64,000 nucleotides of DNA from Rodentibacter caecimuris. Its GTDB lineage: Bacteria; Pseudomonadota; Gammaproteobacteria; Enterobacterales; Pasteurellaceae. The DNA lies in the NCBI RefSeq assembly GCF_001019715.1, contig NZ_BBXJ01000001.1:2046001-2110000 (forward strand), in the 5' to 3' direction. Below are positions 1 through 64,000 of this stretch, piece after piece. The notes under the pieces were generated by a model. It was given only the letters and a program-made list of their open reading frames with translations, ran no database searches and was not told where the DNA came from. Made by a program: the position numbers and the translations under genes. How positions within the stretch are numbered: the stretch's first letter is position 1; the number at the start of each line of letters is the position of its first letter.

Positions 1-344
1 TTGCCTTGGCATATGTCGTACCAACGTTGTAGTTTGCCTACCATTTCTTCTAATTGTTTAATTTGTTGATTTAATGTAGTGATATGTTTTGCCGTTAATG
101 CTTTCACTTCACCGCTGCTACGGGCAGGGTTATCTTGAAGGGCGAGTAATTGCCCGATTTGCTGTAAGGAAAACCCTACATCTCTTGAATGACGAATAAA
201 ATGTAATCGTTCAATATCTTTTTCTTCATAATGACGATAGCCGGAGAAGTTTCTCTGTGCAGGTTTAATTAAACCTAATTTCTCGTAATCCCGAATTTGT
301 TTTGCGGTAAGACCGCTTAATTTTGCAGCTTCACTGATATTCAT
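1..344 (-). CDS. cueR: MerR-family copper regulator, CueR-like (partial)
   Basis: Probable copper-responsive MerR-type regulator. The reading frame starts at 344 and runs off the left edge, so about 114 residues are visible. The N-terminus (MNISEAAKLSGLTAKQIRDY) is the MerR winged-helix domain, followed by the wing (sGYRHYEEKDIERL) and a dimerisation helix. The visible part ends in WYDICQG, where CueR proteins begin their Cys-x7-Cys metal loop; the rest of the loop lies outside the window. It is divergent from the copper chaperone and ATPase genes, with a MerR-type promoter between them. The metal (Cu or Ag) is inferred from this context. Confidence 0.85.
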   Translation of the reverse strand, partial: MNISEAAKLSGLTAKQIRDYEKLGLIKPAQRNFSGYRHYEEKDIERLHFIRHSRDVGFSLQQIGQLLALQDNPARSSGEVKALTAKHITTLNQQIKQLEEMVGKLQRWYDICQG

Positions 345-353
345 AAAAACACC

Positions 354-384
354 TTGACCTTTACCTTAAGTTAAAGTTTATAGT
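354..384 (+). promoter_or_regulatory. MerR-type promoter/operator of the copper operon
   Basis: A TTGACC -35 box (354-359) and a TATAGT -10 box (379-384) are separated by 19 bp, the long spacer typical of promoters twisted open by MerR activators. An 18-bp near-perfect dyad (359-376, centred on CTTAAG) fills the spacer. The site lies between the divergent regulator and the copZ-copA genes, so copper-induced transcription of these genes is the natural reading. Confidence 0.75.
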
Positions 385-427
385 AGCCAGTATTAATTTT
401 TATTCAATAGAAAACAAGGAGAAAATG

Positions 428-634
428 ATGAAAAATGTTCGTTTAACCGTAACAGGGATGCATTGTGGCGGCTGTGTAAAAAGTGTAACGCGCGTATTAA
501 AAGAATTAGATGGCGTAGCGCAAGTGAATGTTGCCCTTGAGGGGTATGCAGATATTCAATTTGATGAAAGTAAAGTTTCTGTCACCCGGTTAATTGATGC
601 TATAGAGGAGGCAGGGTTTGACGCAACAGAGTAA
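428..634 (+). CDS. copZ: Copper chaperone, CopZ-like HMA protein
   Basis: Small soluble heavy-metal-associated domain protein of 68 residues that should carry Cu(I) to the adjacent P-type ATPase. The metal site is the MHCGGC loop (GMxCxxC) near residues 11-16. Two ATG codons are adjacent (425 and 428); AAGGAG at 416-421 is better spaced for the second. The 3' end overlaps the start of copA by 17 bp, so translational coupling is likely. In other species this family is also annotated as a mercuric-ion scavenger, but the MerR/CopA context favours copper. Confidence 0.85.
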   Translation: MKNVRLTVTGMHCGGCVKSVTRVLKELDGVAQVNVALEGYADIQFDESKVSVTRLIDAIEEAGFDATE

Positions 635-2792
635 AAAAATTGCTCTCCAAATTGAAGGTATGACTTGCCAATCTTGTGCCAGCAGAATTGAAAAAGTTCT
701 CAATAAAAAAACTTTTGTGGAGCAGGCAAATGTGAATTTTGCGGTAGAAGAGGCGCAAGTGGTATTTGATTCGACACAAGCAACCACAGAAGATATTCTT
801 GATATTCTTCATAAAACGGGGTTTAAAGGGATTTTAAAAAACGACCGACAACCTCTGCTACGGGAGAACAAAAAAACGCCTTGGCGACTTTGGCTATTAT
901 TGTTAATTAATATTCCTTTTTTAGTTGGGATGATTGGAATGTTGATTGGCAATCATCACTTGATGTTACCCCCTATGTGGCAATTTGTGTTGGCAACCAT
1001 TGTACAATTTGGTCTCGCTATTCCGTTTTATCAAGGTGCGATTGGGAGTATCCGTGGTGGGTTAGCAAATATGGATGTACTCGTTAGTAGCGGTACACTA
1101 ACTATTTATTTGTATTCCTCTTATATGCTGTTTTATCACACTGCACAAGGGCATGATGCATTGCATCACATCTATTTTGAAGCCGCTGTTATGGTGATTG
1201 GCTTTGTTACTCTTGGTAAGTTTTTGGAAGATCGAACCAAAAAACATAGCTTAAACAGTCTGGATTTATTATTACAACTTACCCCGAAAAAAGTGAATGT
1301 TTGGAATGGTGAAACATGGCAAGCGATTCCGCTTGATCAAGTGAAGGTAGGTGATGTATTACTTGCCAATTATGGGGAGCGTATTGCTGCGGATGGCGTT
1401 GTTGAAGTCGGTTCAGGGTGGTGTGATGAAAGCCATTTAACCGGTGAATCCATGTCTGAAATGAAGCAAGTTCAAAGTACGGTATTGGCCGGCTCAATGG
1501 TGACTGAAGGCAGTTTAACTTATCGTGCCAATCAACTTGGTTCGCAAACGTTGCTTGGCGATATGATGAAGGCGCTTTCCGAAGCACAGGGCACAAAAGC
1601 ACCGATCGCCCGTTTTGCAGATAAAGTTGCTAGTGTTTTTGTCCCTACAGTTCTCATTATTGCGGCGATAACGTTCGGTCTAACTTGGTGGAGTACGGCA
1701 GATATTGGTATGGCAATTATTCATTCGGTCGCGGTGTTAGTGATCGCCTGTCCTTGTGCCTTGGGGCTTGCCACGCCGGCCGCTATTATGGCGGGAATAG
1801 GAAAAGCAGTGAATACCGGTGTTTGGTTTAAAGACGCTGCAGCCATGGAAGAAACTGCCTATGTAGATACTGTTGTGTTAGATAAAACAGGCACATTAAC
1901 GACTGGTAAACTGACAGTCGCGACAGTGTGGCAACCTGAAAGTGCGGTTATTTCCGAAAAAGATTTGTATCGTGTAGCTGCTGCGGTAGAACAACACGCT
2001 ACGCATCCTATATCAAGAGCAATAGTGCGTTCAGCATTAGAAAAAATATCGACAATACCGACCGCACTTTCTGTAAAAACGGAAGTTGGTGAGGGCGTTT
2101 CAGCGGAGGTTGGGGGGATTGGTTTTATTAAAGTGGGTACACCGGAGTTTTGTGGCTTTTATTTACCGAGTCAACTTGATGGTATATGGGATATTGCAAG
2201 TATTGTGGCAGTTTCTATTAATGACGAAATCGCCGGTGCGTTTGCCTTAACCGATACATTACGCGAGGATAGTAAACAGGCAATTGAAAGATTACAGAAA
2301 AATAATATTGATGTGATTATTATGAGCGGTGATCGCCAACCTGTTGTGGATTATGTCGCACAACAGCTTAATATTGCGACCGCATTCGGTAAACTCAGCC
2401 CGCGTGATAAAGCAGCAAAAATTCAGACCTTACAACAAGAAGGACATGTTGTTGCCATGGTGGGCGATGGTATTAATGATGCTGCGGCATTAGTAATGGC
2501 AAATGTGAGTTTTGCGATGAAATCAGGTTCTGATTTGGCTGAGCAAGCGGCTTCCGTGACACTAATACGTCAATCGGTAAACCAGCTTGTCGATGGAATT
2601 TTTATTGCACAATCAACATTAAAAAATATCAAACAAAATCTCTTTTTTGCGTTAGTTTATAATGTTCTTGGGATTCCTCTTGCCGCCTTGGGTTATTTAA
2701 ACCCGGTCATTGCTGGAGCCGCGATGGCATTAAGTTCCGTTTCCGTGTTAATGAATGCATTAAGATTAAAACGATTGAAAATTGAACAATAA
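618..2792 (+). CDS. copA: Cu(I)-exporting P1B-type ATPase CopA
   Basis: Copper efflux ATPase of 724 residues in the inner membrane. One N-terminal HMA domain carries MTCQSC (C17, C20). Further motifs are TGES in the actuator domain, the intramembrane metal site CPC (about 378-380), the phosphorylated aspartate in DKTGT (D422), the THP motif of the nucleotide domain and GDGIND (about 616-621). The start is TTG at 618, preceded by GAGGAG at 605-610 inside the end of copZ. A single N-terminal HMA makes it shorter than E. coli CopA, as is usual in Haemophilus. An uptake-signal core lies inside the gene at 2061-2069. Confidence 0.95.
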   Translation: MTQQSKKIALQIEGMTCQSCASRIEKVLNKKTFVEQANVNFAVEEAQVVFDSTQATTEDILDILHKTGFKGILKNDRQPLLRENKKTPWRLWLLLLINIPFLVGMIGMLIGNHHLMLPPMWQFVLATIVQFGLAIPFYQGAIGSIRGGLANMDVLVSSGTLTIYLYSSYMLFYHTAQGHDALHHIYFEAAVMVIGFVTLGKFLEDRTKKHSLNSLDLLLQLTPKKVNVWNGETWQAIPLDQVKVGDVLLANYGERIAADGVVEVGSGWCDESHLTGESMSEMKQVQSTVLAGSMVTEGSLTYRANQLGSQTLLGDMMKALSEAQGTKAPIARFADKVASVFVPTVLIIAAITFGLTWWSTADIGMAIIHSVAVLVIACPCALGLATPAAIMAGIGKAVNTGVWFKDAAAMEETAYVDTVVLDKTGTLTTGKLTVATVWQPESAVISEKDLYRVAAAVEQHATHPISRAIVRSALEKISTIPTALSVKTEVGEGVSAEVGGIGFIKVGTPEFCGFYLPSQLDGIWDIASIVAVSINDEIAGAFALTDTLREDSKQAIERLQKNNIDVIIMSGDRQPVVDYVAQQLNIATAFGKLSPRDKAAKIQTLQQEGHVVAMVGDGINDAAALVMANVSFAMKSGSDLAEQAASVTLIRQSVNQLVDGIFIAQSTLKNIKQNLFFALVYNVLGIPLAALGYLNPVIAGAAMALSSVSVLMNALRLKRLKIEQ

Positions 2793-2822
2793 AATAAAGC
2801 GGAATTATCCGCTTTATTTTTT
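2791..2822. terminator. Bidirectional intrinsic terminator between copA and cpxA
   Basis: A 13-bp perfect stem (2791-2803 with 2808-2820) around an ATTA loop, AT-flanked on both sides, ends the converging copA and cpxA transcripts. Confidence 0.85.
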
Positions 2823-2826
2823 ACTA

Positions 2827-4221
2827 CTACTTATTCAACCAAAGCGGTAGCTCAATCGTAACGGCAAGTCCCCCAAGCTCACTTTTTTCAGCCCATACCT
2901 TACCTTGATGTTCTTTAATAATATTTAAAACAATAGTTAAGCCTAATCCTGTACCGCCTGTTGAGCGGGTACGAGCTTCATCAACGCGATAAAATGGTTG
3001 GAATATTTTTTCAAATTCGTCAGGGGATACCCCAAAGCCATTATCATCAATTCTGATCTTTAGGGTTTCTTCTTGAACAAAAATATTGAGTTTGATCTTA
3101 CTCTTGGTATATTTCAGAGCATTTCTAACAATATTTTCTACCGCACTTTGCAATAACTCCGGATCTCCGTTCAAAAATGGTTCGGAATCTGATAATTGAA
3201 AGCATTGTTCAAATTCAATATGGCCTTGTTTGGCTTCAAACATTGCATCTTGTACGACATCACGCCAAATTTTTTCAGCCGGAAAGATAGCGCTTTTTGT
3301 TTGTGTATTCATTTGTTGCCGAGAGAGAAGTAGTAGCTCATTAATCATTTTATCCATACGCGTAATTTCTTTCTCAATTCGTTGAACGGCACTATTACTA
3401 CCTGTTTTATGACGGACAAGTGCTACAGCAAGTTGGAGACGGGTCAATGGCGTTTTCATTTCATGAGAAATGGAAGATAACAAATTTTGTTGATTTGAGA
3501 CTAAACTATTAATCGCTGTTGCCATTCGGTTAAAACTTTGACCTACCTGGCGCAATTCCCACGGTCCGTCTTTACTTAATTGAGGATCAATTTTAAAATT
3601 TCCTAATGCTACATTGTTCGCTGCTTTTTGTAGGCGATAAATGGGTTTTACAATGGTATAGGTAAACCACCATAGTAATGGTGTGGTAGTCAATAAAGTT
3701 AATATTAATAATACTAATGGGTTGTCGATCATGTAACGAAGTATTTCTTGAGAAGGACTGGCATGAGAAATAAAGAAAAGTGAAAAGGGCTCATCAAAGC
3801 TGTCTACATACACTTGAAAAGGACCTGCAATCTGAATATTTACAAAGGCTTTTCTCATAGGGTGAGAGAAATTATTTGCCGTTTCGGCAAAGCGTTCTAT
3901 AAAGATTTTTTCTTCACTAAATGCGCCCAAAAATTCTTTGCGCTGAGGGTTGTAAATAACCGGGCGGGTTTCACTGAATCGATCAATAGGAAGTAAGGGA
4001 ACTTCAGAAAGAAGTGACTTAATTTTGTGATTACGAATAGATTCTACTAATTTTTTTTGATAACTGGCAATTTCAGGCTCCTGAAGCGTTGAGTAAAAGC
4101 GATTATCTAAATAGGGTAAGAGAAATAACGATACCATCATAGCAAAAAATGCGAGCCAAAAAGCTATAAAGGTACGGATAGTTAAATAATTTAAACTAAA
4201 CTTTTTTTTTCGATTCGGCAT
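2827..4221 (-). CDS. cpxA: Envelope-stress sensor histidine kinase CpxA
   Basis: Inner-membrane two-component sensor kinase of 464 residues, close to the length of E. coli CpxA. It has a first membrane helix (about 14-36), a periplasmic sensor domain, a second helix (about 165-190), a HAMP linker, the H-box SSISHEMKTPLTRLQ, and N, G1 and G2 boxes of the ATPase domain (DNGFGV, GGTGLGLTI). It phosphorylates CpxR, whose gene ends 5 bp upstream. The pair follows bamE on the same strand. The family responds to misfolded envelope proteins. Confidence 0.92.
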   Translation of the reverse strand: MPNRKKKFSLNYLTIRTFIAFWLAFFAMMVSLFLLPYLDNRFYSTLQEPEIASYQKKLVESIRNHKIKSLLSEVPLLPIDRFSETRPVIYNPQRKEFLGAFSEEKIFIERFAETANNFSHPMRKAFVNIQIAGPFQVYVDSFDEPFSLFFISHASPSQEILRYMIDNPLVLLILTLLTTTPLLWWFTYTIVKPIYRLQKAANNVALGNFKIDPQLSKDGPWELRQVGQSFNRMATAINSLVSNQQNLLSSISHEMKTPLTRLQLAVALVRHKTGSNSAVQRIEKEITRMDKMINELLLLSRQQMNTQTKSAIFPAEKIWRDVVQDAMFEAKQGHIEFEQCFQLSDSEPFLNGDPELLQSAVENIVRNALKYTKSKIKLNIFVQEETLKIRIDDNGFGVSPDEFEKIFQPFYRVDEARTRSTGGTGLGLTIVLNIIKEHQGKVWAEKSELGGLAVTIELPLWLNK

Positions 4222-4226
4222 AGAGA

Positions 4227-4931
4227 CTATTTACTAATTAAAAGATAACCACGTCCACGTAAAGTTCTGAACCATGGCAATCCGTCTTCTCTAGAGGGCA
4301 ATTTTTTACGTAGGTTTGACATATGCATATCAATCGAACGATCAAACGGTGCAAGAGGTTTCCCCAATACACTCATACTTAATTCCTCGCGAGTGATGGG
4401 CTTACCTTGAGAACGAATCAGCGCTTCAAGTAATGCAAATTCTGAGGCTGTAAGGAAAAGATCTTGTGTTTTATAGAATACTTGTTGATGACCTGAATGG
4501 AGTTTTAGCTCGCGGAAATAAGTCCAACCGCTTTCTTCCGGTTTGCTTTTTACATCTTCTAAATCTTCGGATCTTGTACTTCTACGTAAAATTGCTTTAA
4601 TGCGGGCAATCAGTTCACGATCATTAAACGGTTTTGGTAAATAGTCGTCTGCACCCAGTTCTAATCCTAATACACGATCAATTTCTTCGCCTCGGGCGGT
4701 TAACATCATCACGGGAACATTAGACTGTTGGCGGATACGTTTAAGCGTTTCGATACCGTTTAATACCGGCATCATGACATCTAACAAGATCAGTGAATAA
4801 TCCTGGTTGAGCTTATCCAATGCCTCTTGCCCGTTATTAGCAACATCAATATCAAAACCCGATAGAGAGAGAACTTCCGCAAGCAAGTCAGTTAATTCGG
4901 TATCATCATCAACTAATAAAATCTTTGACAT
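4227..4931 (-). CDS. cpxR: Response regulator CpxR
   Basis: OmpR/PhoB-type response regulator of 234 residues. The receiver domain has the acidic pocket VDDD (8-10), the phosphoacceptor D51 in LLDVMMP and the conserved lysine in LPKPF. The C-terminal winged helix ends in FRTLRGRGYLL. AAAAGG just upstream of the ATG serves as ribosome site. It lies 47 bp downstream of bamE and 5 bp upstream of cpxA, so all three may be on one transcript. Confidence 0.93.
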   Translation of the reverse strand: MSKILLVDDDTELTDLLAEVLSLSGFDIDVANNGQEALDKLNQDYSLILLDVMMPVLNGIETLKRIRQQSNVPVMMLTARGEEIDRVLGLELGADDYLPKPFNDRELIARIKAILRRSTRSEDLEDVKSKPEESGWTYFRELKLHSGHQQVFYKTQDLFLTASEFALLEALIRSQGKPITREELSMSVLGKPLAPFDRSIDMHMSNLRKKLPSREDGLPWFRTLRGRGYLLISK

Positions 4932-4978
4932 TATTAAACCTTTTTGTATGACTTATTGTTTAGTAAAACAAAAGGAAA

Positions 4979-5392
4979 TTACCAGAATCTCCACCAAGAT
5001 TTTTTGTTGGTGTCAGCATTACGCTCAATAATCGTGTTGTTTTCATTTTGTGAGGTCACTTCAGGTAATGGTTTATCCAGATTTGTTTCCGTCACAACAC
5101 CACGTTGGTCAAATTTTACGGTAAAAGTATGTTGTTCCGGGGCTTGGTAGGCGCGTTGTTGTAAAAACACATAATACCAAGTTAAGTTGCTATAAGGATC
5201 AATTAAGACAGGCGTTCCGAGTAAATATTGTACTTGTTGAACTGTCATACCCTGTTTAACTTGTGCTACGCTTGCTGCTTCTAAATAGTTGCCTTGTGGC
5301 ACATCAATACGATAAACGACTTTTTCAACTGTCGAACAAGCAGAAAGGCTAAGAGCCAATACTGTTGCACCAAAAAGAGTTTTGAATTGCAT
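4979..5392 (-). CDS. bamE: Outer-membrane assembly lipoprotein BamE
   Basis: Small lipoprotein subunit (137 residues) of the BAM complex that inserts beta-barrel proteins in the outer membrane. The signal peptide ends in the lipobox LSAC (Cys19). The SmpA/OmlA core is plain: YRIDVPQGNYL, then QGMTVQQVQYLLGTPVL and a WYYVF strand. The tail after the fold is longer than in E. coli and rich in Asn. Its place directly upstream of cpxRA joins barrel assembly to an envelope-stress system. Confidence 0.92.
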   Translation of the reverse strand: MQFKTLFGATVLALSLSACSTVEKVVYRIDVPQGNYLEAASVAQVKQGMTVQQVQYLLGTPVLIDPYSNLTWYYVFLQQRAYQAPEQHTFTVKFDQRGVVTETNLDKPLPEVTSQNENNTIIERNADTNKKSWWRFW

Positions 5393-5454
5393 TTTCTTTA
5401 CCTATTATTCACAATTTTTTTCAAATAATACCCAAAGTTAATTCTCTTGCCAAA

Positions 5455-6471
5455 CTAATTCTTTGATTTTAGGGCTTTTTGTAACTGATCTCTCAAGTTT
5501 GGCGGCAACCCTTTAATAACAAGTTCATCGTTCATTGAATCCCAATGAATTCGCGTATTGAGCAAATCCGCATCAAAACTTAATGTAATTCCCTTACCCG
5601 AACCGGAGAATTTTGTCAGGGATTTTAATGTGGAACGCACCGGCGGAATACTTTCCTCTAAACCATAATCCTGATTTTCTACAAAGGAAACAAAAGGGTG
5701 CTCGCTTAGAGTCGGCAGGGTGGCGGAAAGTTCCGCTAATTCAATTTCTTCGCCGGTGGCAAGTTGCCCTTTACAATAGTCAAAAACTTGTTTTTTTACC
5801 GCTTGGGTTTGTTCTTTATTGAGCTCACCCTGTTCACAATAATCACTGACAGCCTGCAATAAGCATTGATTTTGCAGCTGTGGGTTCAATCCTTCTTCTG
5901 CGCCTAAGAAATCCATAAAAAAGTCACTGATTTTTCTCCCAACCCGTCCTTTAATAAAAGTTAAATAACGATTGGAATTAGCGTTAATTTGTAAATCGGT
6001 TAGGTTCACCCTAGCGGCAATATCAAATTGTGTAATATCAAGATATTCTGTGCGTTGAATATCTAAATGTTCGTCCACCAGCATACTGTGTCGGCTGTCG
6101 AGCAAGGCGATAAATAGATAGTCTGTCGCTAAAAAATTATAGTGGCATAGAATGAGTGTGCCGCTGTCGGCAAAACTGTATTTGTTTAATTCGTTAGCGA
6201 GAAGTTTAGTTGCATATTGACTAAAGCCCAAAAATTCGATTTCTTGTTCCAACAAACGATTCAAATTCTGTGCAAATACCGAATTTTCTTGGAAGATACC
6301 GAAGGCTTTGGCTTTATTTTGATAAGCTTGGTGTAGTTGCAACATCATTTGCTCTACTTCCGGCGTAATTGGTAGGAGTTTCTCACGAAGAATACTTTCC
6401 ATTTTAGTATTCTCACCGTCAATTTGTTTGATAAGTTGATGTAGCACGATTTGATTCACAGTAATGCTCAT
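5455..6471 (-). CDS. yejK: Nucleoid-associated protein YejK (NdpA)
   Basis: Nucleoid-associated protein of the YejK/NdpA family, 338 residues from the chosen ATG at 6471. An in-frame upstream ATG at 6489 exists, but GAGGG at 6480-6484 is well placed for 6471 and the family starts [13 protein letters not shown]. Sequence blocks such as [18 protein letters not shown] are characteristic. It is divergent from yejL-yejM, as in enterobacteria. The family co-purifies with nucleoids; its molecular job is not well defined. Confidence 0.9.
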
Positions 6472-6607
6472 TTTATGTCCCTCTTTCAAAAACGTGGCAA
6501 ATTATAACCGCACTTTCTCTGTATTTCTGCAAGAAAAAAGAAATTATTTATGATCTGTAAAATAATCGGGTATCATAGAGCGAACTCTTTCTTTTATTTT
6601 TAATAAA

Positions 6608-6826
6608 ATGGCGCAACATTCTAAATATTCTGATGCACAGCTGAGCGCAATTGTAAATGATATGATTGCCGTACTAGAAAAACATAAGGCTCCGGTGGAT
6701 TTATCCCTGATTGCACTTGGTAATATGACAAGTAATTTACTCATAACCAGTGTGCCTCAAACGCAGCGGGAAGCCTTAGCACAAGTCTTTTCCAATTCTT
6801 TAATTAACGCAGTAAAAAACCCTTAG
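6608..6826 (+). CDS. yejL: UPF0352 family protein YejL
   Basis: Small conserved protein (72 residues) of the UPF0352 family: KYSDAQLSAIVNDMIAVLEK and ALGNMTSNLL are family hallmarks. All-helical, soluble, function unknown. Its stop is one base before the yejM start, so the two are an operon. A Hin-type uptake signal lies in its upstream region (6507-6515). Confidence 0.9.
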   Translation: MAQHSKYSDAQLSAIVNDMIAVLEKHKAPVDLSLIALGNMTSNLLITSVPQTQREALAQVFSNSLINAVKNP

Positions 6827-6827
6827 T

Positions 6828-8576
6828 ATGATTCGATTCAAAAAAGGCATGTTTAGCGGGAAACAGTACCGTGATGAAACCTCACGAAAAATATCGTGGG
6901 GGCATTGGTTTGCCTTTTTTAATATCATTATCGCTATATTAATTGGTGCGCGTTACGCTTTTCTAATTGATTGGCCGGACACTCTTGGCGGAAAACTTTA
7001 CTTTTTCGTTAGTTTGCTCGGGCATTTTAGTTTTAGTGTTTTTGCTATTTATTTATTGGTGATATTCCCGTTAAGTTTTATGGTTAAAAATCACCGCACT
7101 TTTCGTGGGTTAACGGTAATTCTGTCCACTATTGGTACAACGCTGTTGTTATTTGATACGGAAGTATTCCATCGTTTCAATTTACACTTATCTTCCGTTG
7201 TGTGGAACTTATTGGTGAATCCGGAAAATGGGGAAATATCACGGGATTGGCAAATATTTTTTGCACCTATGCCGGTTATTCTCTTGGTGCAAATGCTGTT
7301 TTCCCGTTGGAGTTGGGAAAAACTTCGCAGTTTGGAACGCCAAAAATGGCTGAAATCGGTGGGAATTTTCTTCACTTCGGCCTTTATCGCGACTCATCTT
7401 ATTTATGCTTGGGCGGATGCTTATTTATATCGCCCAATCACAATGCAACGCGCTAATTTCCCACTTTCTTACCCAATGACGGCTCGCTCGTTTTTAGAAA
7501 AACACGGGTTATTGGATGGTGAGCAATATACACAAACATTAGCGAAGGAAGGGCGGCTAGATGCGCTAAAAATTGCTTATCCAAAACATTCTTTGGTTTT
7601 CACACCAATGGAACAAAAACCGAATATTTTGCTCATTACGGTTTCGGGATTACGTTATGATTCTGTTTCCATTGAAACAATGCCAAAATTAGCGGAGTTT
7701 GCCGCTCATTCGACACAATTCACCAATCATTACAGTAGCGGTAATACGAAAAGTGCCGGTTTGGTGGGGATATTTTACGGTTTGAACGCGAACTATACGG
7801 ATAGCATTTTAAGTAATCACACCCCATCGGTATTGGTTGAAAAATTACAAGCGGAAAAATATCAATTCGGTTTATTTTCAGCAACGAATTTTAAAGAGAG
7901 TTTATTCCGCCAAGCGCTATTCCGCGGTATGAAACTGTCAAAAGGCAAATTCGGAAACGAAAGTGCGGTCAAAAATTTCAATGAATTTATCACAACAAGA
8001 AAAGCGAATAACCCTTGGTTTGCTTATCTCGATCTTGATTTAAACATTAGCAATATCTCGGAATACGCGCAGCATTTAATGCGTATGGATAAATTGATTG
8101 AGCAAGCATTAATGAATGTTCCATTGGAAAATACAATGGTTATTCTAACCACAGAACATGGTTTAGCTTTCAATGCGTTAAATGAAAAAGAACGGGAGAA
8201 TTATTTTGGGCGTGATCAAATTCAGGTTCCGTTATTGGTCTATTGGAAAGATTTACCAGTGGGGATCGAAAAAGGCTTGACAAGCCATACGGATTTACTG
8301 CCTGCGTTGATGAGAAATGTGTTTAATGTTCAGAATCCTTCCAAGGATTATTCGCAAGGGCATAATTTGTTTGAGCGAAACGGTGACGACTGGGTGCTTG
8401 TTTCTAATTATCGTTGGAATGTGTTGGTTCAGCCCGATGGCACGCAATATCATATCGATCGCAAAGGAAACTACAAAAAATTTGACCGCACTTATCAAGA
8501 GCAGTCTTCCGAACGTCCGCCTTTAGGTTTGTTCTTGGAAATGTTTAAGCGGGAAAATTCATTTTTTGATAAATAA
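6828..8576 (+). CDS. yejM: LPS homeostasis protein YejM (PbgA/LapC)
   Basis: Inner-membrane protein of 582 residues with five N-terminal membrane helices (about 25-190) and a periplasmic sulfatase-fold domain. It is the PbgA/LapC/YejM protein, which in E. coli binds LPS and the adaptor LapB to adjust LpxC turnover. The periplasmic domain keeps the family fold (PNILLITVSGLRYDSVS, TTEHG) but, as in the family, has a serine region rather than a clear sulfatase catalytic Cys/Ser. Translationally linked to yejL. Internal uptake signals lie at 7093, 7961 and 8485. Confidence 0.93.
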   Translation: MIRFKKGMFSGKQYRDETSRKISWGHWFAFFNIIIAILIGARYAFLIDWPDTLGGKLYFFVSLLGHFSFSVFAIYLLVIFPLSFMVKNHRTFRGLTVILSTIGTTLLLFDTEVFHRFNLHLSSVVWNLLVNPENGEISRDWQIFFAPMPVILLVQMLFSRWSWEKLRSLERQKWLKSVGIFFTSAFIATHLIYAWADAYLYRPITMQRANFPLSYPMTARSFLEKHGLLDGEQYTQTLAKEGRLDALKIAYPKHSLVFTPMEQKPNILLITVSGLRYDSVSIETMPKLAEFAAHSTQFTNHYSSGNTKSAGLVGIFYGLNANYTDSILSNHTPSVLVEKLQAEKYQFGLFSATNFKESLFRQALFRGMKLSKGKFGNESAVKNFNEFITTRKANNPWFAYLDLDLNISNISEYAQHLMRMDKLIEQALMNVPLENTMVILTTEHGLAFNALNEKERENYFGRDQIQVPLLVYWKDLPVGIEKGLTSHTDLLPALMRNVFNVQNPSKDYSQGHNLFERNGDDWVLVSNYRWNVLVQPDGTQYHIDRKGNYKKFDRTYQEQSSERPPLGLFLEMFKRENSFFDK

Positions 8577-8795
8577 ATGATAACAGCATTTTCATTCTGT
8601 TTTCTGATAAAAATGAATAGCTTTTTGGGGTTTAACCCTTTATACTCTCGCCTCAGTTTAAGACTGAAAAGATGTTATTAATGAAAATCCGTGAGTTTTT
8701 CATAACATTATTACAATGCTTCTCGCCACGTTTGTCGTGCCTTTCAATTAATACGCTTCTCGTCTTTTTGTCCTCATCCTTTTTATGGAGTTTGT

Positions 8796-9788
8796 ATGAA
8801 AAGCCATGTTCGTAGTTTTAAAACTTTTATTCGTGATGAAATCATTAAAAAAGGCGGTTGGGTCAATGCGCACGCTCACGCCGATCGTGCCTTTACGATG
8901 ACACCGGAAAAAATCGGGATTTATCATAGTAGTAATTTGCAACAAAAATGGGATTTGGTAGATGAGGTAAAACGGACTTCCAGTGTTGATGATTATTACG
9001 CACGCTTTTGTCAATCTATTGAATTAATGATTTCTCAGGGGGTAACGGCGTTCGGTACATTTGTTGATATTGATCCGATTTGTGAGGATCGCGCAATTAT
9101 CGCTGCGCATAAAGCCCGTGAAGTTTATAAACACGATATTATTCTTAAATTTGCGAATCAAACCTTAAAAGGCGTTATTGAACCGACGGCACGGAAATGG
9201 TTTGACATTGGTTCGGAAATGGTCGATATGATTGGCGGCTTGCCTTATCGTGATGAATTGGATTATGGGCGTGGACTTGAAGCGATGGATATTTTACTCG
9301 ATAAAGCCAAATCGCTCGGTATTATGTGCCATGTTCACGTAGATCAGTTTAATAATCCAAGTGAAAAAGAAACCGAACAACTTTGTGATAAAACTATCGA
9401 ACATGGAATGGAAGGGCGAGTTGTGGGGATTCATGGCATTTCAATTGGCTCTCATTCAAAAGAATATCGTTATAAACTTTACGAAAAAATGCGTAAGGCA
9501 AAAATGATGATGATTGCCTGCCCAATGGCATGGATTGATAGTAACCGTAAAGAAGATCTTATGCCGTTTCATAATGCCTTAACCCCCGCAGATGAAATGA
9601 TCCCGGAAGGTATTACCGTTGCACTGGGAACGGATAATATTTGTGATTATATGGTGCCACTTTGTGAAGGTGATCTATGGCAAGAATTAAGTCTGCTTGC
9701 GGCAGGCTGCCGCTTTCCACATCTAGATGCGATGGTTGATATTGCAAGTATGAATGGACGTAAAGTATTGGGATTAGAGCCTATTTGA
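8796..9788 (+). CDS. Amidohydrolase, cytosine-deaminase-like
   Basis: Metal-dependent hydrolase of 330 residues. Metal and substrate motifs of the amidohydrolase superfamily are in order: NAHAHAD (HxH), HVHVDQ, a later HG, and GTDN near the C-terminus. The overall pattern resembles cytosine deaminase/atrazine hydrolase-like members, but the substrate cannot be read from sequence. GGAG precedes the ATG. A stem (9806-9833) follows the stop. The gene stands alone between yejM and the tRNA-Val array; homologues occur at this place in Haemophilus. Confidence 0.8.
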   Translation: MKSHVRSFKTFIRDEIIKKGGWVNAHAHADRAFTMTPEKIGIYHSSNLQQKWDLVDEVKRTSSVDDYYARFCQSIELMISQGVTAFGTFVDIDPICEDRAIIAAHKAREVYKHDIILKFANQTLKGVIEPTARKWFDIGSEMVDMIGGLPYRDELDYGRGLEAMDILLDKAKSLGIMCHVHVDQFNNPSEKETEQLCDKTIEHGMEGRVVGIHGISIGSHSKEYRYKLYEKMRKAKMMMIACPMAWIDSNRKEDLMPFHNALTPADEMIPEGITVALGTDNICDYMVPLCEGDLWQELSLLAAGCRFPHLDAMVDIASMNGRKVLGLEPI

Positions 9789-9805
9789 TTGACTTTTTTA
9801 ACCGG

Positions 9806-9834
9806 ACGGTCATAAATAAAAAGTTTATGATCGT
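9806..9834 (+). terminator. Stem-loop after the amidohydrolase gene
   Basis: An 11-bp stem with one G-T pair (9806-9816 with 9823-9833) lies 17 bp after the stop. The tail is only weakly U-rich, so termination strength is uncertain. Confidence 0.45.
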
Positions 9835-9889
9835 TCTTCATCTTGTTAGATAATGTAAAAATAAGAAAAAAGTATTTAGATAAGTAAAT

Positions 9890-9965
9890 TGGTGGGCGAT
9901 ACCGGTCTCGAACCAGTGACCCCCTCCTTGTAAGGGAGGTGCTCTCCCAACTGAGCTAATCGCCC
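9890..9965 (-). tRNA. tRNA-Val(UAC), copy 4 of 4
   Basis: A 76-nt tRNA with encoded CCA. The anticodon loop CTTACAA sits on a CCTCC/GGAGG stem, giving anticodon UAC (valine). It is the promoter-distal member of four copies that appear identical. E. coli also has a tRNA-Val cluster beside gltX. Confidence 0.97.
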
Positions 9966-10019
9966 GATAATATTAAGACTTAAGTCTTATATTTCGGTTT
10001 ATTTAAACACTTGATTAAG

Positions 10020-10095
10020 TGGTGGGCGATACCGGTCTCGAACCAGTGACCCCCTCCTTGTAAGGGAGGTGCTCTCCCAACTGAGCTAATCGCCC
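10020..10095 (-). tRNA. tRNA-Val(UAC), copy 3 of 4
   Basis: A 76-nt tRNA with the same sequence as its neighbours; anticodon UAC, CCA encoded. It is separated from copy 4 by a 54-bp spacer that differs from the other spacers. Confidence 0.97.
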
Positions 10096-10159
10096 ACATA
10101 AGACAGCGTTTAAATAACAGGGAAAGTTTGAGCGGAAAGAATACTTAATCTAAATTAAG

Positions 10160-10235
10160 TGGTGGGCGATACCGGTCTCGAACCAGTGACCCCCTCCTTG
10201 TAAGGGAGGTGCTCTCCCAACTGAGCTAATCGCCC
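10160..10235 (-). tRNA. tRNA-Val(UAC), copy 2 of 4
   Basis: A 76-nt tRNA, anticodon UAC, CCA encoded. A 64-bp spacer separates it from copy 3. All four copies are probably cut from one precursor transcript. Confidence 0.97.
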
Positions 10236-10274
10236 GCTTGGTCAAACTCTACAACACTAAGATACTTTTAAAAG

Positions 10275-10350
10275 TGGTGGGCGATACCGGTCTCGAACCA
10301 GTGACCCCCTCCTTGTAAGGGAGGTGCTCTCCCAACTGAGCTAATCGCCC
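10275..10350 (-). tRNA. tRNA-Val(UAC), copy 1 of 4
   Basis: Promoter-proximal copy, 76 nt, anticodon UAC, CCA encoded. It lies about 20 bp downstream of a near-consensus promoter (10369-10396, minus strand). Confidence 0.97.
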
Positions 10351-10368
10351 TTAATGTTGTGGATTGGC

Positions 10369-10396
10369 ATTATAGGGATAATGCATTTTCAGTCAA
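10369..10396 (-). promoter_or_regulatory. Promoter of the tRNA-Val operon
   Basis: Read on the minus strand: TTGACT (10391-10396), a 16-bp spacer and TATAAT (10369-10374). It is followed by a GC-containing discriminator, usual for stable-RNA promoters under stringent control. No other strong promoter is seen between the four tRNA genes. Confidence 0.75.
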
Positions 10397-10519
10397 TCAT
10401 TTTTTATAAAATTTAACTTAATTGTTGTAAAAATAAACATAAAAATGGCTTTTTTATTTAGAACTGTGTCTAGTCGTAGTAGAATAGCGAGTAATTTTTT
10501 ATTGAATATAGGTTATAAA

Positions 10520-11962
10520 ATGAAATTAGATGCCCCTTTTGATTTAGATCCAAATGTAAAAGTACGCACACGTTTTGCCCCAAGCCCAACAGGCTATTTA
10601 CACGTAGGCGGTGCACGTACAGCGCTCTATTCTTGGTTATTTGCAAAACATAATCAAGGTGAGTTTGTATTGCGTATTGAAGATACGGATTTAGAACGCT
10701 CAACACCGGAAGCAACCGCGGCGATTTTAGAAGGAATGGAATGGCTTAATCTTGCATGGGAACACGGCCCTTATTATCAAACCAAACGTTTTGATCGTTA
10801 TAACCAAGTGATTGATGAAATGCTTGAGCAGGGCTTGGCTTATCGTTGTTATTGTTCTAAAGAACGTCTGGAAGAGTTGCGCCATACGCAAGAACAAAAT
10901 AAAGAAAAGCCGCGTTATGATCGTCATTGTTTGCATGATCACAGTCATTCACCAGAGGCGCCTCATGTTGTGCGTTTTAAAAATCCAACAGAAGGTTCGG
11001 TCGTATTTGATGATGCGGTACGTGGTCGTATTGAAATCAGCAACAGTGAATTAGATGATTTAATTATTCGCCGCACCGATGGTTCACCGACCTATAATTT
11101 CTGTGTAGTGGTGGATGATTGGGATATGGGAATCACTCATGTGATACGTGGTGAGGATCATATTAATAATACTCCACGTCAAATTAACATCTTAAAAGCC
11201 CTTGGTGCACCGATTCCAGTGTATGCCCACGTTTCTATGATTAATGGTGATGACGGACAAAAACTTTCTAAACGGCATGGCGCAGTAAGTGTGATGCAAT
11301 ATCGGGATGAAGGTTATCTACCGGAAGCGTTAGTCAATTATCTTGTGCGTTTAGGTTGGGGACATGGTGATCAAGAGATTTTTAGTCGCGAAGAGATGAC
11401 TAAATATTTTGAATTGGATCATGTGAGTAAATCTGCCAGCGCATTTAATACCGATAAACTTTTATGGTTAAACCATCATTATATTCGTGAGTTACCACCG
11501 GAATATGTAGCAAAACATCTCGAATGGCAATATCAAGATCTTGGCATTGATACTACCAATGGACCTGCTTTGGCGGATATTGTTACGATGTTGGCGGATC
11601 GTTGTAAAACATTACGGGAAATGGCGCTGGCCAGCCGTTATTTCTTTGAAGAATTTGAGATTTTTGATGAAGCAGCAGTGAAAAAACATTTCAAAGCGGG
11701 GGCCGTCGAAGCACTTGAAAAAGTAAAAGAAAAATTGACCGCACTTTCTGCTTGGGATCTACATTCGACTCATGAAGCGATTGAACAAACAGCGACAGAG
11801 CTTGAAGTCGGAATGGGGAAAGTCGGTATGCCGTTACGTGTTGCAGTGACAGGTTCAGGACAATCGCCATCAATGGATGTGACTTTAGTAGGAATAGGTC
11901 GTGAACGTGTGATTGCGCGTATTCAACGTGCGATTGATTTTATTAAATCTCAAAATGCTTAA
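10520..11962 (+). CDS. gltX: Glutamyl-tRNA synthetase
   Basis: Class I aminoacyl-tRNA synthetase that charges tRNA-Glu, 480 residues. The ATP-binding HIGH-type signature is in [17 protein letters not shown] and the KMSKS-type loop is KLSKRHG. The frame is open upstream to 10445, but the ATG at 10520 gives the family N-terminus ([20 protein letters not shown]) and the usual length. Divergent from the tRNA-Val operon. An uptake-signal core lies at 11738-11746. Confidence 0.97.
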
Positions 11963-11998
11963 TATTTAATCGTCTGATTTTTTCGAGACAATTTCATA

Positions 11999-12027
11999 TT
12001 GACAGCGGTGGCGGTAAAATTTAAGAT
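11999..12027 (+). promoter_or_regulatory. Promoter of tRNA-Ala
   Basis: TTGACA (11999-12004), a 17-bp spacer and TAAGAT (12022-12027), 13 bp before the tRNA. The -35 is consensus. Confidence 0.7.
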
Positions 12028-12039
12028 ACCGCCATCTTT

Positions 12040-12116
<77 letters not shown>

Positions 12117-12157
12117 AGTTAATTAATCAGCGTAAATCATAGTAATACAAACGATTT

Positions 12158-12185
12158 AAAATGCCTTGCCTAGCAAGGCATTTTG
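12158..12185 (+). terminator. Intrinsic terminator after tRNA-Ala
   Basis: A GC-rich stem (ATGCCTTGC paired with GCAAGGCAT around CTA, 12161-12181) followed by TTTT. Confidence 0.85.
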
Positions 12186-12832
12186 GTTTCTAAGTAGTGG
12201 ATAGTGATTCAAGATAAATCATATAACCGCAAATAATAATTCCTATAGTAGATAAGACAAAAGTATAGCCAAAGATGAAGAAAAGAGTTCAATGACGGCT
12301 TGGGCTATTTTTAGATTCTTATAATTCTGCCTATAAGACTTGGTAGTCTCTCTATAAACCCCCTTTCACAACTGAGAGAACACAACTCACAATAGGAAAT
12401 TTTCCTAGCATTTCTTTATCCCAAGCATGCCAAAACGAGAAGAATTCAGGACATACTAACACAAACCATCAGCAATAAATCAGATAGAGAAAGCCCGGAG
12501 AAATTGAGGAAAAAACATTAAAAAAAAAAGGGACTATCCCGATAACCGACAAATTTCTCATTTAAGATAAAATATTCTAATGAGAAAAATCGCCTAAATC
12601 AGCATAAACAACGTAAACTCATCAAGCTATTGTGAACTCGTGAATGTAAAAAAATACCTCCACATTTTATTTCCATCGTTTACATTCGCCCGCCAGCTTA
12701 TGATGATAAATTTTTTGTTAGATTGTACTTAACTTAAAACAATAGTAAAACATTAATCTGTTTATTTTTTACTCATCACAAGGTGTTTTTTTAATCTCTT
12801 TCGCCTGTTTATTTTTTTTCCTCACAAAATGT
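12186..12832 (+). other. Gene-free, AT-rich stretch before the lipoprotein locus
   Basis: About 650 bases without a supportable gene. No tRNA, insertion-sequence end or uptake signal was seen. It probably marks the junction between the conserved gltX/tRNA region and the acquired lipoprotein-Slam locus. Confidence 0.5.
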
Positions 12833-12861
12833 TTGATTTCTATACTTATATTTGATATAAA
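12833..12861 (+). promoter_or_regulatory. Candidate promoter of the surface lipoprotein gene
   Basis: TTGATT (12833-12838), a 17-bp spacer and TATAAA (12856-12861). Transcription from here would put the nested palindromes (12871-12979) in the 5' untranslated leader of the lipoprotein mRNA. No convincing Fur box was recognised, although surface lipoproteins of this class are often iron- or heme-controlled. Confidence 0.5.
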
Positions 12862-12885
12862 TTTGCCCGAAAGGCTGCCAGCCAG

Positions 12886-12951
12886 CCTTTTGTATACAAA
12901 AGGGCGGATCTTTTTCGCAAGAAAAAGATCCGCCCTTTTGTATACAAAAGG
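12886..12951. repeat. 31-bp inverted repeat with GCAA loop
   Basis: Arms 12886-12916 and 12921-12951 are perfect complements around a 4-base GCAA loop. Each arm contains the short palindrome TTTTGTATACAAAA. This pairing excludes the larger 74-bp palindrome described next, so the two are alternative folds. A smaller stem (AAGGCTG with CAGCCTT, 12871-12889) overlaps the left arm. Confidence 0.9.
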
Positions 12952-12979
12952 GCGGATCTTTTTCTTGCGAAAAAGATCC
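12906..12979. repeat. Perfect 74-bp palindrome
   Basis: The 37 bases from 12906 to 12942 are exactly the reverse complement of 12943-12979, with no spacer; the centre is GTA|TAC. Each half is itself a hairpin: GGATCTTTTTC, a 4-base loop, and GAAAAAGATCC. The loop is GCAA on the left and TTGC on the right. It ends 44 bp before the lipoprotein start codon. A frame crossing it on the minus strand is a by-product of the symmetry. Confidence 0.95.
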
Positions 12980-13023
12980 AAGACTGGATGTTCAAAATTT
13001 TAAATATTAAAAGGTATTTCGAA

Positions 13024-14601
13024 ATGAAAAATTCTAAACTAGTTAAATTTAGCTTAACGCTTGTGTGTGCTGCTATCTTATCTGCCTGTGGGTCAAGTGG
13101 TGGCTCAGATAATTCAGCCGCTGAAGCAGAAGCTAAAGCTAAAGCTGAACAAGCCCAACAAGCAGAAGCTGCAAAAAAAGCTGCTGAAGAGGCTGCAAAA
13201 AAAGCTGCTGAAGAAGCTGAGAATAAAGTTAAAAACTCAGCTGTCTTTGGTCACAAATTAGTTAAGAAAACAGATTCTAATTTCATTCTTAACATTGAAG
13301 GCGAAAATAGAGCTGCAAAATCTTCTGAATCTACTGGTCGTTCAGATACTATGGATGTTAAATTACACCCAAGCCTAGATACAGTTGTTGTATCTATTCC
13401 TTTAGATGAAAACGGTAACCCAGTCAAAGGTGCACCAATCGGTTATGTAGAAGATTTTGATTTCCGTGGTAACACAAACAACACTACTGGTGAATTTACT
13501 TTAGGTCACATCTATAAAACTGCTAACGGTGCAACAACAAGTGGTCAAGTTCGTGGTGTTGAAACAGATACTAAAACAGCAACCGCAGGAACTGATACTG
13601 GTTCAGCTTTAGTTTACCAAGATGGTCGTACAAACTACATCCCAACTGATGATGCGGTAAAAGGTTCTAACTCTGAAGTTGTAGCTAGAAATGATTTCCG
13701 TGATCGCACAGATACAGTGGCTGAAGTTTATGGTCACAGAACTTTTGTTGATGGAGATTCATTAACAGGTACAGAAGCTGGTGAAACTACATTAGCAAAC
13801 GCTCCATTCTTAGCTAAAGATAAAAATAATGCTTATGCGTATAAAGATGGTAAACTTAACCATGTTCAATACGGTCGCGTAACATCAAGATTAGATGATG
13901 TTGAGTTAGCACAAGTTAAAACAGGTGTGAATGCGGGCGAAAACGGTACTAAAGTAGTTAGCTATGGTGAGTACAATGAAAAAGGTACTGAGAACAGCTA
14001 CTTCTATCGCGGTACAGATGAAAGAAACGGCGTAGTTTACAACGCTAACTTAACTAGTGATCTAGCTAAAGTTTATCATGGTGCGGATAAAGCATCAGGT
14101 GAGTTGAACTACCAAGGTCATGCTGTAACTTACGGCTTTACACACGTAGCACCAAATGCAAACAAACCTGATGTAAGCAAAGTACCTAATGCTATCGGTG
14201 CAAATCCAGAATTTGATTTACCTCAATTAGTGAGTGGTACTCACGTTTCAGCTAAAATTGATTTAGCAACTAAAGGTGTAACTGGTCAATTATATGACGT
14301 GTGGTCTGTTGACAATGTTAAATCTAACCAACAAATCGCAAACTTTACCGGTACTTTAGTAAATAACGGTTCTATCACTGGTTCTTCTACCCGTACTTTA
14401 GATAACGCTGCCGGTACATTTAACGGTAACTTATTCGGCAAACAAGCTGAAGAGTTAGGTGGTGCGTTAGCAAGTAAAGCAACTGACTCAGAAAACAGCT
14501 GGGGTGCGGTATTCGGTGCTAAAGTTCAAGAAACTCCATATCAAGCACCTGAACAAGGTAAAACCTCTGTATGGGGTGTTAAAACTGACGGTAATAACTA
14601 A
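13024..14601 (+). CDS. Slam-dependent surface lipoprotein, TbpB-like C-terminal barrel
   Basis: Predicted surface-exposed lipoprotein of 525 residues. The signal peptide ends in lipobox LSAC (Cys22), then comes an Asp/Gly/Ser linker and an Ala/Lys/Glu coiled-coil stretch (about 32-68). The body is beta-rich, with an early handle-like part (about 75-250) and a C-terminal barrel whose signature GTFNGNLFGKQAEELGGAL is the hallmark of TbpB-type and other Slam substrates. The ATG at 13024 has AAAGG upstream; an in-frame ATG at 12988 would bury the signal peptide. The gene for a Slam translocator follows. The ligand is unknown; relatives bind transferrin, hemoglobin or complement factors. No TonB receptor is adjacent. 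Confidence 0.8.
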   Translation: MKNSKLVKFSLTLVCAAILSACGSSGGSDNSAAEAEAKAKAEQAQQAEAAKKAAEEAAKKAAEEAENKVKNSAVFGHKLVKKTDSNFILNIEGENRAAKSSESTGRSDTMDVKLHPSLDTVVVSIPLDENGNPVKGAPIGYVEDFDFRGNTNNTTGEFTLGHIYKTANGATTSGQVRGVETDTKTATAGTDTGSALVYQDGRTNYIPTDDAVKGSNSEVVARNDFRDRTDTVAEVYGHRTFVDGDSLTGTEAGETTLANAPFLAKDKNNAYAYKDGKLNHVQYGRVTSRLDDVELAQVKTGVNAGENGTKVVSYGEYNEKGTENSYFYRGTDERNGVVYNANLTSDLAKVYHGADKASGELNYQGHAVTYGFTHVAPNANKPDVSKVPNAIGANPEFDLPQLVSGTHVSAKIDLATKGVTGQLYDVWSVDNVKSNQQIANFTGTLVNNGSITGSSTRTLDNAAGTFNGNLFGKQAEELGGALASKATDSENSWGAVFGAKVQETPYQAPEQGKTSVWGVKTDGNN

Positions 14602-14627
14602 TTTAGGTTAATTGATAGTTCTTATGT

Positions 14628-14660
14628 AAAAGCAGCTCTTAATATGGGCTGCTTTTGTTT
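14628..14660 (+). terminator. Terminator/attenuator between lipoprotein and Slam genes
   Basis: A 9-bp stem (AAAAGCAGC, 14628-14636, with GCTGCTTTT, 14648-14656) followed by GTTTT. If the two genes share the upstream promoter, it would make Slam mRNA scarcer than its substrate's. Confidence 0.8.
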
Positions 14661-14722
14661 TATATTTAATGTTTTACCCTAAATTAAATAATTTTTTGAA
14701 AGAATACTATAGGATATTTTAT

Positions 14723-16213
14723 ATGAAAAAATCAACCTTATTTATTTTAACCCTTTGTAGTGTATCTTCTATTACCTACGCAAATAATTTTCATGAAAGA
14801 GATCCTGAACAAACAAAAATTAAGACAACAAGTGATTTAGATATTAATACTCTCCAAACAGATTTATTAAGACAGGAAAAATTATCAACTGAAGTAGAGA
14901 AAAATACAAATAAACAAGAATATCTACGTTATACGGGAAGACAACTTGTTGAAAATCCTGAAATCTTAGAAAAGCTTATTGTAGATGCATTAGTAACACC
15001 CAATAAATCTATATTGCCCGGATATATTAAGTTATACAGAAATGTACCAAATGCGGATCAGTCTTTAATTGATTGGGCTAATGCTATTTTATTGAGAGAC
15101 TCCGACTTAAATAAATCAATAGATGTTTATAGAAAATTAATTTCTCACTTTCCTGATAATCATTTTATTCGTTATCAATTAGCAGAAACATTATTTTATA
15201 ATCAAGAATTTGAAGCCGCTAAATCTCAATTTGAAAAATTAAGAGTAATCAAAACGATTAGTCCAAAGGATATTGAAGTTTTTGATAGATTTATTAATGC
15301 GATAAATAATAAAGAAGAATGGAATTTCTCTTTTGGCGCAACTTTCTTAAACGATAAAAATTTAGCTAATTCAGCCAAAGAAGGAACGGAAGTCATTTTA
15401 CCAAATGGTGCGACCGTTGTTTACAATACGAAAAGACAGAGCGGACAAGGGATAATGTCTTGGTTCTCCGCCAATAAGCAATGGAATATCAATAGCGGAA
15501 AATATATCGCCTTTGAATCCAGTTTTTCTAATAAATATTACTGGGATAATAAATCTTATAACGACTTAAATGCTTATGTTGGTTTAGGCATTGGTTATTC
15601 TGACGCAAGATTTAATATTCAATTAACACCATATACCAGTAAACGTTGGTATGCTGGAGGACTTAATTATGGTGGTTCATTAAAACGCTATTCAAGCACC
15701 TATGGAGCAAATCTGTCAACGAGTTATTGGTTGACGCAAAAGCTAAAATATTCATTTAGCTATAATTATGGTTATGATACATATGATCGAGATGTTTACG
15801 ATAACCAGTATAGAGGCAGTTCTCATTTTTTAACAAATTCTATTATGTATCTTCCCAGCACGACACAATTTTGGTCTTTAGCGATAGATTTATCGGATAA
15901 AGAGGCGAAAGATCGTACAAATGCCTATAAACGTATAGGAACTCGTTTAACTTGGGGAAAAGAATGGCCTTTAGGCATCGCTACTTCTGCAACTTTAGGT
16001 TTAGGAAAACGTAATTATAAAGAAATAAGCTTCTTTGGTAGTAAACAGAAAGATAAAGAATATTCTGCATCCGTTACGTTATGGCATAAAGCCGTACATT
16101 TTGCCGGTTTTACACCTCGATTAACCTATACTTATACCAAAACAGATAGTAATATTCCTATTTATAGTTACTATAAAAACCAACTTCTATTTGATGTTAG
16201 TAAAAGTTTCTAA
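14723..16213 (+). CDS. Slam: surface lipoprotein assembly modulator (TPR + DUF560 barrel)
   Basis: Outer-membrane translocator of 496 residues that moves lipoproteins to the cell surface. A signal peptide (about 1-20, ending ITYA) is followed by a periplasmic helical region with TPR-like repeats (about 60-190; for example YRKLISHFPDNHFIRYQLAETLFYN is split over two helices) and a C-terminal beta-barrel (about 195-496) with many aromatic strands and a terminal Phe, as in Slam1/Slam2. The ATG at 14723 follows AGGA; the open frame begins at 14669. Very AT-rich. A stem-loop lies after the stop. The adjacent lipoprotein is its probable substrate. Confidence 0.85.
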   Translation: MKKSTLFILTLCSVSSITYANNFHERDPEQTKIKTTSDLDINTLQTDLLRQEKLSTEVEKNTNKQEYLRYTGRQLVENPEILEKLIVDALVTPNKSILPGYIKLYRNVPNADQSLIDWANAILLRDSDLNKSIDVYRKLISHFPDNHFIRYQLAETLFYNQEFEAAKSQFEKLRVIKTISPKDIEVFDRFINAINNKEEWNFSFGATFLNDKNLANSAKEGTEVILPNGATVVYNTKRQSGQGIMSWFSANKQWNINSGKYIAFESSFSNKYYWDNKSYNDLNAYVGLGIGYSDARFNIQLTPYTSKRWYAGGLNYGGSLKRYSSTYGANLSTSYWLTQKLKYSFSYNYGYDTYDRDVYDNQYRGSSHFLTNSIMYLPSTTQFWSLAIDLSDKEAKDRTNAYKRIGTRLTWGKEWPLGIATSATLGLGKRNYKEISFFGSKQKDKEYSASVTLWHKAVHFAGFTPRLTYTYTKTDSNIPIYSYYKNQLLFDVSKSF

Positions 16214-16240
16214 AAACCGTTTTTTAAGATTATTTACAAT

Positions 16241-16270
16241 AATATAGGGGTATAATTAACCCTATATTAT
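16241..16270 (+). terminator. Stem-loop after Slam
   Basis: A 9-bp stem AATATAGGG / CCCTATATT (16241-16249 with 16260-16268) in AT-rich flanks. The U-tract is short, so strength is uncertain. Confidence 0.6.
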
Positions 16271-16745
16271 TTGCTTATACAAAAATAAATAGCGATTGAG
16301 TTAAATATACTGTCAATGAGCTTCAAAAATTGAACCATAAAGACTATCCAAAAGTGCTCCATTTATCATTCAATATTAATTGTGTTGTTTAAAATGATAA
16401 AATTCTTTACCTGTTTCTAATATATGACAATGATGAAACACCTAAGCCCCTTTTTTAACTAAAAAGGTAAATAGCCTTTCGTTTAAACTATCGTTTTAAG
16501 GTGTAAAGCTGGGGCTCTAAGGCTTCCTTCTTTCGCCCCAACTATCACTATGAGGTTAATTCCTACTCTCGTATCAATCAAAGAGCCTTGTCCTCTTATC
16601 TCCTTCAGGTAATAAATCCCTTCAGCTCTTAATTCGCACATACCATGCACTTTATTGCGTAAGCACTATAGAATAAAGAAACCGTTATTCGTAGATGTCG
16701 GTAGTATTGATTGCACTATTCAATAAAGCGGTTATCTTTTCCATT
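16271..16745 (+). other. Gene-free stretch between Slam and the decayed integrase
   Basis: About 475 bases with no intact reading frame. It lies where the missing C-terminal half of the decayed integrase would be expected, so it may be eroded mobile-element DNA. No direct repeat or insertion-sequence end was seen. Confidence 0.4.
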
Positions 16746-17627
16746 TTATTGAGTGGATAATAGGACAATATGCCCACGCTTGCCCCCTTTCATCTTTTCA
16801 GCAGGAATAGCCCATAGTTTTTGATTAAAATCAATTTCCGCCCATTCTGCGCTAAGCGATTCTTTGGACGTACCATCGTTAATAATTGCCATTTGATTAA
16901 TAACTTTACTTGCATTGAGCTATTGCTATCCCTTAAATCGGAAAGAAACTCCGGTAATAATTCAGGGCGGATAGTAGGATTGTTTTCGGTGGTGGGCGCA
17001 CTAAAACTTGAGGCAACATTTACGCACTGGTTAAACTCAATCAAGCCACCATTTACGGCAAAATTTAATATCTCATTCAATAACCGAACCACCCTTTGAA
17101 GAGTATCGTTTATGCCACGTTCCTTGAGTGGGGTTAATGTCTCAATCACTAATTTGGGCGTGATAGCGGATATGGGCATTGCGCCCAGCTTTGGGAATAA
17201 GTACTTTTCAAGCCGTCCCCAATTCTTCTCAAGTGTTTTAGCTTGAACTTCATCTGCTTTCTTTTCTTTCCACTTTTCCGCCACGGCAAGTAAGGTATTT
17301 ATTAAGCGTTCCTGCTCCTCTGCGCTTTGCTGTTGCCGGTATTGTTGCGGATCGATATTTTGGTGCAAGCAATGACAAAAATCCGTCTCTAACCTTGCGT
17401 GCTTGCGATAAAGAAACTTCGGGATATTTCCCTACGCCTAATAAAACCCGCTTTCTAGGATTGCTAAAAGGCTGATAGTAATTAAATCGCCATAGTTTCG
17501 CACCAGTTGATTTAATCAATAAATAAAGCCCTTGACCGTCTGATAGCGTGTAGTCTTTGTCTTTAGGCTTGGCTTTATCTATCTCTGTATTTGTGAGCGG
17601 TTTAGTTATACGCAATTTGTTTCGCAT
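16746..17627 (-). pseudogene. Decayed P4-type tyrosine integrase
   Basis: Remnant of a P4-family integrase. It begins MRNKLRITKPLTNTEIDKAK and keeps the N-terminal DUF4102 part (LYLLIKSTGAKLWRF) and the core-binding part. Reading shifts near 17362 (an apparent extra C: LLAP instead of LLAQNIDPQQ) and near 16868 (an apparent missing A after MVRPK). The frame ends after MKGGKRGHIVLLSTQ, before the HxxR and tyrosine boxes, so it cannot recombine DNA. It lies beside the candidate att site at 17783, as the intact integrase lies beside tRNA-Ile2, so it may belong to an older element at the same target. Confidence 0.85.
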
Positions 17628-17782
17628 TGTTGCGTATAACTAAGCATATAACTAAAATCTGTGGCTGTAAACGTATAAACCCGTAAGAAAACGTATGAGA
17701 AAATAAAATGGCGTTGAGGTCAGTATTTATAAGGATTTAGTTTATGAAAACGTAAGAAGAAATAAGAAGAGAAAAGTCCGTT

Positions 17783-17794
17783 TGGTCCCTACCG
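17783..17794. other. Candidate distal attachment site of the satellite
   Basis: TGGTCCCTACCG matches the 3' end of the tRNA-Ile2 gene at 30309-30323 (TGGTCCCCCCTACCG) apart from three missing C residues, in the same orientation. It would be the remote att copy of an element spanning about 17.78-30.31 kb. The match is short and imperfect, so this is a hypothesis. Confidence 0.4.
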
Positions 17795-17851
17795 TCTTCA
17801 ATATTTTTCATTCAAGCCTTTTTCTATCTGCGTTTTCTTAACTTAGCCAAT

Positions 17852-17877
17852 CAGAAAAGGGAACAATCAAGGGAACA
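17852..17877. repeat. Integrase arm-type repeats, left end
   Basis: Two GGGAACA copies (17859 and 17871) with 12-bp spacing. The 15-mer CAGAAAAGGGAACAA (17852-17866) is repeated exactly at 30184-30198 near the other end of the element, where two GGGAACA copies are again 12 bp apart. Confidence 0.65.
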
Positions 17878-18084
17878 TTAAACGAATTTTTTGACCTATT
17901 TGTCATCTTTTGCGGATTATGCTCAAAAATTGATTACAGGGTCAATCTTTAAATTTCGTTTAATCTCGTTTATTGGTTCTTCTTTATTGTTAAATAAATT
18001 TTTATACAAAAAACATGAATGAAACTACTGTATAGAAATTTTCCTTTGCCTTTTCCTGTTTGCCTGTTTTGGGGCTGTCATATT

Positions 18085-18350
18085 TTTTGGTGGGAAAGTG
18101 GGAAAAGGGGAAAAAATAACGTAACGCATTGATTTAATGGGAAAATATAAAAATAAATCTTCCCCCATTTTCCCACCTTCTGGGGAAAAATTCCCCCCTT
18201 TATACTTTCCAATGACAAAAAAAGGGGGAAAGTGGGAAAGCGGGGGAAAAATTAAAGACTATAAATAATGATATAATATATTGATATTATTATATAAATT
18301 ATAGATTGATTATTATATTTTCCCCTTTTCCCACTTTTCCCCCGTTATTT
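18085..18350. other. Candidate replication origin of the satellite
   Basis: Repeated GTGGGAAA-type words in both orientations: 18090, 18098, 18168 (inverted), 18232 and 18326 (inverted), plus G-runs such as GGGGGAAA. The two inner blocks (18224-18250 and 18317-18344) are imperfect inverted repeats flanking about 65 bp of almost pure A/T (18252-18316). This iteron-plus-AT-rich layout is what an origin bound by an initiator-helicase looks like, and it lies beside the DUF927 helicase gene. P4 uses ori and crr iterons in a comparable way. Confidence 0.6.
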
Positions 18351-18418
18351 TTAGTTTGCTGTAAAAATTTTTGATGAGATTAAGAAAAGTGCAATATTAT
18401 GTTAAATTTAGTACTGTA

Positions 18419-18455
18419 TAAAAAAGCGGTTCAATCTTAATTAAACCGCTTTTAT
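18419..18455 (-). terminator. Terminator of the satellite replication operon
   Basis: Stem AAAGCGGTT with AACCGCTTT (within 18421-18453), with T-runs when read on the minus strand, directly after the DUF927 gene stop. Confidence 0.8.
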
Positions 18456-20717
18456 TTATTCTTCTATTGGTAGGGTGATTTTTAATCCCCTTTTGGTTGG
18501 TGTGGTTATGTCTAATGTTGGATAGGTTGATTCATTACGCCATGTTTCCTTGTCTTTTCGCTCCGTTCTGATTAGTCGTTTTTCTTTAAGTAAGGATTCA
18601 ATGATTTTCTTCTCTGGAAATGCCCCCATTTCTAAAATCAGGTTTCTTTTATCCAACATTAAATAGGAATTTTCCCTTGTGTCTTCTTCAAAATAAAAGC
18701 CCACAAATTTTTTACTTACCGGCGTACTAATGATTTTTTTATTTTTTACATGATACAAATCACCTATATTCTGTTGGATAAATCGATCGAGATTTTCAAT
18801 AATCTGCATTTTCTCCTTATTACCCCATCCAAATTCATCCGCCCACAATTTGAAACATCTAAAAATAGTGCATTCTATTTCCTCATCAGTAAAGCCTGTT
18901 ATATGTTTTGAGCATTTTCCAACAGTAACTAAAAGCGCAAAATTTTTTGCTACTCGTCCAATTTGATTGAGTTCTTTATCATCTACTGAAGGGGGCTTTA
19001 TTGCGATCATTTTGTCGATAAACGATCTTTCGTTTTTGTCTTTCTCCATATTGAGAAAATGAATATTTTCCCTAATGAAAGCGATCCATTCTCTACCGGC
19101 TACGCCATAGTATTTACTACTGTTTACCTTGATAAAATCCGCAAATGCTAATGATTTATGATATTCCGTGGTGTTGTCTGGATCATTTGCAAAATGATGG
19201 TAATTATTCAAGCCGGTGAAAGAGATATTAAGCATTCTTACCAATTCCCCCGCTTTGGCTTTAAAATTTTTTTCTCTGAAAATCTCTCTTAATTGGTCTT
19301 CATAGTTCCGCTCACCGTTGCTTAATATCATGGTTCTCCATGTTCTTACTCTTCTATTCTGATCCTTTTCTGCCTGTCCTCTAAGTTTTTCTACCCCTTG
19401 AAACAATTCATAGAAAATACCAGCTCCCACATCTTGGGAAATATTCGTTAATTCATCCATAACCAGCAAACAATCATTTCTTGAGATCGCTTCATTCACT
19501 AATCCCGTTCTTGTTGCGCTCCAGGAACGTTCTAATTCTTTTCCATGCCCGTAAACGCTATTGGCGATATAGCTACACGTTGATTTACCTGATCCACTGT
19601 CGCCGTAAATATGAATGCCAAAATGCGGCGCATTTTCAACCACGCCAACAACCGGCGCCGCTAACGCAAAAAGCAAGGAGAGAATAACAAAATCATTTCC
19701 TTTGGCATATTTCGCCACATTTTCTTGCCATTCTTCCAGCGTACAAGATTTTTTGAATAAATCGGCGTTAATTGGCTGATTTCGTAAAAATAACGGCTGT
19801 TTATTGTCCATTTCCCCTATAATTTCTCCGTTCGGGTAAATGTACGCGCCATTTTTCCAGCCTGAACTTGATACAATGCGCCATTTTGGTGAAGTGATTG
19901 TTTTGGATGAAATATAATTAGCTAGAAATGAATGATTTTTAGTAACATAATTAATTTCTAACCCTTTATTTCTTAAGTTTTTAAAGGTTTCTGCGCTTGC
20001 AATTTCCCCTTGTAAAATGGCTTCCGTGATCTCTTCACCGTTGCCATTAGATTTAAAGCGGATCATTGAGTAATGTAGGTTTCCTTCTTCAATTTCTACG
20101 CCTTGCCCGATAACGTCAAATTTATCAGAAAGCCAATGATAATTTATGCCTTTATCGTTTTCTTCCATCAAGAAAAGCCCTTTTTTTATGCCGTTGTCCG
20201 CATATTTTATTTCTGCTTGTTTAGCCGTTTTTATTATTATTGGCTCTTCTGCGTTTTCTTCTCTTGATAAGGTTTCTTCTATTTTTAGCATTTCCTCATT
20301 TTTTCTTAATCTAACTAAATAATCACGCCCTACATCTTGCAAAATACAATTTTTATCAAACACTTTTATTTCTTTAATTTGTGTTTTTCTTGCTAAATTG
20401 GCATAGATTGCGCTTTTTTGGTTCTCTGTTACATCATCAAGAAAAATAATAGATAAAGCCTGCTGATTTTTTGCAATGTCTAAATCTTTAATTACATCAG
20501 AATCAAGTAAATTTCCACTTAATATAAGCGGGGTTTCGTCTATTGATTGCTGAATAACAGTGCAAAAAATAGCCCACTCTTCGCTATATTTCCATTCTTT
20601 TTTATTGTTGCGATCGGGGTAATTTTTCCAAAAAAAATGAGCTTTATCGCCAGCAATTAAAACATCTTCTAAATTGCCTTTACGATTGACTTCATCAAAA
20701 TGGTTTACTTTAGCCAT
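18456..20717 (-). CDS. DUF927 superfamily helicase/replication protein of the satellite
   Basis: Large protein of 753 residues. The N-terminal third resembles a Toprim-type region (QALSIIFLDDVTENQKSA; about 60-135) and the rest is the DUF927 helicase. Walker A is GDSGSGKST (about 372-380), Walker B is LLVMDE (about 417-422), and an arginine-containing sensor region follows (MILSNGE). DUF927 proteins are the replication ATPases of many integrated elements, doing the job of P4 alpha. TAGGGGGAG overlaps the stop of the upstream gene and provides the ribosome site. It is the last gene of the leftward operon, next to the iteron region. DNA unwinding at that region is inferred. Confidence 0.8.
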   Translation of the reverse strand: MAKVNHFDEVNRKGNLEDVLIAGDKAHFFWKNYPDRNNKKEWKYSEEWAIFCTVIQQSIDETPLILSGNLLDSDVIKDLDIAKNQQALSIIFLDDVTENQKSAIYANLARKTQIKEIKVFDKNCILQDVGRDYLVRLRKNEEMLKIEETLSREENAEEPIIIKTAKQAEIKYADNGIKKGLFLMEENDKGINYHWLSDKFDVIGQGVEIEEGNLHYSMIRFKSNGNGEEITEAILQGEIASAETFKNLRNKGLEINYVTKNHSFLANYISSKTITSPKWRIVSSSGWKNGAYIYPNGEIIGEMDNKQPLFLRNQPINADLFKKSCTLEEWQENVAKYAKGNDFVILSLLFALAAPVVGVVENAPHFGIHIYGDSGSGKSTCSYIANSVYGHGKELERSWSATRTGLVNEAISRNDCLLVMDELTNISQDVGAGIFYELFQGVEKLRGQAEKDQNRRVRTWRTMILSNGERNYEDQLREIFREKNFKAKAGELVRMLNISFTGLNNYHHFANDPDNTTEYHKSLAFADFIKVNSSKYYGVAGREWIAFIRENIHFLNMEKDKNERSFIDKMIAIKPPSVDDKELNQIGRVAKNFALLVTVGKCSKHITGFTDEEIECTIFRCFKLWADEFGWGNKEKMQIIENLDRFIQQNIGDLYHVKNKKIISTPVSKKFVGFYFEEDTRENSYLMLDKRNLILEMGAFPEKKIIESLLKEKRLIRTERKDKETWRNESTYPTLDITTPTKRGLKITLPIEE

Positions 20718-20725
20718 AACTCCCC

Positions 20726-21022
20726 CTAACCTTGATTTCTATTCTTAAAAAACGCGATCACATCTGCCGAGCGGTATTTTTTAGGGGCGTTTTTCTTTGG
20801 TGTGCCTACGCTTGCCGGAAAATTCGGATCGTGGATAAGTGTTTGCATTAAATAGCCATATGAAATTTTGGCATAGTCTGCCACTTGGCGCGCCGTCCAG
20901 ATTTCATCAGGGCTGAATGCTGCCTTGTCGTTTTCAAGCCGGTTTAGGCGTTCGCCATAATCGGCGAGAATGCGTTTCAGGCTTGCCAGCGTTAATTTTG
21001 GTTCTTGTTGCATTTCTTGCAT
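20726..21022 (-). CDS. Small HTH protein, excisionase-like
   Basis: A 98-residue protein. The C-terminal part (DEIWTARQVADYAKISYGYL ... KYRSADVIAFF, about 43-93) has the MerR-like helix-turn-helix pattern of AlpA/excisionase proteins; the N-terminus is a helical heptad region (LKRILADYGERLNRLEND). It lies 17 bp downstream of the second integrase and 8 bp before the helicase gene. It may be a directionality factor for that integrase or a regulator. Confidence 0.6.
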   Translation of the reverse strand: MQEMQQEPKLTLASLKRILADYGERLNRLENDKAAFSPDEIWTARQVADYAKISYGYLMQTLIHDPNFPASVGTPKKNAPKKYRSADVIAFFKNRNQG

Positions 21023-21039
21023 TTTTTATTCCTCAATGA

Positions 21040-22044
21040 TTAGCCCAAAAGGCTGACTACATTTTCCATTTTTGGCGAATAGTAAGTATTCAGTAAAATT
21101 TTAATATCTCGGTGGCCGCTGATTTTTGCCAAGGTCATTACGTCCACTTTTTCCGCAAGACGGGTTAAGGCTTCCCGTCTTGTGTCGTGAAAATGTAAAT
21201 CTGCCTCTGCAAGCCCCGCCCGCTCTTTCAATTTTCTGAAATTTGCATCGAGGTTTTTGGCAGTTAATTGAAAAATGGGTTCTTCTTCTCCAAAACTTAA
21301 ACGTTCCATTGTGTCGAGAATCGCTACGGCTTTTGTTGAAAGCGGAACATTGCGCGGGTGTCCATTTTTACTGGTCGGGATATGTAAAATTCTCGTTTGT
21401 CGGTTGTAATCTTTCCATTTTGCATTGCAAATTTCACCGGCGCGCATGGCGGTTTCAAGGGCGAATAACATCGCCGCCCCCGCACGGCTTAATGCAGTGA
21501 GCGGGGTGCGGTTAAGTGAAAAGCCGGAAACAAATTTCAAGCGTTCGATTTCCTCATGGCTATAACGGCGTGTGCGTGCATGCGGGGTTTTCGGTTTGCG
21601 CACGTTTTTAAGGGGATTTTCTTTTAGGAATTTCCATTCACCGCACGCCATTGTCATTATATGGGAAAGGGTATTCCATTCCCGTAAAACGCTGGCTATG
21701 CTGACTTTAGAAAGGCGTTCATCACGCCATAACCTAAAATCATCTTCCTTTAAATCCACTAAATAAACGCGCCCTAGCGGCATATCCATTAAGCGGAAAA
21801 GGCGCAAGCGTTCCTCACGGTAACTTTTCTTATAGCGGCTTACTTCTTTGATATATTTATCAATCACATCCGCAAAGGTGATGTAAGGGATCCCCGTGTG
21901 GTAAGTGCCATTAATGATTTTTTCCTCTAACGCTTTCGCCCATGCGATAGCCTCTGCTTTAGTGCGGAATTGTTCTGACTTGGAAACCCCTTTACGGCGC
22001 ACTTGTGCGCGCCATCCTTTATTTCTTTTGATAATGGTTGCCAT
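21040..22044 (-). CDS. Second tyrosine recombinase of the satellite
   Basis: Phage-type site-specific integrase of 334 residues with an Arm domain (MATIIKRNKGWRAQVRRKGV), a core-binding domain and a catalytic domain. The visible active site is R in ETAMRAGEICN, HDTRR (HxxR), SGHRD and the nucleophile tyrosine in NTYYSP. It looks intact. It is a different subfamily from the P4-type integrase at the tRNA end and lies in the middle of the element, in the replication operon. It may resolve multimers, invert DNA, or be left from another element. GGGGG precedes the ATG. Confidence 0.85.
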   Translation of the reverse strand: MATIIKRNKGWRAQVRRKGVSKSEQFRTKAEAIAWAKALEEKIINGTYHTGIPYITFADVIDKYIKEVSRYKKSYREERLRLFRLMDMPLGRVYLVDLKEDDFRLWRDERLSKVSIASVLREWNTLSHIMTMACGEWKFLKENPLKNVRKPKTPHARTRRYSHEEIERLKFVSGFSLNRTPLTALSRAGAAMLFALETAMRAGEICNAKWKDYNRQTRILHIPTSKNGHPRNVPLSTKAVAILDTMERLSFGEEEPIFQLTAKNLDANFRKLKERAGLAEADLHFHDTRREALTRLAEKVDVMTLAKISGHRDIKILLNTYYSPKMENVVSLLG

Positions 22045-22052
22045 AAATCCCC

Positions 22053-22250
22053 CTATTTCCGATTTTTACGACGTGCTATACGTTGGGCTTTGCGTTTATT
22101 CTTGACTTTATTCATTCGTCTTTCGTAAAAATTGAGCTGCTCATTTTTAGGAAATTCAAGCCCAAAGAAAGCCTCATTAAATAGCGTGCTATCACTAGCG
22201 AAAAATTCCAATTCTGCGCCATTGGGAAAGTGTAAAGAATAGGTGTTCAT
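22053..22250 (-). CDS. Hypothetical small basic protein
   Basis: A 65-residue protein beginning MNTYSLHFPNGAELEFFASD and ending in a very basic tail (KVKNKRKAQRIARRKNRK). Its ATG overlaps the stop of the preceding gene (ATGA), and it is followed 8 bp later by the second integrase. The family is not recognised. The tail suggests nucleic-acid binding. Confidence 0.6.
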   Translation of the reverse strand: MNTYSLHFPNGAELEFFASDSTLFNEAFFGLEFPKNEQLNFYERRMNKVKNKRKAQRIARRKNRK

Positions 22251-22561
22251 GCTGTTGCTCCTTGTGGCTGTGGTTTTCTTCCGCCCATGATTTTGAATAA
22301 ATCATTAAAGGCTTTTGCGCTGCTGTTTTGTTGTAAAGCGGTGTGGCGTGCATAGGTTACTTTTTCGATATTGCTCACCTTTCCGCCATTTTCTAATTTC
22401 AGCCTTGTTTCTTCGCTTTTTGCCCATTGGCGGGCGGTGGCTTTGTCTGATTCAAAATAGCGGCTTGAAATGAGTTTTTGTCGCTTAATTTGAATTTTCA
22501 CCACGGCATAGTAAGCGGTTTGATTATTTTCATCGGTGAGAGAATAGATATTAATTGCCAT
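22247..22561 (-). CDS. Hypothetical satellite protein
   Basis: A 104-residue protein starting MAINIYSLTDENNQTAYYAVV at 22561, where AAGGGGG is correctly spaced; the frame is open further upstream inside the previous gene. A beta-rich N-terminal half with YYAVVKIQIKRQKLISSRYF resembles small phage accessory proteins, but no function is known. The start overlaps the stop of the upstream gene by 11 bp. Confidence 0.6.
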   Translation of the reverse strand: MAINIYSLTDENNQTAYYAVVKIQIKRQKLISSRYFESDKATARQWAKSEETRLKLENGGKVSNIEKVTYARHTALQQNSSAKAFNDLFKIMGGRKPQPQGATA

Positions 22562-22901
22562 TTTTGCCCCCTTGTTGCGCCTTGCATTGCGCATATTTTT
22601 CAAGCGTTTGTTCGAGTGGGTAACGCCCGTTTTGTGAATAAACATCGCATAGGCGGTTATCTAACCACTTTAAAGCGGGTGTGCCGTTTAGCTCTTTGAT
22701 TAAGGCTAAATAGCAAACGCCAAAAAAGGCGAGGGAATCTGTTAAATCTCGTTCTTCCGGCTGTGTCGGAACGTTGAAATGCGCGGTTAATTCTTCAATC
22801 AATAACAAGGAAGGATTGGTTTTTTTCTCTTGTTCAGTGTTGCGATAAATCAAAGTGCCTTCATGGGTTTGAATTAGTTTTCCGGTGCAAGAATTAGGCA
22901 T
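22551..22901 (-). CDS. Hypothetical satellite protein
   Basis: A 116-residue protein from ATG 22901 (MPNSCTGKLIQTHEGTLIYR), with AAGGGGGGA immediately upstream. The middle is helical and includes SLAFFGVCYLALIKELNG; the end is polar. Not recognised. It overlaps both neighbours, so it is translated from the same polycistronic message as the Icd-like gene and the downstream genes. Confidence 0.6.
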   Translation of the reverse strand: MPNSCTGKLIQTHEGTLIYRNTEQEKKTNPSLLLIEELTAHFNVPTQPEERDLTDSLAFFGVCYLALIKELNGTPALKWLDNRLCDVYSQNGRYPLEQTLEKYAQCKAQQGGKNGN

Positions 22902-23505
22902 AAATCCCCCCTTGTGTAAAAGTGTGGTTAAATTTTGAGGTGTTTTTTTCGGGGATTCTGCCGGCAAGGATAAGCACAAATTCACGGGCTAAAATAGCGC
23001 GGGCTTGTCGCTCGGTTTCGGCATTGATACGGATTTTTTGAATACGATTTGATAAATCGGTACGGCGAATAGCCGCAAAAATGAATTGGGTCATTTGCGT
23101 AACTCCACTGATTAAATTTTCAAGAGTTACCGCGAAAGTTGTCACGCTTTGGCGGTAACGCGCAACGGGGTGACAAACCGTTATCAGTGGTAAACGGCAA
23201 AGGGCGAAACCTTTCCCGCTACGCGTTACCATAGGGCATAGTCTATCAGAAAATAGATCTATGTTGGGGTGTGCGTAAACGCTATGCACAAAAAAACACG
23301 CATAGGAAATAGGCGTGCTGTGCGCCACTGATAAATGATAGTTCGAGTTGTCACGCTCGTTTTTTGGTGCTTTGTTGAAAGCGGATTTAATATAGTTTAA
23401 TTTCGTTTTAACTGTCAAGGCTGAATTTGACAAAATACGGCTTTTTTTGTGCGTTTGATGATAAATACTTGATTTTTGGCTATAATATGCCTGTTCATTT
23501 TTCAT
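22894..23505 (-). CDS. Icd-like (host cell division inhibitor-like) satellite protein
   Basis: Matches by recollection the family annotated as host cell division inhibitor Icd-like proteins, found in P4-like satellites. The diagnostic C-terminal block is TQFIFAAIRRTDLSNRIQKI followed by AETERQARAILAREFVLILAGRIP. The start at 23505 (MKNEQAYYSQKSS) has AAGGA at good spacing and gives 203 residues; a longer frame with TTG at 23601 would be translated through a hairpin leader. In P1, Icd blocks division and is governed by C4 antisense RNA. Whether this protein does so is not shown. Confidence 0.55.
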   Translation of the reverse strand: MKNEQAYYSQKSSIYHQTHKKSRILSNSALTVKTKLNYIKSAFNKAPKNERDNSNYHLSVAHSTPISYACFFVHSVYAHPNIDLFSDRLCPMVTRSGKGFALCRLPLITVCHPVARYRQSVTTFAVTLENLISGVTQMTQFIFAAIRRTDLSNRIQKIRINAETERQARAILAREFVLILAGRIPEKNTSKFNHTFTQGGIYA

Positions 23506-23582
23506 AAATGAATCCTTAGTTATGGTTAGATAATTAGTTGGTTTAGGATTTAAGCCTCCGTTCCCGCGGGGGCTTTTCTTTT
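23481..23582 (+). ncRNA. Candidate antisense RNA over the Icd-like leader
   Basis: On the plus strand a TATAAT box (23481-23486) is followed about 70-95 bases later by a GC-rich stem-loop (AAGCCTCC region, 23550-23574) and TTTTCTTTT. A transcript from about 23493 to 23582 would be about 90 nt and complementary to the start codon, ribosome site and leader of the Icd-like gene. The size and place recall the C4/CI immunity RNAs of P1 and P4, although those are encoded on the same strand as their target. The -35 box is weak. Confidence 0.4.
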
Positions 23583-23603
23583 GGCTGCATTTCGGCGTCA
23601 AGG

Positions 23604-23912
23604 CTAGAAATTGAGCTTGCCTTGTGTATTGCCGGATTCTTTAAGCTGTGCTAAACGTTCCTCATTGGTCATGGGTTTCATCCCCGCCTCTTTCAAAAGT
23701 TCTTTTTCGCTTTTCTCCCAGCCGTTTGCCTCCGGACAATCCACAAAAACCGCGCGGCGAATGTTGGTGATTTGCCCGACAAATTCCGCTTGTAATTGGT
23801 TGCACTGCGGGCAATAAAGGCGCGCACTGGTAACCAGTAAAGAAAGTTTGTTACTGGTGCGAATGCCTACTTTATGCCCGCAAAACGGGCAATAAATTGT
23901 TAATCCGCTCAT
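23604..23912 (-). CDS. Ogr/Delta-like zinc-finger activator
   Basis: A 102-residue protein with a four-cysteine zinc site C8-x2-C11-x22-C34-x2-C37 (IYCPFCGHK ... LYCPQCNQ), the Ogr/Delta pattern. P2 Ogr and P4 Delta activate late promoters of helper and satellite, so this gene links the element to P2-like phages. AAGGGGG precedes the start. It lies between the AlpA gene (9 bp upstream) and the Icd-like region. Confidence 0.75.
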   Translation of the reverse strand: MSGLTIYCPFCGHKVGIRTSNKLSLLVTSARLYCPQCNQLQAEFVGQITNIRRAVFVDCPEANGWEKSEKELLKEAGMKPMTNEERLAQLKESGNTQGKLNF

Positions 23913-23921
23913 CTTGCCCCC

Positions 23922-24137
23922 TTAGTGCGCATTGGGGTTTTCTGCGGTGTGATTTTGCTGCGCTAAATAACGCTCCACGGCTTCAACCGGATAACGGGCC
24001 AAGCGCCCAAATTTAACCGGTTTTGGAAATTTGCCGGCTTTGGATTGTTCCCATAGCCAGCTGCGAGAAACATCGAGCATTCTGCAAAGCGTGGCGGTTG
24101 AATAATAGCGTTGTTGTGAATCGGTGGTTTTTTCCAT
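23922..24137 (-). CDS. alpA: AlpA-family regulator
   Basis: A 71-residue AlpA/Vis-type winged-helix protein: YYSTATLCRMLDVSRSWLWE, GKFPKPVKFGRLARYPVEAV, then a short helix. In P4 the homologue Vis acts as excisionase and repressor; in gram-negative PICIs AlpA is the activator that derepresses the island. The upstream region carries two identical 12-bp palindromes (24230-24262), a likely operator. A second AlpA-like gene lies at 27.8-28.0 kb. Confidence 0.85.
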   Translation of the reverse strand: MEKTTDSQQRYYSTATLCRMLDVSRSWLWEQSKAGKFPKPVKFGRLARYPVEAVERYLAQQNHTAENPNAH

Positions 24138-24229
24138 ACGTTCCCCTCTGATTTGTTGGTGTTGTCAAATAACGTGCTTTTTTGTCTTGTTTGTCGGGGG
24201 GTATGGTAGGGAATGGATTTTTTGAAGAG

Positions 24230-24262
24230 TGGAAATTTCCAAAAATAGTTTGGAAATTTCCA
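24230..24262. promoter_or_regulatory. Paired palindromic operator upstream of alpA
   Basis: Two exact copies of the palindrome TGGAAATTTCCA (24230-24241 and 24251-24262), with centres 21 bp apart, about two helical turns. That is the spacing expected for two dimers bound cooperatively on one face of DNA. The sites lie just after the 24276-25106 gene and about 95 bp upstream of alpA. Confidence 0.7.
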
Positions 24263-24275
24263 AAAAAATGAAAGG

Positions 24276-25106
24276 TTATTTTGCTGTATTAAGCCAGTTT
24301 CTAAGGGTCTCCGGCGTGATGTTAATCTCTATTCCAGCGCTGGCAAATTTTTTGGCTAATTCTCCGTTTAAAAGGCTTCTCGCTTTTTCTGGTTCATCTA
24401 TGCCATAGTGCAATTTGAGTAAGGCTTTAATAAATTCGGCTTGGTTGGTTTGTTTTCGGGTTGAAATTGGGGCTATTGGGGTGACATTCCCTTTTGTTAT
24501 ATTTAGTTTTCCACCTGTATTTATAAAAAAGGTTAATTCATCTTCTAAAATATAAATATCATCGTATTCGATAAATAAGTTTTTTATTCTTTCATCAGAA
24601 AGATAAATTTTAATTTCGTGAAATGGTATTCCATACTTTAATAAAGCTCTAGGATTTTCTAATGTAAATCCAGATAATTTTCTTTTTAGTAGATCTGATT
24701 CAAATGTCGAATATTTAAAGTCTCTAGGGCAAATGCCCAAAAAGCCATTTATTGATATGTTTTTATTTTTCTGATTGTATTCAGGTAAGTGAATCATCTC
24801 TCCTTTGTTAGATTTAATTTTTTCTTCTATCGTTTCTTCGTTACTTTTTATATATAAATAATTACAAACAACAAGGTGCTTATTAAAAGAAAATTGGAAT
24901 GATATATCTTCTTTCTTAAAAATAGGGAAAATAATATTATTTTGAACTGTCAAGGCTTTAATGCAAAATTGAATATTTCCTATGGCAGCATAATGAATTA
25001 AATCCTCTATTGTTACTGGCTCATTAAATTCTCTTGTTAATTTATCCGCTGCTTGTTGCAAGCTATACCATTTTCTCGGCGGTAAAGTGGGTTTATTTTT
25101 TGTCAT
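24276..25106 (-). CDS. Uncharacterised satellite protein with N- and C-terminal HTH-like parts
   Basis: A 276-residue protein, AT-rich and unlike its neighbours in base use. The N-terminus (KWYSLQQAADKLTREFNEPV, then IEDLIHYAAIGNI) and the C-terminus (EFIKALLKLHYG ... ITPETLRNWL) have helix-turn-helix character; the middle is beta-rich. Similar proteins are frequent in Pasteurellaceae prophage-like elements, without known function. It could be the factor that binds the paired operators beside its 3' end. Confidence 0.65.
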   Translation of the reverse strand: MTKNKPTLPPRKWYSLQQAADKLTREFNEPVTIEDLIHYAAIGNIQFCIKALTVQNNIIFPIFKKEDISFQFSFNKHLVVCNYLYIKSNEETIEEKIKSNKGEMIHLPEYNQKNKNISINGFLGICPRDFKYSTFESDLLKRKLSGFTLENPRALLKYGIPFHEIKIYLSDERIKNLFIEYDDIYILEDELTFFINTGGKLNITKGNVTPIAPISTRKQTNQAEFIKALLKLHYGIDEPEKARSLLNGELAKKFASAGIEINITPETLRNWLNTAK

Positions 25107-25130
25107 TTATGATGAATCCTTAAATAAAAA

Positions 25131-25157
25131 GAAAAGCCCGTCAATAGGGCTTTTTAT
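25131..25157 (-). terminator. Terminator of the toxin-antitoxin operon
   Basis: Stem AAAAGCCC / GGGCTTTT (25132-25154) around a short loop, with T-rich flanks, just after the antitoxin stop. Confidence 0.8.
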
Positions 25158-25162
25158 ATGGT

Positions 25163-25555
25163 TTAAATTTCTAATTGTTCAGGGTTGCATTGATAAATTT
25201 TTGCCAGTTTTTCACGGGTCTTTTTTTGTGGTTTGCTTTCTTTGCGTTCAGCTTGAGAAATAGCGGATTGAGTTAATCCGGTGCGTTTTGCTACCTCTGC
25301 TTGCGAAAGATTGCGATAAATGCGCCACGCTGCCAATAGGCTCACGTCTTGATTAAACATGATATTCACTACATCATTAGGAATTAATTCCGCCCCGTCT
25401 TCGGTAGGACCAAGGGGAATATCTTCCCATTCTGCGGAATTTTCATCATCAAAAGGACTTGCTTTCATTAATAAATCTTCATATTCCGCAATAGGTAAAA
25501 TGACAAATTCCGGTCTCCCTTGTGGGTCGTTAATATATCGGTGATTTAGATTCAT
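25163..25555 (-). CDS. XRE-family antitoxin
   Basis: A 130-residue antitoxin. The N-terminal part (FVILPIAEYEDLLMKA) is RelB/Phd-like, the middle is acidic, and a C-terminal helix-turn-helix (LSQAEVAKRTGLTQSAISQAE, about 92-112, read across the turn) should bind the operon's own promoter. It follows the toxin gene by 11 bp. Confidence 0.85.
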   Translation of the reverse strand: MNLNHRYINDPQGRPEFVILPIAEYEDLLMKASPFDDENSAEWEDIPLGPTEDGAELIPNDVVNIMFNQDVSLLAAWRIYRNLSQAEVAKRTGLTQSAISQAERKESKPQKKTREKLAKIYQCNPEQLEI

Positions 25556-25566
25556 TTTGCTTTCTC

Positions 25567-25830
25567 CTAGCTATAAGTGCGTTCACTACGGCGTTTTATG
25601 GCTTGAATGTTGATGATTTTCGGCTCTCCGTTGATAACTTCAAAAATAATACGGTAATTGCCTACCCTTAGCCGCCATTTCCCTTCTTCACCTTTTAATT
25701 TTTTGGTATCTAGCGTCTCATTAGGAAAGGTTTCAAGTGCATTTGCCTTTTCTCTAATCGCTTTTTGATACCTGCTATCTATTTTTAAAAGCTGCCTTAA
25801 CGCGTCTTTTGTCCAGTTTACGCGATTCAT
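25567..25830 (-). CDS. RelE/ParE-superfamily toxin
   Basis: An 87-residue RelE-fold toxin: VNWTKDALRQLLKIDSRYQKA at the start, then GKWRLRVGNYRIIFEV and a basic C-terminus (IKRRSERTY). RelE-type toxins usually cut mRNA at the ribosome. It is the first gene of the pair (toxin before antitoxin, as in higBA). An AAAGG-type site and the promoter at 25862-25889 precede it. It may stabilise the satellite. Confidence 0.85.
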   Translation of the reverse strand: MNRVNWTKDALRQLLKIDSRYQKAIREKANALETFPNETLDTKKLKGEEGKWRLRVGNYRIIFEVINGEPKIINIQAIKRRSERTYS

Positions 25831-25861
25831 GGGGATCCTTTAGGTATAATTTAATGATTAG

Positions 25862-25889
25862 ATTATAAGCTATTTTTAGTTTTCATCAA
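25862..25889 (-). promoter_or_regulatory. Promoter of the toxin-antitoxin operon
   Basis: On the minus strand: TTGATG (25884-25889), a 16-bp spacer and TATAAT (25862-25867), about 32 bp before the toxin start. The antitoxin helix-turn-helix probably represses it. Confidence 0.65.
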
Positions 25890-25904
25890 TAAGAAAATTA
25901 GAAA

Positions 25905-25926
25905 AGTAAAAAGCCCCTTTCGGGGC
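25905..25926 (-). terminator. Terminator of the capsid operon
   Basis: Stem GCCCC-GAAA-GGGGC followed by TTTTTA on the minus strand (25905-25926), directly after the small gene that ends the capsid cluster. Confidence 0.85.
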
Positions 25927-25932
25927 GGTGGG

Positions 25933-26169
25933 TTAATAACTACAAATAAAGGAATGGGCTTGAATTTCGCTTGAAGTGCGGTCAGATATGCGGGTTTGTT
26001 CTGCCATAAGCCTTGAATATTCACGCATAAGCGCATTTCTTTCGCTGGGCTGAATGGCGCCTTGTTTGACTAAACATTGCACGCTGTGATTCAAAAATAG
26101 GTTTGTGGTGTGGAGTAAATCCGCCGCATGCGCTTCAATGGTTTTTCTTCCATTATGCTTGCCCCTCAA
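25933..26169 (-). CDS. Hypothetical small satellite protein after the capsid gene
   Basis: A 78-residue protein with a TTG start at 26169 that overlaps the capsid stop by 17 bp; the true start may be further in. The sequence is helical with HAADLLHTTNLFLNHSVQCL and SERNALMREYSRLMAEQT. Not recognised. It is transcribed with the capsid gene and followed by a strong terminator. An uptake-signal core lies at 25974-25982. Confidence 0.5.
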   Translation of the reverse strand: MRGKHNGRKTIEAHAADLLHTTNLFLNHSVQCLVKQGAIQPSERNALMREYSRLMAEQTRISDRTSSEIQAHSFICSY

Positions 26170-27091
26170 TGCCTTCGATTAAAACCGCATGGCGGTAATT
26201 TTCCAGCAAATAATCAAGCTGTACCGAAAAATAAACATTTAGGCTATCTTCGCGCAGTTCTTGCTTGAAGAATAGGCGTGCCGTGTTTTGTTTTAGGTAA
26301 ATGGCAAGGTTTGAAAACGTGGTAATTAGAATGCAATTTGCCGGAAAGAAAGGCGCATTGATTGCACGCAAGCCCCCGATAAGGTTTTGTGAGGTTAAAA
26401 GCACGCCATTTTGTGCATTAAGCTGTTTTGGCTCAAGCTGAATCAATGTACCGTCTAAAACATTACGCCCGCAAATTGCGATTAAATCGCCACTTTCGCG
26501 AAGTATTGCCGGCAATTTTTCAAGAGCTTTTTTAATAAGTTGGGCGGTTGTTTGCCCGCTTAATTCAACGGCTTGAATCACTTGCGCTTTTTCTTTTAGC
26601 TGTGCATGCCAACCTTTCGCCACATCTTCGCCCAGTGGGTAGGCTTGTGGATCGGAATCTTTTGCACGATGTGTGCCGTGAAAGCCTACCATCGCGAGAT
26701 TTTTCGCAAATTCTCCGCCTAAACGGGCATTAAGGGCTTTTTCAAAATCAATTTCAGTAAAAAGATCCAGTTCGCTATGCAAAAGGCGAACGTCGAGATT
26801 AATTTGGGCGCACTCAAAAGGGGTTACATCTTGCACGATATTGCGCGGTTCTCGGGCGTGCTTGTCGGTGTCTGTGTTGCTGACAATCGGCAAAGAGAGT
26901 GCATAGGCTTTATTTGGCGAATCTTCAACAAATTTTGTGGTGATTAAGCCTAAAAAAGCGTGGTTTTTAATGCCTTGTTTAATGATTTTTTCCACTTTGG
27001 CGTGGTCGTTGAAATGGCTGTATTCTTGCATTTCTACGCCTTCAAGTTCGTTTTTGTAGGCGGTAAATTTTTCTTGAGTGAGTTTTTGCAT
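26153..27091 (-). CDS. P2 gpN-like major capsid protein
   Basis: A 312-residue protein that reads as a P2-family major capsid protein (gpN). Shared features are the TDTDKHAREPRN region followed by FECAQINLDVRL, the GFHGTHRAKDSDPQAYPL block, DVAKGWHAQLKEKA, LIAICGRNVL and the late FPANCILITTFSNLAIY. The classic P4 satellite has no capsid gene of its own and remodels that of its helper, so this is unusual. No portal, terminase or maturation protease gene is present, so these would have to come from a P2-like helper (HP1-type phages are candidates in Haemophilus). Confidence 0.8.
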   Translation of the reverse strand: MQKLTQEKFTAYKNELEGVEMQEYSHFNDHAKVEKIIKQGIKNHAFLGLITTKFVEDSPNKAYALSLPIVSNTDTDKHAREPRNIVQDVTPFECAQINLDVRLLHSELDLFTEIDFEKALNARLGGEFAKNLAMVGFHGTHRAKDSDPQAYPLGEDVAKGWHAQLKEKAQVIQAVELSGQTTAQLIKKALEKLPAILRESGDLIAICGRNVLDGTLIQLEPKQLNAQNGVLLTSQNLIGGLRAINAPFFPANCILITTFSNLAIYLKQNTARLFFKQELREDSLNVYFSVQLDYLLENYRHAVLIEGIEGQA

Positions 27092-27101
27092 ATTGTCATC
27101 C

Positions 27102-27794
27102 TTACATTTCAGTTAATAAACGTTTTAAGCCTTTTTCTTCTTGCTCTTGAAAGCGCTCAACGTGTTTTTGCGTTGGGGTTTTTGGCTTCCAATCGGCAGC
27201 CAGTGCCAGCGGTGGGAGTTTTAATTCTTCCGGCGTGGTTAATTCCACGTTGAATTTTTTGATAATTAGCGCATTAAATTCATCATGACCGTCTTTTTCT
27301 GTTAGTGGGTCATATTCACCGGATTGAACAAATAAGCCCTTAAATAGCGCGATTTTTGCCTTATTCTGCGCCATAAATTCGTCAATCAAGACTTCTGCGG
27401 TGAATCGGTAAATTTGCTTGCGGAAAGTGAGAAAATCTTGTTTGGCGGTGTAAACTTCTTCGCGCTTGTCGTAAAGTTTTTGTTCTAAGTCTTCATTCAA
27501 GGCAGTGAAGAAATCCACACGTGATTTTAATTCTGCTTTTAATTTTTGCGTGGCGCTGTAATCGTCAAGGGTGAGTTCACTTTCTGTCTCAAATTTCGCC
27601 TTGATTTTGGCAATTTCCGTTTCAAATTCATGGCGTACTGCCGCAATCGTGGCGTTATTTTTTGCCTGTTTGCGCTCGAGTGTACTCAATTCATCAGAAA
27701 GGGCGATGAGTGCCGCTTTTTTATCGTTAAATTCGCCTAAAAGTGCGGTCAATTTCGCTTGTTTTTCGGGGTGTTGTAGGGTGAGTTGGATCAT
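27102..27794 (-). CDS. Coiled-coil capsid-associated protein (scaffold or size-determination candidate)
   Basis: A 230-residue, strongly helical and charged protein. Two long heptad stretches occur (about 10-60 and 70-115), followed by a C-terminal domain ending KHVERFQEQEEKGLKRLLTEM over two segments. It lies 10 bp upstream of the capsid gene and its ATG overlaps the stop of the AlpA-like gene. Its size is close to that of the P4 external scaffold Sid, but no sequence match is claimed. An internal scaffold for the satellite's own capsid is the other option. Confidence 0.55.
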   Translation of the reverse strand: MIQLTLQHPEKQAKLTALLGEFNDKKAALIALSDELSTLERKQAKNNATIAAVRHEFETEIAKIKAKFETESELTLDDYSATQKLKAELKSRVDFFTALNEDLEQKLYDKREEVYTAKQDFLTFRKQIYRFTAEVLIDEFMAQNKAKIALFKGLFVQSGEYDPLTEKDGHDEFNALIIKKFNVELTTPEELKLPPLALAADWKPKTPTQKHVERFQEQEEKGLKRLLTEM

Positions 27795-28018
27795 TTTTTA
27801 CCTGCCTGTTTTGCTTTGTTGTTGCGTTGTTCAATGCGTGCGTTCATCCATGCGCGCACTTCACTTTCTAGCCATGCTTTCGCATTGCCGCCTAGATTGA
27901 CGGCTTCGGGGAATTTCCCTAGCCGTGCTTTGTCGTAAATGGTGGAGCGTGAAAGCCCCGTGAGGTTTATCACATCATCCACTCTTAAAAAGCGTTCTTT
28001 TTGTGTGTTGTCCGTCAT
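27791..28018 (-). CDS. Second AlpA-like regulator
   Basis: AlpA/excisionase-type winged-helix protein, 75 residues from ATG 28018 (MTDNTQKERFLRVDDVINLT); the open frame continues up to 28105. The motif GLSRSTIYDKARLGKFPEAV is typical, and it ends in a basic tail. It heads the capsid operon with a 4-bp overlap to the next gene, so it may control capsid expression, separately from the AlpA at 24.0 kb. Confidence 0.8.
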   Translation of the reverse strand: MTDNTQKERFLRVDDVINLTGLSRSTIYDKARLGKFPEAVNLGGNAKAWLESEVRAWMNARIEQRNNKAKQAGKK

Positions 28019-28105
28019 AATTTGCCTTATGGGGTGGTGTCTTGTATCCATTAGCCAACGAGTAAGCGCGGTCAGCCCGTTTTTTGCCTGATTGCCTTGT
28101 TGCAT

Positions 28106-28601
28106 TTTTCACCTAAAAAAATTTGGTGCGCTGTGTGTCCGTGCGTTACGCCTCGGAGTGGTTTTTATTATGGATAAATCAGGCATGGCGCGCATTAAAT
28201 GACAAGTGTTGCGGGGTGTTTCACAAAATCGGCGGAAAAATTAAGGGCAAATTCAACCGCACTTTTTATCAATGCGGGGGACTGTCCAATTTTTGCCGCT
28301 AGAAATTGGACTAAATTAGCATTTTTACGCCTAAATTTTGCGTTTTTCTGCGTTGGTTTGCGTTGATGAACGAATATTTAAAACATCAAGGCGCGCCAGT
28401 ATTGGCAAGGCTTGAAAGGCTTTTAAAATTTGCGTTGAAATCACTACAAAAAGCGTGCCGGCGTGGCGAGGGTTTGCTAGCGATTTTTCGCGCGTGGTTT
28501 TTGTTGAAAAATCGTAGAGAAAATAGGGTTTTAGGTATTGTAGGGATTATAGTTTTGATATAATAAATGCATGTAAAGCCAGTAACGGCAAGGGTTCATC
28601 A
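28106..28601. other. Non-coding stretch upstream of the capsid operon, with a hairpin
   Basis: About 500 bases with no convincing gene. It holds a 9-bp inverted repeat GTCCAATTT / AAATTGGAC (28284-28292 with 28303-28311), an uptake-signal core (28256-28264) and, at the right end, a TATAAT (28559-28564) before the small secreted-protein gene. A packaging (cos) site recognised by a helper phage would be expected somewhere in the element and this is one possible place, but no cos sequence was recognised. Confidence 0.4.
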
Positions 28602-28862
28602 ATGATTAAAAAGGCTTTCACTTTCGCACTTGCAATAGCTATTTCACTCGGTGCGACAAATTCAGCTATAGCACGAGAAAAGAAAAAGAGTAGTGGCATA
28701 ATTAAAAAAGCCGTTGTTGCTTATGTCGCATACAAAGTCTATAAACATTACAAAGACAAGAAAGAGGAACAAAAGGCGAAAAGCAAACAAAAAGAAACCT
28801 ATGTTGAGCCGGTTTATTATGATGAAGACTGCGAAAGTGAAGACGAATGCGAGGAAGAATAA
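28602..28862 (+). CDS. Small exported protein, satellite cargo candidate
   Basis: An 86-residue protein with a clear signal peptide (MIKKAFTFALAIAISLGA, cleavage about after SAIA, residue 24). The mature part has a basic stretch KKKSSGIIKKAVVAYVAYKV, a very basic middle and an acidic C-terminal tail with two cysteines (DEDCESEDECEEE). It is the only plus-strand gene in the element, has its own TATAAT (28559-28564), and lies between the integrase and the capsid operon, where phages often carry lysogen-expressed genes. The function is unknown. Confidence 0.65.
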   Translation: MIKKAFTFALAIAISLGATNSAIAREKKKSSGIIKKAVVAYVAYKVYKHYKDKKEEQKAKSKQKETYVEPVYYDEDCESEDECEEE

Positions 28863-28882
28863 AGGGCGGAACGCTCCGCCCT
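28863..28882. terminator. Stem-loop between convergent small gene and integrase
   Basis: Stem AGGGCGGA / TCCGCCCT (8 bp, 28863-28870 with 28875-28882). There is no U-tract on either side, so it may be a weak or factor-assisted terminator. Confidence 0.55.
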
Positions 28883-28889
28883 GTGACGG

Positions 28890-30113
28890 TTAGGCTTTCA
28901 TCGCCTCTAGCTTACATTGCTCGACATAATCGCCCCACGTTTGCATAATAGCTTGACGTGACTTCCATTTTTTTGATTTATCGTAGGCTTTCCTAACATC
29001 GCTTTTTGTTTCATGGGATAAACACCACTCAACCGCTTCATATGAAAATTGATCCAATTCATGCAAGTAAGTGCTTGCGATACTTCTAAAACCATGCCCC
29101 ACTAATTCCCCTTTAAATCCCAAATCTATTAGGGCTTTATTAACGGTTTGGCTATTCATCGGCTTATTCCATGGTGCTTGATAACCTGTAAAGACAAAAC
29201 GCCTATGCCCGTTAATTTCTTTCATAGTTTCTAAAACTCGCAAAGCTTGACGCGAAAGTGGAACACTATGCGCACGTTTTCCCCCTTTCATGCGTTCCGC
29301 CGGAATATGTAAAACTTTCTCATGCCAATCTACATCACCCCACTCAATATTTACCGCTTCACTAGCCCTTAGAATCGTAAGTAATTGAAATTCGATTAGG
29401 CATTTTGTCCCTATTTTTGAATTAGACGTATTGAGCTTATAAAAAACACGCGGCAGTTCTTCCGGTGGAATAGTTGGCAAATGTTGAGCTATTGGTTTTT
29501 TAAAACGCCTTGAAAGCCTTGCAAATGGGTTATTATTGATAATCCCGTCATCAATTGCATTATCAAAAATCTGTCTAATTGCCGTGCATAATTTATCGCA
29601 AGTATCTGATCCATCAAGAGGCAATAAAGCAGAATCAAATGATTTGATATGAAGATTTTCAATAGGTAAATCATCAAACTTAAATTTATCAAACAAATGT
29701 AACTCAACTCGGCGGTAGGCTTTCTCAATACTTTTTTTCTTTAATTCACCTTTCTGTTCTCGTTTATTACGCCATAAAGCCGCCAATTCGCCAAAAGTTA
29801 TTGATTTTTTTTCATCCTGTAGCCGTTGAATATTTTCTTGCTCTGAAGGATCAATTCCTAGTGCGAGTAAATCGCACCATTTACGCGCTTTTTCACGCGC
29901 TAAAGTTAAAGAAAAATAAGGATAAGCCCCAAAAGATTTTTTTACGCGTTTTTTGTTTATGGGGTGAGTATAAATAAACCGCCAGAATTTAGCCCCGTTT
30001 GGTTTAACCAATAAATAAAGATTATCCCTATCGGCAAATAATTGTTCTTTATCTGTCGGTTTAATGGATTGAATATATGAATCAGTAAATTTTTTTAGAA
30101 AGTTTCTAGCCAT
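28890..30113 (-). CDS. P4-type tyrosine integrase at tRNA-Ile2
   Basis: Intact integrase of 407 residues. It has the N-terminal DUF4102 part (LYLLVKPNGAKFWRFIYTHP), a core-binding domain and a catalytic domain with R249 in LRASEA, HGFR (H338, R341), a later LSH and nucleophile Y377 in KAYDKS. It reads away from the tRNA, with its start 196 bp from the tRNA 3' end; integration into that 3' end is the family habit. Between them lie three GGGAACA-type repeats. It is the same family as the decayed integrase at 16.7-17.6 kb. Confidence 0.93.
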   Translation of the reverse strand: MARNFLKKFTDSYIQSIKPTDKEQLFADRDNLYLLVKPNGAKFWRFIYTHPINKKRVKKSFGAYPYFSLTLAREKARKWCDLLALGIDPSEQENIQRLQDEKKSITFGELAALWRNKREQKGELKKKSIEKAYRRVELHLFDKFKFDDLPIENLHIKSFDSALLPLDGSDTCDKLCTAIRQIFDNAIDDGIINNNPFARLSRRFKKPIAQHLPTIPPEELPRVFYKLNTSNSKIGTKCLIEFQLLTILRASEAVNIEWGDVDWHEKVLHIPAERMKGGKRAHSVPLSRQALRVLETMKEINGHRRFVFTGYQAPWNKPMNSQTVNKALIDLGFKGELVGHGFRSIASTYLHELDQFSYEAVEWCLSHETKSDVRKAYDKSKKWKSRQAIMQTWGDYVEQCKLEAMKA

Positions 30114-30148
30114 CGTTTAAGCCCTAATGAACAAAAGACAACCGCTTT

Positions 30149-30198
30149 TGTTCCCTCGATTTAGCCCCTTTATTAAGAGGGAACAGAAAAGGGAACAA
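30149..30198. repeat. Integrase arm-type repeats, right end
   Basis: TGTTCCC (30149) and two GGGAACA copies (30179 and 30191, 12 bp apart). The 15-mer at 30184-30198 is identical to 17852-17866 at the far end of the element. Confidence 0.65.
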
Positions 30199-30308
30199 GA
30201 AAAGCGAACAATGACAAACACTAACGAACGAAAACAACAAAAGAAAAGTTTTTAATATGCTGTTTTTACTATGTTTTTGACAAAAAAGACGTTATTTGAC
30301 GGGTTAAA

Positions 30309-30385
30309 TGGTCCCCCCTACCGGACTTGAACCAGTGACCAAGCGATTATGAGTCGCCTGCTCTAACCAACTGAGCTAAGGGGGG
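30309..30385 (-). tRNA. tRNA-Ile2(CAU), integration target of the satellite
   Basis: A 77-nt tRNA with CCA encoded. The anticodon loop CTCATAA gives CAU, and the body (GGCGA-CTCATAA-TCGCT, then TGGTC) matches the isoleucine-2 type, whose C34 is changed to lysidine, rather than elongator or initiator methionine tRNAs. Its 3' end faces the integrase and is the likely att core. Confidence 0.9.
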
Positions 30386-30473
30386 AAACGCGGACGATTA
30401 TAGAGAAATAATGACGCTAAGTCTATAAGTAAAAGGATGGTCGCTTGAAAAATAACCATCCTTGCACTTGTAC

Positions 30474-32543
30474 TTATTGAAGTAACGAAATATCCGCCAC
30501 TTGTAGGAATAAATTACGTAAATTATTTAAAATTGCTAAACGATTTTGGCGTAATTTTGGATCTTCCGCATTGACCATTACTTTATCAAAGAAGTTATTA
30601 ACTGCCTCACGCAAGCCGGCTAAACGATCTAATGCCGCTTGATATTTGCCCTGTTCAAAGAGTGGCGAGAGTTCTGATTGTAGCGCAAGCACTTGCTCTG
30701 CAAGCACTTTTTCTTCCTCTTCGAGCAATAAAGTGCGGTCAATTTGTGATGAGATTTCCCCTTCTACTTTCGCTAAAATATTACTCACACGCTTATTGGC
30801 GGCAGCGAGGGCTTCTGCACTGTCGAGAGTACGGAAATGAGACACGGCACGTACTCGAGCATCAAAATCAGCCGGTTTAGTCGGACGACGGGCCAACACC
30901 GCTTGAATGACATCAACGGCAATGCCTTCGTCTTGATACCACGCACGGAAACGTCCGAGCATAAAGTCCACTACATCGGCAACCACATTTTCATTAGTCA
31001 ATTTATCGCCAAAAAGTGCGGTCGATTTTTGCACTAAATCTTCAAGATCAAGGGGTAAATTTTTCTCTACGATAATGCGTAACGCCCCCAATGCCGCACG
31101 GCGTAAGGCAAACGGGTCGGCACTGCCTTTTGGTGCTTGTCCGATACCGAAAATCCCTGTGAGGGTATCAAATTTATCTGCCAAAGCAACCGCACTTGCC
31201 ACTAAAGATTTTGGCAATGAATCGCCGGAGAAACGAGGCATATATTGTTCGTTTAATGCTACTGCCACTTCTTCATCTTCGCCGTCGTGGCGGGCGTAGT
31301 GCATACCCATCACGCCTTGTGTGTCGGTAAATTCAAACACCATATTGGTCATTAAATCACACTTGGAGAGCAAGCCTGCGCGTTTCGCTTTGGCTTCGTC
31401 TGCCCCGATTTGTTTGGCAATTTCGCCAGCTAACTGCTCAATACGAGCGGTTTTATCCCGCACTGTGCCGAGTTGTTGTTGGAACAACACCGTTTCCAAA
31501 CGAGGTAAGCGATCCACCAATTTTTGTTTTAAGTCGGTTTTAAAGAAGAATTCTGCGTCTGTTAAACGTGGGCGCACGACTTTTTCATTACCCTCAATAA
31601 TCGCTGTCGGATCCTCAGGATTGATATTCGAAACAAAAATAAAGTGCGGTAATAATTTACCCTCTTTGTCGTAAATTGGGAAATATTTTTGATCGCCCTT
31701 CATGGTATAAACTAAGGCTTCCGCCGGTACAGCAAGAAAACGATCTTCAAATTTTGCCATCAATACATTCGGGTATTCCACCAACGACGTTACTTCATCA
31801 AGCAAATCTTCTTCAATATCTGCCACACCGCCAAGTGCGGTCGCTTTTTCTTGAGATTTTGCCAAAATCTCCGCTTTACGTTCATTGAAATCAGCAATGA
31901 CCGAACCTTTTTCGCGTAGTAATTGTGGATATTGATCGGCATGTTGAATTTCAAATTCACGTTCACCTAAGAAACGATGACCACGAATAGTACGGGCACT
32001 TGCCACACCTAAAATTTCACCCTCGATGAGTTCATCACCAAGTAACATGGTGACAGTATGAACAGGGCGAATGAATTGCACGGTTTTGTCCGCCCAACGC
32101 ATTGGTTTTGGGATAGGCAATTTTGCTAAAGCGTTCACCACAATGTCGCCAAGTAAATTTTGGGTCGGCTGACCTTCGATTTTCGCACGATGAACCAGCC
32201 ATTCACCTTTATCCGTCGCAAGGCGTTCCGCTTGATCCACAGTGATACCACAACCACGGGCCCAGCCTTCAGCAGCTTTGGTCGGTTTGCCTTCGGCATC
32301 AAACGCTGCGGATACCGCAGGCCCACGTTTTTCAATTTCTTTGCTCGGCTGCTGTGTGGCAAGCGCTAGCACTTTCACCGCCAAACGACGTGGTGCCGCA
32401 AACCATTCGATTTTATCAAATGCTAAGCCTGCTTGATTTAATTCCGCCTGTACGTTATCCACAAAGGCAGTAGCTAATGTTTTAAGAGCTTTTGGCGGCA
32501 ACTCTTCTGTGCCGATCTCTACGAGGAAATTTTGGGTTGTCAT
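30474..32543 (-). CDS. glyS: Glycyl-tRNA synthetase beta subunit
   Basis: Beta subunit (689 residues, as in E. coli) of the tetrameric bacterial glycyl-tRNA synthetase. It starts [20 protein letters not shown] at 32543; a further ATG at 32558 overlaps the stop of the upstream gene and is less likely. HD-like and C-terminal anticodon-binding parts are present ([20 protein letters not shown] is characteristic). Separated from glyQ by three genes, one of them an Mrr-type nuclease. Several uptake-signal cores lie inside. Confidence 0.97.
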
Positions 32544-32557
32544 TGGTTTATTTCTCA

Positions 32558-33391
32558 TTAATTTTCAATATATAATCTAATTAAATTTTTTTCTTGATCA
32601 AAAGACCATCTCGCATTCTTACTAGTAATTACATTATCCATAGACAATAAATTATATTCTCTTAATACATCTGTAACCCCTGCAAGATAATTTCTACTTC
32701 TATTTATTGTGAAAGAATATGTTTTGTCATTGATGACAACATCTATTTTCTGCATAGAGTCAGGTATTAATTTCATAATAGATGATGGTATAGATATCAT
32801 TCTTGCTCTAATATCATTTGATGTAATCATTTTTTCTATGTAATTATCATCGTTATGATTAATAGGATTTGAATTTATTTTTGCCATCTTATCTCTATTC
32901 AATAACTTATTCATTTTCTCTGAGCTAAAAACAGGTTTAAATATAAATCCTATCCCATTATCTATACAGCTTTGTACCAATGATTTACCGTCAATAAGAA
33001 CTATTGGTTTTGATATATCATTTGTTGCTTCTTTTTTAGCGTCTTCTGTAAAATTTGAAGTACAAATAAATATTCCTTTATACCCAAAAAGGAGCGTACC
33101 TTTCAGCTCTCTAATTTCTCTTACACCTACGTTACGTTTAAAAGCATATCTCTTAGCTTGGATAAAATAATTTGTGATATCTATTTCACTGAAATCACCA
33201 ACACCTTTTCTTATAGCAGTAAGGTCTATACCACCGTCTCTAGATCGTTGCGTTATCTCAACTTCATCTAAGCCCATTTTTATCAGATACTCTTTTAAAA
33301 ATTCTTCAAAATCATATCCTGTCTCAAAATAATTATAAAATTCAGTCTGAATCCTTAATAATTCACCATTGGACAATGTAGATATATTCAT
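32558..33391 (-). CDS. Mrr-type restriction endonuclease-like protein
   Basis: A 277-residue protein. The N-terminal part is an Mrr-cat fold: [20 protein letters not shown], then the catalytic DGGIDLTA and FIQAKRY (a D-x(n)-QxK active site of the PD-(D/E)xK superfamily), and [10 protein letters not shown]. The C-terminal part (about 180-277) is not recognised and may bind DNA. No methyltransferase gene is adjacent, which fits a modification-dependent or defence nuclease. Clearly more AT-rich than its neighbours; it ends 14 bp before glyS and shares its transcript. Probably acquired. Confidence 0.75.
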
Positions 33392-33495
33392 TTTTGTTTC
33401 TCAATTAAACGGCAAATGTAAGATATGTGAATTAGTTTTTAATGATTGAACATAGTTTTTTATTTTCAAACATCTCCCTAAAATTTCACCGTTTG

Positions 33496-33756
33496 CTAAC
33501 CGAAAATACAATCTAGCTCCGCCAAATCCAGTACCACTTTTTCGCCGTCAATTACTAATGCCGGAATACCGACATAGCCGTTGGCTTTGGCATTATCAAA
33601 CACTGAGTGGCTATCACGTAATTTTAGAAAGCGTTTAAAATTAGGTAGGGATTGTAAAATTTCAACGGCTTCATACGAAATGCCAAGAGTTTGTAATTTT
33701 GCCACAAAAAGAGCGGTATCCGGGCATTGTTCCGCATAGTAAAGAATCGGTTTCAT
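33496..33756 (-). CDS. Glutaredoxin-like protein
   Basis: An 86-residue thioredoxin-fold protein. The active-site loop is CPDT (one cysteine only), followed by a conserved-looking cis-Pro region (GYVGIPALVIDGEKVV). A monothiol site suggests glutathionylation chemistry or metal-cluster binding rather than dithiol reduction; the role is not known. It overlaps the stop of the upstream heme-binding-type gene by 1 bp. Confidence 0.75.
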   Translation of the reverse strand: MKPILYYAEQCPDTALFVAKLQTLGISYEAVEILQSLPNFKRFLKLRDSHSVFDNAKANGYVGIPALVIDGEKVVLDLAELDCIFG

Positions 33757-34409
33757 TATTCACTTTCTTTTTGCGCCGCAAGTGCGGTCGGGTTTAGCGT
33801 TGGTTCTGCAATTTTGGTTAAACGGTTGCGATCCGTATGATGGAAAGGTTCATCATAGTTTGGAATCAGCATAACCGTATCCTGCTCGTAAGACCAAGTA
33901 CCGTCATCATTGATTTTTACCTTGATTGTATAACTTTCTGTGGTGAAATTTTGCTCGATAAACGGATTAGAAATAATGCCATTGGTGAGTGAACCCCGCA
34001 CTGCTTTCACGGTAAATTCTTTTGCATCCGCCGGAGCATTGCCGGTTGCCATGAGCGTTTGTCCACGCGGGATACTTAAAGTAAAGAGAATATTGCCCGT
34101 TGCCGGCTCCCATAACCAATACCCCACTTGATCGTGAAAGGTTTCCACTTCATTTGGCTGAACAATACGGGTGTGATAACGCAAACCATAGAAAAGTTGA
34201 GGCCCGTTCGTTTGTGCGTCAATCGGTTGTAACTCTACCCGTTCGATATAAGGATCTTTTTCCGCGCCTTCCGCTTTAGGGTTAATATCTAAGCCACGCT
34301 TACCTTCCCAAATGCCCGCCAGTCCGGTTAATGGACCAAGATTAGCCAGCGTATTCACATCCGGCTCGGCTTCGGTATAAATATCTTTTGGGTATTGAAA
34401 ATCGCTCAT
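33756..34409 (-). CDS. FABP-like (nitrobindin-type) beta-barrel protein
   Basis: A 217-residue cytoplasmic protein of the heme-binding beta-barrel/FABP-like group. The GIWEGKRG block matches the family's GxWxGxG start, and many beta strands follow (FYGLRYHTRIV, QVGYWLWEPATGNILFTLS, TYSYE-type strands). Some members bind heme or nitric oxide; the proximal histidine cannot be placed by eye. It lies between glyQ and the glutaredoxin-like gene. Confidence 0.7.
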   Translation of the reverse strand: MSDFQYPKDIYTEAEPDVNTLANLGPLTGLAGIWEGKRGLDINPKAEGAEKDPYIERVELQPIDAQTNGPQLFYGLRYHTRIVQPNEVETFHDQVGYWLWEPATGNILFTLSIPRGQTLMATGNAPADAKEFTVKAVRGSLTNGIISNPFIEQNFTTESYTIKVKINDDGTWSYEQDTVMLIPNYDEPFHHTDRNRLTKIAEPTLNPTALAAQKESE

Positions 34410-34454
34410 CCTCTCTCCTATTTCATAAATTTCTAAAGTGCGGTTATTTTCAGG

Positions 34455-35363
34455 TTATTTTTTACAACCGGGGAAACCGAGGGCTTCACGGCTGGCGTAG
34501 TAAGCTTCAGCAACGCCTTTGGTTAAGGCTCGGATACGCAAAATGTAGCGTTGGCGTTCGGTAACGGAAATCGCTTTGCGGGCATCAAGCAAATTGAAAC
34601 TGTGTGCTGCTTTTAAAATGCGTTCGTACGCTGGTAACGGCAGTGGTTTTTCTAACGCTAATAATTGTTGGGCTTCTTTTTCATATTGATCGAAACAGTA
34701 GAATAAGAAATCCGTGTTGGCATATTCAAAATTGTAGGTGGATTGTTCCACTTCGTTTTGATGGAACACATCGCCGTAGGTGGTTTTACCAAGCGGGCCG
34801 TCCGACCAAACCAGATCATACACGCTGTCCACGCCTTGAATGTACATAGCCAAGCGTTCTAAACCGTAGGTAATTTCACCCGTAACAGGCTTACATTCTA
34901 AGCCGCCGACTTGTTGGAAATAGGTGAATTGGGTCACTTCCATTCCATTCAACCACACTTCCCAGCCTAAGCCCCACGCGCCAAGGGTCGGGTTTTCCCA
35001 GTTATCTTCGACAAAACGAATATCGTTTTGGGTCGGATCGAAACCGAGCATTTTCAGGCTATCGAGATAAAGTTCTTGAATATTATCCGGTGAGGGTTTA
35101 ATCACCACTTGGAATTGATAATAATGCTGTAAGCGGTTTGGATTTTCGCCGTAACGACCGTCAGTCGGGCGACGGGATGGCTGTACATAAGCGAACGCCA
35201 TTGGCTCGGGGCCTAACGCTCGCAATGCCGTCATTGGGTGAGAGGTTCCCGCCCCCACTTCCATATCAAATGGCTGAACAACAGTACAACCCTGTTTTGC
35301 CCAATAATCTTGTAGGGCGAGAATCATACCTTGGAAGGTTTTTACATTGAATTGATTGCTCAT
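34455..35363 (-). CDS. glyQ: Glycyl-tRNA synthetase alpha subunit
   Basis: Class II catalytic alpha subunit, 302 residues from ATG 35363 ([20 protein letters not shown]). The frame is open to 35477, but this start gives the usual length. Motif 2 and 3 blocks are clear: [33 protein letters not shown], and [20 protein letters not shown]. With GlyS it charges tRNA-Gly. Confidence 0.97.
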
Positions 35364-35557
35364 AATCTTGAATCTAAATGTGATAAAAATACCGGCATTA
35401 TACTTGAAACAGCAGGGCGGATAAAAGCAAAAAGTGCGGTTAAAAATCTCCGCAGTTTTTATGAATAGAATTTGCATTCCCTATGAAAAATCTCAACTAG
35501 GAAAGCCAATAGAGTTATGTCAAAATGCTCTCCTACTCCCCCTAAAGGAACATATCT

Positions 35558-37483
35558 ATGAAAAAAAATCTTATTACAACCGCACTTTTGCTCGGTTCCT
35601 CCGCTTTTATATATGCGGAATCTTCCCACACAGAACTGCCTTCCATTAACGTTTATTCCGCTTATGCAACACCGGTAAATCAAGATCAAACTGCGTCATC
35701 AGTTACAGTATTGACCGAACAAGATTTCTCCGCACGTAATGCAACTTATGTAAGTGATGTGCTGAAAACGGTGCCGGGCGTTTCAATGATGAGCTATGGC
35801 GGACGAGGCCCGCTTACTAATTTCTTGATTCGTGGGGCTGATGCGAATCATACTGCCGTAATAATTGATGGTGTGAAAATCAATCCGGTTACAGGATACG
35901 GCTATGATTTTGGCGGTTTGGCTTTAAGCAATATTGACCGCATTGAAGTGTTACGCGGAGAACAATCAGCTTTGTGGGGCAGTGATGCAATGGGTGGGGT
36001 GATTTATATCACAACCAAAAGTGGGCTCTATAAAGAAAAACCATTTAATATTGATTTTGACTTAGGTATCGGCTCACACCGTACACGTGACGGCTCGGTT
36101 ACTGTTTCAGGCTACAATAACGGATTTTATTACTCGCTTCATGGCGATAGCCATCGCACACGCGGTATTTCTGCATTAAGCAAAGATCGCTTTAATTACA
36201 CCGCAGAAGACAACAGTTCAGTTGCAACAGGTGGCGCAAATGAAAAAGATAAATTTCACCGCGATAACTTTTCTTTCCGTTTCGGTTATGATGATGACAA
36301 CAAAGGGTTAGAATTATTGGGTTCACACTTTTCTCAAAACGTCCACTTTGACAATGGATTAACTGACGAAAAAGGGCATTACACCCATACTCGTGAAACA
36401 TTATTTAAATTAGGTGGTTACTGGGGTAATGATAAAGATCTATTCAAACACAAAGCCTCTGTCAGCCACATTAAAACGGATAGCGATACTTTTGGTTTTA
36501 GAAGTGCTTATAACGGCAAAAAATTAAACGCTAACTATCAACTCGATATTAATTTTGATCAGGAAGGTTCAATTACCCAAGGATTAAGCCTATTAGGCGA
36601 ATATCAACGCTCAAACTATCATTCCAGTTATTTCAATGATATTGGTGAGAAAAAACTGACAGAAAAAAGCATTGCGGCGGAATATCGTTTGTTCAGCGAA
36701 AAAGATCACAGTTTGAGCTTGAGTGGTCGTTACACTGACAGTTCCGAATACGACAATTCCTTTACAGGACGAATTTCCGCTACTTATCGCCTCACATCAA
36801 ACATAAAGGCACACGCCAGTTTTGGCACCGCTATTCAAAACCCAACCATTACCGAATATTATGGCTATAACGGCCGTTATATCGGTAATCCGAATTTAAA
36901 ACCGGAAAAAAGTCGCGGAGGTGATGTAGGCATCTTGTTGGAAAGCCACAATAAACAGCACAGTTTAGACATCACTTATTTTAATCGCCGTGTTGAGCAT
37001 TTTATCAGTAGCGAAATTATTGATTTCACGAGCTACACCTCTCGTGCAATAAACCTTGACGGCAAAACCAAAATTAAAGGGGTAGAAATTGCTTACAACG
37101 GTAAATTAACCAATGATTTAACCGCCTATGCAAACTATACCTATACGAATAGTAAAGACAATAATGGTAACGAATTGCTACGCCGCCCTAAACACACGGC
37201 AAATGCGGGATTATCCTATCAAATCACAGAGAAATTTGGCTCAAGTGTGAATGTATCTTATGTTGGAAAACGAATAGACAACTATTTCTCACCAACTTAT
37301 TCCACCCACCGTACCAAATTACCGTCTTATACTTTGGTAAATTTAGGCGTAAATTATCAAGTCATTCCAAACTTAACGATATATGCCAACCTAAACAACC
37401 TATTCGACAAAAAATATGAAAACCTTCTTGGCTATGGTCAAGACGGTCGTAATATCTACGTTGGTTTAAGAGGGTCGTTCTAA
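35558..37483 (+). CDS. TonB-dependent outer-membrane receptor, BtuB-like
   Basis: TonB-dependent transporter of 641 residues. Signal peptide (1-20, ending IYA), TonB-box region near LPSINVYSA, plug domain (about 35-160; IRGADANHTAVIIDGVKINP, IEVLRGEQSALWGSDAMGGV) and a 22-strand-type barrel ending in F (NIYVGLRGSF). The length and plug resemble BtuB-group receptors for corrinoids, but no cobalamin riboswitch was seen upstream and no substrate gene is nearby, so the ligand (corrinoid, heme or siderophore) is open. AAGGA precedes the ATG. Confidence 0.85.
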   Translation: MKKNLITTALLLGSSAFIYAESSHTELPSINVYSAYATPVNQDQTASSVTVLTEQDFSARNATYVSDVLKTVPGVSMMSYGGRGPLTNFLIRGADANHTAVIIDGVKINPVTGYGYDFGGLALSNIDRIEVLRGEQSALWGSDAMGGVIYITTKSGLYKEKPFNIDFDLGIGSHRTRDGSVTVSGYNNGFYYSLHGDSHRTRGISALSKDRFNYTAEDNSSVATGGANEKDKFHRDNFSFRFGYDDDNKGLELLGSHFSQNVHFDNGLTDEKGHYTHTRETLFKLGGYWGNDKDLFKHKASVSHIKTDSDTFGFRSAYNGKKLNANYQLDINFDQEGSITQGLSLLGEYQRSNYHSSYFNDIGEKKLTEKSIAAEYRLFSEKDHSLSLSGRYTDSSEYDNSFTGRISATYRLTSNIKAHASFGTAIQNPTITEYYGYNGRYIGNPNLKPEKSRGGDVGILLESHNKQHSLDITYFNRRVEHFISSEIIDFTSYTSRAINLDGKTKIKGVEIAYNGKLTNDLTAYANYTYTNSKDNNGNELLRRPKHTANAGLSYQITEKFGSSVNVSYVGKRIDNYFSPTYSTHRTKLPSYTLVNLGVNYQVIPNLTIYANLNNLFDKKYENLLGYGQDGRNIYVGLRGSF

Positions 37484-37484
37484 C

Positions 37485-37514
37485 AAAAAGTGCGGTCAAT
37501 TTTGACCGCACTTT
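37485..37514. terminator. Inverted uptake-signal pair acting as terminator
   Basis: AAAGTGCGGTCAA (37487-37499) and its complement (37502-37514) form a 13-bp stem with a 2-base loop. Paired Hin-type uptake signals are a standard Haemophilus terminator. Confidence 0.9.
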
Positions 37515-37560
37515 ACCGTATATTATGTAGCCTACGCACAAATAAAAAATTGATACAACA

Positions 37561-37590
37561 TGTAGGGGCGTATGTAGTACGCCCTGTCGA
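37561..37590. repeat. Short intergenic hairpin repeat, copy A
   Basis: TGTAG followed by the stem GGGCGTA / TACGCCC (37566-37572 with 37578-37584). It resembles the hairpin at 42712-42740 in layout (TGTAG, G-rich stem, CGAT-type end). Possibly a dispersed REP-like repeat. Confidence 0.4.
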
Positions 37591-37712
37591 TAAGTGATTG
37601 AAATTATTAACGTTAGACTACAGCACAGCCCTATGCTCACAGTAACATATACAATTTTGTACAACTGCTACATAATACCGAAAACTCGTATAACTGCTCT
37701 GCCCGCTTGTCT

Positions 37713-38651
37713 TTAACCATTCCAAAAATACCGAATAATATGGAAGAAAATAGGGGCAGAGAAACAGACTGAATCCATTCGGTCGAGCATTCCTCCGTGT
37801 CCGTTTATCATCTTGCCCCAGTCTTTTACACCGTGATCGCGTTTAATCGCAGACATCACCAAACCGCCTAAGAAACCCATTATGCAGACAATAAAGCCAA
37901 TTAGCCCTGCTTGCCAATAAGTAAATGGCGTAATTGGCGCCATTAACATAGCTACTACCGTGGCAGAGATAATACCACCGACAGTGCCTGAAATAGTTTT
38001 AGAAGGTGAAAGACTCGGCATAATTTTGGGACCGCCAAGCAGTTTTCCCCAAATATATTGCAGTACATCGCTGGACTGCACGGTGGCAATCATAAAAATC
38101 ACTAGCAATATATTGTTTTCGTTGCTGAAATCGTCCAAATTTAAAAAGAGCAAGGCGGGAACATGAGAAATACAGAAAATACAGATCATTGTCATCCATT
38201 GGGTTTTGGCTGTACGGGCGAGGAATTGCTCGGTATTCCCACTGAGACTCCCTATAATCGGTAGCAACAAAAAGCCATAAACAGGAATGAAGATGGAAAA
38301 CATACCATACCATTGCACTAACACAAGGTAGTATTGGATCGGTAACAATAAATAGAAACATGCCACCATACTGTAATAATCGCAACGTTTACGATAAATC
38401 ACCGTCATAAATTCACGCAGAGCAATGAAGGAAATTAGAAAAAAGAGAATTGTCGCCCCAATACGCCCGAACAAAAAAGCGATAAATAATACCCCTGTCA
38501 TCACCCACCACGCATTAATACGGGCGACTAAGTTAGCAACAGTGCTGTTTTCTTCGCCATATTTGCTCATGAGTAGCCGTCCGATAGCACTCGCTATAAT
38601 CAGCAAACCAAACACTACGATAAAAATAAAAGTCGTTTGCGCCAGCATCAC
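37713..38651 (-). CDS. ynbB: CdsA-like phosphatidate cytidylyltransferase (YnbB-like)
   Basis: Integral membrane enzyme (312 residues, about 8-9 helices) that should make CDP-diacylglycerol from phosphatidic acid and CTP. The C-terminal CDS signature is clear: SPSKTISGTVGG, then SAIKRDHGVKDWGKMINGHG and GMLDRMDS. It is shaped like E. coli YnbB rather than the essential CdsA. Last gene of a six-gene leftward operon; its start overlaps the acyltransferase stop. Confidence 0.85.
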   Translation of the reverse strand: MMLAQTTFIFIVVFGLLIIASAIGRLLMSKYGEENSTVANLVARINAWWVMTGVLFIAFLFGRIGATILFFLISFIALREFMTVIYRKRCDYYSMVACFYLLLPIQYYLVLVQWYGMFSIFIPVYGFLLLPIIGSLSGNTEQFLARTAKTQWMTMICIFCISHVPALLFLNLDDFSNENNILLVIFMIATVQSSDVLQYIWGKLLGGPKIMPSLSPSKTISGTVGGIISATVVAMLMAPITPFTYWQAGLIGFIVCIMGFLGGLVMSAIKRDHGVKDWGKMINGHGGMLDRMDSVCFSAPIFFHIIRYFWNG

Positions 38652-39301
38652 AGTTTCTCCTCTGTTTGGTTTGGATTTAAGGCTAACAAAGCATTCATTG
38701 TGCGATCTAGAAAAGCCTGTTTGGGTTCATTTTCAGCTAACCTCAACGGCTCACCAATATAGACATCACACAAAAGCGGAATAGGCAACCATTTGCCTTT
38801 TGGCAACACATGACTGATATTATCAATCCAAATCGGAACAAATTCTATATCGGGATTTTGTTGGGCAAGGTGGTAAATACCGGATTTAAACGGCAAAAGC
38901 GGCTGATTTTCATCGGTATTTCGCGTACCTTCTGGAAAAATAATCAATGAATGATGCCGTAAAGCTTCACTCATCAATGTGATAGCGGTTTCAGGGCTCT
39001 CGCTTTGACGGGCAATCAATACACCATTAAACACTTGTTGAATGATAAAACGGCGTAAACGGTTTTTTTGCCAATACTCAGCGGCGGCAACGGGACGGGT
39101 TTCCATTCTCCACGTTTGAGGGAGCGATACCCACACCAACATAAAATCGCCGTGACTACTATGATTGGCATAATAAACTTTTTGTTTCGGGCTGAAGGTA
39201 AATTGCTTTTCCGATTGTGGGCGAATACCTGTAACAAAAGAGACAAAATAACATAAACAGCCATCAATAAAACGTGCTAATAAGCGGGAAAAAAATTGCA
39301 T
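38648..39301 (-). CDS. PlsC-type 1-acylglycerol-3-phosphate acyltransferase
   Basis: A 217-residue membrane-associated acyltransferase. Motif I NHSSHGD (HX4D), the FPEGTRN block (motif III) and VPIWI (motif IV region) are visible. It starts at ATG 39301 with GGAGG upstream; an open frame extends to 39364. It would make phosphatidic acid, the substrate of the YnbB-like enzyme encoded next. An extra member compared with E. coli ynbABCD. Confidence 0.85.
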   Translation of the reverse strand: MQFFSRLLARFIDGCLCYFVSFVTGIRPQSEKQFTFSPKQKVYYANHSSHGDFMLVWVSLPQTWRMETRPVAAAEYWQKNRLRRFIIQQVFNGVLIARQSESPETAITLMSEALRHHSLIIFPEGTRNTDENQPLLPFKSGIYHLAQQNPDIEFVPIWIDNISHVLPKGKWLPIPLLCDVYIGEPLRLAENEPKQAFLDRTMNALLALNPNQTEEKL

Positions 39302-39309
39302 AATGCCTC

Positions 39310-39669
39310 CTAAATCAGCCATAACGCCAGTTGTACCAAGGTAGCGAATAACGCCGCATACCACAGACGAATAGTGCCTTTTGCCCGTTGAAAAATATCT
39401 CGTTCGGTTGTTTGTTTCACTAAGCCTAACGTCAATAAAGTGCGGTCAAAATCGGCAAAGTTTGTCGTATGCATAAAAATGCGTTGATCAAATTCAAGTC
39501 GAATATGTAGATAGAGTAAGCCCATCGCCAATATCACATTCAGCCCGATATGATGTTCTGTTGCGAGACTTATAGCTAATAAAACGGCATTCAATACCGC
39601 CAAATAGCGGGCGGTAATAAGAAAATGAGCGGTGGTTTTGGCTGCGGTGTCTGCTAGTTCATTTGTCAT
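39310..39669 (-). CDS. Hypothetical small membrane protein of the Ynb-like operon
   Basis: A 119-residue protein with two N-terminal membrane helices (about 22-58: YLAVLNAVLLAISLA, NVILAMGLLYLHI) and one at the C-terminus (LWYAALFATLVQLALWLI). Not recognised. The ATG overlaps the stop of the PAP2-phosphatase gene by 4 bp and the acyltransferase follows 8 bp later, so it belongs to the same system. An uptake-signal core is near 39440. Confidence 0.7.
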   Translation of the reverse strand: MTNELADTAAKTTAHFLITARYLAVLNAVLLAISLATEHHIGLNVILAMGLLYLHIRLEFDQRIFMHTTNFADFDRTLLTLGLVKQTTERDIFQRAKGTIRLWYAALFATLVQLALWLI

Positions 39670-40958
39670 TTGGTTTTCTCTTGATACAGTTTATCGGCTT
39701 GCAAAATTGTTTGACGAAGTGCATTTGATACGACTATATGTGGACGGGCTTGTTTTACAAGCATAATAGCTTGGTCTAAATCCGCTATTTTCCGGGTGGT
39801 AAGTAACCAAGTTAACACTACGGCGACACTGCGTCCGTAGCCCAAGGCACAACACACCAATACCGAGGAATGAGTTTGTTGTAAGCGATCTAATTTTTCT
39901 ACCGCTTTGCAAAGTTCCTTGGCACTTGGCGATACCAAATCAAGCATTAACGCTTGCTCGTAAGCATCGGGCGGATTTGGGCAAGGTAGTTCGGCGCAAC
40001 AATCAAGCACCGCTTCAAATTTACCACTAACAATGATCGAACCGACGGAAATATTCTCAAAAATGACCGCACTTTTCGGTTTTCTCCACAACCAATAGGC
40101 AATGTTAAGCCGTGCGCCAAGGAGATAAGGAAGTTCCAATGCACAGGTCGCAACAGAAAGTTTACCGTTCGTTTGCTTTTGGAAAATTGCCACTCCCCAT
40201 CCGTAAGCAAGCACAACCAAACAAAGTGCAACGGCTCCCCATATAAGCCATAACCACCCACCGCCCAAGTATGCCAACAGTACACAAACCATTGCGCCTA
40301 AGCCATAATAACGCATTAAACGATGATGGGAGACAGTCCGATTTTGGGAGAAGAGTACAAAAATCGGGGAAATGCCTTGTTCGGGTAACAGCCACAATAC
40401 CAAAAAGCCGACTAATGCGCCTGTGGGTAAATCTAAAAAATGATGTTGGTAGGTGGTGAGAATTGAAACCGCAATAAGCCCAAACCAAAAGCCTAGCAAT
40501 AACCGCCATTTCGGGAACATTCGCCAATAAAATGCACCGACAACAATAGTCAGAATAATATGCAAAGAAGGAGCTTGGTTATACGGTTGATCAAAACCGG
40601 CCAGAGATTCAAACAAAAATCCGGCTATCCCCGTCGTTTCAGGTTTCTGCCAACTAATTTGGAGCGGAAAAAACAAAAAGCCGAAAACCGCAATGCTTTG
40701 AGCAAGTAGCAAACGTGCCACGTAATTACGTAATTGAGCCAAATCTTGGCAGAGGAAAAACACTAAAGCATAAAGCAGATTGAGTGACCAATACGGCACA
40801 ATTGTCCAGGTAAGAAAAGGAATCCGGTGTTCCCAATCAAACACAATTTCAGGTACATTTTCTCGCTGTGCAGTTAGAAAATTAGTGAAACCATAGCTGG
40901 CGTAGAAAATTGCACCTACGCCGAGCAAATAACCCAAACGGGTTTTGAAATTGATCAT
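39666..40958 (-). CDS. ynbD: PAP2 / dual-specificity phosphatase fusion (YnbD-like)
   Basis: A 430-residue protein with a membrane PAP2-type phosphatase domain (about 1-230; QAPSLHIILTI and YQHHFLDLPTGALVG carry the family histidines) and a C-terminal cytoplasmic dual-specificity phosphatase domain (CCALGYGRSV, the CxxGxxRS loop). This is the E. coli YnbD architecture. It could dephosphorylate phosphatidyl-alcohol phosphates such as phosphatidylglycerophosphate. Overlaps both neighbours by 4 bp. Confidence 0.85.
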   Translation of the reverse strand: MINFKTRLGYLLGVGAIFYASYGFTNFLTAQRENVPEIVFDWEHRIPFLTWTIVPYWSLNLLYALVFFLCQDLAQLRNYVARLLLAQSIAVFGFLFFPLQISWQKPETTGIAGFLFESLAGFDQPYNQAPSLHIILTIVVGAFYWRMFPKWRLLLGFWFGLIAVSILTTYQHHFLDLPTGALVGFLVLWLLPEQGISPIFVLFSQNRTVSHHRLMRYYGLGAMVCVLLAYLGGGWLWLIWGAVALCLVVLAYGWGVAIFQKQTNGKLSVATCALELPYLLGARLNIAYWLWRKPKSAVIFENISVGSIIVSGKFEAVLDCCAELPCPNPPDAYEQALMLDLVSPSAKELCKAVEKLDRLQQTHSSVLVCCALGYGRSVAVVLTWLLTTRKIADLDQAIMLVKQARPHIVVSNALRQTILQADKLYQEKTK

Positions 40959-42700
40959 TTGGTTTTAATCGCAAGACTCACGGTGAAAATGCCGTCTTCA
41001 TCAATCCATTGATGAATTTTTTGAAAACCCGCTTGCTCCACAAGTTGATCCATTTCTTGCTGACTACGGCGACGCATCACCCAATTTGGGCTACCGTCCT
41101 TATGACTGGTTAAACAACGAGCGATTAATTCTAGTTGCGGATGCCATGGTTGCCCCGTATAAATCAAATAACCGCCTTGTTCAATTGCTTCACCAAAACC
41201 GTTGAGCGAATGCATAATCAAATCGTTATCGGCAAAAAGTTCGTGTAAACCTGAAACGATACCCAAGGTTGGGCGAGGACTGAGATCTTGATAATTTGTA
41301 GGATCAAAGGCATTTACTTCATTAAACGTGGCAATATCTTGCAAGCCCCGTTCAGCAATTAACTGACGCCCGGCCTCCACATTAATCGGGCTGTAATCAC
41401 GCAAACGCACAGAATCAGGCTGATTTTGTGCGGTTAATGCATCCAGCACGTAACGCCCATGCCCTGAAGCAATATCTAACACGTGAACAGGTTTACCCGC
41501 TTCCCGCAATTTTTGCATTGCAAGACTGATCGCTTTGGCAATATTCGCTTTACGTTGGCGAATACCGCGCCAACCAATCGCATTCAGATAATTTTTATCG
41601 ACCAAACGTCCGAAAGCATTGGAACCTTGCGGCTGATTTTGATAAACATAATCCAATGTGCTCCCTGAATCGTAGCCGGTTTCTTTTCCGATACGTAAAC
41701 CTTCGCTCCAACGTGCACCAAGTTTCATTAAAGCTCGATAACCAGCCCAAAATAAACCACGGATGGAATAAGGCGATAACGGTGTAGCGAGTACATCAGC
41801 CTCTACACGACCTGGGCTAGCGATGTGCGCTTGAGTGCAATCCACTCTTTGCACAGGTTCATCAAAACGGGCACGAATAAAACGACGCATTGGAGTGAAA
41901 ACCAGATGGTTGTTTTCTTCGCCTAAGGTGTCGTGATAAAACCCATTCATCACATAGCGTTCTTTAATACGGCTGCCTAAATGATTATAGAAATCGTGCT
42001 GCGGTTTGTGATGTACCACCCAATCCGCCCCGGAGATAAAAAGCTGAATTGGTGTGGTGATGGCTTGTGCATCTGCCACAACCCTGTCTGCCGCCTCATA
42101 CAAACCAAGCAAAATACGGGCAGAAATGGCACGGGTAATGAGTGGATCTTGATTAAAACTGTTTTGGCGGGCTTTGTTGTGGGTCAAATAATGGGCTTTC
42201 ACATAGCTATTTACAAAGAAATTACCACGTAATTTTGACCACAACGCCAAGCCCGTACGGGCAAACGGAACATAAAGTTTTACCTTAAATGCAGGCGATG
42301 CCAACACGGCACAACGAATTTTAGGCGCATAATCATGTAACCAAGCGGAAACTAAAACAGCTCCCACGCTTTGAGCAATCACACAAATATTTTCAGGAGC
42401 AATCTGATATTCTCGTTCGATATGCTGCATAAATGCCTGAATATCTGACACTGAGGTTGCAAAGCTCGGGCTATCTCCACGCTCACCGGGGCTATTGCCG
42501 TGTCCACGGGCATCCCAAGCAAAATAGGCAAAATCATCAAAACCCAACTCATCAGCCACAAACATTATTCGTCCGGAGTGTTCGTGCCCTCGGTGAAATA
42601 ACACAATCGCTTTATCTTGGCTACCGTTTTTGGCGGGACGGTAACGATAAAACAACTCGGTATTGTCTGCCGTTTTGAAAAATTTTTCTTGTTCTTTCAT
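40955..42700 (-). CDS. ynbC: Alpha/beta hydrolase - methyltransferase fusion (YnbC-like)
   Basis: A 581-residue cytoplasmic fusion. Residues 1 to about 300 form a serine hydrolase of the monoacylglycerol-lipase type (IVLFHRGHEHSGR, AWDARGHGNSPG, nucleophile Ser in AQSVGAV, then ISGADWVVHH and FYHDTLGE for Asp and His). Residues about 380-581 form a SAM methyltransferase-like domain (VLDIASGHGRYVLDAL as motif I). E. coli YnbC has the same layout. It may remodel or methylate the lipid made by the operon; the substrate is unknown. Confidence 0.85.
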   Translation of the reverse strand: MKEQEKFFKTADNTELFYRYRPAKNGSQDKAIVLFHRGHEHSGRIMFVADELGFDDFAYFAWDARGHGNSPGERGDSPSFATSVSDIQAFMQHIEREYQIAPENICVIAQSVGAVLVSAWLHDYAPKIRCAVLASPAFKVKLYVPFARTGLALWSKLRGNFFVNSYVKAHYLTHNKARQNSFNQDPLITRAISARILLGLYEAADRVVADAQAITTPIQLFISGADWVVHHKPQHDFYNHLGSRIKERYVMNGFYHDTLGEENNHLVFTPMRRFIRARFDEPVQRVDCTQAHIASPGRVEADVLATPLSPYSIRGLFWAGYRALMKLGARWSEGLRIGKETGYDSGSTLDYVYQNQPQGSNAFGRLVDKNYLNAIGWRGIRQRKANIAKAISLAMQKLREAGKPVHVLDIASGHGRYVLDALTAQNQPDSVRLRDYSPINVEAGRQLIAERGLQDIATFNEVNAFDPTNYQDLSPRPTLGIVSGLHELFADNDLIMHSLNGFGEAIEQGGYLIYTGQPWHPQLELIARCLTSHKDGSPNWVMRRRSQQEMDQLVEQAGFQKIHQWIDEDGIFTVSLAIKTK

Positions 42701-42711
42701 TGTTTTTTCCT

Positions 42712-42740
42712 TGTAGAGTGGGCAAAGTTGCCCGCCGATC
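42712..42740. repeat. Short intergenic hairpin repeat, copy B
   Basis: TGTAG followed by the stem GGGCAA / TTGCCC (42720-42725 with 42728-42733), between the YnbA-like and YnbC-like genes. Similar in layout to 37561-37590. Confidence 0.4.
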
Positions 42741-42784
42741 CCAATATTATCTCAGGCTGGAGGCTGTCTTTATCCAACCATTTT

Positions 42785-43390
42785 TTACGAAGTAGTCGCT
42801 AATCCACGTTTTACTCGGTTATAAGCAGTTAAAATTAAGGCGAGATTTGCAAGCCAAAATAAACTGCTCAAGTAAAGAGGCAGTTCGCCAAAATAAGCGT
42901 ATGCCAAGCCGAGCGCACCTATCAAAAAAGCACGATCACTTTTCCCCAAAGGCCCATCATAACGCCGCCCATTATTGCCATGAACTTGCCCTAAAACGCC
43001 ACAAAACTCAGTCATCATTGCTAAGAAAATAAAGCCCATCACGGATTCTGCTGAAAATGGTGTAATAAAGGCAAAAGGTAAATAGAGTGTGGTATCGGCA
43101 ACAACATCCGTTATTTCATTCAAATAGCCGCCTAAATCAGATTTTTGGTTAAACTCGCGAGCCAACATACCATCAATGGCATTCAATGCCATTCGTAAAA
43201 AAAGCCAAATCGGCAATAGATAAAACAAGCCGGAAATAGCAGAGAAGAGGGTGAGAACCATCCCAAAAAAGAGGGAAAGACCACAAGCAAATAAGGTTAC
43301 TTGATTGGCAGTGATTCCCCATTGCTCAAGACGTTTCACCAATGGGTGTAATAAGTTTTGAAAGGCTGGTTTGAGTTGATAAATACTCAT
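42785..43390 (-). CDS. ynbA: CDP-alcohol phosphatidyltransferase (YnbA-like)
   Basis: Membrane enzyme of 201 residues with about six helices. The CDP-OH-P motif is DGMLAREFNQKSD followed by GGYLNEITD: the usual DG-x2-AR-x8-G-x3-D-x3-D, with Asn in place of the third Asp. It would join CDP-diacylglycerol with an alcohol such as glycerol phosphate or inositol phosphate. The start is ATG 43390 with GGGGA upstream; the frame is open to 43447. First gene of the Ynb-like operon. Confidence 0.85.
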   Translation of the reverse strand: MSIYQLKPAFQNLLHPLVKRLEQWGITANQVTLFACGLSLFFGMVLTLFSAISGLFYLLPIWLFLRMALNAIDGMLAREFNQKSDLGGYLNEITDVVADTTLYLPFAFITPFSAESVMGFIFLAMMTEFCGVLGQVHGNNGRRYDGPLGKSDRAFLIGALGLAYAYFGELPLYLSSLFWLANLALILTAYNRVKRGLATTS

Positions 43391-43597
43391 AATCGTCCCC
43401 GAAGGAAGAATTTTCAATAATATAACCGAGACATTTAGGAAAGGCAAACAAAGGAATCAAACTGATTTGATAAAAGTTTTAGTGTTACAACAAAAATAAA
43501 CAGAACCATTGTATGGCTTATTGAAATATGAAGTTTGCACAAGTGCTACATCGTCTAACCACTTTGTGCAAACCGATTGGTATTTAATCTTTTTTCC

Positions 43598-44542
43598 TTA
43601 ACCCACTTCTTTGATTCGCAATTCTTTAGGTACTTCAAAGAACATATTTTCTTCCAGCCCTTGGAGCTCTTCTAATTCATTTGCACCGAATTGTTTTAAA
43701 CGGGTAATAATGGATTGCACCAATTCTTCTGGTGCAGAAGCGCCCGCAGTAATCCCAATAGTTTGTACCTTATCAAACCAACCTGCTTGAATATCAGCGG
43801 GATCATCAAGGAGCTGAGATTTCACCCCCATACGGGAGGCTAATTCTGCCAAGCGATTAGAATTTGAGGAATTTTTCGATCCTACCACCAAAACCAGATC
43901 CGATAATTTTGCCAACTCACGCACGGCTTCTTGGCGGTTTGTGGTGGCATAGCAAATATCATTTTTGTGCGGGCCTTGGATTGACGGATATTTTTCTTTT
44001 AATGCATGAATCGTTTCAGCCGTATCATCTAAAGACAGGGTGGTTTGGGTCATAAATGTCAATTCATCGCTTTCTTGCACAGGTAAACGGGCTATATCCT
44101 CCACACTTTCAATCAGATAAATACCGCCTTCACCATTACTGTATTGCCCCATCGTGCCTTCTACTTCAGGATGACCTTTATGTCCGATAAGAATTGCTTT
44201 TGTTCCTTTTCTACTTGCTCGAGCCACTTGCATATGTACTTTGGTCACTAACGGGCAAGTGGCGTCAAACACTTTTAATTGGCGATCTTTGGCCTCTTGG
44301 CGTACTGCTTGAGAAACACCATGGGCAGAGAAAATCACAATGGCACCGTCCGGCACTTCGCTTAATTCCTCCACAAAAATAGCACCGCGCTCCCGTAGCC
44401 CGTTCACCACAAAACGGTTATGCACTACTTCGTGACGTACATAAATCGGAGCGCCGTGAATTTCAAGGGCGAGTTCTACAATACTGATAGCTCGATCAAC
44501 ACCGGCACAAAATCCACGTGGATTGGCTAAAATTATTTTCAT
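43598..44542 (-). CDS. ispH: 4-hydroxy-3-methylbut-2-enyl diphosphate reductase
   Basis: Last enzyme of the MEP isoprenoid pathway, making IPP and DMAPP; 314 residues with a [4Fe-4S] cluster. Cluster cysteines are in [12 protein letters not shown] (Cys12), DATCPLV (Cys96) and [11 protein letters not shown] (about 197). Substrate-binding HEVVHN and AHGVS motifs are seen. It overlaps the end of lspA by 4 bp. Confidence 0.97.
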
Positions 44543-45057
44543 TTTTGACCGCTCTTTTCTGTTTGTTTATCTTGTACTTTTTTCTTTTCGCTTTTAAATG
44601 CGTCCAGCATAAGCAATCCCGCACCAATACAAATTGCCACATCTGCGATATTAAACACCGGATAATGATAAATATCCCAATAAAAATCGAGGAAATCGAC
44701 CACAAAACCGTGATAGGTACGATCCACCATATTTGCCAATGCACCGCCAATAATCAGCGCATAGGCGCTATTTTGTAATTTTTGACCTGCTGTGTTTTTC
44801 TTCAAAAAATACATCAACATCAAAGAAATACCGATAGCCAATACAATGAAAAAGTATTTTTGCCAACCGTCGTGATCGGCTAAAAAACTGAATGCCGCAC
44901 CGTAGTTACGCACATAAGTGAGATTAAATACCGGTAAAATATTCACACTTTCGTATAAATCAAATTTTTGTACCACAAGATATTTTGTGAATAAATCAAG
45001 CACAAAAACCACCGCACTTAGCCAAAGAAAAGAGAGACCGGATTTTGTTTTAGCCAT
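44539..45057 (-). CDS. lspA: Lipoprotein signal peptidase (SPase II)
   Basis: Inner-membrane aspartic protease of 172 residues that cleaves prolipoproteins after lipidation; it would process BamE and the surface lipoprotein in this window. Four membrane helices, with catalytic aspartates in ANMVDR and FNIADVAI. The C-terminal tail is basic. It follows ileS, as in enterobacteria, but is separated from it by an inverted uptake-signal pair. Confidence 0.95.
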
Positions 45058-45076
45058 AAGAAATTCCTAATAAATG

Positions 45077-45106
45077 AAAAGTGCGGTCAAAATCAACCGC
45101 ACTTTG
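45077..45106. terminator. Inverted uptake-signal hairpin between ileS and lspA
   Basis: AAAGTGCGGT (45078-45087) and ACCGCACTTT (45096-45105) form a 10-bp stem. It may weaken read-through from ileS into lspA-ispH. Confidence 0.75.
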
Positions 45107-45122
45107 AATATGAAAATTTACA

Positions 45123-47948
45123 CTATGCAAAATGGCGAATTTCACCACTACCTGCCACGTTTTCTACACAACGAGGACACAATGCCGGATGTTGCGGATT
45201 GATTCCGATTTTATCGGAATAGTGCCAACAACGCGGGCATTTTTCACCGTTGGAACGGGAAACGCTCACGGCAATGCCTTCCAATTCTCCCTCCGCAATA
45301 TCCGCCGGTTTTTCCGCCAACGGTCTCACTTCCGCTTTGGAGGTAATTAATACAAAACGCAACTCGTTGCCCAATTTTTCAAGCAAGGCACGATATGCAT
45401 CGTTAGCATAAAGGATAACCTCCGCTTCTAAACCACCACCGATTACTTTGTCATTACGGGCGATTTCTAAGACACGATTCACTTCGGAACGAACTTTAAT
45501 CAGTTGTTGCCAGTAAGTATCGTCTAATTTTTCGTTTTCGCCTAACCCGAATAAACCGGTGTAAAATTCTTCGGTGAAAACAAACTCAGAACGTGGGTTT
45601 TCGCCTTGTGGCAAGTAGCCCCAAATTTCATCCGCGGTAAAGGAAAGAATTGGTGCCATCCAACGAACCAATGCTTCAGCGATATGCCATAATGCCGTTT
45701 GACAGCTGCGACGGGCAAGGCTATCCGCTTTGGTGGTGTATTGGCGATCCTTGATAATATCCAAATAGAACGATCCCATTTCTACGGAACAGAAACGCAT
45801 CAATCGTTGTACCACGGCATGGAATTGATAATTATCGTAAGCCTCTTTAATTTCGTTTTGTGCTTCAAGCGCACAAGCCACCGCCCAGCGGTCAAGACTA
45901 ATCATTTGTTCCGGTTTTACCGCATCCCGTTTCGGGTCAAAACCGTTTAAATTCGCTAATAAGAAACGTGCCGTGTTGCGAATACGACGATAGCTATCCG
46001 CCGCACGTTTTAGAATTTCGTCTGAAACCGTCATTTCACCGGTGTAGTCCGTTGAGGCGACCCATAAACGTAAAATATCACCGCCAAATTTATCCATAAC
46101 TTCTTGTGGGGTCACGATATTGCCGATCGATTTCGACATTTTGCGACCTTGACCATCCACCGTGAACCCGTGGGTCAATACTTGTTTATAAGGCGCTTGA
46201 TTATCCGTTGCGGTAGAAAGCATTAATGACGACATAAACCAGCCGCGGTGCTGGTCGGAACCTTCCAAATACATATCAATCGCTTGACCGCTAAATTCGG
46301 GACGATTCGCCACCACAGAGGAATAGGTTGATCCGGAATCGAACCACACGTCTAAAGTATCCGGTACTTTACGATAATGTTCTGCATCTGCGCCAAGCAA
46401 TTCTTTTTCATCCAGATCCCACCATGCTTGAATACCTGATTGTTCGACACGTTTTGCCACTTCTTCCAATAATTCTAAGGTACGTGGATGTAATTCTTCC
46501 GTTTCTTTGTGCACAAACATCGTCATCGGCACGCCCCAAGTACGTTGGCGGGAAATACACCAGTCGGGACGATTTTCCACCATTTTTTCGATTCGAGCCT
46601 GTCCCCAATCCGGAATCCAACGCACGCCCTTAATTTCGCCTAAAGCGTTGGCACGTAGCCCTTGGGTTTCCATACCAATAAACCATTGTGGTGTGGCACG
46701 GAAGATAATTGGGGTTTTATGACGCCAACAGTGCGGATAACTATGCGTAACTTTTTCCACCTTCAGCAAATTACCCGTTTCTTGCAATTTTTCCACCACA
46801 AGCGGATTTGCCTCAAATACAGCTTTGCCGGCAAAAAATGTCGTAGTTGAAATAAATTTGCCGTCATTTGCCACAAGGCACGCCATTGGCAAATCATATT
46901 TTTGCCCCACAATAAAGTCGTCTAAACCGTGATCCGGAGCTGTGTGAACCAAACCGGTACCGCCATCTGTGGTAACGTGATCACCTAAAATCATCGGCAC
47001 GGTAAAATCATAGAACGGATGATGGAAACGGCTTAACTCAAGCTCCACGCCTTTCGCCGTCCCTAAAATTTCCACATTTTCAATGCCAACCGCTTTCGCT
47101 ACGGATTCCACCAGCTCTGTCGCTAAAATGACACGTTCGTCACCAAATTGAACAAGCTGATATTCCAATTCCGGATTAATTGCAATCGCACGGTTTGACG
47201 GAATTGTCCAAGGCGTGGTCGTCCAAATTACCGCAGATAGTTTGCCACTGCCTTTCCCTTGCGCATTAAATTTAGCTTCAATTTCATCCGCACTTTCTGC
47301 CGGAAAACGAACATAGATAGACGGTGAAACTTTATCTTCGTATTCGACTTCCGCTTCGGCTAAAGAAGAGGCACAGTCTAAGCACCAATGTACCGGTTTC
47401 GATCCTTTGTATAAATGCCCGTTTGCAATCACTTTTCCAAGGGTACGAATAATATTGGCTTCCGTCTCAAAATTCATGGTTAAATACGGATTATCCCAAT
47501 CGCCCAGCACACCTAAACGGATAAAATCTTTTTTCTGCCCTTCCACCTGCTCTGCCGCATATTCACGGCATTTTGCACGAAACTCCGCCGCAGAGATTTT
47601 TTCATTCGGTTTTCCCACCAAACCTTCTACTTTTAATTCAATCGGCAAACCGTGACAGTCCCAGCCCGGGATATAAGGGGAATCAAAACCCTGTGCCGTT
47701 TTAGATTTAACAATAATATCTTTTAAAATTTTGTTTACCGCATGACCGATATGAATGCTACCGTTTGCATAAGGAGGGCCATCGTGCAAAATAAAGGATT
47801 TTTTACCTTTTGCAGCTTTACGAATTTTTTGGTAAAGATTTTTGTCATACCAATTTTGCAACATCACAGGTTCGCGCTTGGCTAAATCACCGCGCATTGG
47901 AAAACCTGTTTCCGGTAAATTAAGCGTGTTTTTGTAATCGACTGTCAT
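45123..47948 (-). CDS. ileS: Isoleucyl-tRNA synthetase
   Basis: Class Ia synthetase of 941 residues from ATG 47948 ([20 protein letters not shown]); a TTG at 47960 is the alternative. HIGH motif in [12 protein letters not shown], editing domain in the middle ([12 protein letters not shown]), KMSKS in [10 protein letters not shown], and a C-terminal zinc site CPRCWHYS ... CPRCVENV. It charges tRNA-Ile, including the lysidine-containing tRNA-Ile2 in this window. It starts 16 bp after ribF. Confidence 0.97.
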
Positions 47949-47963
47949 TTTATTTTCCAATTT

Positions 47964-48902
47964 TTACTTTTTAAAATTCTTGCTAAAAAACGCTTTTGCG
48001 GTTTCAACATCCCGTTTAATTTGTGCTTTTAAATCATCAAAGGAGGGAAATTTTATTTCTTCTCTTATTTTATGGCAAAACTCAACCTCAACCGGTTCAC
48101 CATAAATTATCTTTGCAAAATCAAATAAGTGCACTTCTAATAATTGAATCACGCCATTAATCGTCGGGCGTTTCCCAATATTGGCGACGCCGTTAAAAAT
48201 TTCGCCTGATTTTAACCGCACTTTTACTGCATACACGCCTTTAATCGGATTCACTTGGCGATGCAAACGGATATTTGCCGTAGGAAAACCCAATGTTCTG
48301 CCTAATTTATTACCGTGAATCACCCGCCCAAAAATACGATAAGGTTTGCCTAACAAACTTTCCGCAAGGGATAAATTGTCTCTTGCTAGGGCTTCCCGAA
48401 CAGTTGTGCTGCTAATGCGTTGTTCATCCAAACAGAAACTATGATTATCTTCCACAGTAAAACCGAAACGCTCACCCGCTTGTTTTAACATCGCAAAATT
48501 TCCTTGCCGGTTTGCACCGAATTGAAAATCATCGCCAATGCTTAAAAATTTTACATGGAGCCGATTCACTAGTGTTTGTTCGATGAATTGTTCTGCCGAT
48601 TGTTCTGCCAAAGTACGATCAAATTTCGCCACAATAACGACATCGACCTTGGCTTGCCGTAAATAGTGAAGCTTATCACGTAAACGCATCAAACGAGCCG
48701 GCGCATTATCGCCCATAAAATATTCACGGGGTTGCGGCTCGAACAATAATACCGCCATGGGTAAATTTAATTCGTCCGCTTTTTCGCGAAGGTGGCGTAA
48801 TACCGTCTGATGCCCTAAATGCACGCCATCAAAGTTGCCAATTGTCAATGCACAACCTTGTAAAATCCGGCCTGCATTATGCAAGCCACGAATTAATCGC
48901 AT
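47964..48902 (-). CDS. ribF: Bifunctional riboflavin kinase / FAD synthetase
   Basis: A 312-residue enzyme making FMN and FAD. The N-terminal nucleotidyltransferase part has GNFDGVHLGHQTVL and the FKFDRTLAEQSAEQF-like region; the C-terminal kinase part has GRVIHGNKLGRTLGFPTANI and GVYAV. Upstream of ileS and lspA as in many gamma-proteobacteria. No FMN riboswitch was seen. Confidence 0.95.
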   Translation of the reverse strand: MRLIRGLHNAGRILQGCALTIGNFDGVHLGHQTVLRHLREKADELNLPMAVLLFEPQPREYFMGDNAPARLMRLRDKLHYLRQAKVDVVIVAKFDRTLAEQSAEQFIEQTLVNRLHVKFLSIGDDFQFGANRQGNFAMLKQAGERFGFTVEDNHSFCLDEQRISSTTVREALARDNLSLAESLLGKPYRIFGRVIHGNKLGRTLGFPTANIRLHRQVNPIKGVYAVKVRLKSGEIFNGVANIGKRPTINGVIQLLEVHLFDFAKIIYGEPVEVEFCHKIREEIKFPSFDDLKAQIKRDVETAKAFFSKNFKK

Positions 48903-48947
48903 GTCCTATCCACAAAAATTACAGAATTTCGGTATTATAGCGACAAG

Positions 48948-50522
48948 TTAGTTTTTTGTCAGCAAATGGTGCTGACGAATACCTAATAAAATCAACATCA
49001 AACCATAAACGATCGCGGCTAATCCAATCAACCAAATCAACCAATAAACGCGAATGGTAAAACTCATTGCCGCCCATTCACCAATATCCGGCACGTAGTA
49101 CCACACTGCCGTGCCCATTGTCAGTGCGGAAAGCAAAACTTTCATAAAAAAGACCGCACTTTGGCGTGAAAAACGGTACACATCCGACTTCGCCAAACCA
49201 CGATAAAGCAAGTAAGCATTCAGTGTAGCAGACATGGCAGAAGCTATTGCTAACCCGACATAGCTAAATGGAATCGCTAACACATTGAATCCCATATTAC
49301 TCACCATCGCGATAATGCCGATTTTCACCGGTGTTTTGGTATCTTGGCGGGCATAATAACCGTTGGCTAGAATTTTAATCAACATAAAACTCAGTAAACC
49401 GGCATTGAATGCCCATAAGGAATACGAGGCAGCATGCACATCATGTAAGGTAAAACTACCCCGCATAAAAAGCGTCAGCAGCATAGGTTGGGCAAGCACG
49501 GCAATACCGACTGCCGCGGGTACGCCAAGTAATAGAATCATGCGTACTCCCCAATCCATCGTGTGACGAAAATCCACTGCACTTTGAGCCGAATTATCCT
49601 CACGATTAACGTGATGACGTGCGAGGGTGGGTAAAATTACCGTAGAAATCGCAATGCCGAACAAGCCAAGGGGAAACTCTAACAAACGGTCGGAATAATA
49701 AAGCCAACTGATCGAGCCGGTCATTAAAAAACTGGCAATAATCGTATCCAGTAATAAATTGATTTGGCTGACAGACACACCAAACAAAGCGGGAATCATC
49801 AATTTGCGAATTTTTACCACACCTTCATCGTGCCACGCCCATTTCGGTTTCACCAACAGTCCAGCTTTTTTCATAAAAGGAATTTGGAATAAAAATTGGA
49901 ATAAACCGCCAAGAAAAATACCGATGGCTAATGCAAGATCGGGATTATTCATTTGTGGAGCTAAAAAAAGTGCGGTCGCAATCATTGCAATATTTAATAA
50001 CACCGGTGAGAAAGACATCACACCAAACTTTCCTAACGTATTCAACACCGCACCGGAAAGCGCAACAAAAGTAACAAACCACAAATAAGGAAAGGTAATT
50101 TTCAATAGCAAAGAGGCTTGTTCAAACTTATGCGCATCAGGGCCGTTATTCAGCCAATCGGTGAACCAGCCCATGCCAAATAATGCTGCAACGATAGGCG
50201 AGCCCACCATCGCCAACAAAGTCACAATACTCACCAAACCGCCTAATGTACCGGACACTTTACCGATAAATTCACGGGTTTTATCCGTATCGCCTGCCTT
50301 ACGATATTCTGCCAATACGGGAACAAAGGCTTGGGAAAACGCCCCTTCCGCAAATAAACGACGAAGAAAATTCGGAATACGGTTGGCGAATAAAAATACA
50401 TCAGCCGCCGCCCCTGCACCAATCAGGTGAGCGATCACGACATCACGCACCAACCCTAACACGCGTGATAATAAGGTCATACTGCTGACAATCACACCTG
50501 ATTTTAAAAGTCGTTTACTCAA
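48948..50522 (-). CDS. murJ: Lipid II flippase MurJ
   Basis: Inner-membrane protein of 524 residues with about 14 helices of the MOP/MviN family that flips lipid II for peptidoglycan synthesis. Typical sequences are SRVLGLVRDVVIAHLIGAGA, FANRIPNFLRRLFAEGAFSQ, and FVPVLAEYR. It is divergent from rpsT, as in related genomes, and followed by ribF after 45 bp. Confidence 0.96.
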   Translation of the reverse strand: MSKRLLKSGVIVSSMTLLSRVLGLVRDVVIAHLIGAGAAADVFLFANRIPNFLRRLFAEGAFSQAFVPVLAEYRKAGDTDKTREFIGKVSGTLGGLVSIVTLLAMVGSPIVAALFGMGWFTDWLNNGPDAHKFEQASLLLKITFPYLWFVTFVALSGAVLNTLGKFGVMSFSPVLLNIAMIATALFLAPQMNNPDLALAIGIFLGGLFQFLFQIPFMKKAGLLVKPKWAWHDEGVVKIRKLMIPALFGVSVSQINLLLDTIIASFLMTGSISWLYYSDRLLEFPLGLFGIAISTVILPTLARHHVNREDNSAQSAVDFRHTMDWGVRMILLLGVPAAVGIAVLAQPMLLTLFMRGSFTLHDVHAASYSLWAFNAGLLSFMLIKILANGYYARQDTKTPVKIGIIAMVSNMGFNVLAIPFSYVGLAIASAMSATLNAYLLYRGLAKSDVYRFSRQSAVFFMKVLLSALTMGTAVWYYVPDIGEWAAMSFTIRVYWLIWLIGLAAIVYGLMLILLGIRQHHLLTKN

Positions 50523-50788
50523 AATATTTCTCTCTCGGCTAAAAATTTTGCTTAATTGTATAGAAATTTTGTTTTTACGCTATATTCCACGCAAAAAAAC
50601 TGATAGAATCCGCCCACATCGTTTGTGTGAGCCCCTATTGAAAGCGCTTGTAAAAATAACGATGCTTACTTTCGGTTGTGTCTCACCGAAACCAACACAA
50701 ATTTTCCATTGACAAACGTATAAAAAATCGTCATATTGGCGCCCTTTATTTTGTCACACTAATTAACAGAAATTTTAGGAGTTTGACC

Positions 50789-51052
50789 TTGGCTAATATC
50801 AAGTCAGCAAAAAAACGCGCGGTACAATCTGAAAAACGTCGCCAACACAACGCAAGCCAACGCTCTATGATGCGTACTTACATCAAAAAAGTTTATGCTC
50901 AAGTAGCAGCAGGTGAGAAAGCAGCAGCTGAAGCAGCATTCGTTGAAATGCAAAAAGTTGTTGACCGTATGGCTTCAAAAGGCTTAATCCACGCTAACAA
51001 AGCAGCAAATCACAAATCTAAATTAGCTGCGCAAATCAAAAAATTAGCGTAA
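50789..51052 (+). CDS. rpsT: 30S ribosomal protein S20
   Basis: Primary 16S-binding ribosomal protein of 87 residues, very rich in Lys, Ala and Gln. The start is TTG at 50789 with AGGAG at 50777-50781; a longer open frame from 50678 is not the protein. E. coli rpsT also starts with UUG, which supports autoregulation of translation. A strong uptake-signal-type terminator follows. Confidence 0.97.
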
Positions 51053-51061
51053 TTAAAACAG

Positions 51062-51098
51062 CATAAAAAAAGACCGCACTTTGATGTGCGGTTTTTTA
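51062..51098 (+). terminator. Terminator of rpsT built from an uptake signal
   Basis: Stem ACCGCAC / GTGCGGT with a short loop, then TTTTTT. The left arm contains an ACCGCACTT core. Confidence 0.9.
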
Positions 51099-51166
51099 TT
51101 GTCTAGGGATAACAAACAAAAAAGTGCGATTAAAAATTGAATAGAATTTTCAACCGCAATTTGTTT

Positions 51167-52489
51167 TTAATTTTCTTGTTGTGAACTCGCCTTTCTCCGC
51201 TTCCCAATATTTTTCGTATCCTTGTGACGTAGCTTCACTTTTTTCTTCGCCTCTGTTTTTTTCTTTTCTTCCCGCTTTGTTTTGATACGGGCTTTTTGTT
51301 TTTTACTCACTGATTTCACCTCGCCGTCTTTCGGTGGTTTGGTGCGGGGTTCTAAGCCTGCTAAAACACGGGCTTTTAGAATTTCCTCCGTGTAACGCTT
51401 AATTTTGCCGAGCAATTTATAATCGTGGGCTTCCACAAAAGATACCGCCGTCCCTTTTTTGCCCGCTCGAGCGGTACGCCCAATACGATGTAGGTAAGTA
51501 TCCGCACTATATGGCAAGTCAAAATTCATCACATGGCTAACATCATCAATATCAATACCACGAGCCGCTACATCGGTTGCCACTAACACCGTGACCACAT
51601 CTGATTTCAATTTATCAATGGCATTGTTACGTTGGGTTTGTGCCATTTCACCTTCCAAGTAAGCGGAACGAATACCCCGTTTACGCAAGGTTTCGGAAAG
51701 CTCTCGGGCATTTTCACGGCGACGCACAAAAATAATGCCTCGGCTTACTTTTTCTGTTTCAATAAAACGAGCCAATAATTTCACTTTGTGTTCATAACTA
51801 TCGGCGTGATAATACCATTGATTGATTTTTTTACGTTCACGACGGCTTGGTTCGGCATCCACTTGTACGGGATCATTAAGCAGACGTTCGGCAAAATCGA
51901 CCAATAATTCACCCTCTAAGGTTGCTGAAAATAATAACGTTTGTTTGCGCCAACGGGTTTCCGCCGCAATTTTTTCCGCATCCTGTCCAAAGCCCATTTG
52001 CAACATTCTGTCCGCTTCATCAAAAATTAATATTTCCACTGAACGGCAATCAAAATTTTCTTCTTGAATGTATTGCAATAAACGACCCGGTGTCGCCACC
52101 ACCAAATCTTGATTGGTATTGAAAACTTCACCATGATTTTGATATGCCACACCGCCGGTGATAGTGGCGATATTTAAATGGGTAAATTGTGCCAATTCCT
52201 CCGCTTGTTGCGCCACCTGCATTGCCAACTCACGGGTTGGGGTTAATACAAGAATACGTGGCGGGCCGGGTTTACGGCGTGGATAATCAAGCAGATGTTG
52301 CAATGCCGGTAATAAAAAAGCAACGGTTTTGCCTGTGCCGGTTGGTGCTGAGCCTAGCACATCACGCTCTTCCATCGCAGCAGGAATGGCTTCCATTTGG
52401 ATCGCAGTTGGACGTTTGTAGCCTTTTTTCTCAAGTGCTTTTAAGAGCTCCGAGGAAAGATCAAATTGCTCAAATTGGGGAGAATTCAT
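51167..52489 (-). CDS. srmB: DEAD-box RNA helicase SrmB
   Basis: A 440-residue helicase for large ribosomal subunit assembly. Motifs in order: Q motif KRPTAIQ, Walker A APTGTGKT, PTRELA, TPGRL, DEAD (IFDEADRML), SAT, then RGIDIDDV and HRIGRTARAG. The C-terminus is a long Lys/Arg tail (KKQKARIKTKREEKKKTEAK). Divergent from trmN6, as srmB-yfiC in E. coli. Confidence 0.95.
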   Translation of the reverse strand: MNSPQFEQFDLSSELLKALEKKGYKRPTAIQMEAIPAAMEERDVLGSAPTGTGKTVAFLLPALQHLLDYPRRKPGPPRILVLTPTRELAMQVAQQAEELAQFTHLNIATITGGVAYQNHGEVFNTNQDLVVATPGRLLQYIQEENFDCRSVEILIFDEADRMLQMGFGQDAEKIAAETRWRKQTLLFSATLEGELLVDFAERLLNDPVQVDAEPSRRERKKINQWYYHADSYEHKVKLLARFIETEKVSRGIIFVRRRENARELSETLRKRGIRSAYLEGEMAQTQRNNAIDKLKSDVVTVLVATDVAARGIDIDDVSHVMNFDLPYSADTYLHRIGRTARAGKKGTAVSFVEAHDYKLLGKIKRYTEEILKARVLAGLEPRTKPPKDGEVKSVSKKQKARIKTKREEKKKTEAKKKVKLRHKDTKNIGKRRKASSQQEN

Positions 52490-52589
52490 TATTGTACGGT
52501 TCTTTGTTAAAATTGGCGCGAATTATACCTGAAAAGCCTCGAAACGCCTAAAAATAAACAGGAAAGTGCGGTCAATTTAAGCAATATTT

Positions 52590-53288
52590 ATGAGTAGTTT
52601 TACCTTTAAACAATTTCACATTAATCAACAACATTGTGCGATGAAAGTAGGCACGGACGGCATTTTGCTGGGTGCGTGGGTGGATGTGAATCATTGTAAA
52701 AATATACTTGATATGGGGAGCGGAACGGGCTTGCTGGCATTAATGCTTGCACAACGCACAAAGGAAGATAGTCAAATTTATGCTGTAGAATTAGATCCTG
52801 CTGCAGCACAACAAGCACAAGAAAATATTACGCTTTCACCTTGGAAAGCACGTATCAATTTGATTCAGGGAGATGTTCAACATTTTTTATCCGATACGAA
52901 AGAAACTTTTGATCTCATTGTTGCCAACCCGCCCTATTTTGAACAAGGCGTGGAATGTAAAAACAAAGAAAGAGAGTTAGCCCGTTATACCAAACAAACT
53001 CATTCGGACTGGCTGACGTGGGCGGCTGAATGTTTATCGGAAAAGGGCAAAATCAGTTTTGTGTTACCCTATGAGGCGGCAAAAACGCTCGAAAAACTGA
53101 CCGCACTTTATTGTGTCAAACAAACGGAAATCATCACAAAAATCGGAAAATCACCGCAAAGAATGTTAATCACTTTTGCCAAACAACCGCAAGAATTAGA
53201 GCACAATCAAATCATGATCTACAATGAGAAAAACTGCTATACAGACGAATTTATTGCACTAACAAAGGATTTTTATTTGAAGTTTTAA
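52590..53288 (+). CDS. trmN: tRNA1(Val) (adenine(37)-N6)-methyltransferase
   Basis: A 232-residue SAM-dependent methyltransferase, homologue of E. coli YfiC/TrmN6, which makes m6A37 in the tRNA-Val read by anticodon cmo5UAC. Motif I is ILDMGSGTGLLALMLA and the N6-adenine motif is NPPY (residues about 113-116). It is divergent from srmB. Its expected substrate is encoded four times in this window (9.9-10.35 kb). Confidence 0.93.
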   Translation: MSSFTFKQFHINQQHCAMKVGTDGILLGAWVDVNHCKNILDMGSGTGLLALMLAQRTKEDSQIYAVELDPAAAQQAQENITLSPWKARINLIQGDVQHFLSDTKETFDLIVANPPYFEQGVECKNKERELARYTKQTHSDWLTWAAECLSEKGKISFVLPYEAAKTLEKLTALYCVKQTEIITKIGKSPQRMLITFAKQPQELEHNQIMIYNEKNCYTDEFIALTKDFYLKF

Positions 53289-53332
53289 CAAAAAAGCGAA
53301 CTCTACGGTTCGCCTTTCTGTGAAAAGTGCGG

Positions 53333-54016
53333 TCAATTTTGCGTTTGTTTTGTCAATTTCGTCCAGTTGTAATAACCATAAAGCGAGTTCAACAAATAGG
53401 CACTATACATTAAATACATCGCCGGTGTTTCTGCCCATAACTTAATGGAAAGGATATTAAGGACAATCCATAACAGCCATTGTTCACGATAACGCAAAAT
53501 CATCAGCAACTGCGCCGCCACCACGATAATGGTTGTTAGACCGTCTAAATCGGTTGAACTTCCGCCTGCCGCTTTCAAGGCTTGCACGAATAAAAGTGTG
53601 CCAATACCGATAAAAAGCATAAGGGCAATCCAACCTCGTAGGGTGAGCGATTTTGCCACCACGCTTTCACCGCCATTGTCATTTTGCATATTGTTTTTCC
53701 ACATAAAATAGCCAATGTACTGTGCAGGCAAATAGACATAAAGCACGGTATTCATTTCCCCTAAGAAATTTTGCCCCCATGCCACATAAAAATAGGTATA
53801 AGCATAAATCAAGCCAAAGAAATAGTTACTGATTTTCCCTTTACTCACCAATACTACACATAAAATGCCTGAAATACCGGAAACCATTGCCAGCCAAGAA
53901 TCCGGCGTTTGCACATATGCCCAAATTTGCGCAATGATAAACACCGCCAGCCAAATAACTTCAAACGGTTTCCAACCGGATAAAAACTCACGTTTAAGAC
54001 GTTCGGACCAATCCAT
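53333..54016 (-). CDS. pnuC: Nicotinamide riboside transporter PnuC
   Basis: Inner-membrane transporter of 227 residues with about seven helices, importing nicotinamide riboside, the form of V-factor used by Haemophilus. WGQNFLGEMNTVLYVYLPAQ, YFMWKNN and WLLWIVLNILSIKLW are family blocks. An uptake signal lies just past its stop. Confidence 0.93.
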   Translation of the reverse strand: MDWSERLKREFLSGWKPFEVIWLAVFIIAQIWAYVQTPDSWLAMVSGISGILCVVLVSKGKISNYFFGLIYAYTYFYVAWGQNFLGEMNTVLYVYLPAQYIGYFMWKNNMQNDNGGESVVAKSLTLRGWIALMLFIGIGTLLFVQALKAAGGSSTDLDGLTTIIVVAAQLLMILRYREQWLLWIVLNILSIKLWAETPAMYLMYSAYLLNSLYGYYNWTKLTKQTQN

Positions 54017-54195
54017 TTTTTACTCCATAACAATGAAAGAATTCTGCCATTTTCACACCTCACTTTAGCAAAGTAAAGCATAGAGTCTTGGTAATCATAG
54101 CAATTGTGATTAAGCTCACGGTTTTCATTGCTTTCCCTTTTAATCGGGCTACAATAGCCGCCCGAATTTTAATGAATAAAAAAATAGAGAGTTGT

Positions 54196-56979
54196 ATGAC
54201 ACCTTTTGCCCTTGGTCAGCGTTGGTTAAGCGGAAGTGAGAATAATCTTGGATTAGGCATTGTTACCGCTTTTGATGTCCGCACCGTGACGTTACATTTT
54301 CCTGCCTCTGACGAAACGCGTATTTATTCTATCGCTCAAGCCCCTCTCACCCGCATTCAATTTAACAAAGGTGAAACCTTAAATCATAAAGACGGTTGGC
54401 AAGGCAAGATTGTGGATATTCAAAGCATGAACGGCTTGAATTTTTATTTGGTAGAAAATCCGCAAGGTGAACAAGTGATCGTTCAAGAAAGTGATATTTC
54501 ACCGCTTATTTCCTTTAGTTCGGCGAAAGATCGCCTCTTTTCCGCACAGTTAGATCGTAGCCATCATTTTGCGTTGCGTTATCGTACACTCAAGCACCAA
54601 CAAGCCCAATTTCAATCGCCATTACGTGGTTTACGCGGTATTCGTGCAGGTTTAATTCCCCACCAGTTGCATATTGCCGCTGAAGTTGGTAACCGTGTGA
54701 ATCCGCGCGTATTGCTCGCCGATGAAGTGGGCTTAGGTAAAACCATTGAAGCCGGCATGATTTTGCAAAATCAACTTTTTGCAGAAAAAGTACAGCGTGT
54801 CTTGATTGTGGTTCCAGAAACCTTGCAACATCAATGGCTGGTTGAGATGTTACGCCGATTTAATTTACACTTTTCACTATTTGATGAAGAACGCTGTGAG
54901 GATTTTGCGATCAGTGGCGAGAATCCTTTTAGCTCGGAATCTCTAATTATTTGTGCATTAGATTGGCTGGTTAATTCTCCGAAACGTACGGAACAAATCT
55001 TGGCAGCCGGTTTTGACTGCTTAATTGTGGATGAAGCCCATCATTTGGTTTGGACTGAAAACGCCCCAAGTCAGGCTTATTTGTCTATTGAACAATTGGC
55101 AAACGGCATTCCTTCCGTTTTACTGCTGACTGCCACTCCCGAACAATTAGGGCAAGAAAGCCATTTTGCCCGATTGCGATTACTCGATCCAGAACGCTTT
55201 TTTGACTATGCTACTTTTCAAAAAGAGCAACAAAATTACCAACCGGTGGCGCAAGCGGTGCAATCTTTACTGGAAGATAAACCACTAAGTGCGGTCGAAA
55301 AAAATCATATTTCTCAATTGCTGGGAGAACAAAATACGGCGCAACTTTTTCAAGACATTAATAATTCTAATGAAGAAGAACAATCAGCACGCCAAACCTT
55401 AATCCAAAATTTGATTGATCGTCATGGCACAAGCCGTGTGCTATTCCGCAATACCCGCCAAGGCGTGAAAGGTTTCCCTCAGCGTATTTATCACCCGATC
55501 AGGTTACCCCTTGAAAATATCGCTCAATTGGAAGAGGTGAAAGCACAATGGTTGTTAGATTTTGTAAAAACACAACGTGATAAAAAAATCTTTGTGATTT
55601 GCCAACATGCGCAAACGGCGATTCACCTTGAACAGCATTTACGGGAGAAAGAAGGGATTCGTGCCGCAGTTTTCCACGAAAAAATGTCTATTATTGAACG
55701 CGATCGTGCCGCCGCCTATTTTGCCGATATGGAAAATGGCGCACAGGTATTACTCAGTTCAGGTATTGGCTCTGAGGGGAGAAATTTTCAGTTTGCAGAC
55801 ACCTTAGTATTATTTGATTTGCCACAAAACCCCGATTTACTTGAACAATGTATCGGGCGTTTAGACCGTATCGGTCAGCAAAATGATGTGCAAATTTATG
55901 TGCCTTGTGTGGAAAAATCCGCCGATGATGCATTAGCACGCTGGTATCACGAAGGATTAAATGGCTTTGAACAAACCACGCCAATGGGCATGACATTATT
56001 TGAACAGTTCGCCGAAGCACTACAAAAGGTGCGGTCAAATTCAACCGCACTTTCAGACTTAAATATTCTCATTGCAGACACCAAACAAGCACGCGAAAAA
56101 CTCAAAATCGCATTGGAACAAGGGCGTGATCGCCTATTAGAACTGAACTCCAACGGCGGAGAACAAGCAAAGCAGTTAGCCCATGCTATCGCCGCACAAG
56201 ATAACGAGGTGGAATTAGTCAATTTTGCCCTGAATTTATTTGATATTATCGGGGTAGAACAAGAGGATCTTGGCGAAAACAGCATTGTGATCACCCCTAC
56301 CGGTACAATGCTTGTGCCGGATTTCCCGGGCTTAAAAGAAGAAGGCGTGACGGTAACCTTTGATCGCAATCTTGCCCTTGCCCGTGAAGAATTGGAATTT
56401 TTAACCTGGGATCATCCAATGATTCGCCAAGGTATTGATCTTATCGCCTCCGGTGATATCGGAAAAGCGGCAATGGCGTTCCTGATTAACAAACAGTTAC
56501 CAGCCGGTACACTTTTGTTAGAATTAATTTATGTGGTGGAATCACAATCGCCGAAAGGATTGCAGCTCAACCGTTTCCTACCGCCTACGCCGATCCGATT
56601 ATTGCTTGATAACAAAGGCAATAATATTGCCGAACAGGTTGAATTTGAAAACCTACACAGCAAATTGAAACCGCTTGGTAAAAATGTGGCGAATAAAATG
56701 ATTAAAATGGTACGCCCGACATTGGAACAATTATTTGCTCTTGGCGAAAAGAAAATTCAACCGCTTGCCCAAACTTATATTAGCCAAGCCCAAAAATTGG
56801 CGGAGCAAATGTTGAGTGTGGAAATTGATCGATTACAAGTCTTACAAAAGGTAAATAAAAATATTCGCCAAAGTGAAATTGAGATTTTAACGGCACAGCG
56901 TGATCAATCGTTAGAAGCATTGGCAAAAGCAACCTGGCGATTGGATAGTTTAAGAGTTATCGTCACCAATAAGGAATAA
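54196..56979 (+). CDS. rapA: RNA polymerase recycling factor RapA
   Basis: Swi2/Snf2-type ATPase of 927 residues that binds RNA polymerase and helps it recycle. The start is ATG 54196 ([20 protein letters not shown]); the open frame begins at 54088. Tudor-like N-terminus, Walker A in [18 protein letters not shown] ([10 protein letters not shown]), TATPEQLG, then the helicase C half with [10 protein letters not shown] and [10 protein letters not shown]. It overlaps rluA by 1 bp. A paired uptake signal lies inside (about 56030-56051). Confidence 0.96.
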
Positions 56980-57641
56980 TGATGGCACTAATTGAATATC
57001 ATCCCCCAATGGAACCTTATTTAGATATTGTTTATCAAGATAACTATATTTGCGTGGTGAATAAACCGAGCGGGCTGCTTTCCGTACCGGGCAACCAACC
57101 GCAATATTACGACAGTGCGATGAGCCGAGTGAAGGAAAAATTTGGTTTCTGCGAACCGGCACACCGTCTTGATATGGCAACCAGCGGCATTATTTTGTTT
57201 GCGTTAAGCAAAGCGGCGGATAAAGAACTCAAACGCCAATTCCGCGAGCGAGAACCGAAAAAACATTATCAAGCCTTAGTATGGGGACGTCTTGCACAAG
57301 ACTGTGGCGAGGTTAATTTGCCGATGATTTGTGATTGGGAGAACCGCCCACGCCAACGTTTAGATTTTGTCCTTGGCAAAAGAGCGGTCACAAAATTTGA
57401 GGTTTTAGCACGTTTACCCAATAACAGCAGTCGGGTAAAACTGACACCGATTACCGGCCGTTCCCACCAATTACGCCTGCATATGCTGGCATTAGGCCAC
57501 CCGATTTTAGGGGATAAATTCTATGCGCATCCACAAGCAAAAAGTATGTCGCCACGCCTCTGCCTTCACGCAGAAAGCCTAAGCATCACTCACCCCATCA
57601 GCGGTGAACCCATGACTTTTTGTGCAAAAGTCGATTTTTAA
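56979..57641 (+). CDS. rluA: Dual-specificity pseudouridine synthase RluA
   Basis: A 220-residue synthase that makes pseudouridine 746 in 23S rRNA and 32 in several tRNAs. The catalytic aspartate is in HRLDMATSG; GRSHQLRLHM and the YVNKPSGLLSVPG-type start are visible. The ATG overlaps the rapA stop (TAATG), so the two are co-translated. Confidence 0.95.
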   Translation: MMALIEYHPPMEPYLDIVYQDNYICVVNKPSGLLSVPGNQPQYYDSAMSRVKEKFGFCEPAHRLDMATSGIILFALSKAADKELKRQFREREPKKHYQALVWGRLAQDCGEVNLPMICDWENRPRQRLDFVLGKRAVTKFEVLARLPNNSSRVKLTPITGRSHQLRLHMLALGHPILGDKFYAHPQAKSMSPRLCLHAESLSITHPISGEPMTFCAKVDF

Positions 57642-57647
57642 CGAAAA

Positions 57648-57675
57648 ACAGCCTCCCCAAAAACATGGGGAGGAT
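57648..57675 (-). terminator. Terminator of the PTS gene
   Basis: Stem CCTCCCC / GGGGAGG; read on the minus strand it is followed by CTGTTTTT, so it serves the leftward EIICB gene. Confidence 0.75.
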
Positions 57676-57684
57676 AGCGCTCAT

Positions 57685-59178
57685 CTAATCTTCTTTTCCT
57701 AAAATCTGATTGACTTCGCTTTTATATAGTACCGCTTTCGCCCCAAAAACGGCTTGAATCCCTCCGCCGACTTCCAACACATCAATCGCGCCAAGGGATT
57801 TTAATCGTGCTTTATCGACTAATTTCACATCTTTAACCGATACCCGTAAACGGGTAATGCAGGCATCTACATTTTCAATATTTTCCGCCCCACCAAGACC
57901 CGCAATAACATAGTGGGCATTTTCGGTGAGAGAAGTCGTTTGTAATTCCGCACTTTCTTCAGTGTCTTCCGCTCTTCCCGGTGTCATGACATTGAATCGG
58001 GTAATTAGGAAGCGAAATGAGAAATAATAGAGTAACGCCCAAGGCCCCCCCACTAAAACCACACGAATCCAATGCGTATTCTCATTGCCTTGTAAAATAC
58101 CGAAGAGTAAAAAATCAATCAGTCCGCCGGAGAAAGTATTCCCAATGGAAATATTGAGTAAGTCGGCAATATAAAAAGAAACACCGTCCAAAAATGCATG
58201 AAATACATAAAGCCAAGGTGCAACGAATAAGAACATAAACTCGATAGGTTCAGTAATGCCGGTGATAAATGAGGTTAACGCCGCGCCTAAAAACAATCCG
58301 CCAATTTTTGCCCGACGGGATTTTGGCACGCAATGATACATCGCTAAGCAAGCAGCCGGCAAACCAAACATCATGGTATCAAAACGACCGGCAAAAAAAC
58401 GCGTACCTTCGGTGAATAAACCTTGATGGTTAGGATCGGCTAATTGAGCAAAGAAAATTTTTTGTGCTCCAATGATGGTTTCTCCATTTACGATTTCCGT
58501 CCCGCCTAATTCGGTGTACCAAAATAGCGGATAGATCATATGGTGTAATCCCACTGCGCCACTTAACCGCATAAGAAAACCGTAGAAAAATGTTCCGATC
58601 TCGCCCATTGAAGCGATACCTTCACCGGCAGAGACTAACCAGCCTTGAAAGGTCGGCCAAATTAAAAAGAAAACTGCGCCGATAAAAATCGCTGCAAATG
58701 CCGTAACGATCGGCACAAATCGAGAGCCGCCAAAAAAGCCCAAGATTTGCGGTAATTGGATATTATGGTAACGATTATGTAGTTTTACTGTTACCAAGCC
58801 CATAACTAATGATCCGATCACACCGGTATCAATACTTTTTACCTCAGGAGAAAAGAGAGGAATTAAAGCAGAAATCGTCCCGCTCATAATTAAATAACCG
58901 ACTACTGCTGCAAGTGCGGCAACGCCTTTATCCCGTTTTGCCAGACCAATACCTAAACCGATACAAAGAAACAATGCCAAATTCGCAAATACGACCGAAC
59001 CCGCAGAAGACATAATTTGGAAAATACCTTGCAGCAACGAATTATCCAGTACCGGATAGGCTTGCAGTGTGGCTTTATTGGATAGTGCGCCGCCAATACC
59101 CAGTAATAGACCGGCGGCGGGTAAAATAGCAATCGGCAACATAAAGGCTTTGCCGATTTGTTGTAGTTGTTTAAACAT
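57685..59178 (-). CDS. PTS EIICB permease, glucose/maltose family
   Basis: A 497-residue PTS transporter: EIIC membrane domain (about 1-385; FMLPIAILPAAGLLLGIG, GITEPIEFMF) and a C-terminal EIIB domain with the phosphorylated Cys in NVDACITRLRV. There is no EIIA domain, so phosphate would come from a free EIIA such as Crr. The family includes PtsG, MalX and NagE; the exact sugar is not clear. GAGGAG precedes the start and TATAAT on the minus strand lies about 38 bp upstream (59214-59219). Confidence 0.88.
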   Translation of the reverse strand: MFKQLQQIGKAFMLPIAILPAAGLLLGIGGALSNKATLQAYPVLDNSLLQGIFQIMSSAGSVVFANLALFLCIGLGIGLAKRDKGVAALAAVVGYLIMSGTISALIPLFSPEVKSIDTGVIGSLVMGLVTVKLHNRYHNIQLPQILGFFGGSRFVPIVTAFAAIFIGAVFFLIWPTFQGWLVSAGEGIASMGEIGTFFYGFLMRLSGAVGLHHMIYPLFWYTELGGTEIVNGETIIGAQKIFFAQLADPNHQGLFTEGTRFFAGRFDTMMFGLPAACLAMYHCVPKSRRAKIGGLFLGAALTSFITGITEPIEFMFLFVAPWLYVFHAFLDGVSFYIADLLNISIGNTFSGGLIDFLLFGILQGNENTHWIRVVLVGGPWALLYYFSFRFLITRFNVMTPGRAEDTEESAELQTTSLTENAHYVIAGLGGAENIENVDACITRLRVSVKDVKLVDKARLKSLGAIDVLEVGGGIQAVFGAKAVLYKSEVNQILGKED

Positions 59179-59195
59179 AGGCTCCTCACATTAAG

Positions 59196-59387
59196 TTAAA
59201 ATTTGCGATTTCTATTATAAAGCTTGTTAATGATCCCATGAACATATATTGCATTACCAGTTCCAAAAATTTGACTGTTCTCTCGCTTGCTCATAAACAT
59301 CGAAACCCAACGTTTCGTATTTTCATTCGCTTCCCTTAAGTAGTTTGGATTCGCATAGTCAAGATTTCCATCAACGATAGATTTTTC
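59196..59387 (-). pseudogene. Remnant of an unknown gene (63-residue open stretch, no start)
   Basis: A continuous protein-like reading of 63 residues on the minus strand ending NAIYVHGIINKLYNRNRKF-stop, with normal codon composition, directly after a stop codon and without a plausible start or ribosome site. It overlaps the promoter area of the PTS gene. It looks like the 3' end of a deleted gene. The family is not recognised. Confidence 0.45.
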
Positions 59388-59434
59388 TCAGTTAGATCTA
59401 TTTCTTAGATGTTCAATTACACCTTCCTTTACTT

Positions 59435-59527
59435 TTAAGCTAACTCTATTCGAGTCAAAGCTTGAATAACATCAGCTTTAAACGAAAGTTTTTCACCATT
59501 CCGTAGTCCTCTTCTAGTTGTAAAGAA
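59435..59527 (-). pseudogene. Remnant of an unknown gene (30-residue open stretch)
   Basis: Another minus-strand fragment, TTRRGLRNGEKLSFKADV and on to TRIELA-stop, upstream of and in the same direction as the 59196-59387 fragment. Together they suggest an eroded operon between the PTS gene and the immunity array. The family is not recognised. Confidence 0.35.
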
Positions 59528-59569
59528 TTAGAAGTAACTACACTTTTAACCCCTTTAGCCTAAAAGTGC

Positions 59570-59612
59570 GGTCACAAAATCCGAAGGATTTTGAACGTTG
59601 GCTTTGCCAACG
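59570..59612. repeat. Two small hairpins beside an uptake signal
   Basis: CAAAATCC-GAA-GGATTTTG (59575-59593) and GTTGGC-TTT-GCCAAC (59597-59611) just after an AAGTGCGGT core. They lie about 40-80 bp beyond the stop of the intact immunity-like gene and may end its transcript. Confidence 0.5.
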
Positions 59613-59652
59613 GCTCTGTAATAGCGAATAAATCAACTCAGTAATTTATGAG

Positions 59653-60834
59653 TCATTTTTCCGTTATTTTTTTCGGTTTTTTCGGCAGACCCGTTTCTAA
59701 ATCTAACCCATTATCCACTCGACCCCCAGCCTGATTTGCCAGTTTCATCATTAATGCCTCACTCGGTTTTGGCGGGGCTTCCCCTTCATACCAACGCTGA
59801 AAGGCAATTTTGCCGTCCCATTCTGGCAAGGGGGCTGGAGGTAATGGCACGATATCGTCTAAGTCGGGGACTTTGGGTTGGAGGTAGTCTTTTTCATAAA
59901 GGTAATCCTCTATAATTTTATAACGTCGAGAACGCTCGGAATCAGGCTGTAAATTTAGAAAATTAAGTTTATCCCCCGATCCGGTTTTATCACTAAACCC
60001 ATTTGCCAATCGTAACGCAGATTGTGAATTTCCATTTTTAACCCCTTGATGAAAGGCTTCTAACGCTTCTGAGTATTTACTATCCATTTTTAAGCCAATC
60101 CCTAAGAAATTTGAAGCAACACCTAATCCTTGCTCTGAGGCACAAGAACGCAATTGTTTAATAATGTTTAGACGCATCTGTAATGTTTCTTCATCATTAA
60201 TCTCGCCTAACATATCCGCCACAACATACTGTGCTTCCCGACTGCCTAAATTCGCCGCCTTTCTTAAATAAGCATATTGACCGTCTTTTTCGGTACGTAC
60301 CCCGTATCCCACATCTAAATAGCCATACAGATTGTAATAAGCGGTGGCTGGTAGCTGTTTTGCTAATTCTTCATTGAGATTATGCACCTCCGTTTGCGGC
60401 ATATCGGCACTAATGCGTCCGCTTTTGAGTAGATATTGCAAACGAATATTGGCTTTATAATCGCCGTTTAGTGCTGCAATGCGGTAATACCTCGCCAAGC
60501 CGTTCCATACCGTATCGCCCCGTTTGCCCGTCCACATATTGTGCAGGTCGTGGTACAACGCATAGTTATAAAGTTGTTGAGTTTCTGCCGAGAGTTCGGG
60601 TTTCTCTTCGTGTTTGCAGACGAATGCTAAATTCGCTTGTAGCTGCGCCATTTTTTCCATTTTGATTTTTTCCGCTTGATATTTATTAATATAATTTTCA
60701 ATAAAATTGCTTGAAGGTGAATGCCCCACCCCGCCTAAATCAATCCCGTTGAAGAAACGATTGCCTGCCCAAATCACGATTGCAATTAAGACGATTACAC
60801 TAATCAATATCCATTTTAAAATTCGTGCCATCAT
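59653..60834 (-). CDS. Immunity-like protein of a phospholipase effector, copy 1 (intact)
   Basis: A 393-residue protein with one N-terminal membrane helix (LKWILISVIVLIAIVIWAG) and a large, probably periplasmic helical domain with Sel1/TPR-like repeats (for example LRKAANLGSREAQYVVADML). It ends in a proline-rich segment (PLPPAPLPEWDGKIAFQRWY). It is the most distal of three paralogues behind a phospholipase D gene; three tandem Sel1-like immunity genes next to a PLD effector (Tle5b type) are known in Pseudomonas. Periplasmic protection against the effector is inferred from context. Confidence 0.7.
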   Translation of the reverse strand: MMARILKWILISVIVLIAIVIWAGNRFFNGIDLGGVGHSPSSNFIENYINKYQAEKIKMEKMAQLQANLAFVCKHEEKPELSAETQQLYNYALYHDLHNMWTGKRGDTVWNGLARYYRIAALNGDYKANIRLQYLLKSGRISADMPQTEVHNLNEELAKQLPATAYYNLYGYLDVGYGVRTEKDGQYAYLRKAANLGSREAQYVVADMLGEINDEETLQMRLNIIKQLRSCASEQGLGVASNFLGIGLKMDSKYSEALEAFHQGVKNGNSQSALRLANGFSDKTGSGDKLNFLNLQPDSERSRRYKIIEDYLYEKDYLQPKVPDLDDIVPLPPAPLPEWDGKIAFQRWYEGEAPPKPSEALMMKLANQAGGRVDNGLDLETGLPKKPKKITEK

Positions 60835-60899
60835 TCATCACTCCAGAAAATCACAATGAGAAAATCTCATCCGTAAAACACTAAAAACATACTAAAAAA

Positions 60900-60939
60900 T
60901 AACCGCACTTTTAAATTGTTCAGCCTAAAAGTGCGGTTA
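60900..60939. terminator. Inverted uptake-signal hairpin between immunity copies 1 and 2
   Basis: TAACCGCACTTTT (60900-60912) pairs with AAAAGTGCGGTTA (60927-60939). The whole spacer is closely repeated between copies 2 and 3. Confidence 0.8.
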
Positions 60940-60948
60940 ACTTTTCCA

Positions 60949-62115
60949 TTATTTTTTCGGTTTTTTCGGCAGACCCGTTTCTAAATCTAACCCATTATCC
61001 ACTCGAACACCTGCCTGATTTGCCAGTTTTAACATCAGGGCTTCACTCGGTTTAGGCGGAGCGTCGCCTTCATACCAACGCTGAAAGGCAATTTTGCCAT
61101 CCCATTCCGGCAAGGGGGCTGGCGGCAATGGAACAATATCGTCGAGATCGGGAACTTTGGGTTGGAGGTAGTCTTTATCATAAAGATAATCGCCGATAAT
61201 TTTATAGCGACGAGATCGTTCACTATCCTCTTTAAGACTTAAATTATCTAAGTATTTTTCTTCTTTACTATTATTAAATACTCTTGCTAAAACATTAGCA
61301 GAAAGTTCACTACCATTCTTTACACCTTGATGAAACACATCTAAAGCTTTTTGATATTCTTTATCCAACTGAAATCCTATCCCTAAGGAATCCGAAGCTT
61401 TCCCTAACCCTTGTTCAGAGGCACAAGAAAGTAACTGTTCTATCAATTTCAAACGCATTTGCAAGGTTTCTTCATCATTAATATCGCCTAACATATTCGC
61501 CACAACATACTGTGCTTCCCGACTGCCTAAATCCGCCGCCTTTCTTAAGTAAGCATATTGACCGTCTTTTTCGGTACGTACCCCGTAGCCCACATCTAAA
61601 TAACCGTACAGATTATAATAAGCGGTGGCAGGTAGTTGTTTTGCTAACTCTTCATTGAGATTATGCACCTCCGTTTGCGGCATATCGGAACTAATACGTC
61701 CGCTTTTGAGTAGATATTGCAAACGGATATTGGCCTTATAATCGCCGTTTAGTGCTGCAATGCGGTAATAACGGGCTAATCCGTTCCATACCGCATCGCC
61801 CCGTTTGCCCGTCCACATATTGTGCAGGTCGTGGTACAACGCATAGTTATACAGCTATTGGGTTTCTGTCGAGAGTTCGGGTTTTTCTTCGTGTTTACAG
61901 ACAAATTCCAGACTTGCCTGTAATTGCTCCATTTTTTCCATTTTGTTTTTTTCCGTTTGATATTTATTCATATAATCTTCAATAAAATTAGTTGAAGGTG
62001 AATGCCCTGAACCGCCCAAATCAATCCCGTTGAAGAAACGATTGCCTGCCCAAATCGCGATTACAATTAAGGCGATTACACCAATCACTATCCATTTTAA
62101 AATTCGTGCCATCAT
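60949..62115 (-). pseudogene. Immunity-like paralogue, copy 2, interrupted by an amber codon
   Basis: Full-length homologue of copy 1 (start 62115, MMARILKWIVIG) broken by TAG at 61855-61857, where copies 1 and 3 have a Gln codon (ETQQLYNY). One base change (CAG to TAG) explains it. The parts before (86 residues) and after stay in frame and similar to the paralogues, so decay is recent. An internal restart at the Met of MYHDLHNMW (61839) could make a protein without its membrane anchor. Confidence 0.85.
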
Positions 62116-62172
62116 TCATCACTCCGGAAAATCACAATGAAAAAATCTCATCCGTAAAACACGCTAAAAAAC

Positions 62173-62210
62173 AACCGCACTTTTAAATTGTTCAGCCTAA
62201 AAGTGCGGTT
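62173..62210. terminator. Inverted uptake-signal hairpin between immunity copies 2 and 3
   Basis: AACCGCACTTTT and AAAAGTGCGGTT form a 12-bp stem. Same arrangement as at 60900-60939, so the hairpin was duplicated with the gene. Confidence 0.8.
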
Positions 62211-62220
62211 AATTTTTCCG

Positions 62221-63383
62221 TTATTTTTTCACTTTCTTCGGTAAATTCGTTTCTAAATCCAGCCCGTTATCCACCCGAACCCCGGCTTGATTGGCCAGTT
62301 TCATCATTAATGCCTCACTTGGTTTGGGTGGGGCGTCGCCTTCATACCAACGTTGAAAAGCAATTTTGCCGTCCCATTCCGGCAAAGGGGCAGGGGGTAA
62401 CGGCACAATATCGTCGAGATCGGGGACTTTGGGTTGGAGGTAGTCTTTATAGGCTAAATATTTCCAAATCATTTCATAACGTCTAGCACGTTCCGGATCT
62501 TCCTTAAGATTTAAAGCAGTTAAGTATTTTTCTTTTCTAGTATTACTAAATACTCCAACTAAAACATTTGCGGAAAGAGCACTACCATTTTTTACACCTT
62601 GATGAAACGCTCCCAGTGCTTTTTGATATTCTTTCTTTCAAGCCCAATACCTAACATAACTGACGCTTTACCTAATCCTTGTTCCGAAGCGCAAGCTAAC
62701 AGCTGGTCATAAATTTTTAAACGTAGCGGTCTTGTTTCTTCATCGTTAATATCTGTCAGAATATCTCCAACAACATACTGAGCTTCCCGACTGCCTAAAT
62801 CCGCCGCTTTTCTTAAGTAAGCATACTTGCCGTCTTTTTCGGTACGTACCCCGTAGCCCACATCTAAATAGCCGTACAGATTGTAATAAGCGGTGGCAGG
62901 TAGTTGTTTTGCCAACTCTTCATTGAGATTATGCACCTCCGTTTGCGGCATATCGGAACTAATACGTCCGCTTTTGAGTAGATATTGCAAACGAATATTG
63001 GCTTTATAATCGCCGTTTAGTGCTGCAATGCGGTAATACCTTGCCAGGCCGTTCCATACCGCATCGCCCCGTTTACCCGTCCACATATTATGTAAATCAT
63101 GATAAAGGGCGTAATTATATAATTGTTGGGTTTCTGCCGAGAGTTCAGGTTTATCTTCGTGTTTACAGACAAATTCCAGACTTGCCTGTAATTGCTCCAT
63201 TTTTTCCATTTTGTTTTTTTCCGTTTGATATTTATTCATATAATCTTCAATAAAATTGGTTGAAGGTGAATGCCCCGCACCGCCCAAATCGATTCCATTG
63301 AAGAAACGAGTACCTACCCAAATCGCGATTACAATTAAGGCGATTATGCTAATCACTAGCCATTTTAAAATACGTGCCATCAT
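62221..63383 (-). pseudogene. Immunity-like paralogue, copy 3, frameshifted
   Basis: The gene starts at 63383 (MMARILKWLVIS) and stays in frame to GLERKNIKK near 62640; the similarity then continues in another frame (KEYQKAL ... DYLQPK) down to 62221. The shift lies in a GAAAGAAAG stretch (about 62630-62640), a possible slippage site. Its start overlaps the phospholipase D stop (TAATG), so it was the effector-coupled copy. Confidence 0.85.
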
Positions 63384-64000
63384 TAATCACTCCGACTAAC
63401 CGTTGGATCCGCCCGATAAAATTCCCGTAATGCACATTCCGGAGAAGTTCCATCTTTTTGCGATCTCTTATTTCTTTCAATTAATTCTCCCCATTGATAA
63501 AATGCTTTCACCGCCACCGCATAATCATGCAGATTATCCGGATTTGCCGCCCCGTTTTTATTGGTGTGCAAATCCCATAAGCGTTTGCGTAACCCTTCCG
63601 CTACTTCGCCACATTCCATAATAATACCTAGCTCGGTATCCACCTGCATACTCCTTGTGTTGAGATTTGCCGAGCTGATAACGGTAAATACATCGTCCAT
63701 AATAGTGACCTTGGAATGTACATAGACTTCCGCCGGTATCTCGTTGCCTTTGCTGTCTTTGTAACTATGCACGTATTTACCCTGCTCATCTTTTGGCATT
63801 AAGGTGCAAATATGCGCTTTAATGCCCGGCGTATCGCTGATTTCATAGCCTAATTCTTTGGTGAGGTTGGTTTCTTCTTGGCTTAATTCTTGATTTTCAA
63901 TGAGATTTGCCTCTTGGTTATTTTGGTTTTTGTCGTTCTGTTCCCCTTGTTTTTTCTCCGCCTCTCGCTGTTTAGCTTTGATATCGGCAAGCTCTTTTTC
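63383..64000 (-). CDS. Phospholipase D family protein, probable T6SS effector (partial)
   Basis: C-terminal 205 residues of a gene that continues past the right edge. The second HKD motif is clear: VYVHSKVTIMDDVF (H-x-K-x4-D) followed by ISSANLNTRSMQVDTELGI. Upstream in frame is a Gln/Asn/Glu-rich linker (REAEKKQGEQNDKNQNNQEA) between the two PLD halves. The stop overlaps the first immunity-like gene. Tle5-type T6SS effectors have this domain and this neighbourhood; no secretion gene is visible in the window, so T6SS delivery is inference. Confidence 0.75.
   Translation of the reverse strand, partial: EKELADIKAKQREAEKKQGEQNDKNQNNQEANLIENQELSQEETNLTKELGYEISDTPGIKAHICTLMPKDEQGKYVHSYKDSKGNEIPAEVYVHSKVTIMDDVFTVISSANLNTRSMQVDTELGIIMECGEVAEGLRKRLWDLHTNKNGAANPDNLHDYAVAVKAFYQWGELIERNKRSQKDGTSPECALREFYRADPTVSRSD

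Follow-up and report, generated by a model that had tools for sequence, protein, structure and literature searches.

A P4/PICI-type satellite of Rodentibacter with its own P2-family capsid gene, a predicted Sid-like partner and a P2-type cos-like region

Organization of the island

The window, a stretch of 64,000 nucleotides of Rodentibacter caecimuris contig NZ_BBXJ01000001.1 (positions 2,046,001 to 2,110,000), contains a satellite island of 12.5 kb at the 3′ end of a tRNA-Met gene (Table 1). The empty site was found in a relative, G126, in which the left flank directly adjoins tRNA-Met and the flanks share 7 nt; consequently, the island was delimited to 17790-30308, in agreement with the boundaries drawn in the initial annotation. 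With words of 11 or more nt, no exact att repeat was detected for the window island, and the boundary was settled by this empty site. A broken integrase outside the island (16790-17627), which in G126 directly adjoins the tRNA, is the trace of an earlier occupant of the tRNA-Met site. The element had initially been placed in Haemophilus; its host is Rodentibacter, to which the nearest named proteins and the loci with 95-96% identity belong.

All identified island genes lie on the minus strand except an 86-aa ORF. From the integrase end, integrase, AlpA, and the coiled-coil protein referred to here as the partner are followed by the capsid protein and a small ORF. Next come the ParE-type toxin and its antitoxin, the 276-aa ORF, the second AlpA-like protein, and the Ogr/Delta-like finger, and beyond the C4 region lie the second recombinase, the small HTH protein, and, last, the DUF927 primase. 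As in Gram-negative PICIs, integrase, alpA, and primase are transcribed one way within about 10-20 kb, with the 86-aa ORF as the exception, and the empty-site comparison indicated a specific attachment site.

Table 1. Features of the island and its target gene, in window positions
Feature	Position	Strand	Evidence or remark
Satellite island	17790..30308	.	Integrated at tRNA-Met; empty site in G126
tRNA-Met	30309-30385		Target gene of island
Tyrosine integrase, P4-type	28890..30113	-	PF00589 E 1.1e-22, PF13356 E 6.4e-19; 31% to P4 int
86-aa ORF	28602..28862	+	Kept: 63-67% identity in L003-L006, L008; 65% in L076 (G102)
cos-like region, P2-type	28339..28567	.	Core 28457-28471; 72% to gap 5′ of resident prophage portal gene
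Putative Ogr/Delta-type late-activator site TGT-N13-ACA	28207..28225	.	Sole one in island
AlpA regulator, first gene of late operon	27791..28105	-	PF05930 E 3.3e-18
Partner: coiled-coil protein, predicted Sid-like scaffold, 230 aa	27102..27794	-	
P2-family major capsid protein	26153..27091	-	PF05125 E 3.9e-48; PHROG major head protein E 1.4e-51
Small ORF overlapping capsid gene 3′ end	25933..26169	-	31-94% identity in L003-L008, L083, L084
ParE-family toxin (TA pair, cargo)	25567..25830	-	PF05016 E 1.1e-11
HTH antitoxin of ParE-type pair	25163..25555	-	PF01381 E 6.1e-11
276-aa family-specific ORF	24276..25106	-	Related ORFs in most relatives; no Pfam or PADLOC match
Second AlpA-like HTH protein	23922..24137	-	PF12728 E 5.6e-9
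Ogr/Delta-like zinc finger	23604..23912	-	PF04606 E 3.1e-5; 24.2 bits vs cut-off 26.3
C4 antisense RNA, P4-type immunity	23148..23236	-	RF01695 63.4 bits
Second intact tyrosine recombinase	21040-22044		Same location in L003 and L074 only, of the relatives compared
Small HTH protein before primase	20726..21022	-	PHROG 4996 E 6.6e-11; kept in relatives
DUF927 primase/helicase	18456..20717	-	PF06048 E 4.8e-42; PHROG DNA primase E 1.1e-45

The P4-type integrase at a tRNA, AlpA, and DUF927 helicase recognized in the initial annotation were recovered by Pfam matches and the tRNA-Met gene. Its Ogr/Delta finger matched the expected family, but with a score below the Pfam cut-off, while the ORF that it had called Icd-like (22894-23601) matched no Pfam family at E ≤ 0.01 and has the C4 antisense RNA inside it. 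The C4 immunity RNA is a trait of P4, and it was present in the island and in all seven relatives scanned (RF01695). A match to the isrK Hfq-binding RNA family was located just upstream of C4 in four of the seven satellites scanned (L070, L074, L078, and L082). When the cargo was searched for known defence systems with PADLOC, only generic HTH matches, to the antitoxin, were returned.

Genes of phage type in the island

The region 17701-30400 was compared by tblastn (E ≤ 0.1) with 53 proteins. Of these, 46 serve in the heads, DNA packaging, or tails of P2, PHL101, and HP1 (a set without the lysis genes and without E and G of the P2 tail), and the others were P2 Ogr and six P4 proteins. Matches were limited to capsid protein N, short Ogr/Delta stretches, with just 16 aa for delta (E 0.042), and the P4-type integrase. 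No P2- or HP1-type portal, terminase, scaffold/protease, or tail gene was detected with the 46 proteins at this threshold, which bears out the lack of these genes reported initially, and Pfam scans of 18 island ORFs detected no HK97-type portal, terminase, or protease. As the annotation had supposed, a helper would have to supply the remaining virion parts. P4 sid, psu, epsilon, and alpha likewise had no match in the island (tblastn, E ≤ 0.1), which therefore does not carry the gene set described for P4-like satellites, namely int, psu, delta, sid, alpA, epsilon, and alpha (PMC8628076).

Relatives in the Pasteurellaceae

A total of 140 Pasteurellaceae genomes were searched for the partner with one protein (hits in 18 genomes) and with an alignment (21 genomes), giving 23 satellites in 22 genomes from 15 of 43 genera. 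One genome, G102, has two of them, one of HP1 type and one of P2 type, arranged in tandem at a single tRNA-Ser (L075/L076). A P2-type capsid gene lies directly behind the partner in 15 of the 23 satellites. The partner is of HP1 type in eight, six of which have an HP1-type capsid gene, including G130, where it is on another contig and was taken as part of the same element. No capsid gene was seen beside the HP1-type partner in G049 and G090, the latter having in its place a gpO-like protease gene (L188:10065-10709; 48% identical to HP1 gpO, residues 2-181). The extra gene between int and alpA in G139 (L211:11297-11989) resembles, by eye, a tail-completion protein.

Capsid pieces without the partner, in G062, G064, and G123, were not counted. 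Two of these loci, L083 (G064) and L084 (G062), are decayed island copies with a capsid fragment at the same tRNA-Met/glyS site. In G123 (L007:4863-7376), capsid residues 33-312 follow in frame after about 560 residues of unrelated protein, and a VgrG-like fragment, named by eye, lies at the contig end; the locus resembles a scar left by recombination of the island.

In 12 of 17 relatives, att repeats of 11-18 nt were identified at a tRNA or tmRNA gene, giving element sizes of 10.1-13.4 kb; repeats of 7-10 nt (L003, L005, L077, L078, L188) were ignored in this sizing. With P4 at 11.6 kb and P2 at 33.6 kb, the islands are about a third of P2, a size that would fit T=4 heads with one genome copy.

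None of 50,697 phage records matched the partner. Among 394 genomes sampled across the order, clear matches to the partner were confined to Pasteurellaceae (seven), with two marginal ones in other families (E 5e-4 and 8e-4), and P4 Sid matched 10 of the 394 genomes, none of them Pasteurellaceae.

The capsid gene and its partner

The gpN-like capsid gene proposed initially was borne out, the protein matching PF05125 above the cut-off and having the gpN fold, and the gene is under strong purifying selection. The window capsid protein is 27% identical to that of the resident helper prophage described below, and satellite capsid proteins are mutually identical down to 27%, compared with at least 43% among the P2-type phage proteins compared. 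A scan of viral contigs with the capsid alignment returned 80 loci; alignment A2 was used without P0038 and P0043. In a tree of 38 capsid proteins, the 17 P2-type satellite proteins formed one clade (100/100), and the four HP1-type satellite proteins included in the tree formed another (97/96) next to HP1; long branches were flagged by the program, that of G115 above all. The two separate satellite clades indicate two or more captures of the capsid gene.

The P2 sir mutations that escape Sid are described as lying in gpN 184-221 without exception, and Sid as binding hexamers only (PMC7552001). This segment comprises 20-25 aa in all 17 P2-type satellite proteins versus 32-40 aa in 15 P2-type phage proteins, a phage set without HP1 and the truncated L063, and it is hardly different between the HP1-type satellite proteins (32 aa, n = 4) and HP1 (33 aa). 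Because the 17 proteins form one clade, the shortening may have been one event, with further trimming in the branch of the window. The short segment can be read as the mark of a capsid protein tuned to small shells, or of one that fills pentamers and is left untouched by Sid. The gpN contact residues 64 and 102, compared as a test between an own and a mixed shell, vary among phages too and are uninformative in this respect.

The AF2 model of the partner consists of two long helices and a small C-terminal part. The initial annotation had proposed a comparison of this protein with P4 Sid, and Sid was the best structural match found for the predicted model, while the sequence profile gave no support to the pairing. 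A gpO-type internal scaffold is the less probable alternative, the profile probability with gpO being just 2.8% and the match covering no more than roughly the final 100 residues of that protein. From its modelled structure, the partner is predicted to be a Sid-like external scaffold.

The cos-like region and the late-activator site

The same genome contains a P2-like prophage at ~536.2-558.3 kb, in which Q, P, O, N, M, L, X, R, S, T, V, W, J, I, FI, FII, U, and D were matched, and H in part. Across 236 columns, the noncoding cos-like region of the island aligned to the gap that precedes the portal gene of this prophage, the same place as that of the P2 cos, which sits before the portal gene. 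Its core could be aligned to cos of both P2 and P4 as well as to the PHL101 gap.

With up to two edits, the P2 core was found between int and alpA in all 15 P2-type satellites and in none of the eight HP1-type ones; with one substitution allowed, it was found in 12 of the 15. Conversely, the HP1 cos junction matched all eight HP1-type satellites (E 3e-26 to 1.4e-11) and none of the 15 P2-type ones (best E 0.08). A blastn search with the resident prophage gap separated the types imperfectly (L071, E 0.033, versus three HP1-type loci, E 0.009, which match through 21 nt). The two HP1-type satellites that lack a capsid gene obey the same rule, and the cos thus follows the partner type as well.

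A P2-type large terminase (E < 1e-190) was found in six of the 15 genomes with P2-type satellites, the terminase types being split by score in a division of our own. In the search proposed initially, for the island without a full prophage, seven of the 15 genomes lacked any match to the P2-type large terminase, as expected of a mobile element able to outlive its helper.

The motif TGT-N13-ACA is the layout of three of the four PHL101 stretches examined that are labelled "possible activator protein." It was located within 240 bp before alpA in 22 of the 23 satellites; in L211, it was absent from the usual place, and a further gene lies upstream of alpA. Other spacings of 6-21 occurred zero to two times each in 19 regions, and the background, with the sites before alpA counted, was 49 in 330,612 bases.

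Role of the capsid gene

The origin of the capsid gene from P2-type phage genes would suit a degraded P2-like prophage. This explanation was rejected as highly improbable on the gene absences, the synteny of the whole element in 15 genera, its own capsid clade, and the clean tRNA junction of the empty site; the replication gene, the immunity RNA, and the seven genomes without a terminase match also speak against it. A head and tail gene set elsewhere in the element was the finding that would have pointed to such a remnant, and only capsid gene N was found. Judged by its sequence, the element is a genuine satellite that has a capsid gene and is strongly tied in sequence to P2-like helpers.

The gene set, the absences, the cos-like region common with the resident prophage, the Ogr-type site, and the purifying selection are features of the sequence. 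For the assembly itself, we tentatively favour, at somewhat less than an even chance, a P4/PICI-type satellite whose own P2-family capsid protein and predicted Sid-like scaffold likely build a small head, which a P2-like helper would fill from the cos-like site and supply with a tail. An Ogr/Delta-type activator, either that of the island or that of the helper, would turn on the alpA-partner-capsid operon late in helper growth. The partner would then cage capsid hexamers in the manner of P4 Sid and steer assembly to T=4, and the gpO, portal, terminase, completion, and tail proteins of the helper would finish the particle. With a capsid protein of its own, the satellite would no longer be exposed to sir escape mutations of the helper, since the contact between scaffold and capsid is then encoded in one operon.

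A mixed shell, in which the satellite protein forms the pentamers and helper gpN the hexamers caged by the partner, giving small T=4 heads, would fit almost as well, and we regard it as unlikely but well worth weighing. Its precedent is proven in SaPIbov5, whose Ccm, 24% identical to the helper capsid protein, supplies the pentamers in a T=4 shell (PMC8569155, PMC5052747). The window protein is about as distant from that of the resident helper, and a cut sir segment is affordable for a pentamer-only protein when Sid binds hexamers only (PMC7552001). However, the satellite capsid proteins have diverged further among themselves than those of P2-type phages, unlike a protein bound to a helper interface, and SaPIbov5 as described uses no dedicated partner.

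It is less probable still that the capsid gene is dispensable for transfer, with the partner alone remodelling helper heads like Sid and the capsid protein acting as an interference factor or accessory. The two of eight HP1-type satellites that have the partner and no capsid gene, one with the gpO-like protease gene instead, would agree with this, as would EcCICFT073, for which deletion of the capsid gene is described as leaving transfer and interference unaffected (PMC6092414). Against it stand the 15 of 15 P2-type satellites found via the partner that keep the capsid gene directly behind it, and the strong purifying selection.

Extending the favoured own shell to the family, we propose, more cautiously, that the Pasteurellaceae satellites carry a self-contained small-head cassette, with an own sir-trimmed capsid protein and a Sid-type cage in one late operon, so that a helper could not escape by capsid mutation; the gene would have been captured at least twice, from P2-type and HP1-type phages, each time in satellites with the matching cos.

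Relation to known satellites

Gram-negative PICIs, including those of Pasteurellaceae, were described in 2018, some with capsid genes (PMC6092414), and a capsid gene is listed for 21 of 29 reference PICIs and most Pasteurellaceae ones (PMC10111431). The lone capsid gene of these elements is therefore already known, and the initial annotation overstated the novelty of a capsid-carrying satellite. As described, these PICIs likewise have an integrase at a tRNA site, alpA, one-way transcription, a primase, a size of 10-20 kb, and frequently a lone capsid gene (PMC6092414, PMC10111431, PMC6893505).

PmCI172 is reported to make small heads with a Mu-like helper (PMC6092414); according to a review, it has no recognized Sid- or CpmAB-like gene, and its capsid-like protein is speculated to act in the size change (PMC6893505). 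The encoded capsid-like protein recalls the island, as do the small heads, which are predicted there. By the published descriptions, the Mu-like helper sets PmCI172 apart from the island family, with its P2- or HP1-type cos, Ogr-type site, and Sid-like partner. In the literature searched, in which cf-PICI and satellite-survey papers are partly covered, none of these three features was reported for such satellites. Lone capsid genes of Gram-negative PICIs have been on record since 2018, with no function assigned to them in the two sources, in which a size-determining protein is not named either for the small-head-making Pasteurellaceae PICI (PMC6893505, PMC6092414). The island family offers a testable pair, the capsid protein and its predicted Sid-like partner; the cos site names the helper type, and the Ogr-type site gives a putative late switch. 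It also suggests a reason for an own shell protein, which would fix the scaffold-capsid contact that helpers mutate to escape.

With P4, the island has in common the P2-type cos core, an Ogr/Delta-like finger and site, the C4 RNA, the size, and the predicted Sid-like scaffold; it differs in its own capsid gene and the late order alpA-partner-capsid. SaPIbov5 is similar in having a satellite homologue of the helper capsid protein and cos packaging, which is predicted for the island (PMC8569155, PMC5052747). Its host is Gram-positive, its helper is unrelated, and its Ccm is described as pentamer-only and unable to form capsids alone.

cf-PICIs carry a head and packaging gene set, whereas the capsid gene stands alone in the island, which would need the portal and terminase of the helper. 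Like the island, they encode their own capsid protein (PMC11389934). Beside the P2-like prophage of the same genome (G000:C1:519606-535507; L011, L009), a gene set resembles, by eye, that of an HK97-type head and packaging module, with no tail genes matched, and is accompanied by an integrase, an Icd-like ORF, and a P4-alpha-like primase that is split; this locus is possibly a classic cf-PICI.
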